DNA of 64,000 nt. It comes from an uncultured Bacteroidota bacterium. Lineage in GTDB: Bacteria; Bacteroidota; Bacteroidia; 2-12-FULL-35-15. This document shows positions 1-64,000 of this stretch, piece by piece. The stretch is from contig CAINDA010000041.1 of assembly GCA_903847205.1 (NCBI GenBank), positions 62,001-126,000 of the forward strand, written 5' to 3'. How positions within the stretch are numbered: the first letter of the stretch is position 1; each line of letters starts with the position of its first letter. The notes beneath the pieces are model-generated. The model searched no databases. It was not told the origin of the DNA and saw only the letters and a list, made by a program, of their open reading frames with translations. The translations under genes were made by a program, and so were the position numbers.

Positions 1-17
1 AGATTTTATCTGAGTAA

Positions 18-830
18 ATGAATAAACTAAAAAAATTATTTAAAGCAGTTTTATTAATCATTAAAAATCCGGCTTTGCTGAATAAGGTGTTGGATGATGA
101 AAATGTTAATCATGAGCAGGTAATTAAAAAATACAATTTACCGCATGGATTAAAAACCATTGATATTAATGATCTTTTGCCTGATTTTAACGAAACGATT
201 GAACCCTACTGTTCCCTTGACGGCGGTTCTACTCCAATAGACTTGGCTTTATTGAAGGGTATTGCAAAAAGGAAACCGGAGTGCATGTATTTCGAAATAG
301 GAACATGGCGCGGAGAGAGTGCCGCAAATGCTGCAAGTGCCGCAAAAACCTGTGTAACACTTAATTTACCTGATGAAAAAATGCTTCAAATGGGTTTGGA
401 TAAAAATTACGTGGGACTTCACCGCTTTTTTTCTAAAGATTTAAAAAATGTAAAGCATATCCAGGCCGATTCGCAAACATTTGATTACAGCAGTTTAAAT
501 CAAAAATTTGATTTGATATTTATTGACGGCGATCATCATTCCGAAAGTGTAAAAAATGATACAGCCAACGCATTTAAAATTTTGAAAGATACTGATTCTA
601 TTATCGTTTGGCACGATTACGGAAATACCCCCAATGATATCAGGTGGGATGTACTGCAGGGAATTTTAGACGGAACTCCTTCTGAAAAACGCAGTAATTT
701 ATATCATGTGTCAAACACTTTATGTGCAATATATACCAGCAGAAAAATTAATGCTGTATATATTCGGCCCTTTTCTCAGCCCGAGAAATATTTTTCTATT
801 TCTGTAAAAAGCCTGTTAATAAAGCCTTAA
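18..830 (+). CDS. Class I SAM-dependent methyltransferase (Methyltransf_24-like)
   Basis: This 270-aa protein is probably a soluble class I SAM-dependent methyltransferase. Residues 92-105 (FEIGTWRGESAANA) form the glycine-containing SAM-binding motif I, and residues 164-174 (FDLIFIDGDHH) match the acidic strand typical of the Methyltransf_24 group found in sugar or cell-surface biosynthesis loci. WHDYGN at 198-203 completes the core. The ATG follows directly after a TAA in the first 17 bases, so an upstream gene may end just outside the window. The substrate cannot be read from the sequence. The glycosyltransferase at 3020-4141 makes a glycan substrate plausible, but that is inference. Confidence 0.75.
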   Translation: MNKLKKLFKAVLLIIKNPALLNKVLDDENVNHEQVIKKYNLPHGLKTIDINDLLPDFNETIEPYCSLDGGSTPIDLALLKGIAKRKPECMYFEIGTWRGESAANAASAAKTCVTLNLPDEKMLQMGLDKNYVGLHRFFSKDLKNVKHIQADSQTFDYSSLNQKFDLIFIDGDHHSESVKNDTANAFKILKDTDSIIVWHDYGNTPNDIRWDVLQGILDGTPSEKRSNLYHVSNTLCAIYTSRKINAVYIRPFSQPEKYFSISVKSLLIKP

Positions 831-914
831 GAAACATAGTGTGCTTTTAATCATAAATTGTAAAACCTGCCTGCCTTTTGAAAACTAATTTTTGAACCCG
901 CAAAATATTTTTCT

Positions 915-922
915 TATATTTG
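915..922 (+). promoter_or_regulatory. Bacteroidota -7 promoter box (TATATTTG)
   Basis: The box is an exact match to TAnnTTTG. A TTG lies about 20 nt upstream within TTTTTGAAC near 890. It sits 44 nt before the ATG of the T9SS protein at 966 and is the likely promoter of that gene. Confidence 0.65.
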
Positions 923-965
923 TTATTCTGTAAAAAAAAATCAAATTAATTTAAAAAAAAGTATA

Positions 966-2936
966 ATGAAAAAACAGTTACTCATTGGGATTGCCATAAG
1001 TATGGGCGGTTTTGCTTTCGGGCAGAATTCTTCGAATCATATTAGTGCACCCAAATTAAAGGCAGCTATTGCAAATAAAGCCGTTCCATGTAAAAAAGGT
1101 CAGAACAAAGATTTGGATACACCTTCTTTTGTATCAGTTGTAAACGGTGCAAATGCTCATCAGACTCCCGCTATCGGCGAAACACGCGTATCAGGCGGAA
1201 CAGTTATAGGTACAAGTATTTATGATTTGCAGACAAACGCTTCTGTGTGCAACCGTATTGTTTTAAATAGAGATGGTTCTATCTCCGCCACCTGGACTAT
1301 GGCACATGGCGGCGATCCATTAAGCACACCTAACAGAGGTACTGGTTACAATTATTTTAACGGCACAACATGGGGTACTCCGCCCACAGCCAGTTTAGAA
1401 AGTATCCGCTGCGGATGGCCGAACATAGGAGTTACTGCAGGTCAGGGCGAGGTAATTGTTTCCCACGAAGCGGCATCAGGTGCAGGTAACTTACACGTAT
1501 TAACCCGCCCGGCAAAAGGAACAGGAGCCTGGAAAGATACAACGCTCGGTTTCCCTGATACATGGCCTCGTATGGCTATTGGCGGTGCTAACGGCAAAAC
1601 AGTTCATATCATTTCGCAGACTACAGGAGCTTCTACTCCGCCCAATCCGAAATATCATGGACAGAATGGTGCAATAGCATATTCGCGCTCTCTCGACGGC
1701 GGTGTTCACTGGGATAAAATCCGTACTGTAATTCCTCAAATTGATTCATCGCATTATTTAGGATTCGGAGGTGATAATTATGCAATAGATGCCAGAGGCG
1801 ATACAATTGCTATTGTTGCAGGCGGCCAAGATGTTGATGTTATATTATTAAAATCTATTGATAACGGTACTTCCTGGACAAAAACAATTGTTTACCGTTT
1901 TCCTATTCCAATGTATAATTCAGCAGATTCAATCACCGATGTTAATCACGATGGAGTTGCTGATACTATAGTAACTAATGACGGCTCATTAGCTATACTA
2001 TTGGATAAGCAAGGTAAAGCACATGTATGGTTTGGAAGAATGAGAGTTCTTTGTACTGCTGCCGGAACAGGTACTAATCAAGGATTATCTTATTTTCCCG
2101 GAACTGACGGATTAAACTATTGGAACGAATCAATGGCAACTGATTCTGCACAGACGATTGCTTTTGCATTGGATCTGAACCATAATGGTACGCTGGACGT
2201 GGCTAATTGGGGATCTTACCATGGATCATTAACCTCTATGCCCAGTGCAGGGATTGATGAAGCAGGAACTATCTATCTTTCTTATGGAAGTATTTTTGAA
2301 GGAATATGTGATGATGGAACAGGTCCAGGCAGTTCAACACCGGTTCCTACCGGAAAAAGTTTCCGTCATACTTATTTGACAAGATCATGTGACGGAGGTC
2401 AGACATGGCACAGCCCTATTGACCTTGTAGATCCGGATCTTTCTCAGCAATACGATTATCTTGAAGGCGTTTTCGGAGCAATGACAAAACGTGTTGACCA
2501 TAAAGTTCATTTAATTTATCAGAGAGATTCCGCTCCCGGTGATGGTTTATCATTAACAGGTACCTCACCTACAGATCCTCAAAGCGGTACTGAATCGGAT
2601 ATTGTATATGTAGAAATTGCTGCCGCTGATCATTTAAGCTGCAACGATACAGCAACAGCAGGTGTTAAAGAAAACAAAGGTACTGCATCAAACGTGAGCT
2701 TGTATCCAAACCCTGCGTCAGGCTTGGCTAATGTCATTTTCAATTTAAGCAGCGCTGGAAAAGTAACTGTTAAAATTTATAATGTAGTAGGGCAGGAAGT
2801 AAATACTTTCGAAAAGGAATTACCTTCAGGAACCAATACTTTAGCTGTTAATCTTGCAGATTATAAACCGGGGATTTATTTCGTAAAATCTACAATCCAA
2901 GGAAAAGATATTACTAAGAAATTAATTATCCAATAA
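966..2936 (+). CDS. Secreted Asp-box (BNR/sialidase-like) protein with T9SS type A sorting domain
   Basis: This is a 656-aa exported protein. An N-terminal signal peptide ends near residue 19-20 (FAFG/Q). Three Asp-box-like motifs, S-x-D-x-G-x-x-W, are visible: SLDGGVHW at 242-249, SIDNGTSW at 297-304 and SCDGGQTW at 474-481. These mark beta-propeller blades of the sialidase/BNR type. Two calcium-loop-like segments, DVNHDGVAD (about 325-333) and DLNHNGTLD (about 403-411), resemble EF-hand or dockerin loops. Residues 579-656 form a T9SS sorting domain (YPNPASG, then GIYFVKS, then KKLIIQ at the end), so the protein should cross the outer membrane through the T9SS. No catalytic residues can be assigned, so enzymatic activity is uncertain. 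Confidence 0.8.
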   Translation: MKKQLLIGIAISMGGFAFGQNSSNHISAPKLKAAIANKAVPCKKGQNKDLDTPSFVSVVNGANAHQTPAIGETRVSGGTVIGTSIYDLQTNASVCNRIVLNRDGSISATWTMAHGGDPLSTPNRGTGYNYFNGTTWGTPPTASLESIRCGWPNIGVTAGQGEVIVSHEAASGAGNLHVLTRPAKGTGAWKDTTLGFPDTWPRMAIGGANGKTVHIISQTTGASTPPNPKYHGQNGAIAYSRSLDGGVHWDKIRTVIPQIDSSHYLGFGGDNYAIDARGDTIAIVAGGQDVDVILLKSIDNGTSWTKTIVYRFPIPMYNSADSITDVNHDGVADTIVTNDGSLAILLDKQGKAHVWFGRMRVLCTAAGTGTNQGLSYFPGTDGLNYWNESMATDSAQTIAFALDLNHNGTLDVANWGSYHGSLTSMPSAGIDEAGTIYLSYGSIFEGICDDGTGPGSSTPVPTGKSFRHTYLTRSCDGGQTWHSPIDLVDPDLSQQYDYLEGVFGAMTKRVDHKVHLIYQRDSAPGDGLSLTGTSPTDPQSGTESDIVYVEIAAADHLSCNDTATAGVKENKGTASNVSLYPNPASGLANVIFNLSSAGKVTVKIYNVVGQEVNTFEKELPSGTNTLAVNLADYKPGIYFVKSTIQGKDITKKLIIQ

Positions 2937-2958
2937 AATTATTTTATCCTTTTGAATA

Positions 2959-2993
2959 AAAAAACTTTCGATAATTTTATCGGAGGTTTTTTA
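2959..2993 (+). terminator. Rho-independent terminator after the Asp-box gene
   Basis: An imperfect stem (AACTTTCGATAA pairing with TTATCGGAGGTT, including G-T pairs) is followed by a T-run. It lies between the convergent genes ending at 2936 and 3020. Confidence 0.6.
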
Positions 2994-3019
2994 TTTAGGT
3001 TAACCAGAGGGGTTAAATA

Positions 3020-4141
3020 CTAATTGTCTTTATACAATGAAATCAATTGTTTTGAAATGTTTTTAGGATGAAATTTTTGAACATATTCAAATCCTTTATC
3101 AGAAATTTGCCTGCAAATAGATTCAGAATTTAAAAGGAAATTTATTTTCTCCGCCAATTCATTTTCATCATGAGGATTAATATAAATTGAATCATTACCG
3201 CCGGCTTCAGCGAAACAGCTGTTTTGAGAAGTAATTACAGGCGTTTTACTTATCATAGCTTCAATGATAGGTATGCCGAAACCCTCGAATAAGGAAGGGA
3301 AAATAAAAATTTCAGCCAAACGATATATAGCCGAAAGATCAGTGTTACTGACATCTTCAAGAAACAGCAAGCGGTTTTCAAGTTTGTTTCCCTGAATATA
3401 TTCCAGCACTGAATTAAAATATTTTTTTTTCTTTCCGATAACAACTAAAGGAATATCTCTTACCTGTTTAAGCGCTTTTACCAAAGTCAGCAGATTTTTT
3501 CTTTCCTCGATAGTGCCGACATACAATAAAAAATTGACAGGGAGCTGATGCTTCTTAATTACCTGCTGCAGATGGGTTTCTGAGGGTTCATTGTAAAATA
3601 ATTCGTCACAGCTTTGATAGATTACTTTAATCTTATTTTCTGGAATTGAATAATATTTTATTATGTCTTGTTTTGTCGCCTCGCTAATAGCAACAATAGT
3701 ATCAGCTGTATCGCAGGCATGGCGGAATTTTTTATTGTAAATTTTTTGATCGAGAAAGGGATACAAATTAGGATATCGGAGAAAAATTAAATCATGAATA
3801 GTTACAATTTTTCTGCCTTTGAAATTTTGTATATTAAACGGGAGTTCATTGCTGAGTCCGTGATATACATCAATATTGTTTTGATTCAGCAGGTCGGTAA
3901 TACCAAAAGAACGCCAGCGTGATCGTAAATTTTTATCAATAAAATTTTGAGGCTCAATTACTTTTATATTTTTTTGCGTTGAAACAAATTTTTGAAAATC
4001 ATTGTCCGGCTGGTGAGTTGTAAATAAGGAGTAATTATTTTCGGGATAATATTTATTCAGTGATTTAACAAGCGTGCGTGAATAGTTGCCTAATCCGCTG
4101 TGATTAAGGAAAGCCCGCTTGGCATCAAATGCAATATTCAT
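3020..4141 (-). CDS. Family 4-type (GT-B) glycosyltransferase
   Basis: This 373-aa protein has the two-domain GT-B layout of group 1/GT4 glycosyltransferases. The N-terminal acceptor domain begins FDAKRAFLNHSGLGNYSRTL. The C-terminal nucleotide-sugar domain contains LLYVGTIEERKN (205-216) and the E-x7-E signature FEGFGIPIIE (285-294), whose glutamates contact the donor sugar in characterised members. Length is normal for the family. It probably acts at the cytoplasmic face on a polysaccharide or glycolipid, but donor and acceptor are unknown. It is not obviously in an operon: the next minus-strand gene, dapD, lies about 90 bp upstream across an AT-rich spacer. Confidence 0.85.
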   Translation of the reverse strand: MNIAFDAKRAFLNHSGLGNYSRTLVKSLNKYYPENNYSLFTTHQPDNDFQKFVSTQKNIKVIEPQNFIDKNLRSRWRSFGITDLLNQNNIDVYHGLSNELPFNIQNFKGRKIVTIHDLIFLRYPNLYPFLDQKIYNKKFRHACDTADTIVAISEATKQDIIKYYSIPENKIKVIYQSCDELFYNEPSETHLQQVIKKHQLPVNFLLYVGTIEERKNLLTLVKALKQVRDIPLVVIGKKKKYFNSVLEYIQGNKLENRLLFLEDVSNTDLSAIYRLAEIFIFPSLFEGFGIPIIEAMISKTPVITSQNSCFAEAGGNDSIYINPHDENELAEKINFLLNSESICRQISDKGFEYVQKFHPKNISKQLISLYKDN

Positions 4142-4232
4142 TTTAAAAAATAATTAATTCTAAACTCTAAAAACTAAATTCTAAAAAATGTCCTCAACTT
4201 TTAAACTTTGAACTTTAAAACTTTAGACTTTT

Positions 4233-5039
4233 TTAAACCGCAACATCATATTCTCTCAAAGCATTGTTCAGAGAAGTTTTTAAGTCGGTACTTTCTTTTC
4301 TTTGCCCTATAATCAATGCACATGGAACCTGGAATTCGCCTGCCGGAAATTTTTTTGTGTAAGTACCTGGAATAACCACTGAACGCGGAGGCACAATACC
4401 TTTGTATTCTTTGGGTTCAGAACCTGTTACATCAATAATTTTAGTTGACTTTGTCAGCACTACGTTTGCTCCGAGAACAGCTTCGTGCTGAACCTTTACG
4501 CCTTCAACAACAATACAGCGGGAACCGATGAAACAGCCGTCTTCAATAATCACCGGAGCTGCCTGAACAGGTTCTAATACTCCTCCGATGCCTACTCCTC
4601 CGCTTAAATGAACATTTTTGCCTATTTGTGCGCATGAGCCAACCGTAGCCCAGGTATCAACCATAGTTCCGCTGTCAACATAAGCGCCGATATTTACATA
4701 GCTTGGCATCATAATAACACCGCTTGCTAAATATGCTCCGTAGCGGGCTACAGCATTGGGAACAACACGAACACCAAGTGCTTCATAATTGTTTTTCAGC
4801 TTCATTTTATCATGATATTCAAAAATACCTACTTCAATAGTCTGCATTTTTTGTATCGGGAAATAAAGTATCACAGCCTTTTTTATCCACTCATTCACTT
4901 TCCATTCGCTTAAGCCCGGATCAGCAACACGAAGTTTTCCTTTATCAAGCAATTCAATGACTTCACGAATACTATTTTTTGTTTTTTCCTCTTTTAATAA
5001 TTCCCTGTTTTCCCAGGCGGCTTCTATTGTACGCTGCAT
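4233..5039 (-). CDS. dapD: 2,3,4,5-tetrahydropyridine-2,6-dicarboxylate N-succinyltransferase
   Basis: DapD succinylates tetrahydrodipicolinate in the succinylase branch of the meso-diaminopimelate/lysine pathway. The 268-aa product has an N-terminal helical domain (IEAAWENRELLKEE) followed by a left-handed beta-helix of hexapeptide repeats, including VDTWATVGSCAQIGKNVHLS and the insertion loop GGVLEPVQAAPVII typical of DapD. The start at 5039 (MQRTIEAAWENR) matches the family length. The frame stays open upstream to 5240, but those 67 residues are low-complexity and read from intergenic DNA. The next pathway enzyme in this window, dapF, is 40 kb away, so the pathway genes are scattered. Confidence 0.95.
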   Translation of the reverse strand: MQRTIEAAWENRELLKEEKTKNSIREVIELLDKGKLRVADPGLSEWKVNEWIKKAVILYFPIQKMQTIEVGIFEYHDKMKLKNNYEALGVRVVPNAVARYGAYLASGVIMMPSYVNIGAYVDSGTMVDTWATVGSCAQIGKNVHLSGGVGIGGVLEPVQAAPVIIEDGCFIGSRCIVVEGVKVQHEAVLGANVVLTKSTKIIDVTGSEPKEYKGIVPPRSVVIPGTYTKKFPAGEFQVPCALIIGQRKESTDLKTSLNNALREYDVAV

Positions 5040-5281
5040 TTTTTTAAATTTGCTGATTTGAAAATATAAGAATTTGAATCTATTTGAACCATTAAGTTTT
5101 TTTACTTTGTAAAGAGTTAATTTGAAAATTTCACCTATTAAATTCTTTTTTTTTGCACAAATGTATTGATAATTTGATATTATGCCAGTTTGCAATTTGA
5201 TATTGAAGAAACCTTGATTATCAAAGTGCAAATTTTTCAATTTTTCAAATTAATAAATCAAATTATCGTTACTTTTACGCA

Positions 5282-5701
5282 ATGGCTCGGATAATGGCGA
5301 TTGATTATGGAAGCAAACGAGTTGGAATTGCAGTAACCGACCGTTTACAGATTATAGCAACGGGTTTAACAACTGTTCATTCAAAAGATTTAATTGAGTT
5401 TTTAAAAAAATATTTTGACAAAGAAGAGGTAGTATGTATTGTGGTTGGTGAACCCAAACGCATGAATAATGAGCCCTCCGATTCAGCGCGTTTTATTGAC
5501 CCTTTTGTTCTGCATTTAAAGCGCACATTTCCGGCAGTAAAAATTGAAAGAATGGATGAAAGATTTACATCAAAAATGGCTTTTCAAACCATGATTGACA
5601 GTGGCCTGAAAAAAAAATCCAGACTGAATAAAGAGCTGGTAGATGAAATAAGTGCTGTTATTATTCTGCAGAGTTATATGAATAAAAAAAGTTTCAAATA
5701 A
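5282..5701 (+). CDS. ruvX: Putative Holliday junction resolvase / pre-16S rRNA nuclease (YqgF family)
   Basis: This 139-aa protein is of typical length for the YqgF/RuvX family, an RNase H-fold nuclease implicated in 16S rRNA 5'-end maturation and earlier proposed as a Holliday junction resolvase. The first strand carries the catalytic Asp in MAIDYGSKRVGIAV. VVGEPKRMNNEPS (around residue 57) and the late ERFTSKMA and LVDEISAVIILQ segments carry the other conserved acidic positions. It is followed 67 bp later by def, so the two are probably co-transcribed. Confidence 0.92.
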   Translation: MARIMAIDYGSKRVGIAVTDRLQIIATGLTTVHSKDLIEFLKKYFDKEEVVCIVVGEPKRMNNEPSDSARFIDPFVLHLKRTFPAVKIERMDERFTSKMAFQTMIDSGLKKKSRLNKELVDEISAVIILQSYMNKKSFK

Positions 5702-5768
5702 TTATTACTGATTGAGGATTACAAAAATTGCTGTTTAATCCTAAATCCTAAATCCGAAATCAAAAGAA

Positions 5769-6365
5769 ATGATATTATCAATTGTAGCTTACGGCGATCC
5801 TGTTTTACGCAAACCCGGTGAGGAAATTTCCAAAGATTTCCCGGGCTTGCAGGAGATAATTGCCAATATGTTTGAAACCATGCATAATGCTTACGGCGTT
5901 GGTTTAGCCGCTCCGCAGGTTGGTAAATCTATACGGCTGTTTATTATTGAAACAAAAGCATTCACTGAAAGAGGTGAGGATGATGAAGAAGATGATGAAT
6001 ACACTCCTGAAGAACGGCAGCAGTTAGAAAATTTTCGAAAAATATTTATTAACCCAAAAATTTTGGAGGAGTCGGGTGAAGAGTGGCCTTTTAACGAAGG
6101 CTGTTTAAGCATTCCGAAAATTCGTGAAGATGTGCTGCGTAAACCGAAAATACATATTCAGTATTACGATGAAAATTTCAATTTTTTTGATGAAATTTAT
6201 GAAGGAGTTGCTGCAAGGGTTATTCAGCATGAGTTTGATCACCTCGAAGGGAAATTATTTATTGATAAAATAAGCCCCCTCCGCCGGCGATTGCTTCAGG
6301 GTAAACTTACTGATATATCAAAAGGTAAAGTGAAAATCGGTTATAAAATGCGCTTTCCAAAATAG
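5769..6365 (+). CDS. def: Peptide deformylase
   Basis: Def removes the N-formyl group from nascent proteins and is a metal-dependent essential enzyme. All three family motifs are present: GLAAPQ (45-50), EGCLSIP (110-116, with the metal-ligand Cys) and QHEFDH (153-158, with two metal-ligand His and the catalytic Glu). The 198-aa length is slightly long because of an acidic insertion at about 67-80 (ERGEDDEEDDEYTPEE) between the first and second motifs. Such insertions occur in the Bacteroidota branch and probably form a surface loop. ruvX lies immediately upstream. Confidence 0.97.
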   Translation: MILSIVAYGDPVLRKPGEEISKDFPGLQEIIANMFETMHNAYGVGLAAPQVGKSIRLFIIETKAFTERGEDDEEDDEYTPEERQQLENFRKIFINPKILEESGEEWPFNEGCLSIPKIREDVLRKPKIHIQYYDENFNFFDEIYEGVAARVIQHEFDHLEGKLFIDKISPLRRRLLQGKLTDISKGKVKIGYKMRFPK

Positions 6366-6508
6366 TCATGAGAATCCTTTAATAATTAATAGAATTTAAC
6401 AATTTGTTATTTAACAAACAAAGATTCGTAAATTCGTAAAAAAATTATTTGTTATTACAGTTTATCAATTTTAAAATACAGCTTTCTAATCCATTTGAAC
6501 CTGACATC

Positions 6509-7066
6509 ATGAAAAAATTAAAATTATTTTTTGCAGCCGGCATTGTATTATTAATGGCATCTTGCGGTAATAACAGCAAACCTGTTGAACTTAAAGCTCC
6601 GGCAAATGCACCTCCGAAAGAGCCGTATATTGAACAGATAAAAAGTCTTGAAGCGGCAATGCATAACTCAAAAGAGATAAGCAATGATACTGCAAACATT
6701 GCTATTAAAGCTTATTCCGAGTACGCAATGTTTTTTCCAAACGATACTATAGCACCGTATTATTTATTTAAAGCAGGCGAAGTTGCAACTGCATCAAAAA
6801 AATACAAACAGGCGTTGGTTTTTTATGAAACCATTACCAGCAAATATCCTGAATTTAAACATGTAAAGGAAAGCCTTTACCTTCAAGGGTTTCTGTTAGA
6901 TAATTTCATGAATGATGATGTAGCTGCGAAAAAAATATATGAGCAGGTTATTGATAAATATCCTTCAACAAATTATGCAAATGATGCAAAAGCGGCAATC
7001 AATAATCTCGGCAAAACCGATGAACAGCTGATACAGGAGTTTAAAAAGAAAAACGAAAAAAAATAG
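6509..7066 (+). CDS. TPR-containing lipoprotein
   Basis: This is a 185-aa predicted lipoprotein. The N-terminus (MKKLKLFFAAGIVLLMASC) is a type II signal with the lipobox Cys at residue 19. The mature part has two or three TPR-like helical repeats (APYYLFKAGEVATASKKYKQ, then KHVKESLYLQGFLLDNF). It resembles small periplasmic TPR lipoproteins of the YfiO/YbgF kind, but no specific family is claimed. The ATG at 6509 was chosen over a TTG at 6449 because it gives the clean signal peptide. A strong hairpin terminator follows at 7115. Confidence 0.7.
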   Translation: MKKLKLFFAAGIVLLMASCGNNSKPVELKAPANAPPKEPYIEQIKSLEAAMHNSKEISNDTANIAIKAYSEYAMFFPNDTIAPYYLFKAGEVATASKKYKQALVFYETITSKYPEFKHVKESLYLQGFLLDNFMNDDVAAKKIYEQVIDKYPSTNYANDAKAAINNLGKTDEQLIQEFKKKNEKK

Positions 7067-7114
7067 TTTAATAAGCGGCCAAACCAGTCGTAAATGAATA
7101 GAGTGAGGGATTTG

Positions 7115-7153
7115 AAAAAAGGATATTGAAAATAAATTTCAATATCCTTTTTT
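7115..7153. terminator. Bidirectional rho-independent terminator
   Basis: A perfect stem of about 17 bp (AAAAAAGGATATTGAAA pairing with TTTCAATATCCTTTTTT) has a 5-nt loop and A/T tails on both sides. It lies between the convergent TPR lipoprotein gene and cdaA and can serve both. Confidence 0.85.
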
Positions 7154-7213
7154 CATTTGTATAGCCGATTAGTTTATAAACTGAGGCAGCTATCAAATGT
7201 TTTAATTTTCCAA

Positions 7214-8014
7214 TTAAGCTGTAAATTCTTTTTCAAGCAATTCTCTTAAACGCTGTGGTGTCAGCGCATGTTTTAAATCGCCCTCCTTAGAAAAAGAAAT
7301 CTCACCCGTCTGCTCTGACACAACAATTGCAACAGCATCGGTATTTTCAGTAATACCAACAGCCGCGCGATGGCGCATTCCCAAGTGAGCCGGAAAATTA
7401 GAATCTTCTGTAACGGGCAGTACGCATCGTGCGCCGGTAATTGTATTGTTGGATATTATTACTGCCCCATCATGCAGAGGAGAATTTTTATAAAAAATAC
7501 TTTCAATTATTCTTACTGAAACTTTCGCGTCTATGGCATCACCTGTGTTTGCATAAAATTTTAAATCGTTGCTTTTTGTAAGAATAATCAATGCTCCGGT
7601 TTTACTTTCGCTCATATTTTTGCAGGCTTTAACAATGGCATTAATATCCAGAACCTGCGATTTGTTTTCCTGCCATTTAAATTCAAAAATTGTCTTAGTC
7701 AGCCTGCCTTTTGTAAAAACATCACTTGTGCCTATGAACAATAAAAAACGTCTTAATTCCTGCTGAAATACTATAAGAAGGGCAATGAAACCAACGTCGA
7801 TAAATTTACCAAGAATGCTGCCGAATAAGTGCATATTAAGCGCTTTTACAATCAGCCATAAAAGGTAAAACAGAAGAATGCCGATAAATATATTAAAAGC
7901 GGCGGTTCCTTTTATCATATAATAAAGTTGATAAATCAGAACAGCTACTAATAAAATATCCGCAGCATCAATCCAGCGGACTGTAATAAATGCGGGTATG
8001 AATAAGTTTAGCAT
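7214..8014 (-). CDS. cdaA: Diadenylate cyclase (c-di-AMP synthase)
   Basis: CdaA condenses two ATP into the second messenger c-di-AMP. The 266-aa protein has about three N-terminal membrane helices (residues 5-85) and a cytoplasmic DAC domain. The catalytic motifs are intact: LHDGAVII (DGA) and GMRHRAAVG (RHR). The length matches the CdaA/YbbP class. No phosphodiesterase or receptor gene is nearby, and the CdaR partner known from Firmicutes is absent here. A near-consensus -7 box, TATACTTG on the minus strand at about 8023-8032, precedes the start. Confidence 0.95.
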   Translation of the reverse strand: MLNLFIPAFITVRWIDAADILLVAVLIYQLYYMIKGTAAFNIFIGILLFYLLWLIVKALNMHLFGSILGKFIDVGFIALLIVFQQELRRFLLFIGTSDVFTKGRLTKTIFEFKWQENKSQVLDINAIVKACKNMSESKTGALIILTKSNDLKFYANTGDAIDAKVSVRIIESIFYKNSPLHDGAVIISNNTITGARCVLPVTEDSNFPAHLGMRHRAAVGITENTDAVAIVVSEQTGEISFSKEGDLKHALTPQRLRELLEKEFTA

Positions 8015-8321
8015 AGTGCAAGTATAGGAATTTTATTTATTTATTGTAAAATATTGACTGACAAATGGAGAATTCAATTTTACTATTGAGTAAGGCGAAT
8101 GCAAATATTTTCAATCAATTATACAGCAATTGAAAGAATTTTAAAATGAAGATTAGAATTCGTTTTGTTTTGGAGGCAGCGTTATTTTGAGGATTGCCGA
8201 AAATTAAGTTTTTACTACGGTGACGGAATTATCAAAGAAAAAAACATTGAAATAAGTCCAATAACAGCTTTCCAGTAAATATTATTTTCATCAATTAATG
8301 GAACACTCCTACAGCCTGATT
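8015..8321. other. Intergenic region without a recognisable gene
   Basis: This stretch separates the minus-strand genes cdaA and carA. It contains the likely cdaA promoter next to 8014. No ORF, RNA gene or clear hairpin was seen in the rest. A pyrimidine-responsive element could be expected upstream of carA, but this region lies downstream of it. Confidence 0.5.
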
Positions 8322-9458
8322 TTATGCTGTAACAGACTTTTTCTTTTCATTTTTTTTCACTGATGAAATCATTGTAATAAAATCATCAAACAAATAACGT
8401 GAATCATAAGGGCCGGGGCAGGCTTCAGGGTGGTACTGAACTGAAAATACATTTCTGTCGGTATAACGCATGCCTTCAATGGTTGCGTCATTCAAGTTAA
8501 CATGCGTAATTTCAATATTTTTTATTTTGGCAATATCTTCTGCATTTATTCCAAAGCCATGATTTTGGGAGGTAATCTCGGATTTACCGGTAATTAAATT
8601 TTTAACCGGATGATTAATTCCTCTATGCCCTTTGTGCATTTTAAAGGTTGATATTCCTGATGCTTCCGCGATCAGCTGATGACCCAGGCAGATACCGAAA
8701 GTTGGAACTCCGGAATTAATTATTTTTTTAATTGTAGCTGCTTCGTAAATCATAACAGAAGGATCGCCGGGCCCGTTGGAGATCATAAAACCATCCGGAT
8801 TCCATTTCATCATTTCTTCAAAAGAAGCTTTCATTGGGAATACCTGGAGATAACACCCGCGTTCAACTAATGAGCGCAAAATGTTTTTTTTGACCCCGTA
8901 ATCGGTCACTGCAACTTTAAAAGCACCAGCAGGGTCACCCATAAAATAAGGTTTAGCAGTACTCACTTTTGATGACAGCTCTAAACCCGCCATTGAAGGT
9001 ACTTTTGAAAGTTTTTCTTTCAGGATTTCTATATCAAGAATTTCGGAAGAAATTATGCAGTTCATTGCTCCCTTATCACGGATATAACGAACAATGGCAC
9101 GCGTATCCATGTCAGAAACAGCAACTATATTACCATTCAGAAAATAATCTTTTAATGAGCCGTTTGAGCGCTTGCGCGAAGGAAATTCACTGAATTGTTT
9201 ACAGATTAATCCTGCAATTTTTATCGAATCGGATTCGACCTCATCGTTGTTCACACCATAATTTCCGATATGAACATTGGTTGTTACTATTATCTGGCCG
9301 AAATAAGATGGGTCGGTAAATATTTCCTGGTAACCTGTCATGCCTGTATTAAAGCATATTTCGCCGGAGGCTGTGCCGATTTTTCCGGCAGCTTTTCCAT
9401 AAAATACTTTTCCATCTTCAAGTAATAAAACTGCAGGTGCTTTGGGAGTGTATTTCAT
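8322..9458 (-). CDS. carA: Carbamoyl-phosphate synthase small (glutaminase) subunit
   Basis: CarA hydrolyses glutamine and passes ammonia to CarB for carbamoyl phosphate synthesis, which feeds pyrimidines and arginine. The 378-aa protein has the N-terminal CPSase small-chain domain (LLLEDGKVFYGKAAG) and a C-terminal class I glutamine amidotransferase domain. The nucleophile Cys is in FGICLGHQL, and the His-Glu pair is in VQYHPEACPGP. SNGPGDPS is the typical oxyanion loop. Length is normal. carB is not adjacent. Confidence 0.97.
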   Translation of the reverse strand: MKYTPKAPAVLLLEDGKVFYGKAAGKIGTASGEICFNTGMTGYQEIFTDPSYFGQIIVTTNVHIGNYGVNNDEVESDSIKIAGLICKQFSEFPSRKRSNGSLKDYFLNGNIVAVSDMDTRAIVRYIRDKGAMNCIISSEILDIEILKEKLSKVPSMAGLELSSKVSTAKPYFMGDPAGAFKVAVTDYGVKKNILRSLVERGCYLQVFPMKASFEEMMKWNPDGFMISNGPGDPSVMIYEAATIKKIINSGVPTFGICLGHQLIAEASGISTFKMHKGHRGINHPVKNLITGKSEITSQNHGFGINAEDIAKIKNIEITHVNLNDATIEGMRYTDRNVFSVQYHPEACPGPYDSRYLFDDFITMISSVKKNEKKKSVTA

Positions 9459-9527
9459 ATTGTTTAAAATATTGAGTCAATAAAAATATTAATTTTTATG
9501 AAGATGGTTAATAAAAAAATACAATTG

Positions 9528-10244
9528 TTAAATAAAATGAAAAAGGTTATTAATCCCAATAGTACGTTCAACTGTAAAACCTTCAGCAAACTCAAAGCCC
9601 GCATCCCTGCCCCAGACAGTCATTTTACTTTTTACCACGTCTAAAAAATTTTTTACGGAAATCGGCGATTCAGGCTCGTTTGATTCGGGATTATGAAATT
9701 GCGATTTGAATGCTTTTACAGCTTCCATTTTTTTATCAACAAAACCTGTAACATCCACTATAAAATCCGGTTTTAACTGTCGGTCCTGAATATAATGATA
9801 AACCGCCTTTGGTCGCCATTTTTGCTGATTGAGGCCGTTAAGCAGTGTTTCTATGCGTATTAACCCGCTGTAAAAACAAGCATCCGAAACTAAAGCAGCT
9901 GCCCGTCCATGGTCTGGATGGCGGTCGCTGACGGCATTACATAAAATTATTTCGGGCTGGTATTCACGTATTTTTTTTATGATTTCCAACTGATGTTCTT
10001 TGTCATTTTTAAAGAAACCATCAGCCATTTTCAAATTATCACGCACACTTACACCTAATATTTTTGCAGCATCAGCAGCTTCTTTCAGCCGTAATTCTGC
10101 ACTTCCGCGGGTACCTAATTCACCAGCGGTTAAATCTAAAATTCCGCATTTTTTTCCTAAAGAAATATGTTTTAAAAGTGTGCCCGCGCACGAAAGCTCA
10201 ATATCATCCGGGTGAACGCCTATCGCTAATATATCTAATTTCAT
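9528..10244 (-). CDS. bshB1: Bacillithiol biosynthesis deacetylase BshB1
   Basis: BshB1 deacetylates GlcNAc-malate to GlcN-malate in the synthesis of bacillithiol, the low-molecular-weight thiol of Firmicutes and many Bacteroidota. The 238-aa protein is a LmbE/PIG-L zinc hydrolase. AIGVHPDDIELSCAG (residues 7-21) carries the H-x-D-D metal motif, and SDRHPDHGRAA carries the third metal His. LTAGELGTRGSAELR is the substrate-binding stretch typical of BshB1. The other bsh genes are not in this window. It lies on the minus strand, upstream of carA. Confidence 0.92.
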   Translation of the reverse strand: MKLDILAIGVHPDDIELSCAGTLLKHISLGKKCGILDLTAGELGTRGSAELRLKEAADAAKILGVSVRDNLKMADGFFKNDKEHQLEIIKKIREYQPEIILCNAVSDRHPDHGRAAALVSDACFYSGLIRIETLLNGLNQQKWRPKAVYHYIQDRQLKPDFIVDVTGFVDKKMEAVKAFKSQFHNPESNEPESPISVKNFLDVVKSKMTVWGRDAGFEFAEGFTVERTIGINNLFHFI

Positions 10245-10590
10245 TGTATTACTGCTTCATTTAATAAATTATAAATAAAAAATCATTGCCTACAAGCATG
10301 TTTTCCATTGTTTCCGAAATTCGCTATCACCTAAGAAGTGCAGCCCTTTGGTAAACGGCATCCTCTGCTTTTTAAAAACGCTTGTTTGCAAAATTAAACA
10401 ATTTTATAGGGAATGCTTGATAATAATGCAGTATTGGGTTTATCTTTGCAAAGTTTTTTGATGGGAGTTTAAAGGAAGTTCCATTTTTGAACCTTTGAAT
10501 TTTTAAATGAAATAAATAATTTATTCAGCGTAAGCGAAAAAATAAAATTCCAGGATGGGATTTTTATAAATTGATGTTTGAATTTAATAT
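10245..10590. other. Divergent intergenic region upstream of the ccm operon
   Basis: This region lies between divergent bshB1 and ccmB. It holds the plus-strand -7 box at 10441, and roughly 140 bp of leader follows before ccmB. No ORF or RNA structure was recognised. Confidence 0.5.
10441..10448 (+). promoter_or_regulatory. Bacteroidota promoter for the ccm operon (TATCTTTG)
   Basis: The -7 box is an exact TAnnTTTG match, with a TTG about 21 nt upstream in GCTTGATAA (near 10417). It is the only such box in the 346-bp gap before ccmB. Confidence 0.65.
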
Positions 10591-11247
10591 ATGGTATATC
10601 AGCAGATAAAATATCTCTTTAAAAAGGAAGTAAAGCTTGAAATGCGCAATAAATACGCCTTAGGCGGTATTTTGTTATATGTTGTTTCAACAGTATTTGT
10701 AAGCTATTTATCATTCAAACAGATTATTAATCCTGCAACTTGGAATGCTTTATTTTGGATCATTTTACTTTTCGCATCTATTAATGGTGTAGCTAAAAGT
10801 TTTATAAATGAAACAAGGGGCAGGCAGCTCTACCTATATACGCTGGCAAGCCCCCAGGCAGTTATTCTTTCAAAAATTCTTTACAATTCATTGCTCCTGA
10901 CAGTTTTATCAGTTTTGTGTTTATTAGTCTATTCATTATTTATTGGAAACATTATTCAGGATCTTCCATTATTTTTAATTACACTTTTAGCTGGCAGCAT
11001 GGGCTTTTCGTCTTTATTGACAATGGTTTCGGCGATAGCTTCAAAAACAAGCAATAACTTTACTCTGATGGCAATTTTAAGCTTTCCCATTATGATGCCT
11101 TTACTAATGGTACTCATAAAACTTTCAAAAAATGCTATTGACGGTTTGGATAAATGGGATTGGAATTCTTTGTTTATCTTAATGTTTTTAAACCTGATAA
11201 TTGTCACTTTATCATATTTATTATTTCGTTACCTTTGGCGTGATTAG
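10591..11247 (+). CDS. ccmB: Heme exporter protein CcmB
   Basis: CcmB is the integral-membrane component of the CcmAB transporter, which powers release of heme-loaded CcmE in system I cytochrome c maturation. This 218-aa protein has six hydrophobic segments and the family-typical opening (FKKEVKLEMRNKYALGG). The conserved NETRGRQLYLYTLASP segment is at about 70-86. It opens the operon ccmB-ccmC-ccmD-ccmE-ccmF. The partner ATPase CcmA is not encoded in this window. Confidence 0.93.
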   Translation: MVYQQIKYLFKKEVKLEMRNKYALGGILLYVVSTVFVSYLSFKQIINPATWNALFWIILLFASINGVAKSFINETRGRQLYLYTLASPQAVILSKILYNSLLLTVLSVLCLLVYSLFIGNIIQDLPLFLITLLAGSMGFSSLLTMVSAIASKTSNNFTLMAILSFPIMMPLLMVLIKLSKNAIDGLDKWDWNSLFILMFLNLIIVTLSYLLFRYLWRD

Positions 11248-11289
11248 GGAGAAAGCCGTTTATTATCAGAAAAATATAATGTGTAAAAG

Positions 11290-11955
11290 ATGAAAAAAAA
11301 TTGGTGGAAGATTATTGCATTTGTATTTGTACTTTATACCATCATTGCAGGGTTTCTTTTTAAAGTGCCTGCCCAGCCTATTCTTCATGAAAGCATCAGA
11401 AATCTTTATTTTCATGTGCCCATGTGGTTTTCAATGATGACAATACTTTTCGTATCTGTTTGGCACAGCATCAAATATTTAAGTAAATCTAATATTGAGA
11501 GTGACATTGTTGCTAGCAGAGCAGCACATACCGGAATGCTATTCGGCGCTTTGGGGCTGGTAACTGGGTCAATCTGGGCTCGTTATACCTGGGGGGCATG
11601 GTGGGTTGCTGATACGAAATTAAACGGCGCGGCTATCACTACGTTAATCTACACGGCATATTTTATTTTGCGCGGTTCAATTGATGAAGAACAAAAGCGT
11701 GCGCGGATTGCAGCTGTTTACAATATATTTGCTTACGTAATGCTTATTGTTTTTTTAATGATACTGCCCCGCATGAGTGATTCATTGCATCCCGGCAACG
11801 GCGGTAATCCGGGTTTTAATAAATATGATTTGGACAGCAATATGCGGGTTGTATTTTATCCTGCTGTAATCGGATGGATACTGCTTGGTGTATGGATACT
11901 GAGCCTGCAGATCCGTTTTGAAAAAATAAAACGTAAAATATATTTAAGAGATTAA
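11290..11955 (+). CDS. ccmC: Cytochrome c maturation protein CcmC
   Basis: CcmC presents heme to CcmE in the inner membrane. This 221-aa protein has six hydrophobic spans. The heme-handling WWD motif is present as YTWGAWWVADTKLN (about 97-110), flanked by candidate axial histidines in FHVPMW (about 41-46) and SLHPGN. Length is close to the usual value of about 220-245 aa. It starts 43 bp after ccmB and is followed by the small ccmD-like gene. Confidence 0.95.
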   Translation: MKKNWWKIIAFVFVLYTIIAGFLFKVPAQPILHESIRNLYFHVPMWFSMMTILFVSVWHSIKYLSKSNIESDIVASRAAHTGMLFGALGLVTGSIWARYTWGAWWVADTKLNGAAITTLIYTAYFILRGSIDEEQKRARIAAVYNIFAYVMLIVFLMILPRMSDSLHPGNGGNPGFNKYDLDSNMRVVFYPAVIGWILLGVWILSLQIRFEKIKRKIYLRD

Positions 11956-12020
11956 ATAACCTAGATAATTCAAAACCCTTAGGGTATCATACAAGAAATA
12001 AATAATATAAAATTAATAAA

Positions 12021-12239
12021 ATGAAAAAGCTTCTTTCCATTATAGTATTATTGTTAATATCTTCGGTGATTTTCGCACAGGCTGCACAGCCGGTTGAAAT
12101 GGCTGAGGGTATGTTCCAGTCCGGAAAAATTTATGTGGTTGTTACAGTTCTTTCCGTGATTTTTTTAGGGATAACCGGCTATTTAATTTCTATTGACAGA
12201 AAGATCAGCAAAATGGAGAAAGAATTGGAAAAGAAATAA
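12021..12239 (+). CDS. ccmD: CcmD-like small membrane protein
   Basis: This 72-aa protein has a cleavable-looking hydrophobic N-terminus ending in IFAQ, then one membrane helix (IYVVVTVLSVIFLGITGYLI, 38-57), then a basic tail predicted to be helical (DRKISKMEKELEKK). Size, topology and position between ccmC and ccmE match CcmD, which helps release holo-CcmE from CcmC. Sequence conservation in this family is low, so the assignment rests mainly on context. Confidence 0.75.
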   Translation: MKKLLSIIVLLLISSVIFAQAAQPVEMAEGMFQSGKIYVVVTVLSVIFLGITGYLISIDRKISKMEKELEKK

Positions 12240-12292
12240 TTACATTTTTATACAAAGAGAAATTTTATAACACGTTTTAAAATTAAAAACAA

Positions 12293-12688
12293 ATGAAAAA
12301 GATACATATTATCGGAATAATAATTATTGCAGTTTCAATCGGCGCAATACTTACTACACTTAACAATACCAGTACTTATGCCAGTTTTACTGAAGCTGCG
12401 CAGTCGCCAGGAAGTGAATTTCACGTTGTCGGGAAACTGAATAAAGAAAAAGAATCAACTTATGATCCGAAGATAAATGCCAATTTGTTTTCATTTTTTA
12501 TGGTTGATAATAAAGGCACTGAGCGTAAAGTAATTTTGAATAAAAATAAACCTCAGGATTTTGAACGTTCAGAACAGATTGTTCTGATTGGTAAAATGAA
12601 AGGCGAAGAATTTATTGCTTCTGATATTTTAATGAAATGCCCCTCGAAATATAACGATGGCAAACCTCAGGAAACCGCTGTAAAATAA
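12293..12688 (+). CDS. ccmE: Heme chaperone CcmE, CxxxY variant
   Basis: CcmE carries heme covalently from CcmC to the cytochrome synthase. The 131-aa protein has an N-terminal membrane anchor (residues 4-22) and the OB-fold domain (FHVVGKLN, FFMVDNKGTERKVIL, VLIGKMKGEEFIASDILMKC). Classical CcmE binds heme through the His of H-x3-Y. Here the equivalent position reads C116-PSK-Y120, so Cys replaces His. A CxxxY CcmE is known from archaea and some bacteria that lack CcmH (variant system I). No ccmH is present in this window, which is consistent with that variant. Confidence 0.93.
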   Translation: MKKIHIIGIIIIAVSIGAILTTLNNTSTYASFTEAAQSPGSEFHVVGKLNKEKESTYDPKINANLFSFFMVDNKGTERKVILNKNKPQDFERSEQIVLIGKMKGEEFIASDILMKCPSKYNDGKPQETAVK

Positions 12689-12758
12689 ATCAGTATTGTT
12701 TCCGGCTCTCCGGTAAAAAATAATTAATCAAAACTTCCGCGAAAATTTATTTGCAAAT

Positions 12759-15221
12759 ATGGTATATACAGGCGAGCATTTAGTAATTGGTCAAGTTGGA
12801 AATCTTTTTGTAATTCTCTCCTTTGTTTTTGCACTCTTAGCAGGTATCAGCTACTTTTTTGCTGCAAAAGACAATGATGCAGCTCCTTCCTGGAAACGTA
12901 TTGCCCGCATCTCTTTCAGGATACACGGGCTCTCGGTAATCGGCATTGTGATTTCATTATTCATCATGCTTCAAAATCATTATTTTGAATTTGAATATGT
13001 GTGGCATCACAGCAGCCGGGAAATGCCGATGCGTTATATTTTATCCTGCTTTTGGGAAGGGCAGGAGGGAAGTTTTTTACTTTGGACTTTCTGGCATGTT
13101 GTAATCGGTTTCATTTTGCAGCGTTCGGCAAAAAATTGGGAAGCTCCTGTAATGGCTGTCATTTCATTAGTTCAGGCATTTTTGGCTTCCATGATGCTTG
13201 GTGTTTTTATTTTGGAGCATCGTATCGGCAGTAATCCATTTACAGTTTTACTTCGTGAACATCCCGATTTTGCTAATATTCCGCTTTTCAGCAATCCGCA
13301 GTATTTAGAGAAATTAGACGGGCGCGGACTAAACCCTTTACTACAGAATTATTGGATGACTATTCATCCGCCGACGCTGTTTTTGGGATTTGCCTTAACT
13401 GTAGTTCCTTTTGCTTATGCAATTGCAGGTCTATGGAAAAAGAACTTTACTGAATGGATAAAACCAGCACTGCCATGGACATTTTTTGGTGTGATGGTAT
13501 TGGGTACCGGTGTTTTAATGGGCGGTGCCTGGGCTTACGAAGCATTGAGTTTCGGCGGCTTTTGGGCTTGGGATCCTGTTGAAAATGCATCTTTAGTTCC
13601 CTGGCTTACACTTGTAGGCTCAGCACATTTAATGCTGATTAACCGTAATAATGGTCAATCGTTATTTATTACATTTTTCTTGGCGCTGCTTTCATTTTTG
13701 CTGATACTCTACTCTACATTCCTTACCAGGAGCGGTATTCTGGGCGAAACATCTGTTCATGCATTTACCGATTTAGGTATGTCAGGCCAGCTCCTGATTT
13801 ATTTGTTTTTCTTTTTAATACTCAGCATAATTCTTATTGTGATTAATTGGAAACACTTTCCAAAACAAAAAGAAGAAGAGGGTATTTGGTCGCGTGAATT
13901 TTGGATGTTTGTGGGTGCAATAGTATTGCTGGTTTCTTCTTTTCAGATTATTTTTTATACATCCATGCCTGTTTGGAATAAGCTGTTTAGCCTGAATAAG
14001 GCGCCTGCAAAAGATGTAATAAATTTTTATAATTCCTGGCAGCTGCCCTTTGCATTTTTAACAACTTTATTAATCGCTGCAGGGCAGTACTTAAAATATA
14101 AAAATACGGATATAAAAATTTTCGTTAAAAAGATTTCCTTATCATTTTTAACAGCTTTGGTGCTTACTTTATTAGCTGCATATTTATTAGGTTTCGCCAA
14201 ACCATTTTATGCTCTATTGTTTTTCTCTTCCATTTTCGCCGTGACAGCCAATCTAGATTATATGCTGCGTGTACTCAAGGGAAATGTAAAAAAAGCCGGC
14301 GCATCCATTGCACATATTGGTTTCGGATTGATTCTGCTGGGAGCATTGATTTCCACTTCTAAAAAAGATACGATTTCACAAAACACTTCAGGGAAAAATA
14401 TTGAAAGTTTAATGGATAAATTTTCGAACAATGATAATATTTTATTGACCCAGGGAGACACACTGCCTATGGGAAAATATTTTGTATCCTATATCGGAAA
14501 ACGATTCGAAGGCGTTAACGTTTATTTTAACGTGGATTATTTTTCGAAAAATGCTGCAAAAGGCTATAAAAAAGAATTCTCGTTATCTCCTATTGTGCAG
14601 ACCAATCCTAAGATGGGTAATGTGGCTGAGCCAGACACAAGGCATTTTTTAACCTTTGATGTTTATACGCATGTTACCTATGCTGCTATAGATAATTTGC
14701 AGGAAAAAAAAACCGGGTCTAACGACGAATATACTCCAGCAAAAAATTACACATTGAAAAGAGGGGATACTATTTTTGCTTCAAATGCTATAATTGTTTT
14801 TGATTCACTTTCAACCCGTTTCGATAAAACAAAATTCAATCTGGCGGCTGAAGATATTTCTGTAATGGCCCATTTACGAGTGTTAGATGTTTCAAAAAAA
14901 TATGAAGCAGCACCGCTTTATGTAATTCATAATAATACTTTGCAGCCTGTTCCTGCAGTTATAAAGGAGCTGGGATTACAATTTGTGTTTCAGAAAATTC
15001 ATACCGAAGACGGCAGAATTGACATCACTTTGCAGGAAAAAAAGGCGAACGTCCGCGATTTTATTGTTATGCAGGCAATGGTTTTTCCTTATATCAATGT
15101 TTTATGGATTGGCTGCATTATAATGATAATAGGCAGTGTGCTCGCTATTGTTGAAAGAATCAGAAAGGGCCGGATTTCAGCGGTAAAGCTTTTGTCAAGT
15201 GAAAAAAAAATTGAACTTTAA
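12759..15221 (+). CDS. ccmF: Cytochrome c heme lyase CcmF/CcsA family
   Basis: This 820-aa polytopic protein is the cytochrome c synthase component that joins heme to CxxCH motifs on the periplasmic side. The WWD-type heme motif is at GGFWAWDPVENASLVPWL (about 266-283). Conserved LLQNYWMTIHPPTLFLGFAL (195-214) and WEGQEGSFLLWTFWH (99-113) are typical of CcmF. A large periplasmic domain occupies about 535-770, followed by a last helix. It closes the ccm operon, 70 bp after ccmE. The WWD core has G-F-W-A-W rather than the usual W-G-G-W-W-x-W, a mild deviation. Confidence 0.92.
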   Translation: MVYTGEHLVIGQVGNLFVILSFVFALLAGISYFFAAKDNDAAPSWKRIARISFRIHGLSVIGIVISLFIMLQNHYFEFEYVWHHSSREMPMRYILSCFWEGQEGSFLLWTFWHVVIGFILQRSAKNWEAPVMAVISLVQAFLASMMLGVFILEHRIGSNPFTVLLREHPDFANIPLFSNPQYLEKLDGRGLNPLLQNYWMTIHPPTLFLGFALTVVPFAYAIAGLWKKNFTEWIKPALPWTFFGVMVLGTGVLMGGAWAYEALSFGGFWAWDPVENASLVPWLTLVGSAHLMLINRNNGQSLFITFFLALLSFLLILYSTFLTRSGILGETSVHAFTDLGMSGQLLIYLFFFLILSIILIVINWKHFPKQKEEEGIWSREFWMFVGAIVLLVSSFQIIFYTSMPVWNKLFSLNKAPAKDVINFYNSWQLPFAFLTTLLIAAGQYLKYKNTDIKIFVKKISLSFLTALVLTLLAAYLLGFAKPFYALLFFSSIFAVTANLDYMLRVLKGNVKKAGASIAHIGFGLILLGALISTSKKDTISQNTSGKNIESLMDKFSNNDNILLTQGDTLPMGKYFVSYIGKRFEGVNVYFNVDYFSKNAAKGYKKEFSLSPIVQTNPKMGNVAEPDTRHFLTFDVYTHVTYAAIDNLQEKKTGSNDEYTPAKNYTLKRGDTIFASNAIIVFDSLSTRFDKTKFNLAAEDISVMAHLRVLDVSKKYEAAPLYVIHNNTLQPVPAVIKELGLQFVFQKIHTEDGRIDITLQEKKANVRDFIVMQAMVFPYINVLWIGCIIMIIGSVLAIVERIRKGRISAVKLLSSEKKIEL

Positions 15222-15270
15222 GCATCTTTAAGTTTTTTCTTCTGTAATAGTTTTCAGCAGTTATTTTTTA

Positions 15271-16059
15271 ATGAACATTCCTCAATATAAAATAGTTCTT
15301 ATCGGTGCCGGAAACGTGGCTATGCAGCTAGGGCTGGCGTTAAAAGAAGCGAAACATTCAATTGTTCAGGTTTACAGCCGTCAAAACATTGCAGCATCAG
15401 GCCTCGCGGATTTATTAAAATGCAGTTTTACTTCTTCATTGGAAAAAATAAATATTACGGCGGATATTTATATAATTGCTGTGAACGATGATGCAATAAC
15501 TGCAGTGGTAAAACATTTAAAGCTTTCTAACCAAATAGTAGTGCACACTTCCGGCAGTGCCGCTATGGATATTTTAAAACCTTCTTCAAAAAATTATGGA
15601 GTGTTTTATCCCCTTCAGACATTTTCTAAGAACAACAGAGCCGATTTCAAAAGCATACCAATGTGCCTTGAAGCAAACAACACTGCAACACTTGAAAAAT
15701 TGCAGGTGCTTGCATCAAGTATCAGCGGCAATGTTCAGGAAATAAATTCGGAACAGCGTAAAACCATTCATTTGGCTGCTGTATTTGCCTGCAATTTCAG
15801 TAATCATTTATTTGCGGTTGCTGATTCTATTTTAGCTTCTGATAAGCTTTCACTAGATATTCTGAAGCCCTTAATTGATGAGACTGCAAAAAAAATAAAA
15901 ACGCATTCTCCTCTTGAAATGCAGACAGGTCCTGCTATACGCGGCGATAAAAAAACGATGGATAAACATTTGAAAATGCTTTCAGGCCAAAAAGAATACC
16001 GGCAGCTTTATAAGCTGATGAGTAAAAGTATCAGTGCTTCGCGAAAAGAGAATAAATAG
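15271..16059 (+). CDS. Rossmann-fold DUF2520-type protein (F420-dependent-oxidoreductase-like)
   Basis: This 262-aa protein has an N-terminal NAD(P)-binding Rossmann domain (VLIGAGNVAMQLGLALKEA, about 9-27) and a C-terminal helical DUF2520 domain (HLAAVFACNFSNHLFAVAD, then MQTGPAIRGDKKTM). The family resembles ketopantoate/pyrroline reductases, but its substrate is not established. In Bacteroidota it is commonly next to a KdsC-like phosphatase, as here, where the genes are separated by only 13 bp. It is probably in one operon with the two genes that follow. Confidence 0.85.
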   Translation: MNIPQYKIVLIGAGNVAMQLGLALKEAKHSIVQVYSRQNIAASGLADLLKCSFTSSLEKINITADIYIIAVNDDAITAVVKHLKLSNQIVVHTSGSAAMDILKPSSKNYGVFYPLQTFSKNNRADFKSIPMCLEANNTATLEKLQVLASSISGNVQEINSEQRKTIHLAAVFACNFSNHLFAVADSILASDKLSLDILKPLIDETAKKIKTHSPLEMQTGPAIRGDKKTMDKHLKMLSGQKEYRQLYKLMSKSISASRKENK

Positions 16060-16072
16060 TAAATTAGCAGCA

Positions 16073-16579
16073 ATGGAAAATTTTAAAGTAAAATTAAATC
16101 GCGTTAAAGCTTTTATTTTTGATATAGACGGCGTACTTACCGATGGATCGGTAACACTTATGCCTGACGGTGAGCAGCTGCGTGCAATGAATATAAAGGA
16201 CGGTTATGCTATTCAGCTGGCCGTAAAAAAAGGATATAAAATTGCCGTTATTTCCGGCGGCAAATCTGAATCGGTGCGTAAAAGACTTAATGGACTTGGT
16301 GTGTATGACGTGTACCTTGGGTGTGATAATAAAATTGAAACATACAATGAGTTTATTCTCACATACGAAATCAATCCTGATGAAATACTCTACATGGGGG
16401 ATGATGTTCCAGATTATGAAGTAATGAAACGGATAGGGGTGCCGACTTGTCCGAGTGATTCAGCTCAGGAGATAAAAGATATTTCAATATATGTCTCCGC
16501 TAAAAAAGGCGGAAAAGGCTGTGTCCGTGATGTTATAGAGCAAGTGATGAGGGTTCAGGGAAATTGGTTTAAAATTTAG
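16073..16579 (+). CDS. HAD-family KdsC-like 3-deoxy-D-manno-octulosonate-8-phosphate phosphatase
   Basis: This 168-aa soluble HAD phosphatase has the nucleophile motif FIFDIDGVLTDGSV (about 13-26), the SGG motif II (AVISGGKSESV) and MGDDVPDYEVM (motif IV). The C0-type, cap-less size and MNIKDGYAIQLAVKKG match KdsC, which removes phosphate from Kdo-8-P. kdsA is encoded at 32512-33327, so the activity fits LPS-core Kdo synthesis. The start at 16073 (MENFKVKLN) avoids overlap with the upstream gene. A longer frame starts at 16034. Confidence 0.85.
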   Translation: MENFKVKLNRVKAFIFDIDGVLTDGSVTLMPDGEQLRAMNIKDGYAIQLAVKKGYKIAVISGGKSESVRKRLNGLGVYDVYLGCDNKIETYNEFILTYEINPDEILYMGDDVPDYEVMKRIGVPTCPSDSAQEIKDISIYVSAKKGGKGCVRDVIEQVMRVQGNWFKI

Positions 16580-16602
16580 TTTTAAAATTTATAAAACACT
16601 TT

Positions 16603-17565
16603 ATGTTTTCATTTCTTAAGTTAATCCGCTTTCAAAACCTTATTATTATTGCATTTACACAATATGTAGTGCGCTGGTGTTTGGTTTACCCTATTTTAAA
16701 GGCACAAAGCAGTTATTACACACTGCAGTTAAGTGAAATTCAGTTTTTTCTTTTGGTGCTTTCAACTGTAATGATTGCAGCTGCCGGGCATATTATCAAC
16801 GATTATTTTGATGTCCGCATTGATAAAGTAAATAAACCTGAACGCTTAATAATTGACAATGGCGTGAAAAGGCGCATTGCGATGGGAGCCCATGTTGTTA
16901 TTAATATACTCGCATTTCTAATTGCTATTTATGTTTCCTATTCTATAGGTGCATGGAAGCTTGCATGCATTCATTTTATATGCGCCTCAGGATTGTGGTA
17001 TTACTCAACCACATTTAAACGGCAGTTCTTAACCGGTAATATTATTATTGCCGTATTAACGGCTCTGGTTCCTGTTATAGTGGTTGTTTATGAATTGCTT
17101 CCGTGTTACAAGGCTTACCTGCCATTGGATGAAAATTTAACTTTTAAAGGTGCCTGGGTGTACGTTGGCGGAGTTGCTTTTTTTGGTTTTATGACCACGC
17201 TGCTTCATGAAATAATTAAGGACATTAAAAATTATGAAGGGGATAAAGAATACGGTTTTAAAACTATGCCCGTTTTAATAGGCATAAAAGCTTCAAAAAC
17301 AATTGCAGTGATTATTGCAGCTGCGACAATGGTCTGCTTGTTTCTTATTCAGTTAAAACTTACAGACAGTTTAACGTTTTATTATTTCACTTTTGCACTT
17401 CAAATTCCTTTTGCTTTTTTAATTTATAAAATTGCAAAAGCGGATACAAAAAAATCCTTTCAAACAGCCGGAAACATTACAAAAATTATTCTGTTAGCCG
17501 GGATAAGCTATTTATTTGTTTTCGCATATACACTTCTTGATTTTTTACATTCTCATGTAAAATAA
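16603..17565 (+). CDS. UbiA-family prenyltransferase
   Basis: This 320-aa membrane protein has eight or nine hydrophobic spans. Both Asp-rich prenyl-diphosphate motifs are present: NDYFDVRIDKVNKPER (about 66-81) and DIKNYEGDKEYGFKTMP (about 206-222). Such Bacteroidota proteins are often labelled geranylgeranylglycerol-phosphate geranylgeranyltransferase-like, but the aromatic or glycerol acceptor is not decided by sequence. It follows the KdsC-like gene by 23 bp and is probably the last gene of that transcript. Confidence 0.87.
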   Translation: MFSFLKLIRFQNLIIIAFTQYVVRWCLVYPILKAQSSYYTLQLSEIQFFLLVLSTVMIAAAGHIINDYFDVRIDKVNKPERLIIDNGVKRRIAMGAHVVINILAFLIAIYVSYSIGAWKLACIHFICASGLWYYSTTFKRQFLTGNIIIAVLTALVPVIVVVYELLPCYKAYLPLDENLTFKGAWVYVGGVAFFGFMTTLLHEIIKDIKNYEGDKEYGFKTMPVLIGIKASKTIAVIIAAATMVCLFLIQLKLTDSLTFYYFTFALQIPFAFLIYKIAKADTKKSFQTAGNITKIILLAGISYLFVFAYTLLDFLHSHVK

Positions 17566-17710
17566 GCTGTCAGAGTATTGCGTCTTTATTCAATCAGATG
17601 CATCTTCATTAATGTGTCTTCACAAAAAAAAGATTGGTTCAATCAGCATTTTCATGTCTCATTTCCCAAAATATAAATCTGGTTTTCGCTTTACCCTACT
17701 CTTAAATTAC

Positions 17711-17718
17711 TAAATTTG
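17711..17718 (+). promoter_or_regulatory. Bacteroidota -7 promoter box (TAAATTTG) for ffh
   Basis: The box is an exact TAnnTTTG match 29 nt before the ffh ATG. The -33 TTG is not obvious. Confidence 0.55.
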
Positions 17719-17747
17719 CTTTCCTAAATTAGTATAAAAAATAATCC

Positions 17748-19088
17748 ATGTTTGATAATTTAAGCAGTAAACTAGAGAGAGCCTTTAAGCTATTAAAAGG
17801 TCAGGGGAAAATCACAGAAATAAACGTATCCGAAACAATTAAGGAAATCCGGAAAGCCTTATTGGATGCCGATGTTAACTACAAAGTAGCCAAGCAATTT
17901 ACTGATACAGTAAAAGAAAAAGCCTTGGGGCAGAATGTGCTTACTGCAATTTCGCCGGGGCAGTTAATGATAAAAATTACTCAACAGGAGCTTACTGACT
18001 TAATGGGCGGGGCTTCAGCTGAAATTAAATTGGGCGGCAACCCGACTGTAATATTAATGAGCGGTCTGCAAGGGTCAGGTAAAACTACCTTTTCCGGTAA
18101 ACTCGCAAATTATCTTAAAACTAAACGGGGGAAAAAACCGCTGCTTGTTGCCTGCGATATTTATCGTCCGGCTGCAATCCAGCAATTGCATGTATTGGGC
18201 GAGCAGATCGGCGTTGATGTTTATTCCGATCCTGAAAATAAAGATGCTGTATCTATTGCAAAACGCAGTATTCAATATGCAAAAGAAAATGGAAACAGCA
18301 TTGTAATTATAGATACAGCGGGACGTTTGGCGATTGATGATGTAATGATGAAGGAGATTGCAGCAGTAAAAAAAGCAGTGGAGCCTGATGAAATATTGTT
18401 TGTTGTTGATGCAATGACCGGCCAGGACGCAGTAAACACAGCAAAAGCCTTTAACGATATTCTTGATTTCAGCGGTGTAGTATTAACCAAAATGGACGGT
18501 GATACACGCGGCGGGGCTGCTCTGTCCATTAAATCTGTTGTAAACAAACCCATTATGTTTGTGGGAACAGGAGAGAAGATGGAAGCAATGGATGTGTTTC
18601 ATCCAAGCCGTATGGCCGATCGTATTTTGGGAATGGGCGATGTTGTAACTTTTGTTGAGCGCGCCGAAGAACAGTATAATGTTGAAGAAGCAAGAAAACT
18701 GCAGAAGAAGATTGCAAAAAATCAATTCAGTTTTAACGACTTTTTAGACCAGTTGCAGCAGATAAAAAAAATGGGAAATATTAAAGATTTGGTCGGCATG
18801 ATTCCCGGTGTAGGCAAGGCTTTGAAGAATGTTGATATTGATGATAATGCATTTGTAAGTATTGAAGCAATCATTTCCTCAATGACTCCTGCTGAACGCG
18901 AAAACCCTGAGCTGCTGAATGGCAAACGCAGAGACCGCATAGCAAAAGGCAGCGGCCGTTCAACACAGGATGTAAACAGGCTTATAAAGCAATTTGACGA
19001 TACCCGCAAGATGATGAAAATGATGAACAATAAAGAAGGGCTTGCTAAGATGATGTCGCAGATGAAAAATATGCCGGGGATGAAGTAG
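17748..19088 (+). CDS. ffh: Signal recognition particle protein Ffh
   Basis: Ffh is the GTPase that binds 4.5S RNA and signal sequences and targets ribosomes to the membrane. The 446-aa protein has the N domain (residues 1-95), then the G domain with the P-loop GLQGSGKTTFSGKLA (about 106-120), DTAGRL, and TKMDGDTRGGAALS. The C-terminal M domain is methionine-rich (DDTRKMMKMMNNKEGLAKMM). Length is normal. It has its own promoter and is separated from folD by an unusual inverted-repeat spacer. Confidence 0.98.
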   Translation: MFDNLSSKLERAFKLLKGQGKITEINVSETIKEIRKALLDADVNYKVAKQFTDTVKEKALGQNVLTAISPGQLMIKITQQELTDLMGGASAEIKLGGNPTVILMSGLQGSGKTTFSGKLANYLKTKRGKKPLLVACDIYRPAAIQQLHVLGEQIGVDVYSDPENKDAVSIAKRSIQYAKENGNSIVIIDTAGRLAIDDVMMKEIAAVKKAVEPDEILFVVDAMTGQDAVNTAKAFNDILDFSGVVLTKMDGDTRGGAALSIKSVVNKPIMFVGTGEKMEAMDVFHPSRMADRILGMGDVVTFVERAEEQYNVEEARKLQKKIAKNQFSFNDFLDQLQQIKKMGNIKDLVGMIPGVGKALKNVDIDDNAFVSIEAIISSMTPAERENPELLNGKRRDRIAKGSGRSTQDVNRLIKQFDDTRKMMKMMNNKEGLAKMMSQMKNMPGMK

Positions 19089-19095
19089 TGATTTA

Positions 19096-19267
19096 GTGAA
19101 TTAGAGATTTGGAGAAATAGAGATTTGAAAAATTAGAATAAATGCATACATTCAAAAAACTAGTACCATAGCAATTCTCCAATCTCTAAATTTCAAATTC
19201 TCTAAATCTCTAATTCCATAAATCTCAAATTCTTCAAATCTCTATTTCTCCAAATCCCTAATTCAAC
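19096..19267. repeat. Long imperfect inverted repeat between ffh and folD
   Basis: The left arm (19096-19136) and right arm (19227-19267) are reverse complements at about 37 of 41 positions. The core shared word is ATTTGGAGAAATAGAGATTT. A degenerate third copy of the right-arm word lies between them (about 19171-19219). In RNA this would fold into a stem of about 40 bp enclosing 90 nt. Neither end has a T-run, so it is not a simple terminator. Confidence 0.85.
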
Positions 19268-19274
19268 AATTACA

Positions 19275-20159
19275 GTGATACTTGACGGTAAATTAATTTC
19301 GCAGCAAATACAGGAAGAAATACTTCTACAGGTTAATGCGATAAAAGCTGATGGAGGCAAAACACCTCATTTAGCAGCCATTTTGGTTGGTAATGACGGG
19401 GCAAGTGAAACGTATGTTGCCGCAAAAGTAAAAGCATGTGAAAAAGCCGGATTTATTTCTTCATTGATCCGCCTGCCGGAAACAGCTTCAGAACAAGACC
19501 TTTTGGAGAAAATGAATGAACTGAATAATGATAAATCCATTGACGGATACATTGTTCAGCTTCCGCTCCCTAAGCATATCAGCGAACATAAAATAGCAGA
19601 GGCCATTGCCCCTGAAAAAGATGTAGATGGTTTTCATCCGCAGAATGTAGGACGTATGGCTTTGAATTTACCAACCTATCTGCCTGCCACTCCTTACGGC
19701 ATTTTACAGTTATTGGAACGTTATAAAATTGATACCGCAGGCAAACATTGTGTTGTTGTTGGCCGCAGCAGTATTGTCGGTTTACCCATGAGCATTTTAA
19801 TGGCACGCAATACAGTTCCAGGAAACTGCACGGTAACCCTCTGCCACAGCAAAACAAAAAATTTAAAAGAATTTACTCAAAAAGCAGATATTTTAATTGC
19901 CGCTCTCGGCAAGCCCGAATTTATAACCGCTGATATGGTGAAAGAAGGTGCTGTTGTGATTGATGTCGGTATTACCCGGCTTCCGTCCGACAAAACCAAG
20001 AGCGGGTTTAGGTTAGCCGGAGATGTAAATTTTGCAGATGTTGCCCCTAAAGCATCCTACATAACTCCTGTACCGGGAGGCGTAGGTCCAATGACGATTG
20101 CATCGCTTCTGATAAATACTTTGAAAGCCGGCAGGGGAGAGGTTTATCATTCGAAATAA
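19275..20159 (+). CDS. folD: Bifunctional methylenetetrahydrofolate dehydrogenase / methenyl-THF cyclohydrolase
   Basis: FolD interconverts methylene-, methenyl- and formyl-tetrahydrofolate in the cytosol. The 294-aa protein has the catalytic-Lys region ([18 protein letters not shown]), the substrate-binding [13 protein letters not shown], the NADP site [20 protein letters not shown], and the signature [15 protein letters not shown] near the end. The start is GTG at 19275, the only start giving the normal N-terminus (MILDGKLIS). Length is typical. Confidence 0.97.
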
Positions 20160-20214
20160 GAAGCAATTAGGAATACTTTAAAACAAAGACATTCTTACAT
20201 CTCAATAATCGAAA

Positions 20215-20655
20215 TTATTTCTTTTTGGCTTCTTTTTTCTTAGCCTCTTCCAATTTAATATTATAACGTATATCGCGCCAGTACTCGCCTCCGTACCGTA
20301 CCAAAATTTCTGAACCTGCTTTAATATTTTTAATGGCTGTTATCCAGCCTGTGTTTTTATAAATTTCGTACTGGCAGTTATTTTTAATCCCTTTTACTTT
20401 GGAAAGCCCTTCAGCATCATTGGCAAAACGCGCCAATGCTTCGGGAGTATGAAAAGCATCAATGCATTTTTTACGGTTCACATAAAATACGTAACCTCCT
20501 TCATCGCGTTCAGCGCGGATATCACACTCTTTCCAGTCGATAATTTCACCGTGATATTCAACTATGCGTTCACCCTTTTTTACATCCCGATGGATAAATA
20601 AACCTTTCCCTGCTTTAGGGATATTTGATTTTTTTACTTTTAAATCTTCGTACAT
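20215..20655 (-). CDS. SET-domain protein (putative protein-lysine methyltransferase)
   Basis: This 146-aa protein consists almost only of a SET domain. GKGLFIHRDVKKGERIVEYHG (16-36) matches the SET-N G-x-G-x-F region. RFANDAEG (76-83) with NNCQY (92-96) matches the R-F-x-N-H-x-x-x-P-N-C pseudoknot region, with the canonical His replaced by Asp. AGSEILVRYGGEYW (113-126) corresponds to the GEEL-x-x-x-YG segment. SET enzymes transfer methyl from SAM to protein lysine; bacterial substrates are mostly unknown. A Lys/Ala-rich tail follows (EEAKKKEAKKK). It is convergent with folD and stands alone. Confidence 0.8.
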   Translation of the reverse strand: MYEDLKVKKSNIPKAGKGLFIHRDVKKGERIVEYHGEIIDWKECDIRAERDEGGYVFYVNRKKCIDAFHTPEALARFANDAEGLSKVKGIKNNCQYEIYKNTGWITAIKNIKAGSEILVRYGGEYWRDIRYNIKLEEAKKKEAKKK

Positions 20656-20885
20656 ATTTTAAAATTTGAGTCTGTAAAAATAGTAAAAGCTTTGATTCGA
20701 ATTGCATTTACCTACATCAAAATATTTAGGACGCGTGTTTTAAATTATGAACTCTTCTTCCTGTTTTCCGCACCAGTTCTTTGTTTTGAAAAGAATTTTT
20801 TTACAACAAATTTGGTCGGAATTCATTTCTGTTTTAAATTTTATTATCTTCGTTTGCTCAAAATTATTAAACTAAATTAAGCAAA

Positions 20886-22070
20886 ATGAAAAGAAAATTA
20901 CTTGCTGCAGTTATTGTTATTACCTCCATTTCACACGGTGCTTATGCACAGTCGGTTCCCCGTCCAGACCATGTTGTTGTATTGATGTTAGAAAATTACG
21001 GCTATCCAACTATTATCGGGAATACAAATGCTCCTCATATTAATGCTTTAATAAATGATCCCAATACTGCCTTGTTTACTCAGTCGTTCGGTTTATATCA
21101 TCCAAGCCAGCCAAATTATGTAATGCTTTATTCAGGAAATAATCAGGGCATAACCAACGATAATACTGCAACCAATACACCATTTACCACCTGTAATTTA
21201 GGTGCTTCTCTAATATCAGGGGGATTTACTTTTAAAGGCTTCAGCGAAGATTTAGTGACTCCTGGAGATTTAACTACCAGCACAGCAAACTATGTCCGCA
21301 GACATTGTCCGTGGGTCAACTGGCTGGCTGCATCAGGGACTAATTCTGTTGATCCTGCACTTCATCAGCCTTATACAAGTTTCCCGACAAATACAAATTA
21401 CAGTTCTTTACCTACTGTTTCGTTTGTTATTCCTAATTTGAATGATGATATGCATAACCCAACTTTACCTACAGCTAATTATCAGGCTACCGCTATTTCA
21501 AATGGCGATAACTGGGTTAATAATAATATTACCGATTATATAAATTGGGCTAAAGCAAATAATAGTTTACTTATACTCACATTTGACGAAGATGAAGGTG
21601 TTAATATTTTAGGTGTTTCAACCAGCACCAATCAAATTACAACTATGTTTATTGGAGCAATGGTTCATGGCGGGTCTTATTCAGAACATATCGACCATTA
21701 TTCTGTACTTCGCACTCTTGAGGATATGTATGGTTTAGCATATTGCGGCAGCAGTGCAACAGCTACGCCGATTACAGACTGCTGGACTTCTGCAACTGGA
21801 ATTGAAAACAATGAGAAAAATGAAAATTTGATTATTTTCCCTAATCCTGCTTCTGACGGGCTAACTCTTGATTTTAATTCCGTTTCAGAGCAAAGTATTA
21901 AAATTACCTTAACAGATATACTCTCTCAAACCTTGCTTAATATTAACAAAGAGGTGAAAGCGGGTGGCAATTTTATTCAATTACAAGCTGAAAAATTAGC
22001 CCCCGGGACTTATTTTGTTCATGTGATGTCTTCGGGAACAGAAATAGTTAAAAAGGTGGTGATCAAGTAA
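20886..22070 (+). CDS. Secreted phosphoesterase (acid phosphatase/PLC-like) with T9SS sorting domain
   Basis: This 394-aa exported protein has a signal peptide ending around SHGAYAQ (residue 22). The catalytic domain is of the PF04185 phosphoesterase type: DHVVVLMLENYGYPTI (metal-binding EN motif, about 28-43), YHPSQPNYVMLYSG (about 71-84), LILTFDEDEG (about 230-239, the second metal motif) and HIDHYSVLRTLEDMYGL. Residues 315-394 form a T9SS type A sorting domain (FPNPASDGLTLDF, then APGTYFVHV, then KKVVIK). It probably releases phosphate from extracellular phosphoesters. A near-consensus -7 box, TATCTTCG, lies around 20844. Confidence 0.88.
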   Translation: MKRKLLAAVIVITSISHGAYAQSVPRPDHVVVLMLENYGYPTIIGNTNAPHINALINDPNTALFTQSFGLYHPSQPNYVMLYSGNNQGITNDNTATNTPFTTCNLGASLISGGFTFKGFSEDLVTPGDLTTSTANYVRRHCPWVNWLAASGTNSVDPALHQPYTSFPTNTNYSSLPTVSFVIPNLNDDMHNPTLPTANYQATAISNGDNWVNNNITDYINWAKANNSLLILTFDEDEGVNILGVSTSTNQITTMFIGAMVHGGSYSEHIDHYSVLRTLEDMYGLAYCGSSATATPITDCWTSATGIENNEKNENLIIFPNPASDGLTLDFNSVSEQSIKITLTDILSQTLLNINKEVKAGGNFIQLQAEKLAPGTYFVHVMSSGTEIVKKVVIK

Positions 22071-22273
22071 AATTTTATTTGGTGAATTTTTATACATCTG
22101 CAATATGTAACAAAGGCAGGTTAATATGAATTCAAGCCCTATCTGCAGGAATTTAAAATCAACAAGTTTGATACTTTGCTTCTTCAGAGCAGAGTTCATG
22201 TATTGGATACTCCTTCTGATTTATCTCACTTCCTGCTTCATTTGAACCTTAAATAAAACAAAAATCTTATCGT

Positions 22274-22990
22274 ATGATTTTTTTGATTGCATCCATTACT
22301 CCTGTAATTATTTTTCTTTATTTAACTTATAATAAAGACAATATTAAAGAGCCGAAAATATTATTGTCCAAATGTTTTTTTGGCGGGTTTTTATCTGTCG
22401 TACTGGCATTGATTGCTGAAGAAATATTGACTTATGCCGGCGGTATATTTAATAGTCCTTTGTTAAAGTCGTTTTATGAAGGTTTTATTGTTGCTGCAGC
22501 ACCTGAGGAATTATCAAAATTTATTATCTTGTATTGGCTGATATGGAAAAACATAAATTTTGATCAATATTATGATGGTATTATTTATGCAGTATTTGTA
22601 TCAATGGGTTTTGCATTAGTTGAAAACATCATGTATGTTTCACACGGCGGTTTAGGAATTGCCTTTGCAAGAGCTGTTTTGGCAGTTCCCGGCCATGGTT
22701 TTTTTGCTGTTTTGATGGGGTATTATTTATCCTTGGCTAAGTTTTCTGATGGTGCCAAAAAAAGAAATTTTATTTTAAAAAGTATTTTTTTTCCTATTCT
22801 ATTCCACGGTTTTTATGATTTTACACTATTATATTTATCAAAAAAATCTAACGACCCTTTACTCTGCATTATGTTGATAATATTTTTCACTTTCATAGTG
22901 ATTCGGTTATGGCGTCAGGGTATTAAAAGAATTAAAATGCATGTTGAACTGGATAGAGTTGAACCTATTCCTTTAATTCAAAATGAATAA
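22274..22990 (+). CDS. PrsW family intramembrane metalloprotease
   Basis: This 238-aa protein has about eight membrane spans. It carries the PrsW/Abi-type motifs: AAAPEELSKF (about 76-85, E-E-x-x-K with the catalytic Glu pair), SMGFALVENIMYV (about 114-126), GHGFFAVLMGYY (about 141-152) and FHGFYDF (about 179-185, His ligand). PrsW of Bacillus cleaves an anti-sigma factor. No anti-sigma or sigma gene is adjacent here, so the substrate is unknown. It is followed 61 bp later by an RNA methyltransferase gene. Confidence 0.85.
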   Translation: MIFLIASITPVIIFLYLTYNKDNIKEPKILLSKCFFGGFLSVVLALIAEEILTYAGGIFNSPLLKSFYEGFIVAAAPEELSKFIILYWLIWKNINFDQYYDGIIYAVFVSMGFALVENIMYVSHGGLGIAFARAVLAVPGHGFFAVLMGYYLSLAKFSDGAKKRNFILKSIFFPILFHGFYDFTLLYLSKKSNDPLLCIMLIIFFTFIVIRLWRQGIKRIKMHVELDRVEPIPLIQNE

Positions 22991-23051
22991 ACAAATCAAT
23001 TAATTTAATTATAAACGGAGCCATTTTAAATTCTGTTTTAGAAAACACTAA

Positions 23052-24236
23052 ATGATTAAAGTAACATTAACAAGCGGTAAAGACCACAGTTTGCACAGGT
23101 TTCATCCCTGGGTATTTTCAGGAGCAATTAAAAAATTCAGCGGTGATGTAAAGGAAGGGGAGGCTGTAGAAGTTTTTTCTGCTCAGAATGAATTCCTCGG
23201 AATGGGACATTTTCAGGTAGGTTCCATTGCCATACGAATGTTTTCTTTTACTGAGGTTGTCCCTGATTATAATTTCTGGAAAAATAAAATTCAGTCTGCA
23301 TATAATTTCAGAAAGCAACTGCATTTAGTGGATAATCCTTCTACCAATTGTTACCGCTTATTTTTTGCTGAAGGCGACGGCCTTCCCGGATTCATCATTG
23401 ATTTTTATAATGGAACTGCAGTGTTTCAGTCCTATTCCATCGGTATGCACTTAATAAAAGATCAATTTGTTAAAGCGCTGCAGGAAATAATGGGAGATTC
23501 GCTGAAAGCTGTTTTCGATAAAAGCGAAGAAACAATGCCCAAGCAGGCTCCTGTAAAAGCGGTTAATGGTTACCTCTATAAAAGAGATGAAGCAATTCCT
23601 ATTGATACCATTGCTTTTGAAAACAACAATAAATTTTATGTTGATTGGGAAGGCGGCCAGAAAACAGGATTCTTTTTAGATCAGCGGGAAAACCGCAAGC
23701 TGCTTGGCAGTTATTCTGCTGATAAAGTTGTTTTAAATACTTTCTGTTATACAGGAGGATTTTCAGTTTATGCTGCCAACGGCGGAGCAAAAGAAGTTCA
23801 TTCAACCGACATTTCCAAAAAAGCGATTGAGCTTACTGATAGAAATATTGAATTAAATGAAATTAAAAACCACCAGTCGTTTGCTGTTGATACTTTTGAG
23901 TTTTTGAAGCATAAAGAAAACACCTACGACATTATTGTACTGGACCCTCCCGCTTTTGCAAAACACCAAAATGTAAAACACAATGCCATCATGGGGTATA
24001 AACGTTTGAATTACGAAGCCATCAAACAAATTAAACCGGGCGGGCTGTTATTTACCTTTTCCTGCTCACAGGTAGTTGATAAAAACACTTTTAACAGTAC
24101 GGTTATGGCTGCTGCTATTGAGGCCGGACGTAATGTGAGGGTGCTCCACCATCTTTCTCAGCCTCCTGATCACTGTGTAAGTATTTTTCATCCTGAAGGG
24201 GAATATTTAAAAGGGCTGGTGGTTCATGTTGAGTAA
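23052..24236 (+). CDS. Class I rRNA (cytosine-C5) methyltransferase, RlmI family
   Basis: This 394-aa protein has an N-terminal PUA domain (HRFHPWVFSGAI and EVFSAQNEFLGMGHF, residues 1-75), an EEHUD-like linker (RLFFAEGDGLPGFIIDFY) and a C-terminal SAM domain. The SAM site is LNTFCYTGGFSVYAANGGA and the catalytic region includes VLDPPAFAKH. FSCSQVV carries the candidate catalytic Cys. Length and order match RlmI/YccW, which forms m5C in 23S rRNA. The exact target nucleotide in this organism is inferred. Confidence 0.9.
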   Translation: MIKVTLTSGKDHSLHRFHPWVFSGAIKKFSGDVKEGEAVEVFSAQNEFLGMGHFQVGSIAIRMFSFTEVVPDYNFWKNKIQSAYNFRKQLHLVDNPSTNCYRLFFAEGDGLPGFIIDFYNGTAVFQSYSIGMHLIKDQFVKALQEIMGDSLKAVFDKSEETMPKQAPVKAVNGYLYKRDEAIPIDTIAFENNNKFYVDWEGGQKTGFFLDQRENRKLLGSYSADKVVLNTFCYTGGFSVYAANGGAKEVHSTDISKKAIELTDRNIELNEIKNHQSFAVDTFEFLKHKENTYDIIVLDPPAFAKHQNVKHNAIMGYKRLNYEAIKQIKPGGLLFTFSCSQVVDKNTFNSTVMAAAIEAGRNVRVLHHLSQPPDHCVSIFHPEGEYLKGLVVHVE

Positions 24237-24908
24237 ATGAGCCGCATGAGTTTTTAACAGCTGCATTTAATCTTCCTTAGTAAACAAGTAAATCTTTTAA
24301 GTTTGAAGTTCACTCAACAGACAAGTTATACTTTTTAACCCTGACACAGTTTATTGAACAGACTCTAAACAATCCCTCTCAGAGTAAAAACAGTCCTGCT
24401 CAGAGTAAAAACACTCCTGTTCAGAAGAGAAACAGTCCTGCTCAGAGTAAAAACAGTCCTGCTCAGAGTAAAAACACTCCTGTTCAGAAGAGAAACAGAC
24501 CTTCTCAGAGTAAAAACAGTCCTGCTCAGAGTAAAAACAGTCCTGCTCAGAGTAAAAACACTCCTGTTCAGAAGAGAAACACTCCTGTTCAGAAGAGAAA
24601 CACTCCTGTTCAGAAGAGAAACACTCCTGTTCAGAGTAAAAACAGTCCTGCTCAGAGTAAAAACACTCCTGTTCAGAAGAGAAACAGACCTGCTCAGAGT
24701 AAAAACACTCCTGTTCAGAGTAGAAACAGTCCTGTTCAGAGTAAAAACACTCCTGTTCAGAAGAGAAACAGTCCTGCTCAGAGTAAAAACAGTTCTGTTC
24801 AGAATAACTGCCTAAAGGTTTAAAATTTTTGCACTAAATTTACCGCCTGCCGGACCGCTTTGAAACGAAATAATAAAAGCATCCGAGATAAAATGCAAAG
24901 GAGAAACA
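24237..24908. other. 672-bp gene-free region dominated by tandem array A
   Basis: Between the RlmI-family gene and the TMTC-like gene (both plus strand) no gene with a usable start was found. Positions 24359-24799 are the 21-bp array. The frame through the array is open from about 24286 to 24822 but contains no ATG, GTG or TTG start. After the array there is a candidate -7 box, TAAATTTA near 24834, for the next gene. Confidence 0.7.
24359..24799. repeat. Tandem array A: 21 units of exactly 21 bp
   Basis: Twenty-one head-to-tail units run without any indel; the first is degenerate and a partial unit follows at 24800. Consensus unit: CAGAGTAAAAACAGTCCTGC plus T. Variation is restricted: the first 12 bases are CAGAGTAAAAAC or CAGAAGAGAAAC, and the last 9 are AGTCCTGCT or ACTCCTGTT, with few exceptions. 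There are no unique spacers, so it is not a CRISPR. Most units have an A5 tract at a constant phase. Confidence 0.97.
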
Positions 24909-27011
24909 ATGGCTAATCCAAAAGCTGCAAAAAAAAGAATCATAGAGACTAAGCTGAAAACGCCTTCAGCAAAAGCTGTTTACCCCTTGAAGTATGGATG
25001 GGGCATTATCATTGCACTTGCGGCCTTTTTATTATATGCCAATACAATAGGGCATGATTATGTGCTGGATGATTCAGGGGCTATAACCGGAAACCGTTAT
25101 GTACAGCAAGGATTCCACGGCATATTTAATTTGCTGCAGGTAGATTTCTGGCATTTCGCTAATGTTCATTTAGGATATTACCGTCCGCTGTCGCTTATTA
25201 CTTTTGCTGTAGAACAGCATTTTTTTCATGGAAACCCGCATGTAAGTCACTTTTTTAACTGCCTCATTTTTGCGCTTTCTGTGTACATGTTATTTATACT
25301 GTTGAATAAAATTTTCAATTCATATCATCCTGTATTTTCTTTTATGGCCGCATTGCTGTTTGCTGCTCATCCAATCCATACCGAAATTGTTTCAAACATT
25401 AAAGGACGGGATGAATTGCTCAGTTTTTTTAATGTGATGCTGATGCTTTGGTTTGCTTTAAAGTATATTGATTCAAAAAAAATAATTCATCTCATTCTAG
25501 GTATTTTCTTCTGCTATCTGGCAATGCTGTCGAAAGAAACAGCGCTTACAGGGGTAATGCTTCTGCCTGTGTTTTTATATTACTACAAGGATTTTACCGT
25601 GATAGAATGTCTTAAAAAAAGTCTGCCTTTTGCTATTGCAGTGATTCTCTTTTTTATTCAAAAAAAATATTTGTTAGGTACTTTAAGCGGTATTATTCCT
25701 GATGATATAGTTAATTATCCATACAGGCAGGGCAGAATAAAACTTCCTACCACATTTATGTTATTTGCATTCTGTTTAAGACTTTTGATAGTGCCTCATC
25801 CGCTTCGTTACGACTATTCTTTTAATCAAATACCTGCTGTTGGTTTAAGCAGCGGCTGGGCATGGCTGGGAATTATTTTATTTGCTGCAGGTGCCTTTTT
25901 TGCATATAAGCAGACGTTGAAAAAAACAACATTCGGCTTTGCATTAAGTTTGTTTTATATCACACTTATACCAGCCCTTGCGTTTACAATCCTTCGCGGC
26001 GGAATTTTTGCCGAACGTTTTTTGTTTTTTCCTTCATTAGGATTTTGCATTGCTTTAGTTTACGGAGCGGGTCTGCTTTTGAAAACAAATATTTCGGAAG
26101 CAGCTGTTTCTGCCGGAATCTGGCTGAAATCAAACTCTAAATTTATTGTTCTTTTAAGCATCGTATTTATTTTATATTCTGTTAAAACGGTGAGCCGAAA
26201 CCTAATGTGGAAGGATAATTTCACATTGTTCAGCGCCGATATAAAAACCGGTAAAAACAGCGCCCAGAATCAATCACAGTATGGGAACCAATACATTTAT
26301 CTTGCCTCCATCGAAAAGGATACTGCTAAAAAAAGGGAATATGCAGGTATTGCAATAAATGCATTAAGGCAGTCATTGAGCATTTATCCTAAATTCGGCG
26401 AAAGCTATTACCTGATAGGACTTGCTTACCAGATAATTACACCTAATACCGATTCTGCAATTTATTACTATAACAAAACTATTGAAACAGCGCCCGGCTA
26501 TGCCGATGGATATTACCATCTGGGGATCCTTTATCAAAATCTTGGAAAAAATAATGCAGCATCGTTTTATTACAATGAAGCGATTAAGTACAACCCGGAA
26601 TATCTTGAACCTAAAAAAGCTGCTGCAGATTTAAAAGCAAGGGGTATTGATGTTTATATTAATCCGCTGAAGGCAATTGTTGATACTACTACATCTAATA
26701 AGGATACTAAATATTATTTTGAACTTGGAAATCATTATGCTTCACAGGGTGAGTATGATAAAGCGGCGCAAAGTTTTGTGAAGTCAATAGAATTAGGTAC
26801 TGATAATAATTCTGCATCTATTAACCTTGCTAACTGTTATGGTATGCTGAAAGAGTATGACAAAGCACTTGCAGTAACAAATCAATTGCTTGCAAGGGAT
26901 CCGAATAATAAATTAGCTTTAAAAAATAATGCCGTTATATACAATCTGCTGGGAGACGATAAGAAGGCGAAAGAATATCTTCAGAAGTTAAAAGAAGTTG
27001 AAGGAAATTAA
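24909..27011 (+). CDS. TMTC-like membrane glycosyltransferase with TPR domain
   Basis: This 700-aa protein has an N-terminal multi-span membrane half (about 30-445) and a C-terminal TPR half (about 450-700). The membrane half carries YVLDDSGAITGNRYVQQG (acidic pair in the first loop) and LLFAAHPIHTEIVSNIKGRDELLSFF, the hallmark stretch of the TMTC/DUF1736 family. Animal TMTCs are GT-C O-mannosyltransferases with TPRs; bacterial members are common in Bacteroidota and less characterised. TPRs are visible as YYHLGILYQNLGKNNAASFY and NLANCYGMLKEYDKAL. The gene lies directly downstream of array A. Confidence 0.85.
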   Translation: MANPKAAKKRIIETKLKTPSAKAVYPLKYGWGIIIALAAFLLYANTIGHDYVLDDSGAITGNRYVQQGFHGIFNLLQVDFWHFANVHLGYYRPLSLITFAVEQHFFHGNPHVSHFFNCLIFALSVYMLFILLNKIFNSYHPVFSFMAALLFAAHPIHTEIVSNIKGRDELLSFFNVMLMLWFALKYIDSKKIIHLILGIFFCYLAMLSKETALTGVMLLPVFLYYYKDFTVIECLKKSLPFAIAVILFFIQKKYLLGTLSGIIPDDIVNYPYRQGRIKLPTTFMLFAFCLRLLIVPHPLRYDYSFNQIPAVGLSSGWAWLGIILFAAGAFFAYKQTLKKTTFGFALSLFYITLIPALAFTILRGGIFAERFLFFPSLGFCIALVYGAGLLLKTNISEAAVSAGIWLKSNSKFIVLLSIVFILYSVKTVSRNLMWKDNFTLFSADIKTGKNSAQNQSQYGNQYIYLASIEKDTAKKREYAGIAINALRQSLSIYPKFGESYYLIGLAYQIITPNTDSAIYYYNKTIETAPGYADGYYHLGILYQNLGKNNAASFYYNEAIKYNPEYLEPKKAAADLKARGIDVYINPLKAIVDTTTSNKDTKYYFELGNHYASQGEYDKAAQSFVKSIELGTDNNSASINLANCYGMLKEYDKALAVTNQLLARDPNNKLALKNNAVIYNLLGDDKKAKEYLQKLKEVEGN

Positions 27012-27126
27012 ATACCGTTTTTTGAGTTTATTTAATCAGCTTCGGAAGGCAGGGTATCGAAAACTTTATAAAAATTCCTCAAAAAAAATACAGCCTCTTT
27101 TTTTGCATTGATTAGGGTTTTCTCTT

Positions 27127-27134
27127 TACTTTTG
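27127..27134 (+). promoter_or_regulatory. Bacteroidota promoter (TACTTTTG) for the SPFH gene
   Basis: The -7 box is an exact TAnnTTTG match. A TTG at 27103-27105 is 21 nt upstream. The SPFH ATG is 41 nt downstream. Confidence 0.7.
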
Positions 27135-27174
27135 AAACAGCGCGAATTAAATTCAAAAACAAAACTTATATACT

Positions 27175-28293
27175 ATGGGACTATTTGATAAAATAAAAAA
27201 TGAATTTATAGATATCATTGAATGGACAGATAGTTCGAATGATACGATGGTGTGGCGTTTTCCGCGATACCAGAATGAAATTAAAATGGGCGCTAAGCTT
27301 ACAGTGCGCGAATCGCAGGTGGCGATATTTGTGAATGAAGGCCAGATGGCTGATGAATACAAGCCCGGCATGTTTGAACTGCAGACTCAGAATATGCCTA
27401 TCATGACTACCCTCAGGGGCTGGAAGTACGGGTTTAACAGTCCGTTTAAAGCGGAAGTTTATTTTGTAAATACAAAACAATTCACAAATCAAAAATGGGG
27501 AACCAAAAATCCTATCATGCTGCGTGACTCTGAATTCGGTCCGGTTCGCATTCGTGCATTCGGTTCGTATGCGCTGCGTGTGAAGGATGCTAAAACATTT
27601 TTGAAGGAAATAGCGGGTACTGATAATCATTTTACAACAGATGAGATAACCGACCAGCTTCGCAACTTAGTAATCACCCGCTTTACAGATGCTGTCGGAG
27701 AAAGCAAAATTCCTATTTTAGATTTAGCTTCTAACTATGATGAGCTGTCGAAATTTGTTCAGACAAAAATTGCCCCTGAGTTTGAAGAACTGGGCATTGA
27801 AATAACTAAACTTCTGATTGAAAATATTTCGCTGCCCCCAGAAGTGGAAGCGGCCTTGGATAAACGCAGCAGCATGGGAATCATCGGCAACCTTGGCGCC
27901 TACACTCAATTTCAGGCAGCTAACTCAATGGAGAAAGCCGCGGAAAACGGGAATGGCATGATGGGAGCCGGAGTAGGAATGGGAATGGGTTTTGGAGTTG
28001 GCAGCCAGATGGGAAATATGTTTCAGCAAAATCAATTTAATCCGAATCAAAACCAAAATCCAAATACGCCCCCTCCGCCGCCGCCTGCAATGCAGTATTT
28101 TATTGCAGTAAACGGCCAGCAGACAGGGCCGTTCACAGATCAGGTGATGATGCAGATGGTGCAGCAAGGATCATTGACAAAAGAATCGTTAGTTTGGAAA
28201 AACGGAATGGCTGCGTGGGCTGCTGCAGATCAGGTTGCTGAACTGTCGAAATTGTTTTCTGCTGTTCCGCCGCCATTGCCTCCGCCGCTGTAA
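27175..28293 (+). CDS. SPFH-domain protein with C-terminal GYF_2 domain
   Basis: This 372-aa protein begins with the SPFH/virion-core-like domain of the YdjI type: VWRFPRYQNEIKMGAKLTVR, VFVNEGQ-like AIFVNEGQMADEYKPG, and RAFGSYALRVKDAKTFL (residues 1-240). A Gly/Met-rich stretch and a Pro run (about 255-305) link it to a GYF_2 domain (YFIAVNGQQTGPFTDQVMMQ to WAAADQVAELSKLF, 312-361). A proline-rich tail ends the protein. It probably oligomerises at membranes and binds partners through GYF_2. Its precise role is unknown. Confidence 0.87.
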   Translation: MGLFDKIKNEFIDIIEWTDSSNDTMVWRFPRYQNEIKMGAKLTVRESQVAIFVNEGQMADEYKPGMFELQTQNMPIMTTLRGWKYGFNSPFKAEVYFVNTKQFTNQKWGTKNPIMLRDSEFGPVRIRAFGSYALRVKDAKTFLKEIAGTDNHFTTDEITDQLRNLVITRFTDAVGESKIPILDLASNYDELSKFVQTKIAPEFEELGIEITKLLIENISLPPEVEAALDKRSSMGIIGNLGAYTQFQAANSMEKAAENGNGMMGAGVGMGMGFGVGSQMGNMFQQNQFNPNQNQNPNTPPPPPPAMQYFIAVNGQQTGPFTDQVMMQMVQQGSLTKESLVWKNGMAAWAAADQVAELSKLFSAVPPPLPPPL

Positions 28294-28350
28294 CTTCATT
28301 TACAAAAAATAAAAATTATTAAATACATGGTCAGGCGGGCTGCATAAAAA

Positions 28351-28381
28351 AAACGCAGAAGAATTATTTTCTTCTGCGTTT
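28351..28381. terminator. Bidirectional rho-independent terminator
   Basis: A perfect 13-bp stem (AAACGCAGAAGAA with TTCTTCTGCGTTT) with a 5-nt loop and A/T flanks lies between the convergent SPFH and YebC-family genes. Confidence 0.88.
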
Positions 28382-28413
28382 AAAATATAAAATAATTAAA
28401 TTTTTGTCTGCGA

Positions 28414-29121
28414 TTATTTCAAATTGTGATAAACCGTCTGAACATCGTCTTCTTCTTCAAGTTTACTTACCAGAATCATTACTTCTTCAATCTGTTCATC
28501 AGTTAAACTCACTGTTGATGAAGGAATGCGTTCTAATTCAGAACTGATTATGGTTAGTTTTTTTGTTTCCAAAGCTTTTTGCATCATACCGAAATCTTTG
28601 AAAAGTGTATAAACAACAATTTCTTCATCATCTCCTTCTATTTCATCAGCACCGAAATCAATCAGCTCCATCTCTAAATCTTCCAGATTAATATTTTCAT
28701 TCTTAATCCTAAAAACGCCTTTGCGCTCAAACAAATAATCTAAAGAGCCTGTTTTGCCTAATTCGCCGCCGTATCGGTTGAAATTCATTCTCACATTTGC
28801 AACAGTACGGGTAGGATTATCAGTAGCGCACTCACATAAAATAGCTGTCCCGAAAGGTCCTTTTCCTTCATATATCATTTCTTCGTAATGTGATACATCT
28901 TTTGCTGTGGCTCGTTTAATAGCGGCATCAATGCGGTCTTTAGGCATATTAAGCCCTTTGGCATTTTGAATTGCAACACGCAGACGCGCGTTGCCATTGG
29001 GGTCTCCGCCGCCAAGTTTTATTGCAATTGCTATTTCTTTACCAATACGGGTAAAGCCTTTTGCCATTTTATCATAGCGGGCAAACATTTTATATTTCCG
29101 CTTTTCAAATACACGTCCCAT
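28414..29121 (-). CDS. YebC/PmpR family protein
   Basis: This 235-aa protein matches the YebC/PmpR/TACO1 family over its full length: FARYDKMAKGFTRIGKEIAIA near the N-terminus, GGGDPNGNARLRVAIQNAKG (about 38-57), NMPKDRIDAAIKRA (58-71) and YEGKGPFGTAILCECATDN. Members were first called transcriptional regulators and are more recently implicated in translation. It is a single gene whose 5' side faces tandem array B, so its promoter must lie between 29122 and the array or within it. Confidence 0.93.
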   Translation of the reverse strand: MGRVFEKRKYKMFARYDKMAKGFTRIGKEIAIAIKLGGGDPNGNARLRVAIQNAKGLNMPKDRIDAAIKRATAKDVSHYEEMIYEGKGPFGTAILCECATDNPTRTVANVRMNFNRYGGELGKTGSLDYLFERKGVFRIKNENINLEDLEMELIDFGADEIEGDDEEIVVYTLFKDFGMMQKALETKKLTIISSELERIPSSTVSLTDEQIEEVMILVSKLEEEDDVQTVYHNLK

Positions 29122-29706
29122 GATGAAATAAAATTATTTAGAGTTGAAAATTTTAAGACTGCAAATTTATAAAAAAGGATGATTACTCAATAATTGAATT
29201 GATGAATTGAAGCAAACAAATCATGAGATTGAACAAATAGGCAGTAAGAATAAAAAAATCGATGATGAAAATGGACAAATAGAATGTAAAAGTTAACAAA
29301 TGGGTTGTGAAAGTTAAAAAATCGCATCTCACAGTTGAAAAATCGAAAGTGAAAGTGAACAAATCGAATGTGAAAGTTAACAAATCGCATCTAACAGTTG
29401 AAAAATCGAATGTGAAAGTCAACAAATGGGATGTGAAAGTTGAAAAATCGAATGTGAAAGTGAAAAGAACGCATGTGAAAGTAGAAAGAAGGCTTCTCAA
29501 TGTAAACAAATGGAATGTTAATTAAACAAATGACATCTTGAAGTAAACAAATCGCGTCTTGAAGTTGAAAAATCGCTTCTACAAGTAAACAAATCGTATC
29601 TCCAAGTAAACAAATACCATCTTGAAGTGAACAAATGGCTTCTTGAAATGAACAAATGGCATCACGAAGTAAACGAATGGTTAATCAGATGAGAGATAGA
29701 GTTTAA
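29122..29706. other. 585-bp gene-free region dominated by tandem array B
   Basis: This region lies between the start of the YebC-family gene and the end of the membrane-protein gene, both minus strand. Apart from the array at 29211-29692 it holds only about 90 bp of AT-rich leader. Open frames on both strands here (for example 29307-29525 plus, 29183-29509 minus) are by-products of the 21-bp period. Confidence 0.75.
29211..29692. repeat. Tandem array B: about 23 degenerate units of 21 bp
   Basis: About 23 consecutive units keep a 21-bp register from 29232 to 29504, then after one 20-bp unit (29505-29524) continue in register to 29692. The first unit, at 29211-29231, is degenerate. Consensus is roughly AACAAATCGNATGTGAAAGT plus T, with the second half alternating between GTGAAAGT and CTTGAAGT forms. 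Units are more diverged than in array A, which suggests an older array. Consensus words are unrelated to arrays A and C. Confidence 0.93.
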
Positions 29707-30987
29707 TTAATGAAATAATTTTAAAAAAGCAGCAAAATCCCATGTTCCACCATAAAAACATCCATCATAATAATATTCAATACTCATGTTTAAGTATATG
29801 CAGCATGCAATTAAAGGCAAAATTAGCCATCGATATAATTTATGTTTGAATGCAAATTCAAGAAGGTATGCAAATGGTATTATAAGAAGCGCATAATATT
29901 CCACAAAACTGCGGCCACCGAAGGAGCAGCCAAACCACCAATTCCACCAGCTTGCGAAAATATAACTAATCAGCAGAAATAATAATCCTATGAAATAGGC
30001 TTCAATTTTTATATTCTTAATCATTATTGCAATGCCAAAAAGGGATAATATCAAAAGAGGAGTATATGTAAAAAGACCATTATTGGTACTGAACCATACC
30101 TCCAGAATTTTCGGGTTTTTCCAGAAATCAAAACCTTCGCTTCCGTATGAATATGTGATAATGCTGCCTGTATTGCCATACCAATATAAGAACTGAGGAA
30201 TCGCCAGCAATAATGCAATAATAGAAGCAATTGAAATAATCAATTTATTATTAAAGAATAGTTTTATTCGGCTGTAAAATTCTATTTTACTGTTAATATT
30301 ATAAAATAGAGGAAATAAGCCAATTAAAATATTTGTAGGTCTGGTTAGAACAGCTAAAACAAGACATGCTACAAAAAGCGAAAAGTGTTTTAAATTTGGT
30401 TTAGAAATAATAAAAGGCGTTAAATAAATAATCAGGCTGAATAAGAAAAAAGAATATACATGCGACATTCCAGGAACATCAATGCTGTAATAATATAAAT
30501 TACTCGCGGCCAGAAATAAAAGAGGAGCGATGAAAGAAATAAAAGGACTAAAGCGCTGCGCTAAAAAAGAACTCAATAAAAATAATCCAAGGCTGCAATA
30601 AAATATGCCAGAGAAATAGAGTCCGAATGAATAAATTCTCGAAAATCCGTCTGCTTTAAATCCAAGAGGTTTTGCCAAAGCATGACAAATTAAAAAAAAA
30701 GGAGTCTGCAAAAGTGCGGCTCCGCTGGGATATTTTGTTTGTATTTTATTGTTTTCAAAATTCAGATGAAAACCATAACCTGATTTTATGTCAATGCTAT
30801 CGGGAAAAACATTGGCATTGTTACCATATATAAACCAAATCGGTTGATAAACATAATAACCTGCGGCATCGCCCCATATTACATCATGATAACTATGAGC
30901 TTTGTCTTTACTATGTTTGTTGAGTGAAAGAAAAATGGAAAGAGGTAAAATAAAAAATAGGAATAGTTTTGGTTTTAATAATGTCAT
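29707..30987 (-). CDS. Polytopic membrane protein, probable GT-C-type glycosyltransferase
   Basis: This 426-aa protein has about ten hydrophobic spans. After the first helix comes a loop with HDVIWGDAAGYYVYQP and later TKYPSGAALLQTPFF, the kind of acidic first loop and YPSG region seen in lipid-linked-sugar GT-C transferases of the PMT/ArnT type. No signature is strong enough for a family name. Downstream (3') it faces array B. Upstream, the T9SS gene ends 18 bp before its start, so the two are probably co-transcribed. Confidence 0.6.
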   Translation of the reverse strand: MTLLKPKLFLFFILPLSIFLSLNKHSKDKAHSYHDVIWGDAAGYYVYQPIWFIYGNNANVFPDSIDIKSGYGFHLNFENNKIQTKYPSGAALLQTPFFLICHALAKPLGFKADGFSRIYSFGLYFSGIFYCSLGLFLLSSFLAQRFSPFISFIAPLLFLAASNLYYYSIDVPGMSHVYSFFLFSLIIYLTPFIISKPNLKHFSLFVACLVLAVLTRPTNILIGLFPLFYNINSKIEFYSRIKLFFNNKLIISIASIIALLLAIPQFLYWYGNTGSIITYSYGSEGFDFWKNPKILEVWFSTNNGLFTYTPLLILSLFGIAIMIKNIKIEAYFIGLLFLLISYIFASWWNWWFGCSFGGRSFVEYYALLIIPFAYLLEFAFKHKLYRWLILPLIACCIYLNMSIEYYYDGCFYGGTWDFAAFLKLFH

Positions 30988-31004
30988 CTTTTTTTGCAGA
31001 GCAA

Positions 31005-32480
31005 TTAATGCTGAATAATCAATTTTTGATTTATTAGAAGTCCCTTACTTTCGATGTTGACAAGGTAAATCCCTGTGCAGAACACGCTGGTAGTAATTTT
31101 TATCGGTTCAGACAAATTATTATTTATAATTTCTTCGTAAAGTTTCCGTCCGAAAATATCTGATACAGTGATAGTGCAAATATTATTATTTATTATTTCT
31201 CTGTTATTAATATTCAGGTAAACATTATTGTCCGCAGGATTTGGGAATATTTTTAAATTAGTATTTGGGAGAGCCGCAGAATTTATATTTGTGATAACAT
31301 TAACAACATTTCCTGACGCAACGCCGTTGCTGTCTGTTTTTATTAAATAGATATGATCAAGATTAGAGTATGAATTGGAATTACCGCAAATGATATAGCC
31401 TTTGTCTTTTGTGTTTTTAATTGAATAAGCTATTTCCGTACCATTACCTCCAAAAGTTCCAGAATGAAAACCATTAAATGGGTTTTCTATATATAACAAA
31501 AACTCAGAAGTTCCGTGACCATATCCATAACTATAAGTATATCCTGCCTCAGCTAAACGACCATCGGCAGATTGTGTAATTGAATTGAATCCATCATCAT
31601 CCGTTCCTCCGCCAATGATAGTATCTGTCGTCACGCCAGCAGGGCTTAATTTAATTACCAATCCGTCATAATTTCCGCTGCCGAAACTTTTTGTTTTTCC
31701 GCTGATATAATACCCGCCTGAATTAGCTTCAATAATATCAAATGCAAAATCTTCTTTGTTGCCGCCATTCTTTTTTGTCCATAAGGTATCGCCCATATTG
31801 TTAGTTTTGACAGTATAAAAATCTGAAAGGGTATCACCCTTACTTTTTGAAAAGCCGGTTAAAATAAATCCGCCATCGCTTGTTTGTTTTACACTTCTTG
31901 CTTCATCATCTTTTGCACCGCCAAAAGTTTTAGTCCATAAGGTATCGCCGAGTGAATTGATTTTAACGAGATACATATCTTCATTTCCTTTCCCATAGCT
32001 ATATGTTCCGCCTGCTATAATATACCCCCCGTCAGTTGTCGGCTCAATAGAATAGGCAAAATCCCAATTGTTGCCACCGTAAGTTTTTGTCCAGATTGTA
32101 TCACCAAATTTATTTGTTTTAATAACATACATATCATAACCCCCATTCCCATAGCTGTTCGTATATCCGGCAATTACATAACCTGAATCGCTTGTTTGAT
32201 TTATTGCATAGGCCTGATCGATATTGATCCCTCCAAAAGTTTTTTGCCAAAGGGCATCACCTAAAGAATCCGTTTTAAGAATATAAGCATCCGTTGCTCC
32301 ACTGCCAAAGCTGGAAGTAGCACCAGCAACAATGTAGCCTTTATCAAAAGTCTGAATAGCTGAATATCCATTGTCATAGCCATTCCCGCCGTAAACTTTT
32401 TCAAATTTCACCTGCGAATCCGCTGAATTGGAAACGAAAATAATTAATACTAAAACTAGTGCACTTGCAAAATTTTTCAT
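31005..32480 (-). CDS. Secreted seven-repeat (propeller-like) protein with T9SS sorting domain
   Basis: This 491-aa exported protein has a signal peptide ending near SNSADSQ (residue 23). Residues 27-395 contain seven tandem repeats of about 52 aa, each of the form T-[FY]-GG-x-x-x-D-x-A-x-S-I-x-x-T-x-D-x-GY-I-I-A-G, then SYG, then KT-x-x-x-G-D-T-L-W-T-K. Seven such repeats suggest a closed beta-propeller. The C-terminus (about 410-491: IFPNPADNN, GIYLVNIES, NQKLIIQ) is a T9SS type A sorting domain. No catalytic function is indicated; surface adhesion or binding is a guess. Confidence 0.82.
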   Translation of the reverse strand: MKNFASALVLVLIIFVSNSADSQVKFEKVYGGNGYDNGYSAIQTFDKGYIVAGATSSFGSGATDAYILKTDSLGDALWQKTFGGINIDQAYAINQTSDSGYVIAGYTNSYGNGGYDMYVIKTNKFGDTIWTKTYGGNNWDFAYSIEPTTDGGYIIAGGTYSYGKGNEDMYLVKINSLGDTLWTKTFGGAKDDEARSVKQTSDGGFILTGFSKSKGDTLSDFYTVKTNNMGDTLWTKKNGGNKEDFAFDIIEANSGGYYISGKTKSFGSGNYDGLVIKLSPAGVTTDTIIGGGTDDDGFNSITQSADGRLAEAGYTYSYGYGHGTSEFLLYIENPFNGFHSGTFGGNGTEIAYSIKNTKDKGYIICGNSNSYSNLDHIYLIKTDSNGVASGNVVNVITNINSAALPNTNLKIFPNPADNNVYLNINNREIINNNICTITVSDIFGRKLYEEIINNNLSEPIKITTSVFCTGIYLVNIESKGLLINQKLIIQH

Positions 32481-32511
32481 CTTAAAAAAATTAAATTTTC
32501 ATTTCTGAAAA

Positions 32512-33327
32512 TTAAATAACAGCTTTTCTTATCCTCACCAAATCAGTCATCAATTTTTCGAAATGATCAAGATGAAGCATATTGGCCCCGTCTGATTTAG
32601 CTTTAGAAGGATTTGGATGTGTTTCTAAAAATATCCCGTCAGCACCCACAGCAATAGCAGCTTTGGCAATAGTGCCGATTAATTCCGGCCGGCCTCCTGT
32701 TACGCCGCTGGTCTGGTTTGGCTGCTGCAACGAATGAGTAATATCCATAATAACGGGCACATTATTTTTCTGCATTTCTGGAATTCCTCTGTAATCAACA
32801 ACCAAATCCTGGTAACCTAAAAAAGTACCCCGTTCTGTAAGCATAATGTTTGAATTGCCAGATTCACGGACTTTATCAACTGCAAACTTCATTGATTCAG
32901 GTGCCAAAAATTGTCCTTTTTTAATGTTCACATGTTTCCCTGTTAATGCAGCTGCAACTAATAATTCTGTCTGCCGGCATAGGAAAGCCGGTATCTGCAA
33001 TACATCCACATACTGTGCAGCCAAAGCTGCTTCTTCGTTGGTATGAATATCAGTAACTGTAGGAATGTTAAAATGTTTACCTACTTTTTGAATAATCTCT
33101 AATCCTTTCTCATCGCCGATTCCCGTGAAAGAATCTAAACGGGAGCGGTTTGCTTTGCGGTACGATGCCTTAAAAATATAGGGAATGCCCAGTTTATCAG
33201 TGACTGCTTTTACTTTTTCAGCAATTTCAAAACATATTTCTTCTGTTTCAACTACGCATGGACCGGCAATTAAAAAAAAGTTATTAGTATCTAAATGTTT
33301 GATATTCGGAATTTTGTTTAACGACAT
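32512..33327 (-). CDS. kdsA: 3-deoxy-8-phosphooctulonate synthase
   Basis: KdsA condenses arabinose-5-phosphate and PEP to Kdo-8-P for lipopolysaccharide. The 271-aa TIM-barrel protein shows AGPCVVETEEICFEIA (about 17-32), YIFKASYRKANRSRLDSFTG (about 50-69), LQIPAFLCRQTELLVAAA, NIMLTERGTFLGY and THSLQQPNQTSGVTGGRPE. The usual length is about 275-285 aa. AFLCRQT carries the Cys position that is a metal ligand in metal-dependent KdsA; the stretch before SLQQP is consistent with the family. It pairs functionally with the KdsC-like enzyme at 16073. Confidence 0.96.
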   Translation of the reverse strand: MSLNKIPNIKHLDTNNFFLIAGPCVVETEEICFEIAEKVKAVTDKLGIPYIFKASYRKANRSRLDSFTGIGDEKGLEIIQKVGKHFNIPTVTDIHTNEEAALAAQYVDVLQIPAFLCRQTELLVAAALTGKHVNIKKGQFLAPESMKFAVDKVRESGNSNIMLTERGTFLGYQDLVVDYRGIPEMQKNNVPVIMDITHSLQQPNQTSGVTGGRPELIGTIAKAAIAVGADGIFLETHPNPSKAKSDGANMLHLDHFEKLMTDLVRIRKAVI

Positions 33328-33341
33328 AATTTTAAAATTTC

Positions 33342-33491
33342 ACCTCTCCCCTTAATCCCCTCTCCACAGGCGAGGGACAATAGGTGAGTTAGGTTATTTA
33401 TTAATTTTTTCTTTTAATTTTTCTTTTAATTTTTCTTTCTTTTTTTTAATTATGCCCCCTCTCTTGAGGAGAGGGGATTAAGGGGAGAGGT
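33342..33491. repeat. Perfect 24-bp inverted repeat, MITE/REP-like
   Basis: Arms at 33342-33365 (starting ACCTCTCCCCTTAATCCCCT) and 33468-33491 are exact reverse complements over 24 bp. The interior has a T-rich stretch with TTTTCTTTTAATT repeats and smaller hairpins next to each arm, for example CCCCTCTC-TTGAG-GAGAGGGG at 33456-33476. It lies upstream of kdsA and downstream of the outer-membrane protein gene. There is no transposase ORF. It resembles non-autonomous dispersed palindromes of Bacteroidota. Confidence 0.88.
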
Positions 33492-33500
33492 ATATCTATC

Positions 33501-34760
33501 CTAAAAATTTTTAACCAATGTAACAAAAGCTCCCTGCCCCGATGTTTTTTTAGGAGCAATATAGCCTTCAATATTACTGCAGCCTGCATATACAGCCATG
33601 CCTTTTCCAAGTCTGGCTGATAAACCTAAGCCGTAATTAAAGCCGCCGTATCCGCCGTAACCAAATGATGCCGACAGCATAAACTTTGGATTCAGATAAA
33701 AATTGCCTTTTAAATATGCAAGCAGCGTATAATTGCCGCTATAAACATAACGAACGCCTTCAATTAAATGAAAGTGTTTATTGAATTGTGTTTCTAAACT
33801 TAAATTTAATACTGCTGGAAGCGTAACTGATACAGCTTGTTTTTTATAAGGCGCAATTGCATTTATCACACTGTCTTTCGACGTGCTTCCCAAAGCTGAA
33901 TTTTGTATATCTAAAATACTGTTCACTTTAATACCTGTAAAATGGAAAAGTGAATCTTGCTGCAATGTCATTGTTTGTTTATTAAAACGAATAAACCCTA
34001 TATCAGAAACTGAAACCCTAAATTTAGAATTGCCGAAACGTGTTTGAAAAGGTGCTTCAAAATAAATGTCTAAACTTGAACCGTAACCGTTTAAGGCGCC
34101 GATACCAGTATGCGCAGGATCAGACTGCGCTGCAGAAAGCTGAGTATTAAAATCAATATACTGTCCGTCGCTGCTTGTAAACAGTTCTGCTTTTTTTGCC
34201 GCAACTGAAAGATACTGCTGGCCTTTTAAAAATGAGATACCAATTCCCCAGTGTGCCGCGCTGTCCAGTTTTGTTGAAAATATACCAATTTGTAACTGCT
34301 GATAATGAATCAGATTCAAATTAAAATTGTTGAAATCGGCTGTTTTTCCTGCATATTGCGAATTGCCATAAAAACCTACAGTATATAAATCTTTAGAAAA
34401 CTGTGCATCCAAATGTGTTCGGTCTCTTGCGCTGAAAAAGAGGCTGATAAATTTACTTCCCAAAAATGATTTCATTTTGACAGATGCGTAAGCACCGTAA
34501 TCAATGTTGCCGCCTAACCTGTTTTCATTTTTTAACCGGTTTAACACAGAGTTTTTTAAATCAGTATCAATGTAACCGCCTAAATAAAATTTGGCTAACA
34601 GCGAATTGGTAAGTGCGTTTGAATTAAAATCATAATCGCCGGTAATGCCGAAATGAGTTTTAGAAGAATCAGAAAATTCGTCAGAAAAAATAGAAGCAAT
34701 CTGACTCTTTGCCCGGTGATTGATGAAAGTAATTAAAAGAATAATAAATAATTTTCTCAC
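33501..34760 (-). CDS. Predicted outer-membrane beta-barrel protein (DUF5723-like)
   Basis: This 419-aa protein has a signal peptide (LLITFINHRAKSQ, end near residue 20), then many alternating aromatic/polar strands. It ends GKGMAVYAGCSNIEGYIAP then GAFVTLVKNF, finishing in Phe as many outer-membrane barrels do. SLFFSARDRTHLDAQFSKDL and FGYGGYGGFNYGLGLSARLG fit the DUF5723 group of Bacteroidota porin-like proteins. Function is unknown. It lies 51 bp downstream of the lipoprotein gene at 34812, so the pair is probably one operon. Confidence 0.7.
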   Translation of the reverse strand: MRKLFIILLITFINHRAKSQIASIFSDEFSDSSKTHFGITGDYDFNSNALTNSLLAKFYLGGYIDTDLKNSVLNRLKNENRLGGNIDYGAYASVKMKSFLGSKFISLFFSARDRTHLDAQFSKDLYTVGFYGNSQYAGKTADFNNFNLNLIHYQQLQIGIFSTKLDSAAHWGIGISFLKGQQYLSVAAKKAELFTSSDGQYIDFNTQLSAAQSDPAHTGIGALNGYGSSLDIYFEAPFQTRFGNSKFRVSVSDIGFIRFNKQTMTLQQDSLFHFTGIKVNSILDIQNSALGSTSKDSVINAIAPYKKQAVSVTLPAVLNLSLETQFNKHFHLIEGVRYVYSGNYTLLAYLKGNFYLNPKFMLSASFGYGGYGGFNYGLGLSARLGKGMAVYAGCSNIEGYIAPKKTSGQGAFVTLVKNF

Positions 34761-34811
34761 AAGTTTAATATGCTGATTTAATAATTAAATACTTTCTTTT
34801 TCAAAATGGTT

Positions 34812-36401
34812 TTACTGCAGGTGAATTGTGTAATTAACATCACCAACCAATCTTATATTAATAGTATAATCGCTGTAAATTTTTATGTAACTCGGCTGAG
34901 AACTGGTATTAAATTTCACTTTTAACATTAGCTTCTTTGTGTTGTAAAGCTGGGTCATTTTGGCTTTACTCAAAGGAATCATAATTTTTGTCAGTTTTTT
35001 ACCGATTACCCGAAGGCTTGAATTTACAGGTGCTTCCACAATAGTGTTTGAAGAACCCAAAAGTGAGTCTGCAATTCCATTAGAACTGTTCAATAAATAA
35101 ATTTGAATTCCGGCATCAAAAGGAAACCCATTATCGGCAAATAACGAAATTGTGCCGCTGTTTATATTCTGCGTGCTGCCGGCTGTGTTTAAAGCCAGTG
35201 TATCAACTAATGTTAAATTATTGGCAACTACGGAGAGAGGAATCTCCATATTCAGTGAGGCTTTCAGTAATTTATCAGAATAAATAAAATCATTTGAACC
35301 CGAAATATTACCTAATGGATTAGTAATTAATTTCATTGAATAGGCAAACTTATCAGGCAGATTTTCAATTAAATCTTTAATATTAGAATTGCTGCTGTTT
35401 AAGGGGAAATTAGCAGTTGTAGAATATACCATTCCCCCGCTTTCTGAAGCACGGTTAATATTGGTTTCAGACCCTATAATAGAATTTTGCAGGTTAATGG
35501 GAGGTGTTCCAGTACGTGAATTAATTGAACTCAAATTATTAAAATAAATACGGGCATCCAAACCGATCGGGTTTTCTATTTTTAAATTGAAATTGACACT
35601 TTCAAATTTAAGAGTGCCGCTCACTATTCTATTAAACATTGTAAATTTAGATTGAGAAGGCCCCACATTAAATGTGTTTTGCCCAAAATATCCCTTTGCA
35701 TAACTTGGAACTACTTTATAAAACGTGCTGTTAATAATCAAACTGTCGGTCGGGTTAACTAATACTGCCTGCCCTTGCTGGCTGATTTTTGCTGTTAATG
35801 AAGTATAAAGAGTGTTAACTTTATTATTATAAATCCCGGTTAAATCAATATCATAACCCGACAAATCGAACGTTTGATCATAAATACCAGGCATGTTTCC
35901 AGTAGCTGCCGGCACTGAAATACTAATTGAAAAAGGATTCCCATTAAGTTTTGCACAGGGAATGCTGTAAACAATATCTGTTATTTGGTGAATTAAACTT
36001 TTAACATTATAATGTAAAAGGCCGGCTTTAATTACTGTTGATCTTAATTGAACCCCCTGCAGGCTGTAAGTGGTTTCTGACGGGCTGTTGCTTACTACAG
36101 TTTGGTCTGGACTGAAGGTAACAGGCACTGGAATAACAAAAAACTGCTTCACAGTTGTATCCGGTATTTTTAAAATCGTATCCATAGCAAGTTTATAGAT
36201 ATCATTTTCATAAACAATTTTCAGTGAGCTGTCGGGGTTGGCTTTTAAGATAGAGTCAGGCAGGAGGTTATTTATGCCAAGCGAAGCATCTATCAAAGGC
36301 GCTAAAAGCTGGGTATCCCAAAACGCTTTTTCATTTTCCTTCCTGCAGGAAAAATAAAATACAGCAAATAACAGGAGAATAATTAGGAATGCTCTTTTCA
36401 T
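34812..36401 (-). CDS. Large predicted lipoprotein of unknown function
   Basis: This 529-aa protein begins MKRAFLIILLLFAVFYFSC, a type II signal peptide with the lipobox Cys at residue 19, so it is probably anchored in the outer membrane. The rest is rich in beta-strand, Asn and Ser (SSINSRTGTPPINLQNS, AGSTQNINSGTISLFADNG) and has no recognisable catalytic motif. It is co-oriented and close to the DUF5723-like barrel gene, which suggests the two act together at the outer membrane. Confidence 0.65.
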   Translation of the reverse strand: MKRAFLIILLLFAVFYFSCRKENEKAFWDTQLLAPLIDASLGINNLLPDSILKANPDSSLKIVYENDIYKLAMDTILKIPDTTVKQFFVIPVPVTFSPDQTVVSNSPSETTYSLQGVQLRSTVIKAGLLHYNVKSLIHQITDIVYSIPCAKLNGNPFSISISVPAATGNMPGIYDQTFDLSGYDIDLTGIYNNKVNTLYTSLTAKISQQGQAVLVNPTDSLIINSTFYKVVPSYAKGYFGQNTFNVGPSQSKFTMFNRIVSGTLKFESVNFNLKIENPIGLDARIYFNNLSSINSRTGTPPINLQNSIIGSETNINRASESGGMVYSTTANFPLNSSNSNIKDLIENLPDKFAYSMKLITNPLGNISGSNDFIYSDKLLKASLNMEIPLSVVANNLTLVDTLALNTAGSTQNINSGTISLFADNGFPFDAGIQIYLLNSSNGIADSLLGSSNTIVEAPVNSSLRVIGKKLTKIMIPLSKAKMTQLYNTKKLMLKVKFNTSSQPSYIKIYSDYTINIRLVGDVNYTIHLQ

Positions 36402-36481
36402 TAAAAAATGTTTGAAGATGCTTTGTTTAGTTTAAAAATAGTAAATAAATCTGAATGTTTCGAAGAAAAAAATTGTTGAGG

Positions 36482-37762
36482 CTAATAGTCGTATTTATCT
36501 CCCCACAGTTTTTTTAAATGTTCCCTGATTTCTTTTTCTCTTGCATTGTTTCCCGGCTCATAAAATTTTAGGCCGCTTAAACTTTCAGGTAAATATTCCT
36601 GGTTTGAAAAATTGGAGGAGTAACCATGTGAATATTGATAATCTTTTCCATAACCTATTTCTTTCATCAGTTTTGTAGGCGCATTACGTAAATGAAGCGG
36701 TACCGGGAGATCCCCGTTCTTTTGTACTGCTTCAATTGCGTTGCTTATTGCAGTATATGCGGCATTGCTTTTAGATGATGCAGCAAGGTAAGTCACCGCC
36801 TGCGATAAAATTATTCTGGACTCCGGAAAACCGATCACATTCACCGCCTGAAAACAATTATTTGCAATTACCAATGCCGTAGGATTAGCATTGCCGATAT
36901 CTTCTGATGCCAGAATAACTAATCTGCGTGCAATAAATAAGGGATCTTCTCCGCCCTCTATCATCCTGGCGAGCCAATACACTGCAGCATTAGGGTCGCT
37001 TCCGCGGATAGATTTAATAAATGCAGAAATAATATCATAGTGATTTTCTCCGGCTTTATCATATAAAGCAATATTCTGCTGAATAATATTGCTCACCTTT
37101 TCATTTGTAATTTCTATTTTTTCTCCTCCGATTGCATTCACCGCAAGTTCGAAAATATTTAACAGTTTTCGTCCGTCTCCTCCCGAAAGCCTTAGTAAAG
37201 CTTCTGATTCAACAATACTGATTTTTTTTGTTTTTAAGATAACGTCTGTTTTTATTGCTAAATCAAGCATTGCAAGCAGATCATCTTTATCAAGATGTTT
37301 TAAAATGTAAATCTGGCATCGTGATAAAAGCGCTGAAATAACTTCAAATGAAGGGTTTTCGGTAGTTGCACCTATCAAAGTAATTGTTCCTTTTTCAACA
37401 GCTCCTAAAAGTGAATCCTGCTGTGATTTACTGAAACGGTGGATTTCGTCAATAAATAAAATAGGGTTGCTCTGAGAAAACAGGTTGCTGCTCTTGGCTT
37501 TATCAATAACATCTCTTATATCTTTTACTCCTGAGTTTATCGCGCTGAGCGAATAAAAAGGGCGTTTTAACTGATGAGCAATAATATTGGCAAGAGTAGT
37601 TTTTCCAACACCCGGAGGTCCCCATAAAATAATTGAAGGAAGCAGATTTGAGGCAATAGCATTTCGTAAAATAGCCCCTTCACCAACAATATGTTTCTGC
37701 CCGATATAATTATCGAGGCTTGTCGGACGCATCCTTTCTGCAAGAGGTATTGAGTGATCCAT
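36482..37762 (-). CDS. rarA: Replication-associated recombination protein RarA (MgsA/WRNIP1 family AAA+ ATPase)
   Basis: RarA is a AAA+ ATPase that acts at stalled replication forks. The 426-aa protein has Walker [14 protein letters not shown] (about 47-59), Walker [16 protein letters not shown] (about 101-115), the sensor [11 protein letters not shown] (130-140), and [20 protein letters not shown] plus ASEDIGNA of the family-specific C-terminal region. [21 protein letters not shown] ends the protein. Length is normal. Confidence 0.95.
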
Positions 37763-37801
37763 TAGTTTTTTAGTCCGTTCTTAGTGCCCATTGTCAATTG
37801 C

Positions 37802-38680
37802 CTATTTTCCTTCAGGTCTTTTATGTTTCCACCTGCGATGTGTCCACAGCCAATACTCTGGAGTAGCGCGAATGTCTTTTTCAAGAAGGTGAGTTACTTT
37901 TTCGGTTATCTCGCCGTAGGCTGTATCTTTAGGATTAGCAGTAACATCAAAAAGTTCAAAACTGTAATGTCCCCTTTTTTCTTTATTCAAGCGGCCGTAT
38001 ATAACAGGATAATTGTATTCCTTGGCAAATTTTTCAGCACCAAAAACTACACCGGTATCCTGGTTTAAAAACTTCATCCAGATAGCATTATTGGGGTTCG
38101 AGGGTGATTGATCAGTACCGAATATTGTAGCAGTAAGATTATTAATATTGTTATCAAAAAAAACTTTTACTTCTTGCGTCGGAAGCATAGCAAGGCCGTA
38201 TTTACTGCGTGTGGCACGCATTTTAGCATCAAAATATTTATTTGTAAGAGGCTTGTAAATCCCTACTGCCTTGTGTTTAATCATTGCATCAACCGAAACA
38301 GCAAATAATTCCCAATTGTTAAGATGTCCGCCGGCAATAATTACACTTCTCTTCTGATCATAGTATTTATTAATTACTTCCGGATTTTTACATATAAATC
38401 TTTTTAACACTTCTTTTTCTGAAATGGTAAAAGTTTTAAGACTTTCCACAATAAGATCGCTGAAGTGCCGGTAAAATTTTCTGCAAATTTCAATATGTTC
38501 TTTTTCTGTTTTCTCAGGAAAAGAATTACGGATATTTTGCAGCACTATTTTTTTTCGATAACCTGAAACGTGAAAGAAAAGGATAAATAAAAAATCAGAA
38601 AATCCATATAATAAGAAAAAAGGAAGAAACGAGATTGGAATTATTACCAAATAATATAACAGACGGTTAACAAAAATCAT
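37802..38680 (-). CDS. LpxL/HtrB-type lysophospholipid acyltransferase
   Basis: This 292-aa protein has an N-terminal membrane anchor (residues 5-40) and the LPLAT fold of lipid A late acyltransferases. The catalytic H-x4-E motif is GGHLNNWE (about 117-124). GIYKPLTNKYFDAKMRATRS and PAEYWLW-like ATPEYWLWTHRRWKHKRP near the C-terminus are characteristic. It probably adds a secondary acyl chain to lipid A or an amino lipid. It lies 39 bp downstream of its own strand's promoter region and immediately upstream of rarA. Confidence 0.88.
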   Translation of the reverse strand: MIFVNRLLYYLVIIPISFLPFFLLYGFSDFLFILFFHVSGYRKKIVLQNIRNSFPEKTEKEHIEICRKFYRHFSDLIVESLKTFTISEKEVLKRFICKNPEVINKYYDQKRSVIIAGGHLNNWELFAVSVDAMIKHKAVGIYKPLTNKYFDAKMRATRSKYGLAMLPTQEVKVFFDNNINNLTATIFGTDQSPSNPNNAIWMKFLNQDTGVVFGAEKFAKEYNYPVIYGRLNKEKRGHYSFELFDVTANPKDTAYGEITEKVTHLLEKDIRATPEYWLWTHRRWKHKRPEGK

Positions 38681-38710
38681 ATTTTATTTACGTTTAAAAA
38701 TTTTTTTAAA

Positions 38711-38718
38711 CAAAGATA
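38711..38718 (-). promoter_or_regulatory. Bacteroidota -7 promoter box (TATCTTTG on minus strand)
   Basis: The box is an exact TAnnTTTG match on the minus strand, 30 nt before the acyltransferase ATG. The nearest TTG is only 14 nt upstream, shorter than usual. Confidence 0.5.
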
Positions 38719-38822
38719 AAGGTATAGTTTTACAAAATCTAAAAAAATCGGTTGAAGGCATGCCTTTTGAATGAAGGTTTTTTTTAATTTTTTTTAACTA
38801 ATATTTCAATAATAATAAAAAA

Positions 38823-39293
38823 ATGAACAACACTTTTAAATTAAAATCAGTCATTTTGGTCATTGCTTTACTTATGACTTCCGCCGTTTTTGCACAGAAG
38901 AAAAAGGCTGAAAAAAATAAATTTTTGGAAGGCAGAAAATTCGATACCCAGTTTTATGAAATAAAAGCGGGTGTAAGAGGAAAAGCTGTTCCCAATATTG
39001 TATCGCTCAAATCAGGGGAGATCCAATCCGATTTAACCGGTGACAAGCTTACGGTTCCCCCGATTGGATTCAAAATTTCACTTGATTCAACATACTTTGA
39101 CAAAGAAGATTCAACCGAAATGCACATGGTTACTTTTAAGGCTGAATATTCTGAAGACAAAAATACTTACAGGTGGGAAGCCACCGTTACAAATTTTGAA
39201 ATCGAAGGAACTTTTGTGACTCTGAGAAGTGATGTAGAAAAGAAGAGGTACGAATTTTCAGGAGAGGAGAAATCAAGCGGGAAAAAGAAATAG
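38823..39293 (+). CDS. Small secreted protein of unknown function
   Basis: This 156-aa protein has a signal peptide (SVILVIALLMTSAVFAQ, cleavage near residue 24). The mature part is beta-rich and highly charged (FDTQFYEIKAGVRGK, TYRWEATVTNFEIEGTF). No family was recognised. It is monocistronic, with a strong bidirectional terminator after it. Confidence 0.7.
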   Translation: MNNTFKLKSVILVIALLMTSAVFAQKKKAEKNKFLEGRKFDTQFYEIKAGVRGKAVPNIVSLKSGEIQSDLTGDKLTVPPIGFKISLDSTYFDKEDSTEMHMVTFKAEYSEDKNTYRWEATVTNFEIEGTFVTLRSDVEKKRYEFSGEEKSSGKKK

Positions 39294-39305
39294 GAATTTT
39301 AATTC

Positions 39306-39341
39306 AAAAAAAATCCCTTCCGAAAACAGGAAGGGATTTTT
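39306..39341. terminator. Bidirectional rho-independent terminator
   Basis: A perfect stem of at least 12 bp (AAAATCCCTTCC with GGAAGGGATTTT) with a 7-nt loop has A-run and T-run flanks. It serves the convergent secreted-protein and GAPDH genes. Confidence 0.9.
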
Positions 39342-39357
39342 TTATTTTTATATGAGA

Positions 39358-40842
39358 CTAGTAATATACCAATCTCCTAACCTCTGCAATATTCTTTGAG
39401 AAGCGGATAACCTGCCTTGTATAACCATATTCGTTATCATACCATACATACAATACAATGTTTTTTTTATCCGGCCCGACAATAGTTGCCTGGCTGTCAA
39501 ATACTGATGAACAGGAGTTTCCGATAACATCTGTTGAAACAAATTCATTTGAATTGATATACTGAATCTGATCTACCAGCGGGCCTGTTAACGATGCGTC
39601 TTTCAATACTTCGTTAACATCTTCTTTGGTTACTTCTTTATCAACTGTCATACTCAAAATAGCTAAAGAAACGTTGGGAGTTGGCACGCGCACAGAGTTT
39701 GCAGTGAACTTTCCTGACAATATCGGAAGCACTTTCTTTAGAGCACTTTCGGCGCCGGTCTCTGTAATCACCATGTTTAAAGCAGCTGAACGCCCTCTGC
39801 GGTATTTTTTATGGTAGTTATCAAGTAGATTTTGATCATTGGTATAAGAGTGAACTGTTTCAATATGTCCGCGTGCAATACCTAATTGAGTATGAATTAC
39901 CTGTAAAACCGGCATTATAGCATTGGTAGTGCAGGATGCTGCAGAAAAAATAGTTTCTGTTTTAACATCAAGGGTTTCGTGATTTACACCGTAAACTATA
40001 TTCGGCACATCGCCCTTTGCTGGAGCTGTTAATAATACTTTTGAAATTCCTTTCGCTTTTAAATGACGGCTCAATTCTTCTCTGTTTCTGTAAACACCGG
40101 TATTGTCGATAAGTAAGGCATCATTAATTCCGTAAGCAGTGTAATCAACATCTTCCGGATTTTTAGCATCTATCATATATACCCTGTGTCCATTGATGAT
40201 CAGGGTTTTGTTTTTTAAGTCTTCAACAATAGTTCCAGGGAATGAACCATGAACTGAATCGGTGCGGAGTAAATCAGCACGTTTAATAATTTCTTCATCG
40301 CTGTTGCCGCGAGTTACAATTGCTTTTAAGCGCAGCTGTTCTCCTTTACCTGATTGAGTAATCAGCTCCCTTGCAGCCAAACGCCCTATACGTCCGAAAC
40401 CATATAATACCACGTCTTTCGGAACAACAGTATGTTTTGTCCCGATTAAATCAACCAGCTTATTATTAATATAATCGGAAGCAGATTTAAAATTGTTTTT
40501 TTCCTGATTCCATTCGAATGTCAATTTACCAATATCAATACGTGACGGGCAGATGTCAGCATTACGCACTAAATTTGCGATCAAAACAGTATCTTTGATA
40601 TTGATAGGTTTTTTGACAATATCTTTTGAATAATAAAGATGGAGCTTCATTATTTCACTGGCATTTAAATCAACCAATTGATTTCTGAACAAAATTAATT
40701 CAATAGATTTTTCAAACCAAAGTTTACCGATAATCTCCATCAGATCAAGAGCAGCTTTTTCGTCTTCAATCCAGGCATTCAGCTCCGTTTCGTAGGAGTC
40801 AGCTGCTTTTCCTTTAACAGGATTCAAAGTGTTTAATGTCAT
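39358..40842 (-). CDS. gap: Glyceraldehyde-3-phosphate dehydrogenase, long form
   Basis: This 494-aa GAPDH is about 150 residues longer than the classical 330-340 aa enzyme. Residues 1-143 are a helical extension with no recognised domain (LWFEKSIELILFRNQLVDLN). The Rossmann motif YGFGRIGR is at 147-154, the catalytic Cys is in SAASCTTNAIMPV (Cys304), and YRRGRSAALNMVITETGA (347-364) and VRVPTPNVSLA (385-395) carry the substrate-binding residues. The N-extended form recurs in Bacteroidota. The coenzyme preference (NAD or NADP) and direction are not decided here. Confidence 0.93.
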   Translation of the reverse strand: MTLNTLNPVKGKAADSYETELNAWIEDEKAALDLMEIIGKLWFEKSIELILFRNQLVDLNASEIMKLHLYYSKDIVKKPINIKDTVLIANLVRNADICPSRIDIGKLTFEWNQEKNNFKSASDYINNKLVDLIGTKHTVVPKDVVLYGFGRIGRLAARELITQSGKGEQLRLKAIVTRGNSDEEIIKRADLLRTDSVHGSFPGTIVEDLKNKTLIINGHRVYMIDAKNPEDVDYTAYGINDALLIDNTGVYRNREELSRHLKAKGISKVLLTAPAKGDVPNIVYGVNHETLDVKTETIFSAASCTTNAIMPVLQVIHTQLGIARGHIETVHSYTNDQNLLDNYHKKYRRGRSAALNMVITETGAESALKKVLPILSGKFTANSVRVPTPNVSLAILSMTVDKEVTKEDVNEVLKDASLTGPLVDQIQYINSNEFVSTDVIGNSCSSVFDSQATIVGPDKKNIVLYVWYDNEYGYTRQVIRFSKNIAEVRRLVYY

Positions 40843-40873
40843 AGGTTTAATTTTTATTTATTATTAAAAAAAG

Positions 40874-40928
40874 AACCGCACAAACATCAGCGAAATTTTT
40901 TATCATTTTCAAAGATGTTTGTGCGGTT
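40874..40928 (-). terminator. rho-independent terminator of rpoD
   Basis: A perfect 15-bp stem (AACCGCACAAACATC with GATGTTTGTGCGGTT) has a 25-nt loop. On the minus strand it is followed by CTTTTTTT, so it terminates the sigma-factor transcript before the GAPDH gene. Confidence 0.85.
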
Positions 40929-40952
40929 ATCATTTGTCTTCGGATTTTTATA

Positions 40953-41816
40953 TTATCCTAAATATGTTTTCAATAATTTGCTTCGTGAGTTATGACGCAG
41001 ACGGCGGATAGCCTTTTCTTTAATTTGGCGTACACGTTCACGTGTTAAATCGAATTTAGCACCGATTTCTTCCAATGTTAATCCATGATTGATTCCGATA
41101 CCGAAAAACAATCTTACTACATCGCGCTCTCTGTCGGTTAACGTAGAAAGCGAACGTTCAATTTCGCGTTGCAGCGACTCATTCATCAGCTCATTATCTG
41201 CACGGGGAGAATCATGATTTACCAATACATCAAGTAAACTGTTTTCTTCACCGTTTACAAACGGTGCATCCATGGATACATGCCTTCCTGAAACACGCAT
41301 TGTATCAGCAACTTTATCCTGAGGAAGTTCCAATACAATTGAAAGCTCTTCAGCGCTTGGTTCACGTTCGTACTGCTGTTCTAATTTTGAAAATGCCTTA
41401 TTAATTTTATTTAATGAACCCACCTGATTCAAAGGCAGACGTACAATACGGGACTGTTCAGCTAAAGCCTGCAAAATTGACTGGCGGATCCACCATACAG
41501 CATAAGAAATAAATTTGAAACCGCGGGTTTCATCAAAACGTTTCGCAGCTTTTATTAATCCAAGGTTGCCCTCATTAATTAAATCCGGAAGGCTTAAGCC
41601 TTGATTTTGATATTGTTTCGCAACAGAAACAACAAAACGTAAATTAGCTTTTGTTAATTTTTCTAATGCAACCTGGTCTCCATCTCTTATTTTTTTTGCA
41701 AGGATAACTTCTTCATCAGCTGTAATCAACTCCTCGCGGCCAATTTCTTGAAGATATTTATCCAAAGAAGCACTCTCGCGGTTAGTTATCGACTTGGTTA
41801 TTTTGAGCTGTCTCAT
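40953..41816 (-). CDS. rpoD: Primary sigma factor RpoD/SigA (Bacteroidota short form)
   Basis: This 287-aa group 1 sigma factor is the type that recognises TTG/TAnnTTTG promoters in Bacteroidota. It lacks region 1.1 and begins [20 protein letters not shown]. Region 1.2/2.1 is [20 protein letters not shown], region 2.3-2.4 [20 protein letters not shown] (about 93-112), region 3 [20 protein letters not shown], and region 4 DREREVV-like [16 protein letters not shown] plus [20 protein letters not shown] (about 242-261). Length and sequence are those of the housekeeping sigma of the phylum. Confidence 0.96.
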
Positions 41817-41855
41817 TTTAGATTTAGATTTTAGAGTGGTGGTTAAAATCGATTA

Positions 41856-41863
41856 CAAATGTA
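41856..41863 (-). promoter_or_regulatory. Bacteroidota promoter for rpoD (TACATTTG on minus strand)
   Basis: An exact -7 box on the minus strand has a TTG exactly 20 nt upstream (its complement is CAA at 41884-41886). It lies 39 nt before the rpoD ATG. Confidence 0.75.
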
Positions 41864-42094
41864 GTCCAATATAACCTTAAAAGCAAGTTATAAGGGATTT
41901 ATTTAGGATTAAAATTGATAGATTTAACTTCTTGATTGTTAATAAATTGTGTTTTGATTGATTAAGTACGAAATCGCCCCCGTTAAAGAGCTTTTTTTAT
42001 CGATAAAAATCTCGAAAAGATTGATGTATTTTATTTTGAAGCATTAAATCGAAATAAAAAAAGAACAAACGAGGGACAATAATTTTCATACTCA

Positions 42095-43567
42095 TTAAAG
42101 TCCGAAACCATAATATGCTCTCATGCCGTTCGGATAAATCCCTTCAATCAGTACGCCTCCTTTTTTATTTGCCAGCGCGGTTTGAATGTCTTCCAGTGTA
42201 TTAATTTTCTTTTTGTCAACGCTTGTAATAACAAAACCCTCTTTTATTCCGGCGCTCAATAATTTACCGGCATTTAACCTGCTTATACGCAGGCCGTTTT
42301 CGATGCTTAATTTTTTTAATTCAGAAGTATTTAGCGGTTCAAACATCGCGCCTAATGCAGAAACAACCTCAGCCTTAGGTTTTTCGACAACATCAACTGT
42401 ACCGCTTTTATTTTTAAGAACAAGCCCCATTATTTTCTCCTGATTGCCGCGTTTTAAAGTTATGTTTACTTTATCGCCGGGGCGGTATCGGCTCACCTGC
42501 TCCTGCAATTCCGGCACATTGTTGACTGCTGCATCGCCAATTTTTGTAATAACGTCGCCTTCTTCAATTCCTCCTTCGGCGCCTGAACCGCCTGCCGTTA
42601 AGCCATTTACATAAATACCTTTTATTTCAGAAATGTTTTTTTCTTTTGCTAATTTAGAATCTAAATCGCGGATGCTCACACCGATATAAGCCCGCTGTAC
42701 TTCACCAAATTCTAATAAATCAGCAACCACTTTACGTGCTATGTTTACTGGGATGGCAAAAGAATAACCCGTATATGAGCCCGTGTTTGATGCTATGGCA
42801 GAGTTTATCCCGATTAATTCTCCTTTAGTATTTACAAGAGCCCCGCCGCTATTGCCAGGATTAACAGCCGCATCTGTCTGTAGAAAGGATTCAATTGAAT
42901 TGATTCCTTTTTTCTGATCATTTTCGAAGCTGTTAATATTACGGGCTTTTGCGCTTATAATTCCTGCCGTAACGGTTGAAGTAAGGTTAAATGGGTTGCC
43001 CACAGCCAAAGCCCATTCACCAACTTTTACATTATCGGAATTACCATAAGCCATAAATGGCAGATTGTTTTCTTTGATTTTTAAAAGTGCAAGATCGGTA
43101 GAAGCATCCTTGCCTATTACCTCAGCTGTATAGGTGCGTTTGTCGTTGAGTGTTACTTCTATTTTTTCTGCGTCCTCAATTACATGGTTGTTAGTTACAA
43201 TATATCCATCCTGGGAAATAATGACCCCGGAACCGCTGCCTATAGGAGCTTCGCGCTGCTGAGGGGCATGCTGTCCGAAAAAATCCCGGAAAGGATCGTA
43301 AGAATAATATTGATTTTTGTTTTGAACTGAATAAGTAGTTTTAACATTTACAACTGAATGAACTGACATTTCGGCAGCTACTGTAAAATCAATTGCATTC
43401 TCAGGACTACTGCCTGCCCTCATATTCACATATTTTACCGGTGTTTGATAATTAATTTGGGACTTGTCGCCCGAAAGCAGATTTTGATTTTGAAGTAAAT
43501 GATTAAAACCTAAAGCGGTGATTCCGCCGATGCCTGCTATTAAGAAAGCGCCTACAGCTTTTTTCAT
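42095..43567 (-). CDS. HtrA/DegQ-type periplasmic serine protease
   Basis: This 490-aa protein has an N-terminal signal/anchor (KKAVGAFLIAGIGGITALGF), then a trypsin-like domain with the triad His128 (GYIVTNNHVI), Asp158 (STDLALLKI) and Ser240 (NPGNSGGAL). Two PDZ domains follow (about 285-385 and 405-490). The family degrades or refolds damaged envelope proteins. The second PDZ lacks part of the usual end but reads to GMRAYYGFGL. It has its own upstream region shared with a divergent unknown gene. Confidence 0.94.
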   Translation of the reverse strand: MKKAVGAFLIAGIGGITALGFNHLLQNQNLLSGDKSQINYQTPVKYVNMRAGSSPENAIDFTVAAEMSVHSVVNVKTTYSVQNKNQYYSYDPFRDFFGQHAPQQREAPIGSGSGVIISQDGYIVTNNHVIEDAEKIEVTLNDKRTYTAEVIGKDASTDLALLKIKENNLPFMAYGNSDNVKVGEWALAVGNPFNLTSTVTAGIISAKARNINSFENDQKKGINSIESFLQTDAAVNPGNSGGALVNTKGELIGINSAIASNTGSYTGYSFAIPVNIARKVVADLLEFGEVQRAYIGVSIRDLDSKLAKEKNISEIKGIYVNGLTAGGSGAEGGIEEGDVITKIGDAAVNNVPELQEQVSRYRPGDKVNITLKRGNQEKIMGLVLKNKSGTVDVVEKPKAEVVSALGAMFEPLNTSELKKLSIENGLRISRLNAGKLLSAGIKEGFVITSVDKKKINTLEDIQTALANKKGGVLIEGIYPNGMRAYYGFGL

Positions 43568-43691
43568 GATTTTATGTTTTTAGTGTTTAATTTTTTTTGT
43601 TATTGATTGAAAGTATAACACAAAATTCATTCCTATATTTTATTGTTAATACTTATTTTAACATAAATTAACTCGGTTCGCAAAGGTTGTT

Positions 43692-43699
43692 TAACTTTG
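43692..43699 (+). promoter_or_regulatory. Bacteroidota -7 promoter box (TAACTTTG)
   Basis: The box is an exact TAnnTTTG match 41 nt before the ATG at 43740, within the divergent region opposite the HtrA gene. The -33 element is weak. Confidence 0.55.
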
Positions 43700-43739
43700 T
43701 CCACATTATTGTAAAGTCAAAAATAATTAACCGGGGTTA

Positions 43740-44477
43740 ATGAGTAATTTCAGAGAAAAGTCACAAACATTTTTTTTAGGCTTAATGGCGGGATTAATAA
43801 TTGCCGGTACCTTTTTTATTTTAAAGCTGGATAATTATTTTAAGGAATTGAATTTTTATAAAAATGTTGCTAAAACTTTTCATTCAGATACAAAGGTGGA
43901 TGAAACCTCGATTAAAGCTGAAACAGCGGTTCCTGTTAAAGAAAAGAAAACCATTGAAAGCAGTATTAAAAACAATTCTGTTTCAAGTATCGATTCCTCA
44001 AAAACAATCCCTGTAAATAAAAGTTTTGTTTTAGATGCAGATTCTTTAAACCGCCATTCCTCAAAGGATTCTTTAGTATCAAACAATACTTCACGCGAAG
44101 ATATTGTTGTTAAAAAAGATGAACTGCTTACTACAAAAACATTAGAGGTTATCAATTTGAATCCAACTTCAAATCATGGCAATTCTAAGGATTCACTGCT
44201 TCAAAAAGTAAGCGGAATTAAAGATGATAAAAATTATGCCAGCCAGTTTTTTAATATTGAATTATGGCAGTCACCCTTGAACTATAAGGGTTATAAAATG
44301 AGTAAATATAAAATTGTCTTATACGGCATTGCATCCACCGATGGGCTGAAAGTTTATTCAGTTGATGATGTTGTTTACCTTAAAAATGCTGCCGCTGTTT
44401 ACAAGCTCGATAATTCAAGTGAATTTAAATCGTATGAGCGTATTAATGATGAATCAATCATTAATAAATTTAAATAA
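43740..44477 (+). CDS. Single-span membrane protein of unknown function
   Basis: This 245-aa protein has one N-terminal membrane helix (FFLGLMAGLIIAGTFFIL, 11-28) followed by a Ser/Lys/Asp-rich low-complexity region (about 50-155, for example SSIDSSKTIPVNKSFVLD). A small C-terminal domain follows (FFNIELWQSPLNYKGYKMSK to YKLDNSSEFKSYERIND, about 172-240). No family was recognised. It lies 67 bp upstream of dapF in the same orientation and may belong to the same transcript. Confidence 0.65.
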   Translation: MSNFREKSQTFFLGLMAGLIIAGTFFILKLDNYFKELNFYKNVAKTFHSDTKVDETSIKAETAVPVKEKKTIESSIKNNSVSSIDSSKTIPVNKSFVLDADSLNRHSSKDSLVSNNTSREDIVVKKDELLTTKTLEVINLNPTSNHGNSKDSLLQKVSGIKDDKNYASQFFNIELWQSPLNYKGYKMSKYKIVLYGIASTDGLKVYSVDDVVYLKNAAAVYKLDNSSEFKSYERINDESIINKFK

Positions 44478-44544
44478 TAAAATATCTTTTTCTGTTGTCC
44501 CGAATAGATTGGAAGGGAAAAGTATATGAAATCCGTAATAAAAA

Positions 44545-45327
44545 ATGCGAATCAAATTTTATAAATACCAGGGTACCGGAAACGATTTTATTATTATTGA
44601 TAACCGCGATTTTAAATTTAACCGTGCTGATAATATCTTAGCATCTAAACTTTGCGACAGACGTTTTGGCATTGGTGCGGATGGGTTGATGCTGCTTCAA
44701 AGCAGAACAGGCTTCGACTTCGAAATGGTTTATTATAACTCCGATGGCAATGAAAGCAGCATGTGCGGAAATGGCGGACGTTGTATTACAGCATTTGCCC
44801 ACAGTTTGGGCTTGGCAGCTGATAAAGCCCATTTTACTGCAATTGACGGTGAGCATGAAGCGTTGATTTTAAAGGACTTTATTTCTCTTAAAATGAAAGA
44901 TGTAAGCGAAGTTGAACTCCACAGCAGCTACTCTTTTTTAAATACGGGTTCCCCCCATTATGTTGCGTTTGTGGATAACATAGCCTCTTTTAATGTATTT
45001 GATGAAGGCAGAAAAATCCGCAATAACAGCCGTTTTAAGACAGAAGGAGTAAATGTGAATTTTATTGAAAAACAGCATAACAATTTGTTCGTCCGTACTT
45101 ATGAAAGAGGGGTAGAGGCAGAAACTTATTCCTGCGGAACAGGCGTAACAGCAGCTGCTTTGACAGCATCATTAAAAAATGCATTAACCTCTGAAGGCTT
45201 CTGTGATATAAAAACATTAGGAGGAAATTTGAAAGTGAAATTCAAAAGGCATCTTGATAATTCGTTTACTGACATTTGGCTGGAAGGGCCTGCCAAATTT
45301 GTATTTGAAGGTGAAATAGACATTTAA
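44545..45327 (+). CDS. dapF: Diaminopimelate epimerase
   Basis: DapF converts LL-DAP to meso-DAP for lysine and peptidoglycan. The 260-aa protein has both catalytic cysteines in context: SMCGNGGRC (Cys74) and SCGTGVTAA (Cys197). GTGNDFIIIDNRD near the N-terminus and YYNSDGNE are further family signatures. Length is slightly short (usual about 270-280). Its TAA overlaps the ATG of the next gene by one base, so the two are translationally coupled. Confidence 0.97.
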   Translation: MRIKFYKYQGTGNDFIIIDNRDFKFNRADNILASKLCDRRFGIGADGLMLLQSRTGFDFEMVYYNSDGNESSMCGNGGRCITAFAHSLGLAADKAHFTAIDGEHEALILKDFISLKMKDVSEVELHSSYSFLNTGSPHYVAFVDNIASFNVFDEGRKIRNNSRFKTEGVNVNFIEKQHNNLFVRTYERGVEAETYSCGTGVTAAALTASLKNALTSEGFCDIKTLGGNLKVKFKRHLDNSFTDIWLEGPAKFVFEGEIDI

Positions 45328-45884
45328 TGACTGAGCAGCCTGTGTCATATCAATTCAGCATTAACAAACAATTCAGTGAAGAAGATTTACTGAACGGCAT
45401 ATATATTGCCGTGATTCATGCTTCACGCATACCGCCCCATATCGGCATAATTGCTGATGGAAAATATAATTCGCTGAGCATAAAAGGGCAGGATATAAAT
45501 GTTCCCGCAGCAGCCCTTATTAAAAATTCAAGGCAGCGAAAAATCCCATCTTTATTTATAAAAATAAAGCCGCACAGCACATTCAGCGCTGCGTATTTGA
45601 AAGAACATTTTATCACAAATGTGCAGCAATTTCCAAGAGTGGATATCGGCATAGCTACTTGTTTGAGTCCATTAAAATTGTTTTTTGAAGAAATATATAA
45701 CGTCCCGATGAAGGATATTAATTATTTGTTTGAACTGGTTCCTTTGCTCCATTCTATGGGATTGATAGAAAATATTTCGTCACTGTTTATTGATGAAAAA
45801 AAATATCAGTTACCTGTTTATACAAATGCTGAAATAAATGCAGGGATAGGGAAGGTGAGGGCGGAATTTAACATTAAAGGATAA
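45327..45884 (+). CDS. Unknown protein translationally coupled to dapF
   Basis: This 185-aa protein is predicted soluble, with no signal peptide. Readable stretches are GIYIAVIHASRIPPHIGIIADGKYNSLSIKG and DIGIATCLSPLKLFFEEIYN. No family was recognised. The one-base overlap with dapF (TAATG) suggests the two products are made in a fixed ratio, but a role in cell-wall synthesis is only inference from position. Confidence 0.7.
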   Translation: MTEQPVSYQFSINKQFSEEDLLNGIYIAVIHASRIPPHIGIIADGKYNSLSIKGQDINVPAAALIKNSRQRKIPSLFIKIKPHSTFSAAYLKEHFITNVQQFPRVDIGIATCLSPLKLFFEEIYNVPMKDINYLFELVPLLHSMGLIENISSLFIDEKKYQLPVYTNAEINAGIGKVRAEFNIKG

Positions 45885-45983
45885 CAAATTTTCAGCAGAA
45901 GGTTTTATATAATTTATTAATTTCACTCAATATTATTTTCTCGATAATTCATTTTAAAATCGCCGTTTATAATTAAAACATCA

Positions 45984-46505
45984 ATGAAACTGCAAGGACA
46001 ACACATTTCACTTAGGGCGCTTGAGCCTGCTGATATTGATGTTTTATATAAATGGGAAAACGATACTGAAATTTGGAACGTCAGTAATACGCAGACTCCT
46101 TTTTCGCATTTTATCCTGGAACAATATATTTCAAACGCTCATCAGGATATTTACTCAGTAAAACAATTAAGATTAATTATTAGTCTCCTTGAAAATAAAT
46201 CAGCAATCGGAAGTATTGATTTGTTTGATTTCGATCCCAATCATCTGCGTGCAGGAATTGGAATTTTAATTGCCGATAAAACTGAGAGAGGGAAAGGATA
46301 TGCCTCAGAAGCTCTGGGAATGCTGATCGAATATTGTTTTCTTACTTTGAACCTCCATCAATTATACTGCAATATTACTTCAGATAATGAGCCGAGTATT
46401 CTGTTATTTCAGAAACATGGTTTTTTGATAACCGGAGTTAAAAAACAATGGATCAGGGAGGCTGCGGGCTTTAAAGATGAATTGCTTTTACAAAGGATTC
46501 GGTAA
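45984..46505 (+). CDS. GNAT-family N-acetyltransferase (RimJ/RimL-like)
   Basis: This 173-aa protein has the GNAT fold of the Acetyltransf_3 (RimJ/RimL) group. It opens ISLRALEPADIDVLYKWEND. The acetyl-CoA pyrophosphate loop is ERGKGYASEALGM (about 100-112), and NLHQLYCNITSDNEPSILLFQKHGF is the C-terminal motif. The substrate, a protein N-terminus or small molecule, cannot be told. Confidence 0.85.
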   Translation: MKLQGQHISLRALEPADIDVLYKWENDTEIWNVSNTQTPFSHFILEQYISNAHQDIYSVKQLRLIISLLENKSAIGSIDLFDFDPNHLRAGIGILIADKTERGKGYASEALGMLIEYCFLTLNLHQLYCNITSDNEPSILLFQKHGFLITGVKKQWIREAAGFKDELLLQRIR

Positions 46506-46541
46506 TTTTTTTACTTCATAGGTGCGAGGAAACAAAATAAT

Positions 46542-48602
46542 ATGAAATTCTCTTTTAGGAATATACTTTTATTTATTTTGTTTTCTTCCGTTATTTTCAC
46601 AATGGTGTATTGCGGGAATCCGGCTAAACAGCCAGCAAGCATCAAATTACAAACCTCCGATAAATATCTTAACCACAGCGATTCAGCAAAATATATTGGT
46701 ATGAATACCTGCAGGCTCTGTCACCAGGCAATTTACAATTCTTTTATTGCAACAGGCATGGGTAAAAGTTTTGATCATGCCGGCAGGCAGAAAAGTGCTT
46801 CTAAAATTGATAAACATTCTGTTTTATATGATAAGTATTTGGATTTTTATTACCGTCCGTTTTGGGATGGCGACAGCATGAAAATTATGGAGTTCCGCTT
46901 AAAAGGTAAACCCGCCCGAATGAACGAAATCATTCGTTCGGGCGGGGACACAATTTATAAGCGCATCGAAACGATTGATTATATTATAGGTTCGGGGCAG
47001 CATACCAATTCGCACATTTATAATACTAATGGCTATCTGCATCAAATGCCGATGACCTATTACACACAAAAAGGAAAATGGGATTTTCCTCCCGGCTTTG
47101 AAAACGGCTCTAATACCCGCTTTTCACGTAAGATAGGATTGGAATGTATGAGCTGTCATAATTCATTTCCTGATTTTACCGCAGGCTCTGAAAATAAATT
47201 TAATTCAGTTCCAGAAGGCATAAACTGCGAGCGATGCCACGGCCCGGGCAGTATTCATGTGCAGCAACGCCAAATGGGTATTAAAGTGGATACATCAAAG
47301 TACATCGACTATTCAATTGTGAACCCGGGGAAATTGCCAATTGATCTGCAGTTCGATGTCTGCCAGCGCTGCCACCTTCAGGGAAATACAGTATTAAAAG
47401 AAGGAAAATCATTTTTCGATTTTAAACCTGGAATGAAATTATCCGATTATATGACTGTGTTTCTTCCGCGCTACAAAGATGCTGATGACCAGTTTATAAT
47501 GGCTTCTCATGCAGACAGGTTAAAGCGCAGCAAATGTTTCATAAAAAGTTTTAAACCTGAAACTGATGTATCGTCTTTACGCCCCTATAAAAACTCTTTA
47601 ACGTGCGTGACCTGTCATAACCCTCATGTGAGTGTGAAAGTAACCGGTACAGAAGTATTCAATAACGCTTGTAAAAACTGTCATAATTCAAACACTCAAA
47701 ACGGCTTGTGTACGGAGAAGCTGGAAATAAGAATTAAAATTGAAGACAACTGCGTCAGCTGCCACATGCCTAAATCGGGTTCGATTGATATTCCTCATGT
47801 TACTGTCCATGATCATTTCATCCGTAAACCGATGAAAAAGAAGGAAGTTGAAAAAGTGAAAGAGTTTATCGGCCTTTATGCTGTTAATGAAAAAAATCCC
47901 GGCAATGCTGTTAAAGCAAAAGCATACATACAGCAGTTTGATAAGTTTGATAATAACCCTGTATTCCTTGATTCTGCAATGAAGTATCTGCCTGAAAAAA
48001 CGCTGAATGATGTGAAACAAAATTTTAAATTATTAGTGCATTTGTATTTCATGAAGCAGGATTATACGAAAATTCTATCCTTTGTAAGTGATGCTGGAAG
48101 AGAAGATATACTGAATTCTGTTCTGACAAAAAAATCATGGGACAATGCGGACGCATGGACTCTATACAGAATCGGAGAAGCATATTACAATAGCGGTAAT
48201 GTTACCGATGCATATACATTTTATAAAAAAGCAAATGAGTATGCACCTTACAATCTTGAATTTAAAAACAAGCTCGGAGCTTCTTTGATGGCTCAGAATA
48301 AGGTTCAGGAAGCTGCTCCAATTTTCGTGGAAATATTAAAAGAGAATCCTAAATTTGTACAGGCAATTAATAACCTGGGATACGCTGATTTAGTGAGCGG
48401 CAAAGTTATAGAAGCTGAAGAATTATACAATCGTGCTTTAAAACTTGATCCTGACTATGAGCCCTTGCTGATGAATATGGCTGGTTTTTATATCTTTAAA
48501 AAGAATAATAAGGAGGCCGAGAAGGTATTAAAACAAGTACTGCAAAAAAATCCGAAAAATGCGCAGGCAAAGCAGGTGCTGGAGCAGTTGGAAAAAAATT
48601 AA
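46542..48602 (+). CDS. Heptaheme c-type cytochrome lipoprotein with C-terminal TPR domain
   Basis: This 686-aa protein starts with a type II signal (LFSSVIFTMVYC, lipobox Cys near residue 24), so it is probably a membrane-anchored lipoprotein. Seven CxxCH heme sites are present in order: CRLCH, CMSCH, CERCH, CQRCH, CVTCH, CKNCH and CVSCH. The arrangement around CERCHGPGSIH resembles cytochrome c554-type multihemes. Residues of about 540-686 are three or four TPRs (YRIGEAYYNSGNVTDAYTFY, NNLGYADLVSGKVIEAEELY). Maturation needs a cytochrome c system such as the ccm operon at 10591. The redox partner is unknown. Confidence 0.88.
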   Translation: MKFSFRNILLFILFSSVIFTMVYCGNPAKQPASIKLQTSDKYLNHSDSAKYIGMNTCRLCHQAIYNSFIATGMGKSFDHAGRQKSASKIDKHSVLYDKYLDFYYRPFWDGDSMKIMEFRLKGKPARMNEIIRSGGDTIYKRIETIDYIIGSGQHTNSHIYNTNGYLHQMPMTYYTQKGKWDFPPGFENGSNTRFSRKIGLECMSCHNSFPDFTAGSENKFNSVPEGINCERCHGPGSIHVQQRQMGIKVDTSKYIDYSIVNPGKLPIDLQFDVCQRCHLQGNTVLKEGKSFFDFKPGMKLSDYMTVFLPRYKDADDQFIMASHADRLKRSKCFIKSFKPETDVSSLRPYKNSLTCVTCHNPHVSVKVTGTEVFNNACKNCHNSNTQNGLCTEKLEIRIKIEDNCVSCHMPKSGSIDIPHVTVHDHFIRKPMKKKEVEKVKEFIGLYAVNEKNPGNAVKAKAYIQQFDKFDNNPVFLDSAMKYLPEKTLNDVKQNFKLLVHLYFMKQDYTKILSFVSDAGREDILNSVLTKKSWDNADAWTLYRIGEAYYNSGNVTDAYTFYKKANEYAPYNLEFKNKLGASLMAQNKVQEAAPIFVEILKENPKFVQAINNLGYADLVSGKVIEAEELYNRALKLDPDYEPLLMNMAGFYIFKKNNKEAEKVLKQVLQKNPKNAQAKQVLEQLEKN

Positions 48603-48736
48603 AATTGATTACAATAAACCTTGGATTTTTTTTCTTTCAATTCAGAAAATAAAAAAATAATAATTGCAAAGCCTTGTGCCTTTGAGTCTTTGGGCGGTAT
48701 ATTTCTAATGTTTTTAATTGAGCATTAAAATCTGTT

Positions 48737-49795
48737 ATGGCAAAAAAGAAAAAAACGTCGTTTTTTAAAAAGATAATAATTTCTCTGCTGCTTATCCTGC
48801 TTATTGCAGGGGGGGCTGGAGGGTATTATGTTTATAAAACAATTTATCAGTCGAATATAAATTTAGGGGATAAAAAATCATTGATTATTTATATTCCTAC
48901 AGGATCTAAATTTGAAGATGTAATACGCATTTTAGGCGAAAATAATATCTTAAAAAATCGAGCAACTTTTGAGTTTCTTTCAGAAAAAAAGAAATATAAA
49001 AATGCCGTTAAGCCCGGCAAATACCGCATATTGGCGAATATGAGCAACAATGCTTTGATTAATCTGCTGCGAGCCGGTATCCAGGAGCCGATTGAGATTA
49101 ATTTTAACGGAATAAAAACTAAAATGCAGCTTATCTCCCGCTTATGCAGACGTATTGAAGCTGATTCCCTTTCACTCTATACTGCAATCAACGATAACGG
49201 ATATTTAAGGAAATACGGTTTAAACTCTGATAATGTGCAGACTTTATTTATTCCGAATACGTATGAGTTTTATTGGAATACTTCCGTTGATGAATTCTTT
49301 AACAGAATGGCTAAAGAATACAAAACTTTTTGGACAGATGCCCGAAAGAAAAAAGCGAAAGAAATCGGCTATTCGCAAACTGAGGTAAGTATATTGGCAT
49401 CAATTGTTCAGGGCGAGCAATGCTGCGATAATTCCGAAAAGAAAATAATTGCAGGTTTATATATCAACAGGTTAAATAAAAATATGCTTCTGCAGTCTGA
49501 CCCTACTGTTATTTTTGCAATCGGAGATTTTTCTATTCAGCGTGTTTCCAATGAGCAGACAAATTTTCAATCCCCTTATAATACTTATGTTAATAAAGGT
49601 CTCCCTCCTGGACCCATTGGATTTGCTCAGGAATCATCCATTGATGCTGTTCTTAATTATGAGAAAAACGATTATATTTTTATGTGCGCGAAAGAAGATT
49701 TGTCGGGTAAGCATTATTTTGCCAAAACATACGAGCAGCATTGTGTTTTTGCCCAGAAATATAGAGATGCATTGAACAGCAGAAACATTCATTAA
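48737..49795 (+). CDS. mltG: Endolytic transglycosylase MltG
   Basis: MltG cleaves nascent glycan strands in the periplasm. The 352-aa protein has a short basic N-terminus, one membrane helix (IIISLLLILLIAGGAGGYYV) and the YceG-like domain. The signature reads ASIVQGEQCCDNSEKKIIAG (221-240), then LYINRLNKNMLLQSDPTVIF (241-260), then SPYNTYVNKGLPPGPI. In E. coli the corresponding stretch is SIVEKET. Here the first Glu is Gln225 and the second is retained as Glu227. Only one is catalytic, so activity is probable but should be checked. Confidence 0.9.
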   Translation: MAKKKKTSFFKKIIISLLLILLIAGGAGGYYVYKTIYQSNINLGDKKSLIIYIPTGSKFEDVIRILGENNILKNRATFEFLSEKKKYKNAVKPGKYRILANMSNNALINLLRAGIQEPIEINFNGIKTKMQLISRLCRRIEADSLSLYTAINDNGYLRKYGLNSDNVQTLFIPNTYEFYWNTSVDEFFNRMAKEYKTFWTDARKKKAKEIGYSQTEVSILASIVQGEQCCDNSEKKIIAGLYINRLNKNMLLQSDPTVIFAIGDFSIQRVSNEQTNFQSPYNTYVNKGLPPGPIGFAQESSIDAVLNYEKNDYIFMCAKEDLSGKHYFAKTYEQHCVFAQKYRDALNSRNIH

Positions 49796-49809
49796 TCCTT
49801 TTAGTTTTT

Positions 49810-49817
49810 TATATTTG
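49810..49817 (+). promoter_or_regulatory. Bacteroidota -7 promoter box (TATATTTG)
   Basis: The box is an exact TAnnTTTG match 16 nt before the ATG at 49833. It lies in the 37-bp gap after mltG. It would give a very short leader for the phosphohexomutase gene. Confidence 0.6.
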
Positions 49818-49832
49818 CACAAAAAAATATTT

Positions 49833-51239
49833 ATGACAAAAATTAAATTCGGTACCGACGGCTGGAGAGCCATAATAGCACAAGAGTTTACTGTAGATAA
49901 TGTTGCAAGGGTAACCATTGCAGCTGCAGTATGGCTGAAAAAGAATTTTGATAAACCAAGCGTGGTTGTCGGCCACGACTGCCGTTTTGCAGGGGAGCTG
50001 TTTGCCGAAACAACAGCGAAAGTACTTGCCAATGCAGGGATAAAAGTTTTTTTAGCAAAAGATTTTGTTTCAACGCCAATGATTTCCCTTGGTGCAAAAA
50101 CACTTGGAACTTCGTTAGGAGTGATTATTACTGCTTCTCACAATCCTCCGTCATACAATGGCTATAAATTAAAAGGAGGTTTCGGCGGTCCATTACTGTC
50201 TGAAGACATTCAAAAAATTGAAGACATTATCCCTGAAATTAATTCAGTTGATGTTGAAAAACTTTCTATTGCTGATTTTGTAAAATCGGGGTTAATAGAA
50301 TATGTTGATTTGGAAACAATGTATATCAATCATGTTGAGAAAAATTTTGACATGGATGCCATCCGCAATACTAAAATGAATTTTGCTTATGATGCCATGT
50401 ATGGCGCAGGGCAGAATGTAATGCGTAGATTGTTGCCTGATATTACTTTTCTTCACTGCGATTATAACCCGGGATTCGAAGGGCAGGCGCCTGAACCTAT
50501 TCACAAAAACCTGCAGCCTTTTGCTTCTTTAATTACTGAATGCGGAGATATCGACTGCGGGCTAGCAACTGACGGAGATGCCGACAGAATAGGCCTTTAC
50601 AACAGCAAAGGCGAGTTTGTAGATTCGCATCATATTATCCTTTTGCTGATTAACTATTTAGTAAAAGAAAAGAAATTTACAGGGAAAGTTGTAAACGCAT
50701 TTTCGGTAACACCAAGAGTGAAAAAGATGTGCGAATTTTATGGTTTGGAATATCAGGTCGTAAAAATCGGGTTTAAACATATTGCCGGCATTATGATTTC
50801 AGAGGATGTTTTATTGGGCGGTGAGGAGAGCGGAGGCATTGCAATTAAAGGTCATATTCCTGAGCGCGACGGAATCTGGATGGGCTTAACCATATGGGAA
50901 TACATGGTGAAATCAGGGAAATCGCTGGATGATTTAATTGAGGAAGTTTATGAAATCGTAGGCCCGTTCAAATTCGAGCGCAGTGATATGCACTTAAAAG
51001 AAGAAGTGAAAGTTAAGATTGTAGAAAATTGTAAAACCAATAAATACAGTGCTTTCGGACCTTATAAAGTGGATCATGTTGAAACGATTGACGGCTGGAA
51101 ATATTTCTTTGAAAACGGAGACTGGCTGATGATACGCGCTTCTGGAACAGAGCCTGTATTGCGTAATTACGCTGAATCAGAAACAACAGAAAAAGCATTT
51201 GCTATTTTAAAGGCAGCTGAAAAAACCCTTCTGGGATAA
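49833..51239 (+). CDS. Phosphoglucomutase/phosphomannomutase family enzyme
   Basis: This 468-aa alpha-D-phosphohexomutase has all four motifs: the phosphoserine loop TASHNPPSYNGYK (Ser102), the metal loop TDGDADRIG, the sugar loop GEESGGIA and the phosphate loop RASGTEPVLRNY. Glucose versus mannose specificity cannot be told. The ATG at 49833 gives the standard N-terminus MTKIKFGTDGWRA; a longer TTG start at 49815 lies inside the promoter box. A strong palindromic terminator follows. Confidence 0.93.
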   Translation: MTKIKFGTDGWRAIIAQEFTVDNVARVTIAAAVWLKKNFDKPSVVVGHDCRFAGELFAETTAKVLANAGIKVFLAKDFVSTPMISLGAKTLGTSLGVIITASHNPPSYNGYKLKGGFGGPLLSEDIQKIEDIIPEINSVDVEKLSIADFVKSGLIEYVDLETMYINHVEKNFDMDAIRNTKMNFAYDAMYGAGQNVMRRLLPDITFLHCDYNPGFEGQAPEPIHKNLQPFASLITECGDIDCGLATDGDADRIGLYNSKGEFVDSHHIILLLINYLVKEKKFTGKVVNAFSVTPRVKKMCEFYGLEYQVVKIGFKHIAGIMISEDVLLGGEESGGIAIKGHIPERDGIWMGLTIWEYMVKSGKSLDDLIEEVYEIVGPFKFERSDMHLKEEVKVKIVENCKTNKYSAFGPYKVDHVETIDGWKYFFENGDWLMIRASGTEPVLRNYAESETTEKAFAILKAAEKTLLG

Positions 51240-51269
51240 TAGTTTTGTACTGTAGATTTTCCTCATTCA

Positions 51270-51305
51270 GACCTGTCAGGTTTTCAAAACCTGACAGGTC
51301 TTTTT
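51270..51305 (+). terminator. Palindromic terminator after the phosphohexomutase gene
   Basis: An almost perfect 15-bp palindrome (GACCTGTCAGGTTTT, one base, AAAACCTGACAGGTC) is followed by T5. The same kind of ACCTGTCAGGTTTT palindrome is familiar as a dispersed sequence in Bacteroidota genomes (from memory), so it may also be a mobile terminator-type repeat. Confidence 0.85.
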
Positions 51306-51362
51306 AGTTTCAATTCCCTAAGGAATTGACTGAGTGCCGCTGTAGTTTTTTATCCAAGGCTA

Positions 51363-52217
51363 TCAGCTTTCGCCCAAATGATAAAGTGTTAAACCGGCAA
51401 TCGGTGTTTCAATTATTTTATCAATACTTATATTTTTTTTAGCAGCAACAGCCCTGAGTATATTGCTGTAATAAAATGCAACAGAGCCTGTACAGCTGAG
51501 CTGCATCTCTCGATGGTTTTTATATTTGCAGATATGCTTATCAAAAAACTGCTCGAAACAGCCTGCTGCCAAGTCTATAACAAACTGCTCTTTTAAATTC
51601 TGGTAAATAAATCTGCTGAATGATGCTAAAAATCTATTGGGCATAGGCTTTTTATAAACAGCATCTAAAATATCATCCAGGTTTAATTTATATTTTTCGT
51701 GAAAACGGGCAGCTAAATCTTCCGGCATTTCTTTGTTCAAATAGGCTTGTATAAACGTTTTGCCGATGTGTGCCCCGCTTCCTTCATCACCTAAAATAAA
51801 ACCTAAAGAAGAAATATTTTCTGCAATGTTTTTACCATCGTAATAACAGGTGTTGGAACCTGTCCCTAAGATAGCGGCTATTCCCGGCTTTGAACCGCAC
51901 AATGCGCGGGCTGCGCCTAACAAATCACTGTTTACTTCAATTTCCGCTGCTGGGAAATTCTGAGCTAATGCATTTTTAACAATTTCTTTTTTTGAAAAAG
52001 CACTGCATCCTGCGCCGTAGAAGTAGATGTGAGATATGGGGTGTGAGATTTGAGATTCTAACTGCGGTATTAACTCTTTTTGAATAATTGCCGCAATTTC
52101 ATCACTGCTCTGAAAGTATGGATTAATGCCCTGTGTGGCGTATTGATGAATTTTTTTGTTCTCATCAATTAAACGCCAGTCGGTTTTAGTTGAGCCGGAA
52201 TCTGCGATTAGAATCAT
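51363..52217 (-). CDS. BadF/BadG-type ATPase, N-acetylglucosamine kinase-like
   Basis: This 284-aa protein has the actin/hexokinase-fold phosphate motifs: MILIADSGSTKTDWRLID at the start and ILGTGSNTCYYDG with LGFILGDEGSGAHIG in the middle. These match the BadF/BadG/BcrA/BcrD family members annotated as GlcNAc kinases in Bacteroidota. The start at 52217 gives the canonical N-terminus; an upstream in-frame start at 52289 adds 24 unlikely residues. It probably phosphorylates an amino sugar during cell-wall recycling, but the substrate is inferred. Confidence 0.85.
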   Translation of the reverse strand: MILIADSGSTKTDWRLIDENKKIHQYATQGINPYFQSSDEIAAIIQKELIPQLESQISHPISHIYFYGAGCSAFSKKEIVKNALAQNFPAAEIEVNSDLLGAARALCGSKPGIAAILGTGSNTCYYDGKNIAENISSLGFILGDEGSGAHIGKTFIQAYLNKEMPEDLAARFHEKYKLNLDDILDAVYKKPMPNRFLASFSRFIYQNLKEQFVIDLAAGCFEQFFDKHICKYKNHREMQLSCTGSVAFYYSNILRAVAAKKNISIDKIIETPIAGLTLYHLGES

Positions 52218-52268
52218 ATTTAGTTCAGAATAAAAGTCAACATTAATAGCAGGTCGAAGTTTTTTTCT

Positions 52269-52322
52269 CGCAAAGATGCAAAGGCGCAAAAAAATAAAAC
52301 TCGGTGTCTTTGTGTCTTTGCG
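52269..52322. repeat. CGCAAAGA-type inverted repeat
   Basis: Arms CGCAAAGATGCAAAG (52269-52283) and CTTTGTGTCTTTGCG (52308-52322) pair at 13 of 15 positions, flanked by T-runs on the plus strand. Both neighbouring genes are on the minus strand, so it is not their terminator. It resembles the dispersed CGCAAAGA palindromes often seen in Bacteroidota intergenic DNA. Confidence 0.7.
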
Positions 52323-52395
52323 AATTTTTTTTTTATTGTTATTCAGACGGCTCTAAAGTAATTACAAATATACAGTTCCGGTAATTTTTGCGGAA

Positions 52396-54816
52396 CTAAA
52401 ATTTTGCTCCTACACCGATATAAAAGCTTCTGCCGATAGAAGGTATAATCCCCGGACCTGGATATTCATCTGTGCGTTTGGTGAAGTATTTCGCATCTGC
52501 AAAATTATTTATCCCGAACTTGATATTGTATCTTTTTATTTTCAATGAACTTGACCAATCCATAACCCTATAAGCTGGAATAAGTCCGATAGCAGCATCG
52601 CTGCTGCGGACAGTATTATTTGCATCTGCAAAAGATTTGGATGTACTGCTTATGAGAAGTGTGGTCGAAAAACCTTTGATGGAATATGAAATTCCAAACC
52701 GGTTAATAACAGCTGGTGCGAACTCTACAGAGTTATTTTTAAATTCTCCTGAAACATATTTTGCATCAATATATGCAAATGAATTGAAGAAACTGATACT
52801 GCCGATTCTGGATTTATCTGTGAACATTTTAACAGGATTTATTTCAACGTATGTTTCGAAACCCTTATGAACGCTGTTTGCTACGTTGGTTCGGTAAGTA
52901 TATGGACTTCCGTTAACATCAGTTAAAGTTACCAAACCAATGCGGTTATTATATGCCATATAAAAAGTTCCAAGATCAAAATTCATAAAGTTTTTAATTG
53001 TACCTCTCCATCCCAAATCAGCATTGTATCCATTTGCATCTTTCAGGTTCGGGTCTATTTTAGAAGCAACTCCAAGAGGCGTAAGATTGGAATAATCAGT
53101 GGGCCTGTATGCCTGCGAGCAGTTTGCATAAATATTGGTTTTGCCGGTAGTTTTAAACTGCAGGCCTGTTCCTGCAAGTGCAATAAACCTGTTCTTGGAA
53201 TGGTCAACATTTAAAATAGATGAGCCGTCTTCATCCGTAAGATAACCTTTTGCAGTGGAATTGATATATTCATAACGGAATCCTGGAGTGATGGATAAAC
53301 GGCTGCCAATGCGGAATGTATTTTCGATAAAAGGAGCAATGTTGATAGTGGTAAAATCCAAATCGTATTCATAGCTGCCTCCGTATAAATTCAAATCAAA
53401 ATCTCCGGCTGTTGAACCCGGCCCGTCGCCCTGTCTTTTGAATTTGCCTGAAAAGTACCTGAGGCCGGCGGCTAATGATTGATTCACGTTTGCAATATTG
53501 TAATTGCTGAGAAGCCGTATTTCATTGGTTGAGCTTACAAATCCTTCGTGCTCAACTTCTCTCGCAATATAGCTGTTTGTTGATGGATTGATAGTATCAA
53601 GCGTCTGCGGGCCTCCGTCTTCATTGCGCCATACTAAATTTCGTTGGCTTACATTAAAAGCAGATTTAAGCGTGATAATTGTTTTTTCTGAAAGATGGTA
53701 AGACGCAGTAAGAGCAACAATATTCCAGGGCGTGGTAAGCCAGTTGCGTGAACGGAAGGATTGCTGCGGATCCTGTTCATACTGCTGATCGCTCAGTCCG
53801 CCTGACATTTGGATGCGGTTTCTCATCATAGAATATTCCATACCTATTTTAAATTTATCCGAAGCCTGATATTCTATTTTTGCAAACCCCATCACCTGCT
53901 TTACCTGTGAATTCGGGCGCCAGCCGTCAATTCCTTTGTACTGTACAAAAGAATAATAATTCCATTTTTTGTAAGTCCCTCCCGCGGAGTAAAACGAATT
54001 AAAGAGGCCGTAACTGCCGGCTGTCTGCTGTGTTGTAAATTCCAGCGGTTTATCTTTAGATCCGCTTTTAACGATATAATTAATCACTCCTCCGAATTGC
54101 GGGCCGAATTGGAGAGAAGAGGCTCCCCTTGTAACTTCAATGCGCTCAACAGCCTCTAAAGGCGGTAAATAATAGGATTCCGGGTAACCATATAAATCGG
54201 CTGTAACATTGTAACCGTTCTGTCTGGTATTTGTTTCGATTGACTGAGATGGGTTAAGTCCCCTGAAAGCTATTCCATTTGATGGAAAACCGCTTCCTTC
54301 TGTTTCGGAATAATTAGCACCCGGTACTCTGCCGAGAACCTGTCTTGGGTTATTCTGTGCGGTATTCGCATCCAGGCTGTCGAGAATTACTACTTCATTT
54401 TTTTTTCCGGAATAAATTATGCCGTCATGAACTTCATCCAAATGCCCCATCCCGCTGATAGAAATCACACCATTAACAACAACTTCATTCAGCTGATTTA
54501 ATACTGGACTTAAATAAAAATCGAGGCTGCTTATTTCATTTTCTTTAATTGTGATTTTTTTAGAAAGGGGTTTATAGCCGACAATACTTACGACAATGGA
54601 ATAATTACCTGAAGGAATATTTTCGATTTGATAATTTCCTTTATCGTTAACAGTGGTTACAAATTTTGTATTTTGAATGATTACGCTAGCATACAGAACA
54701 AGGCTTCCTGCACTGTCTTTTACTGTCCCTTTAAGCTTTCCTGTCTGCGCAGAAATCGAATTAGCAACAAGTAATAAAACAAGAAAAACAGCCCCATAAT
54801 GTTTTATTCTGTTCAT
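52396..54816 (-). CDS. TonB-dependent receptor, FecA-like (ferric-siderophore/dicitrate type)
   Basis: This 806-aa outer-membrane receptor has a signal peptide (VFLVLLLVANSISAQ, end near 24), a CarboxypepD_reg-like domain (about 28-110: LKGTVKDSAGSLVLYASVII), and a plug domain. In the plug, FRGLNPSQSIETNT, YPESYYLPPLEAVERIEVTRGASSLQFGPQ and FGGVINYI match the FecA subfamily, whose substrate is ferric citrate or a related siderophore. The 22-strand barrel ends FYIGVGAKF with a terminal Phe. The start at 54816 gives the signal peptide. Iron uptake is probable; the ligand is inferred. Confidence 0.93.
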   Translation of the reverse strand: MNRIKHYGAVFLVLLLVANSISAQTGKLKGTVKDSAGSLVLYASVIIQNTKFVTTVNDKGNYQIENIPSGNYSIVVSIVGYKPLSKKITIKENEISSLDFYLSPVLNQLNEVVVNGVISISGMGHLDEVHDGIIYSGKKNEVVILDSLDANTAQNNPRQVLGRVPGANYSETEGSGFPSNGIAFRGLNPSQSIETNTRQNGYNVTADLYGYPESYYLPPLEAVERIEVTRGASSLQFGPQFGGVINYIVKSGSKDKPLEFTTQQTAGSYGLFNSFYSAGGTYKKWNYYSFVQYKGIDGWRPNSQVKQVMGFAKIEYQASDKFKIGMEYSMMRNRIQMSGGLSDQQYEQDPQQSFRSRNWLTTPWNIVALTASYHLSEKTIITLKSAFNVSQRNLVWRNEDGGPQTLDTINPSTNSYIAREVEHEGFVSSTNEIRLLSNYNIANVNQSLAAGLRYFSGKFKRQGDGPGSTAGDFDLNLYGGSYEYDLDFTTINIAPFIENTFRIGSRLSITPGFRYEYINSTAKGYLTDEDGSSILNVDHSKNRFIALAGTGLQFKTTGKTNIYANCSQAYRPTDYSNLTPLGVASKIDPNLKDANGYNADLGWRGTIKNFMNFDLGTFYMAYNNRIGLVTLTDVNGSPYTYRTNVANSVHKGFETYVEINPVKMFTDKSRIGSISFFNSFAYIDAKYVSGEFKNNSVEFAPAVINRFGISYSIKGFSTTLLISSTSKSFADANNTVRSSDAAIGLIPAYRVMDWSSSLKIKRYNIKFGINNFADAKYFTKRTDEYPGPGIIPSIGRSFYIGVGAKF

Positions 54817-54820
54817 AAAA

Positions 54821-54856
54821 TAATTTAGATTAATTTTAAATAACGAACCAAAAGTA
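54821..54856 (-). promoter_or_regulatory. Promoter and shared leader motif of the TonB receptor
   Basis: On the minus strand a TTG is followed 20 nt later by TACTTTTG (54849-54856), an exact Bacteroidota promoter. Between it and the ATG lies TTATTTAAAATTAATCTAAA (complement of part of 54821-54843). This leader word is nearly repeated upstream of the LuxR-type gene and, more weakly, of the T9SS gene at 57912. Confidence 0.75.
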
Positions 54857-55139
54857 CGAGGGACATTGACCTCGGGCAATACCCTAAAAAAGGTATTTCA
54901 TTAAAATTGCCAAAAACTGAGGGAACCGCATGAGCCGTTTGTAAATCTGTACGTTTTTGCGCTTTCGAGGCAAAAATGACAGGAAGATCTAAAGCAAAAA
55001 ATAGGATATTAATTAGTGTCTGTCCTTAGAACCGAGTAATGAAAAAAAACAAAGCTTGACACGAATTGCACGAATTAAAAAATATTTTTGATTCTACATT
55101 ATTGAAATTAGTGTCCATTCACTACATCAAGCCGTGACA

Positions 55140-55811
55140 CTAATTAGCTGCAGAAAACAAAAAATGATTCGGGCTTACAAGATTTTCGCGAACGGCAAAT
55201 AAAACAAGGCCGGCGGTATTGTTCACGTCTAACTTATTCATAATATTTTTGCGGTGGGTAGTAACAGTATGTGTGCTCAAAAATAATTTATCAGCCATCT
55301 CTTTATTTGAGTATCCTTCAGCAATTAATGTAATGATTTCCATTTCACGCTCGCTGATATGCATTCCCTGGCAGGAGTATTCGGGGAGGCTTACAGGCTT
55401 TTCCTTTAAAATAGAATTTGCAATTTTACCACACATAAATTTTTCACCTGCAGCGGTTTTATAAATAGCTTCCACTATTTCATCCTGATCACAGTCTTTT
55501 AATAAATAGCTTGTGATGCCGATTTTTAAACCTTTCGAAATAATTTCATTGCTCTGCAATTCGGTAACTGCAAGTATTTTGGCTTTAGGATATTTTTTGA
55601 CTGCCTGCTGAAGCCCATCAAGGCTGAAGTTTACAGAAGTAAAATCAATGATGATTAAATCGGGTTTGTGAAATTCAGACTGCTTAATCAAATCAGCATT
55701 GCTTATTGCTTCGGCAAGGAGAATAAAATCAGTATTTTCACTTAACAGCGCAGCCAAGCCTTTTCGGCTCAAAAAGGAACTGTCGGCAATAATGATTTTA
55801 ATCTTTTTCAC
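55140..55811 (-). CDS. NarL/FixJ-type (LuxR-HTH) response regulator, orphan
   Basis: This 223-aa protein has a receiver domain (1-120) and a LuxR-type helix-turn-helix (about 150-210: SEREMEIITLIAEGYSNKEM then TVTTHRKNIMNKL). The phospho-acceptor Asp56 is in PDLIIIDF, with Thr in ILAVTEL and Lys in SYLLKD. The usual second acidic pocket residue is missing: IADSS (Asp10-Ser11) replaces D-D. No histidine kinase is adjacent. It lies just upstream of the TonB receptor and shares its leader motif. Confidence 0.88.
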   Translation of the reverse strand: MKKIKIIIADSSFLSRKGLAALLSENTDFILLAEAISNADLIKQSEFHKPDLIIIDFTSVNFSLDGLQQAVKKYPKAKILAVTELQSNEIISKGLKIGITSYLLKDCDQDEIVEAIYKTAAGEKFMCGKIANSILKEKPVSLPEYSCQGMHISEREMEIITLIAEGYSNKEMADKLFLSTHTVTTHRKNIMNKLDVNNTAGLVLFAVRENLVSPNHFLFSAAN

Positions 55812-55817
55812 AAAAAC

Positions 55818-55852
55818 TTATTTAGACTGATTTTAAATAATGCTCAAAAGTA
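55818..55852 (-). promoter_or_regulatory. Promoter and shared leader motif of the LuxR-type regulator
   Basis: On the minus strand TACTTTTG (55845-55852) is preceded by TTG with 19 nt spacing. The leader contains TTATTTAAAATCAGTCTAAA (complement of 55820-55840 region), nearly identical to the TonB-receptor leader. Confidence 0.72.
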
Positions 55853-56055
55853 CGTATTGAATTGGTTCCAGCAAACTGTTTTTTTTAATTATTTGCTGAT
55901 TTTAACCTTGCAGATTCATAATCCATAATATCTTGTGGAAGGAGAATCTTCAATGGGCTGCAGCAATATCCGTCTTCGCCAAAAAAGAGCTCTTCAGGAT
56001 GATCAGAAATGATTTATCGGAATCTCAAGATCGTATAAGAGAATTGATTTTACAG

Positions 56056-56151
56056 AATTTTCATCCTGAGCTTTTCGCGAGGAATCCTGCTGATTCATTG
56101 GTGTATGCTTAATATAAAAGATCCCTCGCGAAAAGCTCGGGATGACAGAAA
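56056..56151. repeat. Dispersed-type inverted repeat (CATCCYGAGCTTTTCGCGAGG)
   Basis: The left arm (56056-56086, containing CATCCTGAGCTTTTCGCGAG) and the right arm (56120-56151, complement CATCCCGAGCTTTTCGCGAG) match at almost all positions, with a 33-bp interior. The words TGTCATCCCGAG and GAGGGATC are familiar from dispersed palindromic repeats in many bacterial genomes (from memory). No transposase is present. Confidence 0.82.
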
Positions 56152-56224
56152 GGATGTTATTACAAGGAAGATGGGAATTGCGGAATTTCTTCAGCTGATT
56201 TTCAAATGAAATTTAAACAAACTC

Positions 56225-57139
56225 TCAAACAACAGTACTTTCGCCTTCAACAGCCAATACAGTATTTTTAAAAACTGACTGCGCTTCTTCCAGCAGCGGC
56301 TCTAAATTTTTGTAACGGGCTGAATAATGCCCGATCATTAATTTTTTTACATGGGCTTTTAGCGCGATGGTTCCTGCTTGTAATGCGGTAGTGTGAAATG
56401 TTTCTTTGGCACGTGCTGACATTTCATTCAAAAAAGTAGCTTCATGGTACAGCAGGTCAACATCTTTAATGTATTCGATGAGGCGCTCTTCATAGCAGGT
56501 ATCGGAACAATATGCATACGTGCGGGGCTCTTGTTTATTGTTTACGAGGCTGCTGTTCGGTATTAAATTCCCGTCAAGGCTGATAAAATCAGCACCGCTT
56601 TTTATGGCTAAAATCTGATTAAGGGGGATTTGATATTTTAGTATAACATCTTTTGAAATATTTGCCAGCAAAGGTTTTTCTTTAAATAAAAAACCGCAGC
56701 AGGGTATCCGATGATTCAAAACAATGGTTCTTACTTCCACTTTTTTATCCTCGAATATTAAATCATTATGAATGTATTTGTGCTGGTGATAAATAATTTT
56801 GAATTTTAAATAGGTCTGAGAATGTTTGAACTGAAGGTTAATTATTTCTTCAAGTTCAGCAGGACAGTATAAATCTAAATCGGCAGTTCTGCCAAGGAGA
56901 TGCATGCTGGAAAGCAGCCCTAATAGGCCAAGGTAATGATCGCCATGCAGGTGGCTGATGAAAACAGCATTGATACGCTGAAATTTAAGTTTAAATTTCC
57001 GCAGCTGTATCTGGGTGCCTTCTCCGCAGTCTATCAAAAAAAACCGCTCAGCTATGTTTAACAGCTGAGCGGTTGGATTTCTTGTAGATGTTGGGGTTGC
57101 ACTGCTGCAGCCTAAAATAGTTAATTCAAAGTTTTGCAT
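56225..57139 (-). CDS. rnz: Ribonuclease Z
   Basis: RNase Z cleaves the 3' trailer of tRNA precursors. This 304-aa metallo-beta-lactamase-fold protein has the metal motif SHLHGDHYLGLLGLL (His63, His65, Asp67, His68), FFLIDCGEGTQIQLRKF (about 33-49), YCSDTCYEE, LLYHEATFL and LMIGHYSARY. Length is typical of the short (bacterial) form. Its ATG overlaps the stop of the upstream T9SS gene by one base, so the two are probably co-translated. Confidence 0.96.
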   Translation of the reverse strand: MQNFELTILGCSSATPTSTRNPTAQLLNIAERFFLIDCGEGTQIQLRKFKLKFQRINAVFISHLHGDHYLGLLGLLSSMHLLGRTADLDLYCPAELEEIINLQFKHSQTYLKFKIIYHQHKYIHNDLIFEDKKVEVRTIVLNHRIPCCGFLFKEKPLLANISKDVILKYQIPLNQILAIKSGADFISLDGNLIPNSSLVNNKQEPRTYAYCSDTCYEERLIEYIKDVDLLYHEATFLNEMSARAKETFHTTALQAGTIALKAHVKKLMIGHYSARYKNLEPLLEEAQSVFKNTVLAVEGESTVV

Positions 57140-57912
57140 TATTTACCTGAAACAACCATTCTTTTTGTAATGGTGTTATCACCATTTTTAAGAGAATACA
57201 TATAAACTCCCGGGGTGAATGTTTGCGCATCTAATGTAATAGTATTAGATCCTTTGGCTGCTTTGTATTTATCAGCATACACAACAGCACCAAGCACATT
57301 GTAAACTTTAAATTCAACATCAGAAACACTTCCTGATAAATAATGAATTTCGGATATGCCGCTGAAAGGGTTAGGGAAATTCTGCTCTACTTCAAACTTT
57401 GTTAAATCAAGAGTTTCAATACCTGCAACAGCAGTTACAATGCTTTTGTATTGAACATTGGTTGCCTGAGTATAACCGAAATGCTGCGTAAAATAAAAAA
57501 CGTGAGGGGTTATATAAACAGTAATTATGTGATTCCAAACCTGAGTAGGAGTACCGGAAATTAAAATACAACCATGTGTATTTCCTCCAAAAGCACAGCG
57601 ATTGCCACCAAGGCCGGCACATTGATATGTTAAACCAGGAGCAAGTCCTCTAACACTATCAACAACCATTGAATCGATCATTGCTCCTGCTGTACCCCAA
57701 TGAGCGGCAGTAGCAGGAGTCATAATACTTAATGATTGGCTGTAAGCTACATTTAAAACACCGCTTGGAAGGCCATGGGCACTGTCTGGGCAGATGCCGT
57801 AATCAGTGCCCTGAGGGATACATGTTACATCTGGAGTACAGATTTGTGCGTAAGAGTTAATAAGGCCGGCTGCTGCAACTAAGAAAGTAACTGAGAGTAA
57901 TTTTTTTATCAT
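57139..57912 (-). CDS. Secreted cysteine-rich protein with T9SS sorting domain
   Basis: This 257-aa exported protein has a signal peptide ending in NSYAQ (residue 22). The mature part starts CTPDVTCIPQGTDYGIC, has further cysteines at CAGLGGNRCAFGGNTHGC (likely disulfides) and a putative Ig-like strand pattern (VAYSQSLSIMTP, ILISGTPTQVWNH). Residues of about 180-257 form the T9SS type A domain (FPNPFSGISEIHYLSG, GVYMYSLKNGDNT, KRMVVSGK). Function is unknown. It is translationally coupled to rnz by a one-base overlap. Confidence 0.83.
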   Translation of the reverse strand: MIKKLLSVTFLVAAAGLINSYAQICTPDVTCIPQGTDYGICPDSAHGLPSGVLNVAYSQSLSIMTPATAAHWGTAGAMIDSMVVDSVRGLAPGLTYQCAGLGGNRCAFGGNTHGCILISGTPTQVWNHIITVYITPHVFYFTQHFGYTQATNVQYKSIVTAVAGIETLDLTKFEVEQNFPNPFSGISEIHYLSGSVSDVEFKVYNVLGAVVYADKYKAAKGSNTITLDAQTFTPGVYMYSLKNGDNTITKRMVVSGK

Positions 57913-57988
57913 TTTTTTTTGTTTTAGGATTTTTTTATCGTGTAATTTTATTTTATAAATTCATCAAGGTTCACCAATTTATTTTTGG

Positions 57989-58015
57989 TTATTTAGATTG
58001 ATTTCAACAAAGGTA
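57989..58015 (-). promoter_or_regulatory. Promoter and leader motif of the T9SS/rnz operon
   Basis: On the minus strand TACCTTTG (58008-58015) is an exact -7 box. It is followed by GAAATCAATCTAAATAA, a close match to the AAATCAGTCTAAATAA leader seen at the TonB-receptor and LuxR-type genes. The start is about 95 nt downstream. Confidence 0.6.
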
Positions 58016-58088
58016 AAAATTTTAATTTTTAATTCCAATGAATTGAAAATAATTTTAATTCATTGGAAATAAAAAACGAATCAGGGAT

Positions 58089-58430
58089 TTATACTGCAAG
58101 TATTTCGGCAGCTTCGGGTACTGTGCTGGTAATATTTAAAATAGTATCTAACTGAGAAATTGAAATTAATTTTTTTACTGTATCCTGCAGCCCTGTTAAT
58201 ACAAATACCCCCTGACTGTTTTTACACAAGCGGTTAGCTACCAGAATGGCGCTTAAACCGGAGGAATCGCAGTAGCGTGTTTCGGATAAATCAATAATAA
58301 TATTTTTTACCCCGTCGGTATTCAGCACAACCAGCTCAGATTTAAGTGCGGGTGCTAAACTGCTGTCTAACTTTTCGGCATTCAGCCTGATTAAAGTATA
58401 GCTGTCTTTTTTTTCTACTAGAAAACTCAT
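58089..58430 (-). CDS. STAS-domain anti-sigma factor antagonist-like protein
   Basis: This 113-aa single STAS-domain protein has the fold and length of SpoIIAA/RsbV. IIIDLSETRYCDSSGLSAIL (about 44-63) contains the D-S-S-G motif, whose serine is phosphorylated by a cognate anti-sigma kinase in known members. No kinase or alternative sigma gene is nearby, so its partner must be elsewhere, and the regulated output is unknown. Confidence 0.88.
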   Translation of the reverse strand: MSFLVEKKDSYTLIRLNAEKLDSSLAPALKSELVVLNTDGVKNIIIDLSETRYCDSSGLSAILVANRLCKNSQGVFVLTGLQDTVKKLISISQLDTILNITSTVPEAAEILAV

Positions 58431-58961
58431 TGTGATTTTTTTTGTAAAAGTAGGGAATTTTTATGAACTACCGCGGATTACAGAGAAAAAATTGAAGCTG
58501 AAAGTATAGTTTATTGCTTCAGCAGTTTTTTCATTTACACATGTTCTGATCCAAAGCTATAAATCCATCGCATAGTCCCAAAATATAACCATGTGACCCA
58601 GCAGCGGGTTCACCCAATTTAATAATACTACCGTCCAGTTCGAAAGCGCGTCTGCGAAATTCCAATGCGCGTCCGTTCAATTCAAAGGGACGATTGCCCG
58701 GCGATAAAAGGCGTGCCTATAATTCAAAAAGGCGGGCGCCCAACGCAATAAGGCGGGTGCTCGGAACAAAAAGGCGGTCATCTTATTCAAAAAGGCGGAC
58801 GCCCGGAGCAAAAAGGCGGGCAGCTTATTCAAAAAGGCGAGCGCCGAAAAATAACTTTATTCCTTAATATTTATTGGAGTAATAATTTGTTTTATAATTA
58901 CGCTTGCAGAAATCAAATATAGAATACCTTTCTAAAAGTTTAATGACTTAAAAAAATTATT
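58431..58961. other. 531-bp gene-free divergent region with tandem array C
   Basis: This region lies between the divergent STAS and GNAT genes. Positions 58630-58839 are the third 21-bp array; degenerate traces of the same period may extend further left. The rest is AT-rich, with no usable ORF. A weak -7-like TACCTTTC lies near 58925. Confidence 0.7.
58630..58839. repeat. Tandem array C: 10 units of exactly 21 bp
   Basis: Ten consecutive units have no indels. Each unit ends in a conserved AAAAAGGCG-type block (ATTCAAAAAGGCG in the best copies), preceded by a more variable 10-12 bp. The array is visibly richer in G+C than its surroundings. One frame is open for about 40 codons but has no start codon. 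The consensus is unrelated to arrays A and B. Confidence 0.93.
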
Positions 58962-59501
58962 ATGAAATACATTTATGACGATAATTTAGAAACGGCAAGG
59001 CTAAGAACCCGCAAAGTGACTAAAAATGACATAAGTATTTGGGCGGATTTTTTTATAGATGAAGAAGCCGTAAAGTTTCTGCCTGTTTTGGAATTTTGTT
59101 CTGCTGAAGATACGGCAGCATATTGGATTGACAAGCAGTTGAATCGTTATGTTGACGAAAGATTCGGACTTCAGGCGCTCATTGAAAAAAGTACAAATAA
59201 CTTTATAGGCCTTTGCGGACTTTTATCACAAGAGATAGATGGGAAAATAGAAATAGAAGTAGGCTATCATATTTTAAAAAAATACTGGGGACAAGGTTTT
59301 GCTCCTGAGGCTTCAAAACTTTTTATTGATTATGCCTTTAAAAACAATCTGCAAGATTCAGTAATATCAATCATTGATAAGAATAATATAAAATCTCAAA
59401 GAGTTGCGGATAAAAACGGTTTGGTGATGGAAAAAGAAATAAAATGGTCAGATAAAGATGTTTATATTTATCGCATTATAAAGCGGGATTGGAAAAATTG
59501 A
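58962..59501 (+). CDS. GNAT-family N-acetyltransferase
   Basis: This 179-aa GNAT protein is of the Acetyltransf_3 type: LETARLRTRKVTKNDISIWA near the start, EIEVGYHILKKYWGQGFAPEASKLF (acetyl-CoA loop, about 106-125) and ISIIDKNNIKSQRVADKNGL toward the end. The substrate is unknown. Array C lies directly upstream, so any promoter is in or next to the array. Confidence 0.85.
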   Translation: MKYIYDDNLETARLRTRKVTKNDISIWADFFIDEEAVKFLPVLEFCSAEDTAAYWIDKQLNRYVDERFGLQALIEKSTNNFIGLCGLLSQEIDGKIEIEVGYHILKKYWGQGFAPEASKLFIDYAFKNNLQDSVISIIDKNNIKSQRVADKNGLVMEKEIKWSDKDVYIYRIIKRDWKN

Positions 59502-59622
59502 AATATATTTTGTTCGTCAAAATACCTGTTTCAGGGCCTTTTTATTGATCTGCCGAAATTAAAATTATCATTTATGAACAAATTTTATTTTTATTAATTC
59601 ATATTCTAATTTGTCCAGGCCA

Positions 59623-60417
59623 TTGAAAAAAATAATATTTCTGTTTTTCGCTCTTACTTTTTTTTCATTTGAGATATACTCACAGCCCGGGCCCAGTAAT
59701 ATGTATATGACTGTTTATGATAAACAAGGGAAGTTGCTGATACTAAAAAAGGATATTCAGTTGTTTTCTTATTCTCCAAAGAGTGAATACAAAATGGATG
59801 GTTTTCAGGCAGCCTATAATAATACTGCCTGCAAGGGCGATTCGGGACTTATCAGCGCAGCTATCATAATTGAAAGCCCTGAAAATAGTATCAGCATCAT
59901 TCATAAAAATGATACGATGAATATTTTCATAAAAAATTATACTGCCTACGGTTATGAACTATTTATTGACTCTGTGATTTTTTCTAAAGGCTGGTATCAA
60001 TTGAAAAATGAAAATACTGTAAGCTTTGATAACCTTGGGCAATGGGTTATCGATAATAAAATGAATTTAAAATATGATACTTGTTATACTAATTTAGCAA
60101 AAATGTCAGGAAGAAATATTATTCCTGCTGTTCCGGATTTTTCCAAATCATTTAAAAATAAAATCCCTCCTCCTTATGAAAAAAAAGAGGCTGAATCACC
60201 TTTGATTACTGTTTTAGCAGAAAATATAGAAATCAAAGACAGTTTAGGAATAAAATATTTTAAATATAAATTTCATTACGAAGGAAAAATATATTCAAAT
60301 ACATCAGTGCTTCCAAAGAACCTTAAAATGGGTTCGTTTTACCAGGTATTTATTTCTTTCGAAAAAAGTGAACCTTTGAAAATACTTGATATCAGGTCTT
60401 ATCCGCATGGGTATTAG
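59623..60417 (+). CDS. Secreted protein of unknown function (TTG start)
   Basis: This protein is about 264 aa and starts at TTG 59623. No ATG precedes the signal peptide. TTG at 59611 is an alternative, but 59623 gives the standard start-KK followed by a hydrophobic run (IIFLFFALTFFSFEIYSQ, end near 22). The rest has no recognised domain (QLFSYSPKSEYKMDGF, KNTVSFDNLGQWVI-like stretch, PPPYEKKEAESP). Expected location is periplasm or outer membrane. It is co-oriented with the next gene, 23 bp away. Confidence 0.6.
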   Translation: MKKIIFLFFALTFFSFEIYSQPGPSNMYMTVYDKQGKLLILKKDIQLFSYSPKSEYKMDGFQAAYNNTACKGDSGLISAAIIIESPENSISIIHKNDTMNIFIKNYTAYGYELFIDSVIFSKGWYQLKNENTVSFDNLGQWVIDNKMNLKYDTCYTNLAKMSGRNIIPAVPDFSKSFKNKIPPPYEKKEAESPLITVLAENIEIKDSLGIKYFKYKFHYEGKIYSNTSVLPKNLKMGSFYQVFISFEKSEPLKILDIRSYPHGY

Positions 60418-60440
60418 AATTTTTTTTAAATAAAAAGTAA

Positions 60441-60830
60441 ATGAACCTACTCGACAACATACCGCTTATTAAAGGGGAAATAGCAGACTATCAGTTCGAC
60501 AGCGACGGAATTTTATATTCATTCTCAAAAAGTCCCAAGCGGACAATTAAAAATATTTCAGAAAATATTGCATTAGTAAAACAGGTAACAGGCGGCAAAA
60601 AAGTTCCCTTACTGATTTACCTTTGCAAGTCGCCGGTGCCCGACAAAACCGCACGAAGTTTTTCGACAGAGCAGCTGCCAAATGTTTATACTGCAATGGC
60701 AATGGTTTCAAAGCCCGGGCTTTCAAAGTTAATAATGAATGTGCTTTTTAAATTTAAGAAACCGCCAATTCCAATGAAATCATTTTCGGATGATAAGCAG
60801 GCGAAGGAATGGCTGAAGCAATACCTTTAA
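60441..60830 (+). CDS. Small STAS/SEC14-like (DUF7793-type) protein
   Basis: This 129-aa soluble protein has the pattern IADYQFDSDGILYSFSKSP, then VPLLIYLCKSPVPDKTARSF (about 55-75), then AKEWLKQYL at the C-terminus. It resembles the small STAS/SEC14-like Bacteroidota proteins (DUF7793 type), in which a conserved core precedes a C-terminal AxxWL helix. Function is unknown. It follows the secreted-protein gene and is convergent with nth. Confidence 0.6.
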   Translation: MNLLDNIPLIKGEIADYQFDSDGILYSFSKSPKRTIKNISENIALVKQVTGGKKVPLLIYLCKSPVPDKTARSFSTEQLPNVYTAMAMVSKPGLSKLIMNVLFKFKKPPIPMKSFSDDKQAKEWLKQYL

Positions 60831-60970
60831 AATATAAAGGAGTTAGCAAATGAAAATTTTGATGCAGGAAACTAATCTCAATTTTAACTGCATTGCAGCA
60901 GAACTTTATATTTTTACAGCTTTGGGACCACTGACAGCAGGGCTGTTAGGGAAAATAATTCAGACAAGCA

Positions 60971-61615
60971 TCAGGCCTTTTGCAAATTTTCATAATATTT
61001 ACAAAACTTCTGCAATTGACAAATATCACATTTAGGCGAGCGTGCAATACATATATACCGGCCATGGAGAATTAACCAATGATGAAAAATTGCAATTTTT
61101 TCTTCGGGAATATTTTTCACCAGCTGTTTTTCTGTTTCTAAAGGTGTTGTTGATTTAGATGTTAAACCTAATCTGGCGGCTACTCTGAAAACATGCGTAT
61201 CAACGGCCATTGCAGGCTGTTTAAATACAACGGACGCAATTACATTTGCTGTTTTACGGCCTACACCGGGCAATTTTTGCAGGTCATTTATATCCGAAGG
61301 AATCTCTCCTTTAAAATCACCAGCCAGCATTTTTGCCATCCCGACTAAATGATTTGCTTTATTGTTTGGGTAACTGATGCTTTTGATATATTGAAACACT
61401 TCAACACTGCTGGCTGCAGCCATTACTTCGGGTGAAGGAAAAGCTTTAAACAAAGCGGGAGTTACCATATTTACACGCTTATCTGTACACTGAGCTGAAA
61501 GTATTACTGCAGTTAACAATTGAAATGGATTTTTATAATGCAGTTCAGTCTCTGCATTCGGCTGGTGTTTGCTGAAGTAAGCTGTTATTTTTTCGTAACG
61601 TTCTTTTTTTGTCAT
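60971..61615 (-). CDS. nth: Endonuclease III (DNA glycosylase/AP lyase)
   Basis: Nth removes oxidised pyrimidines in base-excision repair. The 214-aa protein has the helix-hairpin-helix LPGVGRKTANVI with catalytic Lys121, catalytic Asp139 in AVDTHVFRVA, and a C-terminal iron-sulfur loop with cysteines at 189, 196, 199 and 205 (C-x6-C-x2-C-x5-C). Length and motif order are standard. Confidence 0.97.
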   Translation of the reverse strand: MTKKERYEKITAYFSKHQPNAETELHYKNPFQLLTAVILSAQCTDKRVNMVTPALFKAFPSPEVMAAASSVEVFQYIKSISYPNNKANHLVGMAKMLAGDFKGEIPSDINDLQKLPGVGRKTANVIASVVFKQPAMAVDTHVFRVAARLGLTSKSTTPLETEKQLVKNIPEEKIAIFHHWLILHGRYICIARSPKCDICQLQKFCKYYENLQKA

Positions 61616-61711
61616 TTATGAACCAAGGTGATTTTATTTTTTTTCAAAGAACCTTTCTTATGTATCGGTAATACATATTTATTGTTGACCTATTTGAGAA
61701 AAATAATATTA

Positions 61712-63709
61712 TTAGTAATGCAGCAAACCCATCAATAATTTTTCAAATCTGGCTTTCGCTAAAAAATTTATTTCCAAATCTGCATTCATCGGTACAGGTG
61801 TATCTAAGCTCGCACAGCGAACAACGGGTGCATCTAATTTTTCAAAGCAGTGTTCAGAAATTACTGCTGACAGTTCTCCGCCTATTCCGCCAACCAAGGT
61901 GTCCTCATGCAGTATAATGGCTTTACCGGTTTTATTCACAGAGTTGATTACAGCTTCTTTATCATAAGGCAGCAGCGTCCGTAAATCAATTAAATCAGCT
62001 TTTATTTCTGGATGTTTAGCTAATATTTCTATCGCCCAGTGAACACCCAGACCGTATGTTACAATGGTTAAATCATCTCCTTCAAAAATCAATTTTGCCT
62101 TACCAAACGGGATGGTAAAATATTCATCGGGCACATCTTCAGAAATACTGCGGTAAAGTGCTTTATGTTCAAAAAACATAACTGGATTAGGATCTTCAAA
62201 AGCCGTTAGTAATAAACCTTTGGCGTCGCTTGGGAAAGCTGGATAAGCTACTTTCAGACCGGGAGTATGAACAAACCATGCTTCTGTGCTTTGCGAGTGA
62301 AACGGCCCTGCAGCCACACCTGCACCTGTAGGCATGCGCACAACAACTGCGGCATTCTGTCCCCAGCGGTAATGCGACTTAGCAAGGTTGTTGACTATCT
62401 GATTAAATCCTTCGGTAACAAAATCTGCAAACTGCATTTCTACCATTGCTTTCATCCCATTGATGGATAAACCAAAACCGCTCCCTACAATAGCAGCCTC
62501 GCACAACGGAGTATTCCTGACGCGTTTTTTGCCGAACTCTTCAGCAAAACCTTCTGTAATTTTAAATACACCTCCGTAGTCTGCAATATCCTGCCCCATC
62601 AATATTAAATCGGTGTGTTTCCGCATTGCTAAACGCAGTCCGTCGGAAATAGCATCAATAAAGCGTTTGCTGGTTTTACTGCCATTTGGTTTAATTTCGT
62701 TTAACACGAATGGAGCATACATATCATGCAGCTCCAGCTCTGTATCCGGAGGCGGAAGTGTTTCTGCAGATGCTGTTTCCAAGCCTTTTTCAATTTCTTC
62801 TTTTATTCCGGCACGGAAGTCTTCTATCATTTTTTCAGTTAATACGCCCTCTTCCAAAAGATATTTCTCGAAATTATTTAAAGGATCTTTTTGTCCCCAG
62901 ATTTCAAATAATTCTTTTGGGACGTATTTTGTGCCCGATGCTTCCTCATGGCCACGCATCCGAAAAGTCATCAATTCCAATAAAACAGGATGAGGATTTT
63001 TGCGGATAGATTCAGCCAAACGCTTAACAGTATCATATACTTCCAGCACATTGTTGCCATCCACCTGAACAGCTTCCATTCCGTAACCGATTCCTTTATC
63101 AATAAACTGTTTGCAGCGAAACTGCTCATTGCTGGGTGTTGACAGGCCGTACCCGTTATTCTCTACAGCAAATATAACCGGCAGGTCCCATACTGCTGCG
63201 GTATTTAATGATTCATGAAAATCTCCTTCACTTGCACCTCCGTCGCCGGTAAAAACTAAGGTTGCTTTTTTGTTCTCTTTTAAAATGTTACCCAGTGCAA
63301 TGCCGTCGGCAACACCCAGCTGAGGGCCAAGATGAGAGATCATGCCGATAATTTTATACTCTTGCGTGCCAAAATGAAAAGAACGGTCGCGGCCTTTTGT
63401 AAATCCCCCAGGTTTACCCTGAAACTGTGAAAATAACCTGTTCAATGGAATTTCACGTGATGTAAATACTCCAAGATTACGGTGCATAGGTAAAATATAT
63501 TCATCTTTTTCAAGCGCCATAGCAGCTCCCACAGATCCGGCTTCCTGTCCGATTCCTGAAAACCATTTAGAAATTTTCCCCTGGCGCAGCAGCAGCAGCA
63601 TTTTTTCCTCAATCATTCTCGGCTTTAAAACGCCCTTGTATAAAGCAATTAAAGTATCATCTTTATATTTTTTTCTATCGTATCGAATAGGGTCGGCTGC
63701 TGTGATCAT
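61712..63709 (-). CDS. Fused alpha-beta E1 component of a 2-oxoacid dehydrogenase complex
   Basis: This 665-aa thiamine-diphosphate enzyme joins E1-alpha and E1-beta in one chain. The alpha part (about 1-335) has WFSGIGQEAGSVGAAMAL and the TPP motif GDGGASEGDFHESLN (about 155-169) with VENNGYGLS. The beta part (about 345-665) has LILMGQDIADYGGVFKITEG, RMPTGAGVAAGPFHSQS and VPMNADLEINFL near the end. It decarboxylates a 2-oxoacid, most likely branched-chain or pyruvate-like. The E2 and E3 genes are not in the window. Confidence 0.92.
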   Translation of the reverse strand: MITAADPIRYDRKKYKDDTLIALYKGVLKPRMIEEKMLLLLRQGKISKWFSGIGQEAGSVGAAMALEKDEYILPMHRNLGVFTSREIPLNRLFSQFQGKPGGFTKGRDRSFHFGTQEYKIIGMISHLGPQLGVADGIALGNILKENKKATLVFTGDGGASEGDFHESLNTAAVWDLPVIFAVENNGYGLSTPSNEQFRCKQFIDKGIGYGMEAVQVDGNNVLEVYDTVKRLAESIRKNPHPVLLELMTFRMRGHEEASGTKYVPKELFEIWGQKDPLNNFEKYLLEEGVLTEKMIEDFRAGIKEEIEKGLETASAETLPPPDTELELHDMYAPFVLNEIKPNGSKTSKRFIDAISDGLRLAMRKHTDLILMGQDIADYGGVFKITEGFAEEFGKKRVRNTPLCEAAIVGSGFGLSINGMKAMVEMQFADFVTEGFNQIVNNLAKSHYRWGQNAAVVVRMPTGAGVAAGPFHSQSTEAWFVHTPGLKVAYPAFPSDAKGLLLTAFEDPNPVMFFEHKALYRSISEDVPDEYFTIPFGKAKLIFEGDDLTIVTYGLGVHWAIEILAKHPEIKADLIDLRTLLPYDKEAVINSVNKTGKAIILHEDTLVGGIGGELSAVISEHCFEKLDAPVVRCASLDTPVPMNADLEINFLAKARFEKLLMGLLHY

Positions 63710-63778
63710 AATTTGTTTGGATTAGTAACAGGGTAAAATTATTAAAAATTAACCAGCTGTTAAGGGAAATATTTTTTG

Positions 63779-63786
63779 TAATTTTG
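63779..63786 (+). promoter_or_regulatory. Bacteroidota -7 promoter box (TAATTTTG)
   Basis: The box is an exact TAnnTTTG match 24 nt before the small ORF at 63811. The -33 element is not clear. Confidence 0.5.
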
Positions 63787-63810
63787 AAACCCTTAAAACA
63801 GTATTTTAAA

Positions 63811-63948
63811 ATGATACAGCAGCTAATCATAGATATATTATTAATACTTGCCATTGCTTATGTTGGTTTTCGAATGTATAAGGGTATCAAAAAGAAGCAG
63901 GCCTGTGATAAATGTGTGTTGATGGATGCTGCAAAAAAAATTAAATAA
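63811..63948 (+). CDS. Small single-span membrane protein with CxxC
   Basis: This 45-aa ORF begins MIQQLIIDILLILAIAYVGF, one membrane helix, followed by a basic stretch (YKGIKKKQ) and ACDKCVLMDAAKKIK with a CxxC pair. The layout resembles small Cys-containing membrane proteins sometimes linked to iron transport (FeoB-associated type), but no iron genes are visible next to it. An exact -7 box precedes it, which supports it as a real gene. Confidence 0.55.
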   Translation: MIQQLIIDILLILAIAYVGFRMYKGIKKKQACDKCVLMDAAKKIK

Positions 63949-63987
63949 GTTAATTAAATTTAAATTTTTAAAAAACAAATTTCAAAC

Positions 63988-64000
63988 ATGAAAAAAACAC
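63988..64000 (+). CDS. Start of a gene cut by the window edge
   Basis: An ATG followed by AAAAAAACAC (M-K-K-T) at the last bases looks like the beginning of a signal-peptide gene. Only four codons are visible, so nothing more can be said. Confidence 0.3.

Follow-up and report, generated by a model that had tools for sequence, protein, structure and literature searches.

The window, a 64,000-nucleotide stretch of a contig from an uncultured Bacteroidota bacterium, carries an ORF whose product joins a multiheme cytochrome to a C-terminal domain of tetratricopeptide repeats (TPR), as a first-pass annotation had proposed (Table 1). Exactly seven CxxCH motifs, starting at residues 57, 202, 229, 274, 355, 377 and 404, were found in the 686-amino-acid protein, far above the expectation from 10,000 shuffles of the same protein (mean 0.012, maximum 2), and its heptaheme nature is thereby upheld. 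Several Pfam TPR families were matched well over their cut-offs at residues 541-683 (TPR_19, 5.4e-19), and AlphaFold predicted helices over residues 455-685, with a block pLDDT mostly of 63-95. The anatomy and the family placement of this heptaheme-TPR protein can be regarded as near certain.

Table 1. Features of the heptaheme-TPR gene and of the genes at the two edges of its slot, in window coordinates. The limits of the TPR domain are based on Pfam TPR families, the AlphaFold model and the repeat register.
Feature	Position	Strand	Remarks
Heptaheme cytochrome-TPR fusion gene	46542..48602	+	ORF, 686 aa, ATG start
Hydrophobic N-terminal helix ending in Cys24	46542..46613	+	Non-canonical lipobox, TMVY before the Cys
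Cytochrome half, residues 46-432	46677..47837	+	Profile matches to OcwA, c554, NrfA
Heme motif 1, CRLCH, residues 57-61	46710..46724	+	
Met73 (TGMG)	46758..46760	+	Candidate distal heme ligand
Palindromic in-frame insertion, 36 bp	46911..46946	+	Outside the family core
His154 and His158 (GSGQHTNSH)	47001..47015	+	Orthologue-specific His pair
Heme motif 2, CMSCH, residues 202-206	47145..47159	+	Candidate open heme; aligns with OcwA motif 2
Heme motif 3, CERCH, residues 229-233	47226..47240	+	Followed by conserved His239
Heme motif 4, CQRCH, residues 274-278	47361..47375	+	
Heme motif 5, CVTCH, residues 355-359	47604..47618	+	Followed by conserved His362
Heme motif 6, CKNCH, residues 377-381	47670..47684	+	
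Heme motif 7, CVSCH, residues 404-408	47751..47765	+	Followed by conserved His419 and His425
Helical region, residues 455-527	47904..48122	+	Precedes the TPR; AlphaFold helices, block pLDDT mostly 63-93
TPR domain	48147..48596	+	Repeats from residues 538, 572, 606 and 640, plus capping helix
GNAT acetyltransferase	45984..46505	+	Upstream slot edge; PF13302, 7e-22
mltG/yceG endolytic transglycosylase	48737..49795	+	Downstream slot edge; TIGR00247, 6.7e-54, over cut-off

Cys24, at the end of the N-terminal helix, was invariant in all 35 near orthologues, which come mostly from one genus, so that counts over these rows are not independent. In the general pattern of bacterial lipoproteins, A, G or S directly precedes the lipid-bearing Cys. 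Because Tyr precedes Cys24 in the window protein, its lipobox is non-canonical, and 34 of the 35 near orthologues have Y, F, H, N, K or R at this position; A, G or S precedes the equivalent Cys in 22 of the 26 far homologues. A PROSITE-like lipoprotein pattern did not match the window protein, and matched 2/35 near and 21/26 far rows. The residue before the Cys has changed from A/G/S to Y/F/H/N/K/R throughout the clade of near orthologues (L001-L055) while the Cys itself stayed fixed. An ancestral lipoprotein signal likely lies behind this helix, and the Cys24 site is either accepted by the signal peptidase of the clade or left in an uncleaved helix. Of the lipobox claimed earlier, the hydrophobic helix and its Cys are borne out, and the residue before the Cys departs from the canonical form. 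The surface-export signal of Bacteroidetes lipoproteins, described in PMC5080379 as acidic residues at +2 to +6, looks different from what follows the anchor Cys here: the window protein has no acidic residue at these five positions, and none of 58 rows has more than two. An anchored protein, at the surface or in the periplasm, had been proposed; the anchor helix agrees with this, and the absence of the acidic signal (0/58) weakens the surface part.

The fusion is an old, conserved family found across phyla. All 61 aligned homologues contain exactly seven CxxCH motifs, and 59 of them continue into a C-terminal tail of more than 200 amino acids, the exceptions being L088 and L105 (25 amino acids each); this alignment leaves out same-genome duplicates, the contig-edge fragments L010, L035 and L056, and L024 and L049, whose chosen start removed the N-terminus. 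Twenty-four relatives were found by searching genome contigs. The gene was present in 30 of 41 relative genomes (8 of 17 genera). Of the 36 genomes in the window's order, an uncultured one that here amounts to one genus, 31 have it; one of the order's misses, G014, has a fragment of the gene at a contig edge. A survey of 198 genomes of the phylum, in which at most five candidates per genome were scored so that paralogue counts are lower bounds, gave matches in 16 at E 1e-30. In another class of Bacteroidota, 34 of 100 genomes had matches at E 1e-20, often with two or three paralogues, and 64 of the 66 listed places in that class have an open frame of at least 620 amino acids, long enough for the fusion. 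Beyond the phylum, a plasmid-borne protein of Granulicella tundricola (WP_013572974.1; Acidobacteriota) has seven CxxCH motifs followed by TPR and shares 26.5% identity with the window protein; public annotation calls it just 'tetratricopeptide repeat protein', and a second Granulicella match 'multiheme c-type cytochrome'. In the tree, the orthologue clade (42 rows including L055) was supported at 97/93, with paralogue clades outside it and with Granulicella and L105 on long branches. No heptaheme relative is encoded by any of 39 pattern matches on viral contigs. We found no paper on such a fusion in the open-licence PMC literature, and excerpts of PMC3495685 and PMC5585712 contain none.

Searched against the PDB with a 43-member profile, the cytochrome half matched OcwA (3.9e-18), cytochrome c554 (2.9e-9) and NrfA (7.6e-8), and single-sequence searches likewise placed it near these three. 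As judged from such matches, its kinship to OcwA, c554 and NrfA is remote, and it lies outside every curated family tried. The c554 of Nitrosomonas (1bvb), a four-heme cytochrome, aligns over the region of motifs 1-3, and the c554 family model (PF13435) matched 43/43 members; with 211 amino acids and no TPR, c554 itself is unlike the window protein. NrfA (PF02335) carries five hemes, with a CxxCK catalytic heme in most members, whereas the window protein has seven CxxCH motifs, and PF02335 weakly matched 4/43 members. The decaheme families GSU2203 (NF041028) and DmsE (TIGR03508) also matched 43/43 members, over residues 201-414 of the window protein, which has seven hemes and TPR instead of ten hemes; its scores (63.4 and 41.3 bits) fall far short of the curated cut-offs (325 and 192.2 bits). 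The best PDB match, 6i5b, is named 'Uncharacterized protein' in the match table and is taken by us to be OcwA of Thermincola potens, a nonaheme terminal reductase. The match covers motif 1 and motifs 2-7, and both proteins have the YVG..C..CH start, CE.CHGPG..H and CHMPK. According to PMC6703420, OcwA carries nine hemes and has a three-helix bundle at its C-terminus, unlike the seven hemes and TPR of the window protein.

Outside the CxxCH motifs, the candidate heme ligands H239, H362 and H425 are conserved in 61/61 rows, H419 in 58 and H323 in 56. Position 73, where the profile alignment to PDB sets Met73 of the window protein against the His of 'ETSHG' in OcwA and of 'KDTAHA' in c554, is Met in 53 rows, Lys in five, His in two and Thr in one; Met is found in 42/42 orthologues, and the 19 rows of other clades have Met 11, Lys 5, His 2 and Thr 1. 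The 61-row alignment thus offers six conserved distal candidates, five His and M/K/H73, for seven hemes. In the HMMER alignment, heme motif 2 pairs with the second motif of OcwA, and PMC6703420 describes hemes 2 and 5 of OcwA as penta-coordinate, with a His-His pair above the open distal site, and reports the reduction of nitrite and hydroxylamine by this protein. Since six ligands stand against seven hemes and heme 2 of OcwA is open, we infer that heme 2 may be open here as well. The correspondence is not exact, because heme 5 of OcwA is also described there as open and motif 5 is followed here by the invariant His362. His154 and His158 are both kept in 41/42 orthologues and in 0/19 rows of other clades; a seventh His ligand is therefore not a rule of the family, and in the window's clade one of the two may be the seventh ligand. 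Seven further residues (E117, S151, Y174, W180, N191, R193 and R196) are invariant or nearly so in the 61 rows, the last five all N-terminal of heme motif 2, and this conservation would exceed the needs of a plain electron wire. The heme half lacks a usable model, with pLDDT of about 30-50 in full-length AlphaFold predictions (24 sequences, TPR good) and a mean of 39.9 when predicted alone (25 sequences), so the ligand pairing is not visible.

TPR families matched all 38 scanned C-terminal tails, including one from Granulicella (L003, cut by the contig end, is omitted from these counts). The residue at repeat position 6 (R543, K577, N611 and N645) hardly varies among the orthologues, and its conservation would suit partner docking. 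A conserved groove defined by a first position set (2, 5, 6, 9, 12 and 13) was rejected: strong conservation appeared in near orthologues only and was absent in paralogue clades, and the groove positions of the literature were no more conserved than the remaining helix-A positions. The docking claim is therefore limited to position 6, which alone stands out; of the TPR-bound partner suggested at first, the idea of a docking module holds, with this position in its favour, and the literature groove set gives no further help. A PDB fold search with the predicted model returned generic TPR proteins. Among the best matches by both sequence and fold was the TPR superhelix of OGT (1w3b), from which the window tail differs in having only about four canonical repeats and in being predicted extracytoplasmic; we take the N/K/R that occupies position 6 throughout the repeats to resemble the Asn ladder of OGT.

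The gene order DapF - unknown - GNAT - heptaheme - MltG - phosphomutase recurs within the genus and across several families (DapF, like YpdA, TruA, AroK, RpoD, HtrA and GAPDH, is a neighbour name that we assigned from the sequence). The earlier remark that no known reductase gene is adjacent agreed with our inspection of the neighbourhood in the window. GNAT stands directly before MltG in five of the nine heptaheme-negative genera of the class examined (G027, G028, G033, G035 and G039) and in G008, a heptaheme-negative genome of the same genus (76% complete); DapF precedes MltG by 119 bp in G032, and in G026, G031 and G038 the slot order is different or lies off the contig. Among heptaheme-positive genera, G025, G040 and G077 have the gene outside this slot, and G034 and G037 keep one of the two slot neighbours. 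GNAT and MltG were rejected as operon partners of the heptaheme gene, since relatives devoid of it keep both, 63-132 bp apart and with no heme motif in the gap. The neighbours are thus not partners, because the heptaheme gene comes and goes alone. YpdA-like, TruA, AroK and Kelch genes near paralogues were likewise rejected, as they look like background synteny. Presence and absence at this slot provide natural pairs of genomes ready for comparison. Multiheme cytochromes are usually recognised via reductase neighbours, and the heptaheme-TPR gene has none in the window's clade.

Other neighbourhoods were seen in other classes. In L095, L096, L118, L121 and L123 a gene of the PorV/PorQ family is next to a heptaheme-TPR paralogue; four of the five also have, alongside, a large protein whose tail is T9SS-like. 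Six genomes (L147-L152) carry a tandem pair of different heptaheme-TPR genes together with a divergent gamma-glutamyltranspeptidase gene; in L147 and L149-L152 the pair is followed by a gene for a T9SS-sorted protein (sorting domain tested in 2/5).

We tentatively propose, at somewhat less than an even chance, that the protein is a periplasmic heptaheme cytochrome of OcwA/c554/NrfA type, stand-alone and anchored to the membrane, with an open heme 2 and a partner docked on its TPR. The heme sites, anchor helix, TPR tail, conserved design and independent slot are observed, and the mechanism that we infer from them would run as follows. Electrons would travel along a chain of six hemes, six-coordinate through five distal His and Met/Lys/His73. 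Heme 2 would have its distal side open, with the conserved segment 145-200 and, in the window's clade, His154 and His158 as its walls, and might bind or reduce a small molecule, e.g. a nitrogen or oxygen species. The TPR groove would hold the partner that delivers or receives electrons; our searches turned up no such partner. The enzymatic step is the weak link of this chain. A more specific version, heptaheme reductases across phyla with a catalytic open heme 2, a switchable Met/Lys/His axial ligand at position 73 and a TPR that recruits the redox partner, seems rather unlikely. Another serious possibility, against which we lean, is that no heme is open in the window's clade: His154 or His158 would supply the missing seventh ligand, making every heme six-coordinate, and the protein would only relay electrons from one periplasmic partner to another, with the TPR holding one of the two. 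The His pair of the orthologues would supply ligands enough, and the heme-copper oxidase genes (COX1) in 41/41 relatives imply an aerobic chain to serve, although COX1 is uninformative precisely because it occurs in all of them; against a pure relay stand the other clades, which have seven CxxCH motifs and no such pair, and the homologous heme 2 of OcwA, which is open (PMC6703420).

A role in surface wiring, in which the protein would hand electrons outward in concert with proteins of the outer membrane or exported by T9SS, is improbable. The PorV/PorQ and T9SS-type neighbours in other classes, the sole hint of a surface role, speak for it, yet no such neighbour occurs in the window's clade, the acidic signal is absent after Cys24, and the non-canonical lipobox may keep the protein in the inner membrane; the extracellular acceptor considered at first finds no support in this clade. 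Like the CcmI/NrfG TPR of heme-attachment systems, the tail could also be an in-built aid for assembling the protein's own hemes rather than a place where a redox partner docks, and PF23914 (TPR_CcmH_CycH) matched 33 of 38 tails. Generic TPR models, however, matched the tails equally well or better, ccmC/ccmE/ccmF-like genes are already in the window, and L088 and L105 have their seven motifs without a TPR tail, which leaves the assembly role quite doubtful. That the protein belongs to an established pathway of nitrogen metabolism, be it ammonification by NrfA, HAO/c554 or denitrification, as the remote similarity to c554 and NrfA might suggest, is very improbable: NrfA (PF02335) was found in 0/41 relatives, with nothing in the window's genome; NosZ, over cut-off in 2/7 of the other genera of the class that carry the heptaheme gene and in 7/9 of those lacking it, but not in the genome of the window, does not track the gene; nor does NirK, over cut-off in 4/41 relatives. 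With TPR in 38/38 tails besides, the homologues do not fall into an NrfA- or c554-type pathway devoid of TPR. Our best guess remains a small-molecule reductase or a redox relay located in the periplasm, with a TPR that docks a partner. If the open-heme reading is true, these bacteria possess a periplasmic redox enzyme that has yet to be characterised and that brings its own docking arm, and, under public labels such as 'tetratricopeptide repeat protein', a class of respiratory or detoxifying enzymes could be overlooked.

The ccmC-, ccmE- and ccmF-like genes of the window (10591-15221) lie some 31 kb away from it and the rest of the slot and score below curated cut-offs; the ORF at 10591 has no NCBIfam match.

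The 36-bp in-frame insertion is a GC-rich palindrome that adds 12 residues, PARMNEIIRSGG. Among relatives it occurs in L003 only, and is absent in close relatives including L006, the sister of L003 (tree support 100/100). The genome has related palindromes at other places (C45:242288 and C72:105523-105563), with no ORF of more than 90 codons across them, and the insertion behaves like a mobile palindromic element within the gene. The window also holds three 21-bp tandem-repeat arrays with differing units, at 24367-24807, 29256-29680 and 58725-58839.

Follow-up and report, generated by a model that had tools for sequence, protein, structure and literature searches.

The 64,000-nucleotide stretch analysed here (the window) belongs to the genome of an uncultured Bacteroidota bacterium, G000, within which the loci C45, C20, C28, C61 and similar ones named below also lie. 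In it, a STAS-domain gene and a GNAT acetyltransferase gene are separated by a short tandem array, array C, and both are transcribed away from it; arrays A and B, elsewhere in the window, repeat at the same step with unrelated units (Table 1). In many relatives the STAS gene forms a cassette with a T9SS-tail protein and RNase Z. Array A consists of two or three linked subtypes with GTAA/AGAG endings, arranged head to tail.

Table 1. Positions of arrays and neighbouring genes, in window coordinates except for the last two rows
Feature	Position	Strand	Details
Array A	24367..24807	+	21 units of exactly 21 bp, intergenic, AAACAGTCCTGCTCAGAGTAA, unrelated to array C
YebC/TACO1-family gene, downstream of array B	28414..29121	-	
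Array B	29256..29680	+	about 20 units of 21 bp, unrelated to array C; upstream of YebC-family gene
STAS-domain protein, left of array C	58089..58430	-	PF01740
Array C	58630..58839	+	ten 21-bp units; subtypes CCCGGAGC / CTTATTC alternate
Best-preserved core of array C	58714..58845	+	AAAAAGGCG blocks, G+C 0.54
GNAT acetyltransferase, right of array C	58962..59501	+	PF13302
G004 array, copy in L239	1259-1738		
G004 array, copy in L242	1253-1707		

That array C is a real repeat, far above chance, is confirmed. Its ten units keep an exact 21-bp register with zero indels; by autocorrelation its self-identity is 0.54 at lag 21, 0.62 at lag 42 and 0.59 at lag 63, above the maximum of 0.42 reached in 500 dinucleotide shuffles (lags 10-63), and TRF detects it with periods of 21 and 42. 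Its head-to-tail units, in the range of 10-100 bp and recurring above chance, are those of a bacterial minisatellite or intergenic tandem repeat. The block AAAAAGGCG is exact in five of the ten units (at 58714, 58756, 58777, 58798 and 58819) and nearly so in two more (AATAAGGCG at 58735 and TAAAAGGCG at 58693); an A-rich GGCG block is common to the right six or seven units, and the three leftmost are strongly decayed. Variation within units is concentrated in one part (P 0.009), and the array is richer in G+C (0.53) than the spacers on its two sides (0.34 and 0.19). The sequence-only reading had described exact 21-bp steps, a constant block with a variable part, a recurring CTTATTC and a G+C-rich island; each of these holds, and the alternative CCCGGAGC type recurs too. 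An Rfam search gave no match anywhere in the window.

The variable segments and a second copy

What are the variable segments of array C? A whole-genome search recovered a single clearly related array, at C45 (~324.5-324.9 kb), inverted and 81-83% identical to array C. With the two brought into phase, …CCCGGAGCAAAAAGGCG and …CTTATTCAAAAAGGCG take turns through the middle of the C45 array, the subtypes alternate likewise in the preserved half of array C, and the units of the two arrays match subtype by subtype, unit 58798 differing from a C45 unit by 1 mismatch in 21. The variable segments are mainly the two subtypes of a partly decayed 42-bp two-unit higher-order repeat, overlaid by point decay that increases toward the left edge, and one such two-unit ancestor would have given rise to both array C and the C45 copy. 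In an array at G000:C45 522-941 (L006), units pair across their borders, with seemingly covarying arms TGCTG..CAGCA and TGTTG..CAACA, and the array folds with z of about -3 to -4 on both strands when compared with column-shuffled controls.

Since both arrays draw their variable parts from one pair of alternating subtypes, these parts are not spacers. The alternation of a variable part with a constant block does recall a miniature CRISPR-like array that stores spacers, the pattern to which the sequence-only reading had likened it, but array C does not hold unique spacers between identical repeats: its variable parts recur and are shared with C45, the unit is too short, and the arrays have no conserved repeat in common. 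Looking for the segments in the same genome and among phages and plasmids, as had been proposed, gave a second array in the first case and nothing in the others, array C having zero matches in 50,697 phage and 72,556 plasmid records, as well as in 58 relatives. For array C the shared alternating subtypes refute a spacer store, to which we give next to no chance, and they bear out the earlier remark that the variable parts are not unique spacers, since subtypes recur both within array C and at C45. The two-block pattern of array C matched 61 viral contigs, once each, and among these stretches a short 21-bp periodicity occurs in L161 only.

Arrays of one length and many sequences

About 20 intergenic arrays, array C among them, lie in the 1.15 Mb of G000 that was examined. 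A TRF survey of 1,154,499 bases (~21% of the genome), confined to arrays not inside a longer ORF, gave periods of 21 bp (n=15), 63 (n=4), 62 (n=2) and 42 (n=1), and one array each at 7, 16, 22, 32, 40, 41, 77, 99 and 125, with array B counted as two entries; autocorrelation agrees with these counts. By extrapolation, the whole genome would hold on the order of 100 arrays. Both 62-bp arrays are higher-order repeats of 21+21+20, and two of the four 63-bp arrays subdivide into 21, the other two (C10:2013 and C6:86227) remaining undivided. The consensus units of 26 arrays resemble one another at shuffle level except for the pairs C/C45 and B/C20, and their comparison yields no single signature sequence at all loci, as a STAR-like family would have. 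The unit family of array B has relatives at C20 and C28 and more distant ones in species G004, with a weak match at C61. From locus to locus and species to species, the length is kept while the sequence changes.

An origin from 7-bp repeats can be rejected, as the arrays lack a lag-7 signal and with it a 7-bp sub-repeat. Palindromic units are rejected as a general property: strongly self-pairing units occur in about one third of the arrays, with an overall inverted-repeat excess of z 3.4, and may be a second, optional property of that subset. At G000:C10 2013-2956 (L086), neighbouring arrays of ~63 bp and 22 bp have a common core, TAATGGTAAGTAAGTGTGGG, off the 21-bp step. At 19082-19264 of the window, 16-bp (8/32) tandem arrays of AATCTCTA-like units flank a short gap, their period unlike that of the 21-bp class.

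The arrays are non-coding. Twenty-one base pairs are seven codons, and the open frames of 100-166 amino acids in some arrays would suit heptads of small repetitive proteins, but third-position bias reached P<0.05 in only 3 of 25 arrays and was absent overall, many arrays have stops in most frames, and the 62-bp higher-order repeats disrupt the frame; a kept frame combined with codon-position bias was not found. The codon-phase test is weak, three known coding repeats not being singled out by it either, and the frame-breaking repeats therefore carry more of the non-coding argument. Genuinely coding 21-bp repeats lie inside long ORFs and were excluded from the array set. The lack of general codon bias, the stops and the 62-bp repeats largely refute coding heptads, which we consider very improbable.

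Could the arrays serve promoters? The sequence-only reading had placed array C in the divergent promoter region of the STAS and GNAT genes, as a possible multi-copy protein-binding site; the location stands and the link to promoters fails. No 21-bp array lies upstream of STAS in the orthologues retrieved from ~40 relatives' loci, where the sole 21-bp signal, in L057, falls within a coding repeat, and the related array at C45 is flanked by convergent genes. The 24 arrays with both neighbours called (14 codirectional, 8 divergent, 2 convergent) flank genes in background proportions (194, 78 and 24, respectively, among intergenic gaps >150 bp), and divergent promoters are not preferred. A promoter or operator role is rejected on the STAS orthologues and the array orientations, and with it a conserved cis-regulatory site of the STAS gene. 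More broadly, an array might be a multi-copy operator that presents sites for a DNA-binding protein on one face of the helix, with the constant block (AAAAAGGCG in array C) as candidate site; this would suit the agreement of the step with helical phase, the excess of short inverted repeats within units and the clustered variation in array C and a few other arrays. However, variation clusters weakly in most arrays, and unit sequences are wholly different between arrays, so that one protein cannot recognise all of them by sequence; given also the lack of conservation upstream of STAS and of any preference for divergent promoters, we think such a binding platform unlikely.

Spread, birth and movement of the arrays

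Arrays with a 21-bp step are present in three other species of the genus: G004 has five in 100 kb (four of 21 bp and one of 42), G034 has three to four of 21 bp in 59 kb, and in G015 one 21-bp array was seen. Across 400 kb of G010, of the same genus, the non-coding DNA holds no array. Outside ORFs, ~353 kb from other species of the genus gave a single 42-bp array and none of 21 bp, and ~249 kb from other families gave none; 40 kb of G016 showed no array. Most array-negative species are represented by ~20 kb only, so that absence is firm for G010 only. A tree built on STAS and RNase Z places G004, G034 and G015 together in a clade of seven with good support, and G000 elsewhere; the arrays are patchily spread among species. 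A published Bacteroidetes MAG (Kiruna_bin-09093, L027) carries a 21-bp array at 3565-3880, near a GNAT relative, bounded by a long near-perfect inverted repeat, GGTGGCACTTTGGTTCCGC and its complement. Heptamer repeats in or beside genes of G036 and G034 (CCCGAAA, ACTGCCA and ACAACTA; G036 L226 18522-18690 and L224 7776-7905, G034 L223 245-385) are a different short-repeat class from the 21-bp arrays.

Two cases give a view of how arrays arise and move. The spacer upstream of the YebC-family gene measures 585 bp in G000 versus 70, 85 and 80 bp in G010, G026 and G016; array B fills the G000 spacer, with recognisable spacer sequence on either side, and the orthologous spacers tested hold no array. 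In G004, two copies of one array lie at unrelated loci and align gap-free over 387 bp with 95% identity; one copy carries one extra terminal 21-bp unit, and the differences between the two show mild clustering (P 0.03), which conversion between units would produce. Some arrays have a homogeneous centre and decayed edges. Features of this kind mark satellite turnover in which an array is now and then copied to a new site.

A trait of MITE-like elements, near-identity between copies that lie at unrelated places, is found in the G004 pair and, more weakly, in C/C45 and B/C20/C28. Common terminal inverted repeats, by which a classical transposon would be recognised, are rejected: they stand out at two arrays only, L027 and L139 of G004, which differ in sequence, and array flanks otherwise compare as random pairs do. 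The L139 array (18930-19100) has a step of 21 bp and a 16/17 flanking inverted repeat, CAAGAGTTTCGATAAGT. The flanks of the L239 and L242 elements contain GATTGGT-type heptamer repeats and a CCTCTCCCC-type interspersed repeat that occurs many times in G004 and G034. As makers of the arrays, reverse transcriptases are rejected (no RVT_1 in the array-rich G004, G034 and G015, several in G016), as are Y1/REP-type transposases (in 8 of 8 genomes tested, most in G016); array content is tracked by neither. No gene responsible for the arrays was found.

The 21-bp step and its place among known repeats

Bacterial tandem repeats are normally ascribed to chance slippage, without a set unit length. Why, then, 21? 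With 10.5 bp to a turn, 21 is the shortest integer length that completes whole turns; 42 and 63 do so as well, and 62 comes close. We favour, with a probability of about 60%, the reading that array C belongs, in decayed form, to a set of intergenic satellites spread over the genome with a fixed 21-bp register, which expand by themselves, hop between loci and are constrained in length at about two helical turns. Judging from the decayed edges and the higher-order repeats, unequal exchange or slippage between units would bring arrays into being and homogenise them; arrays would sometimes be copied to a new locus, and their survival would be confined to intergenic DNA. The copying or exchange process, or a bound protein, may require that successive units, irrespective of sequence, face the same side of the helix (2 x 10.5 bp), and this would hold the unit at about 21 bp. 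Such a rotational-phase requirement appears to be the best-supported reading of the constant step.

Some observations weigh against the satellite model. The number 21 is the sole ground for the helical-phase reason, and a length-measuring enzyme would look alike; one 22-bp and one 16-bp array depart from the step, two of the four 63-bp arrays lack a subdivision into 21-bp units, and the self-pairing units in about a third of the arrays hint at a further constraint outside the model. More tentatively, a length-specific enzyme or DNA-bound complex, indifferent to sequence and gauging a distance of about two turns, could build or maintain tens to about 100 unrelated arrays per genome in some species of this genus; these would then be satellites defined by register instead of sequence. 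If the arrays were instead neutral minisatellites made by slippage and unequal crossing-over, their 21 bp would be an accident of a few founders, copied and diverged beyond recognition. The decayed edges, the higher-order repeats and some related pairs or families would fit, yet most consensuses are at random similarity, four species of the genus share the step, and unconstrained indels would yield 20, 22, 23 and so on; a neutral history strikes us as improbable.

Dozens of unrelated arrays of a single length in G000, with more of them in three sister species, speak for a length constraint that acts regardless of sequence. If that constraint is a machine, it could be sought by comparing the array-rich G000, G004, G034 and G015 with the array-free G010; if it is DNA geometry, the arrays offer natural material for testing helical phasing in a bacterial nucleoid.

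Among known repeats, eukaryotic satellite DNA with higher-order repeats, such as alpha satellite, offers a parallel in its homogeneous centre, degenerate edges, multi-unit higher-order repeats, fast turnover and conserved unit length, but it occupies megabases at centromeres with a 171-bp unit, whereas the arrays here span hundreds of base pairs at what we expect to be about a hundred small sites, with a 21-bp unit. Bacterial minisatellites, or VNTR loci, likewise have tandem units, decay and higher-order repeats, but their unit lengths normally differ between loci, whereas nearly all loci here have one. Searches of the open-licence literature turned up no matching 21-bp intergenic repeats in Bacteroidota and no set characterised by its step length only. 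The STAR elements of Staphylococcus are G+C-rich, as array C is. They are intergenic direct repeats with interspersed variable parts, many per genome, whose loci differ by species and expand or contract, with an abundance independent of relatedness (PMC3532100). The arrays described here are similarly intergenic, with variable parts, many per genome and patchily distributed among species, but STAR elements have one signature sequence at all loci, whereas nearly every array here has its own sequence and only the 21-bp step is common (PMC3532100). TAACTGA heptamer repeats, intergenic in Beggiatoaceae, cyanobacteria and some Bacteroidetes, resemble our arrays as short intergenic direct-repeat arrays sporadic across taxa that include Bacteroidetes, but consist of one fixed heptamer, in contrast to the many sequences, missing 7-bp sub-repeat and lack of preferred orientation seen here (PMC4679880). 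The STAR and TAACTGA families are the nearest described, and each is defined by a shared sequence, unlike the step-defined arrays reported here.
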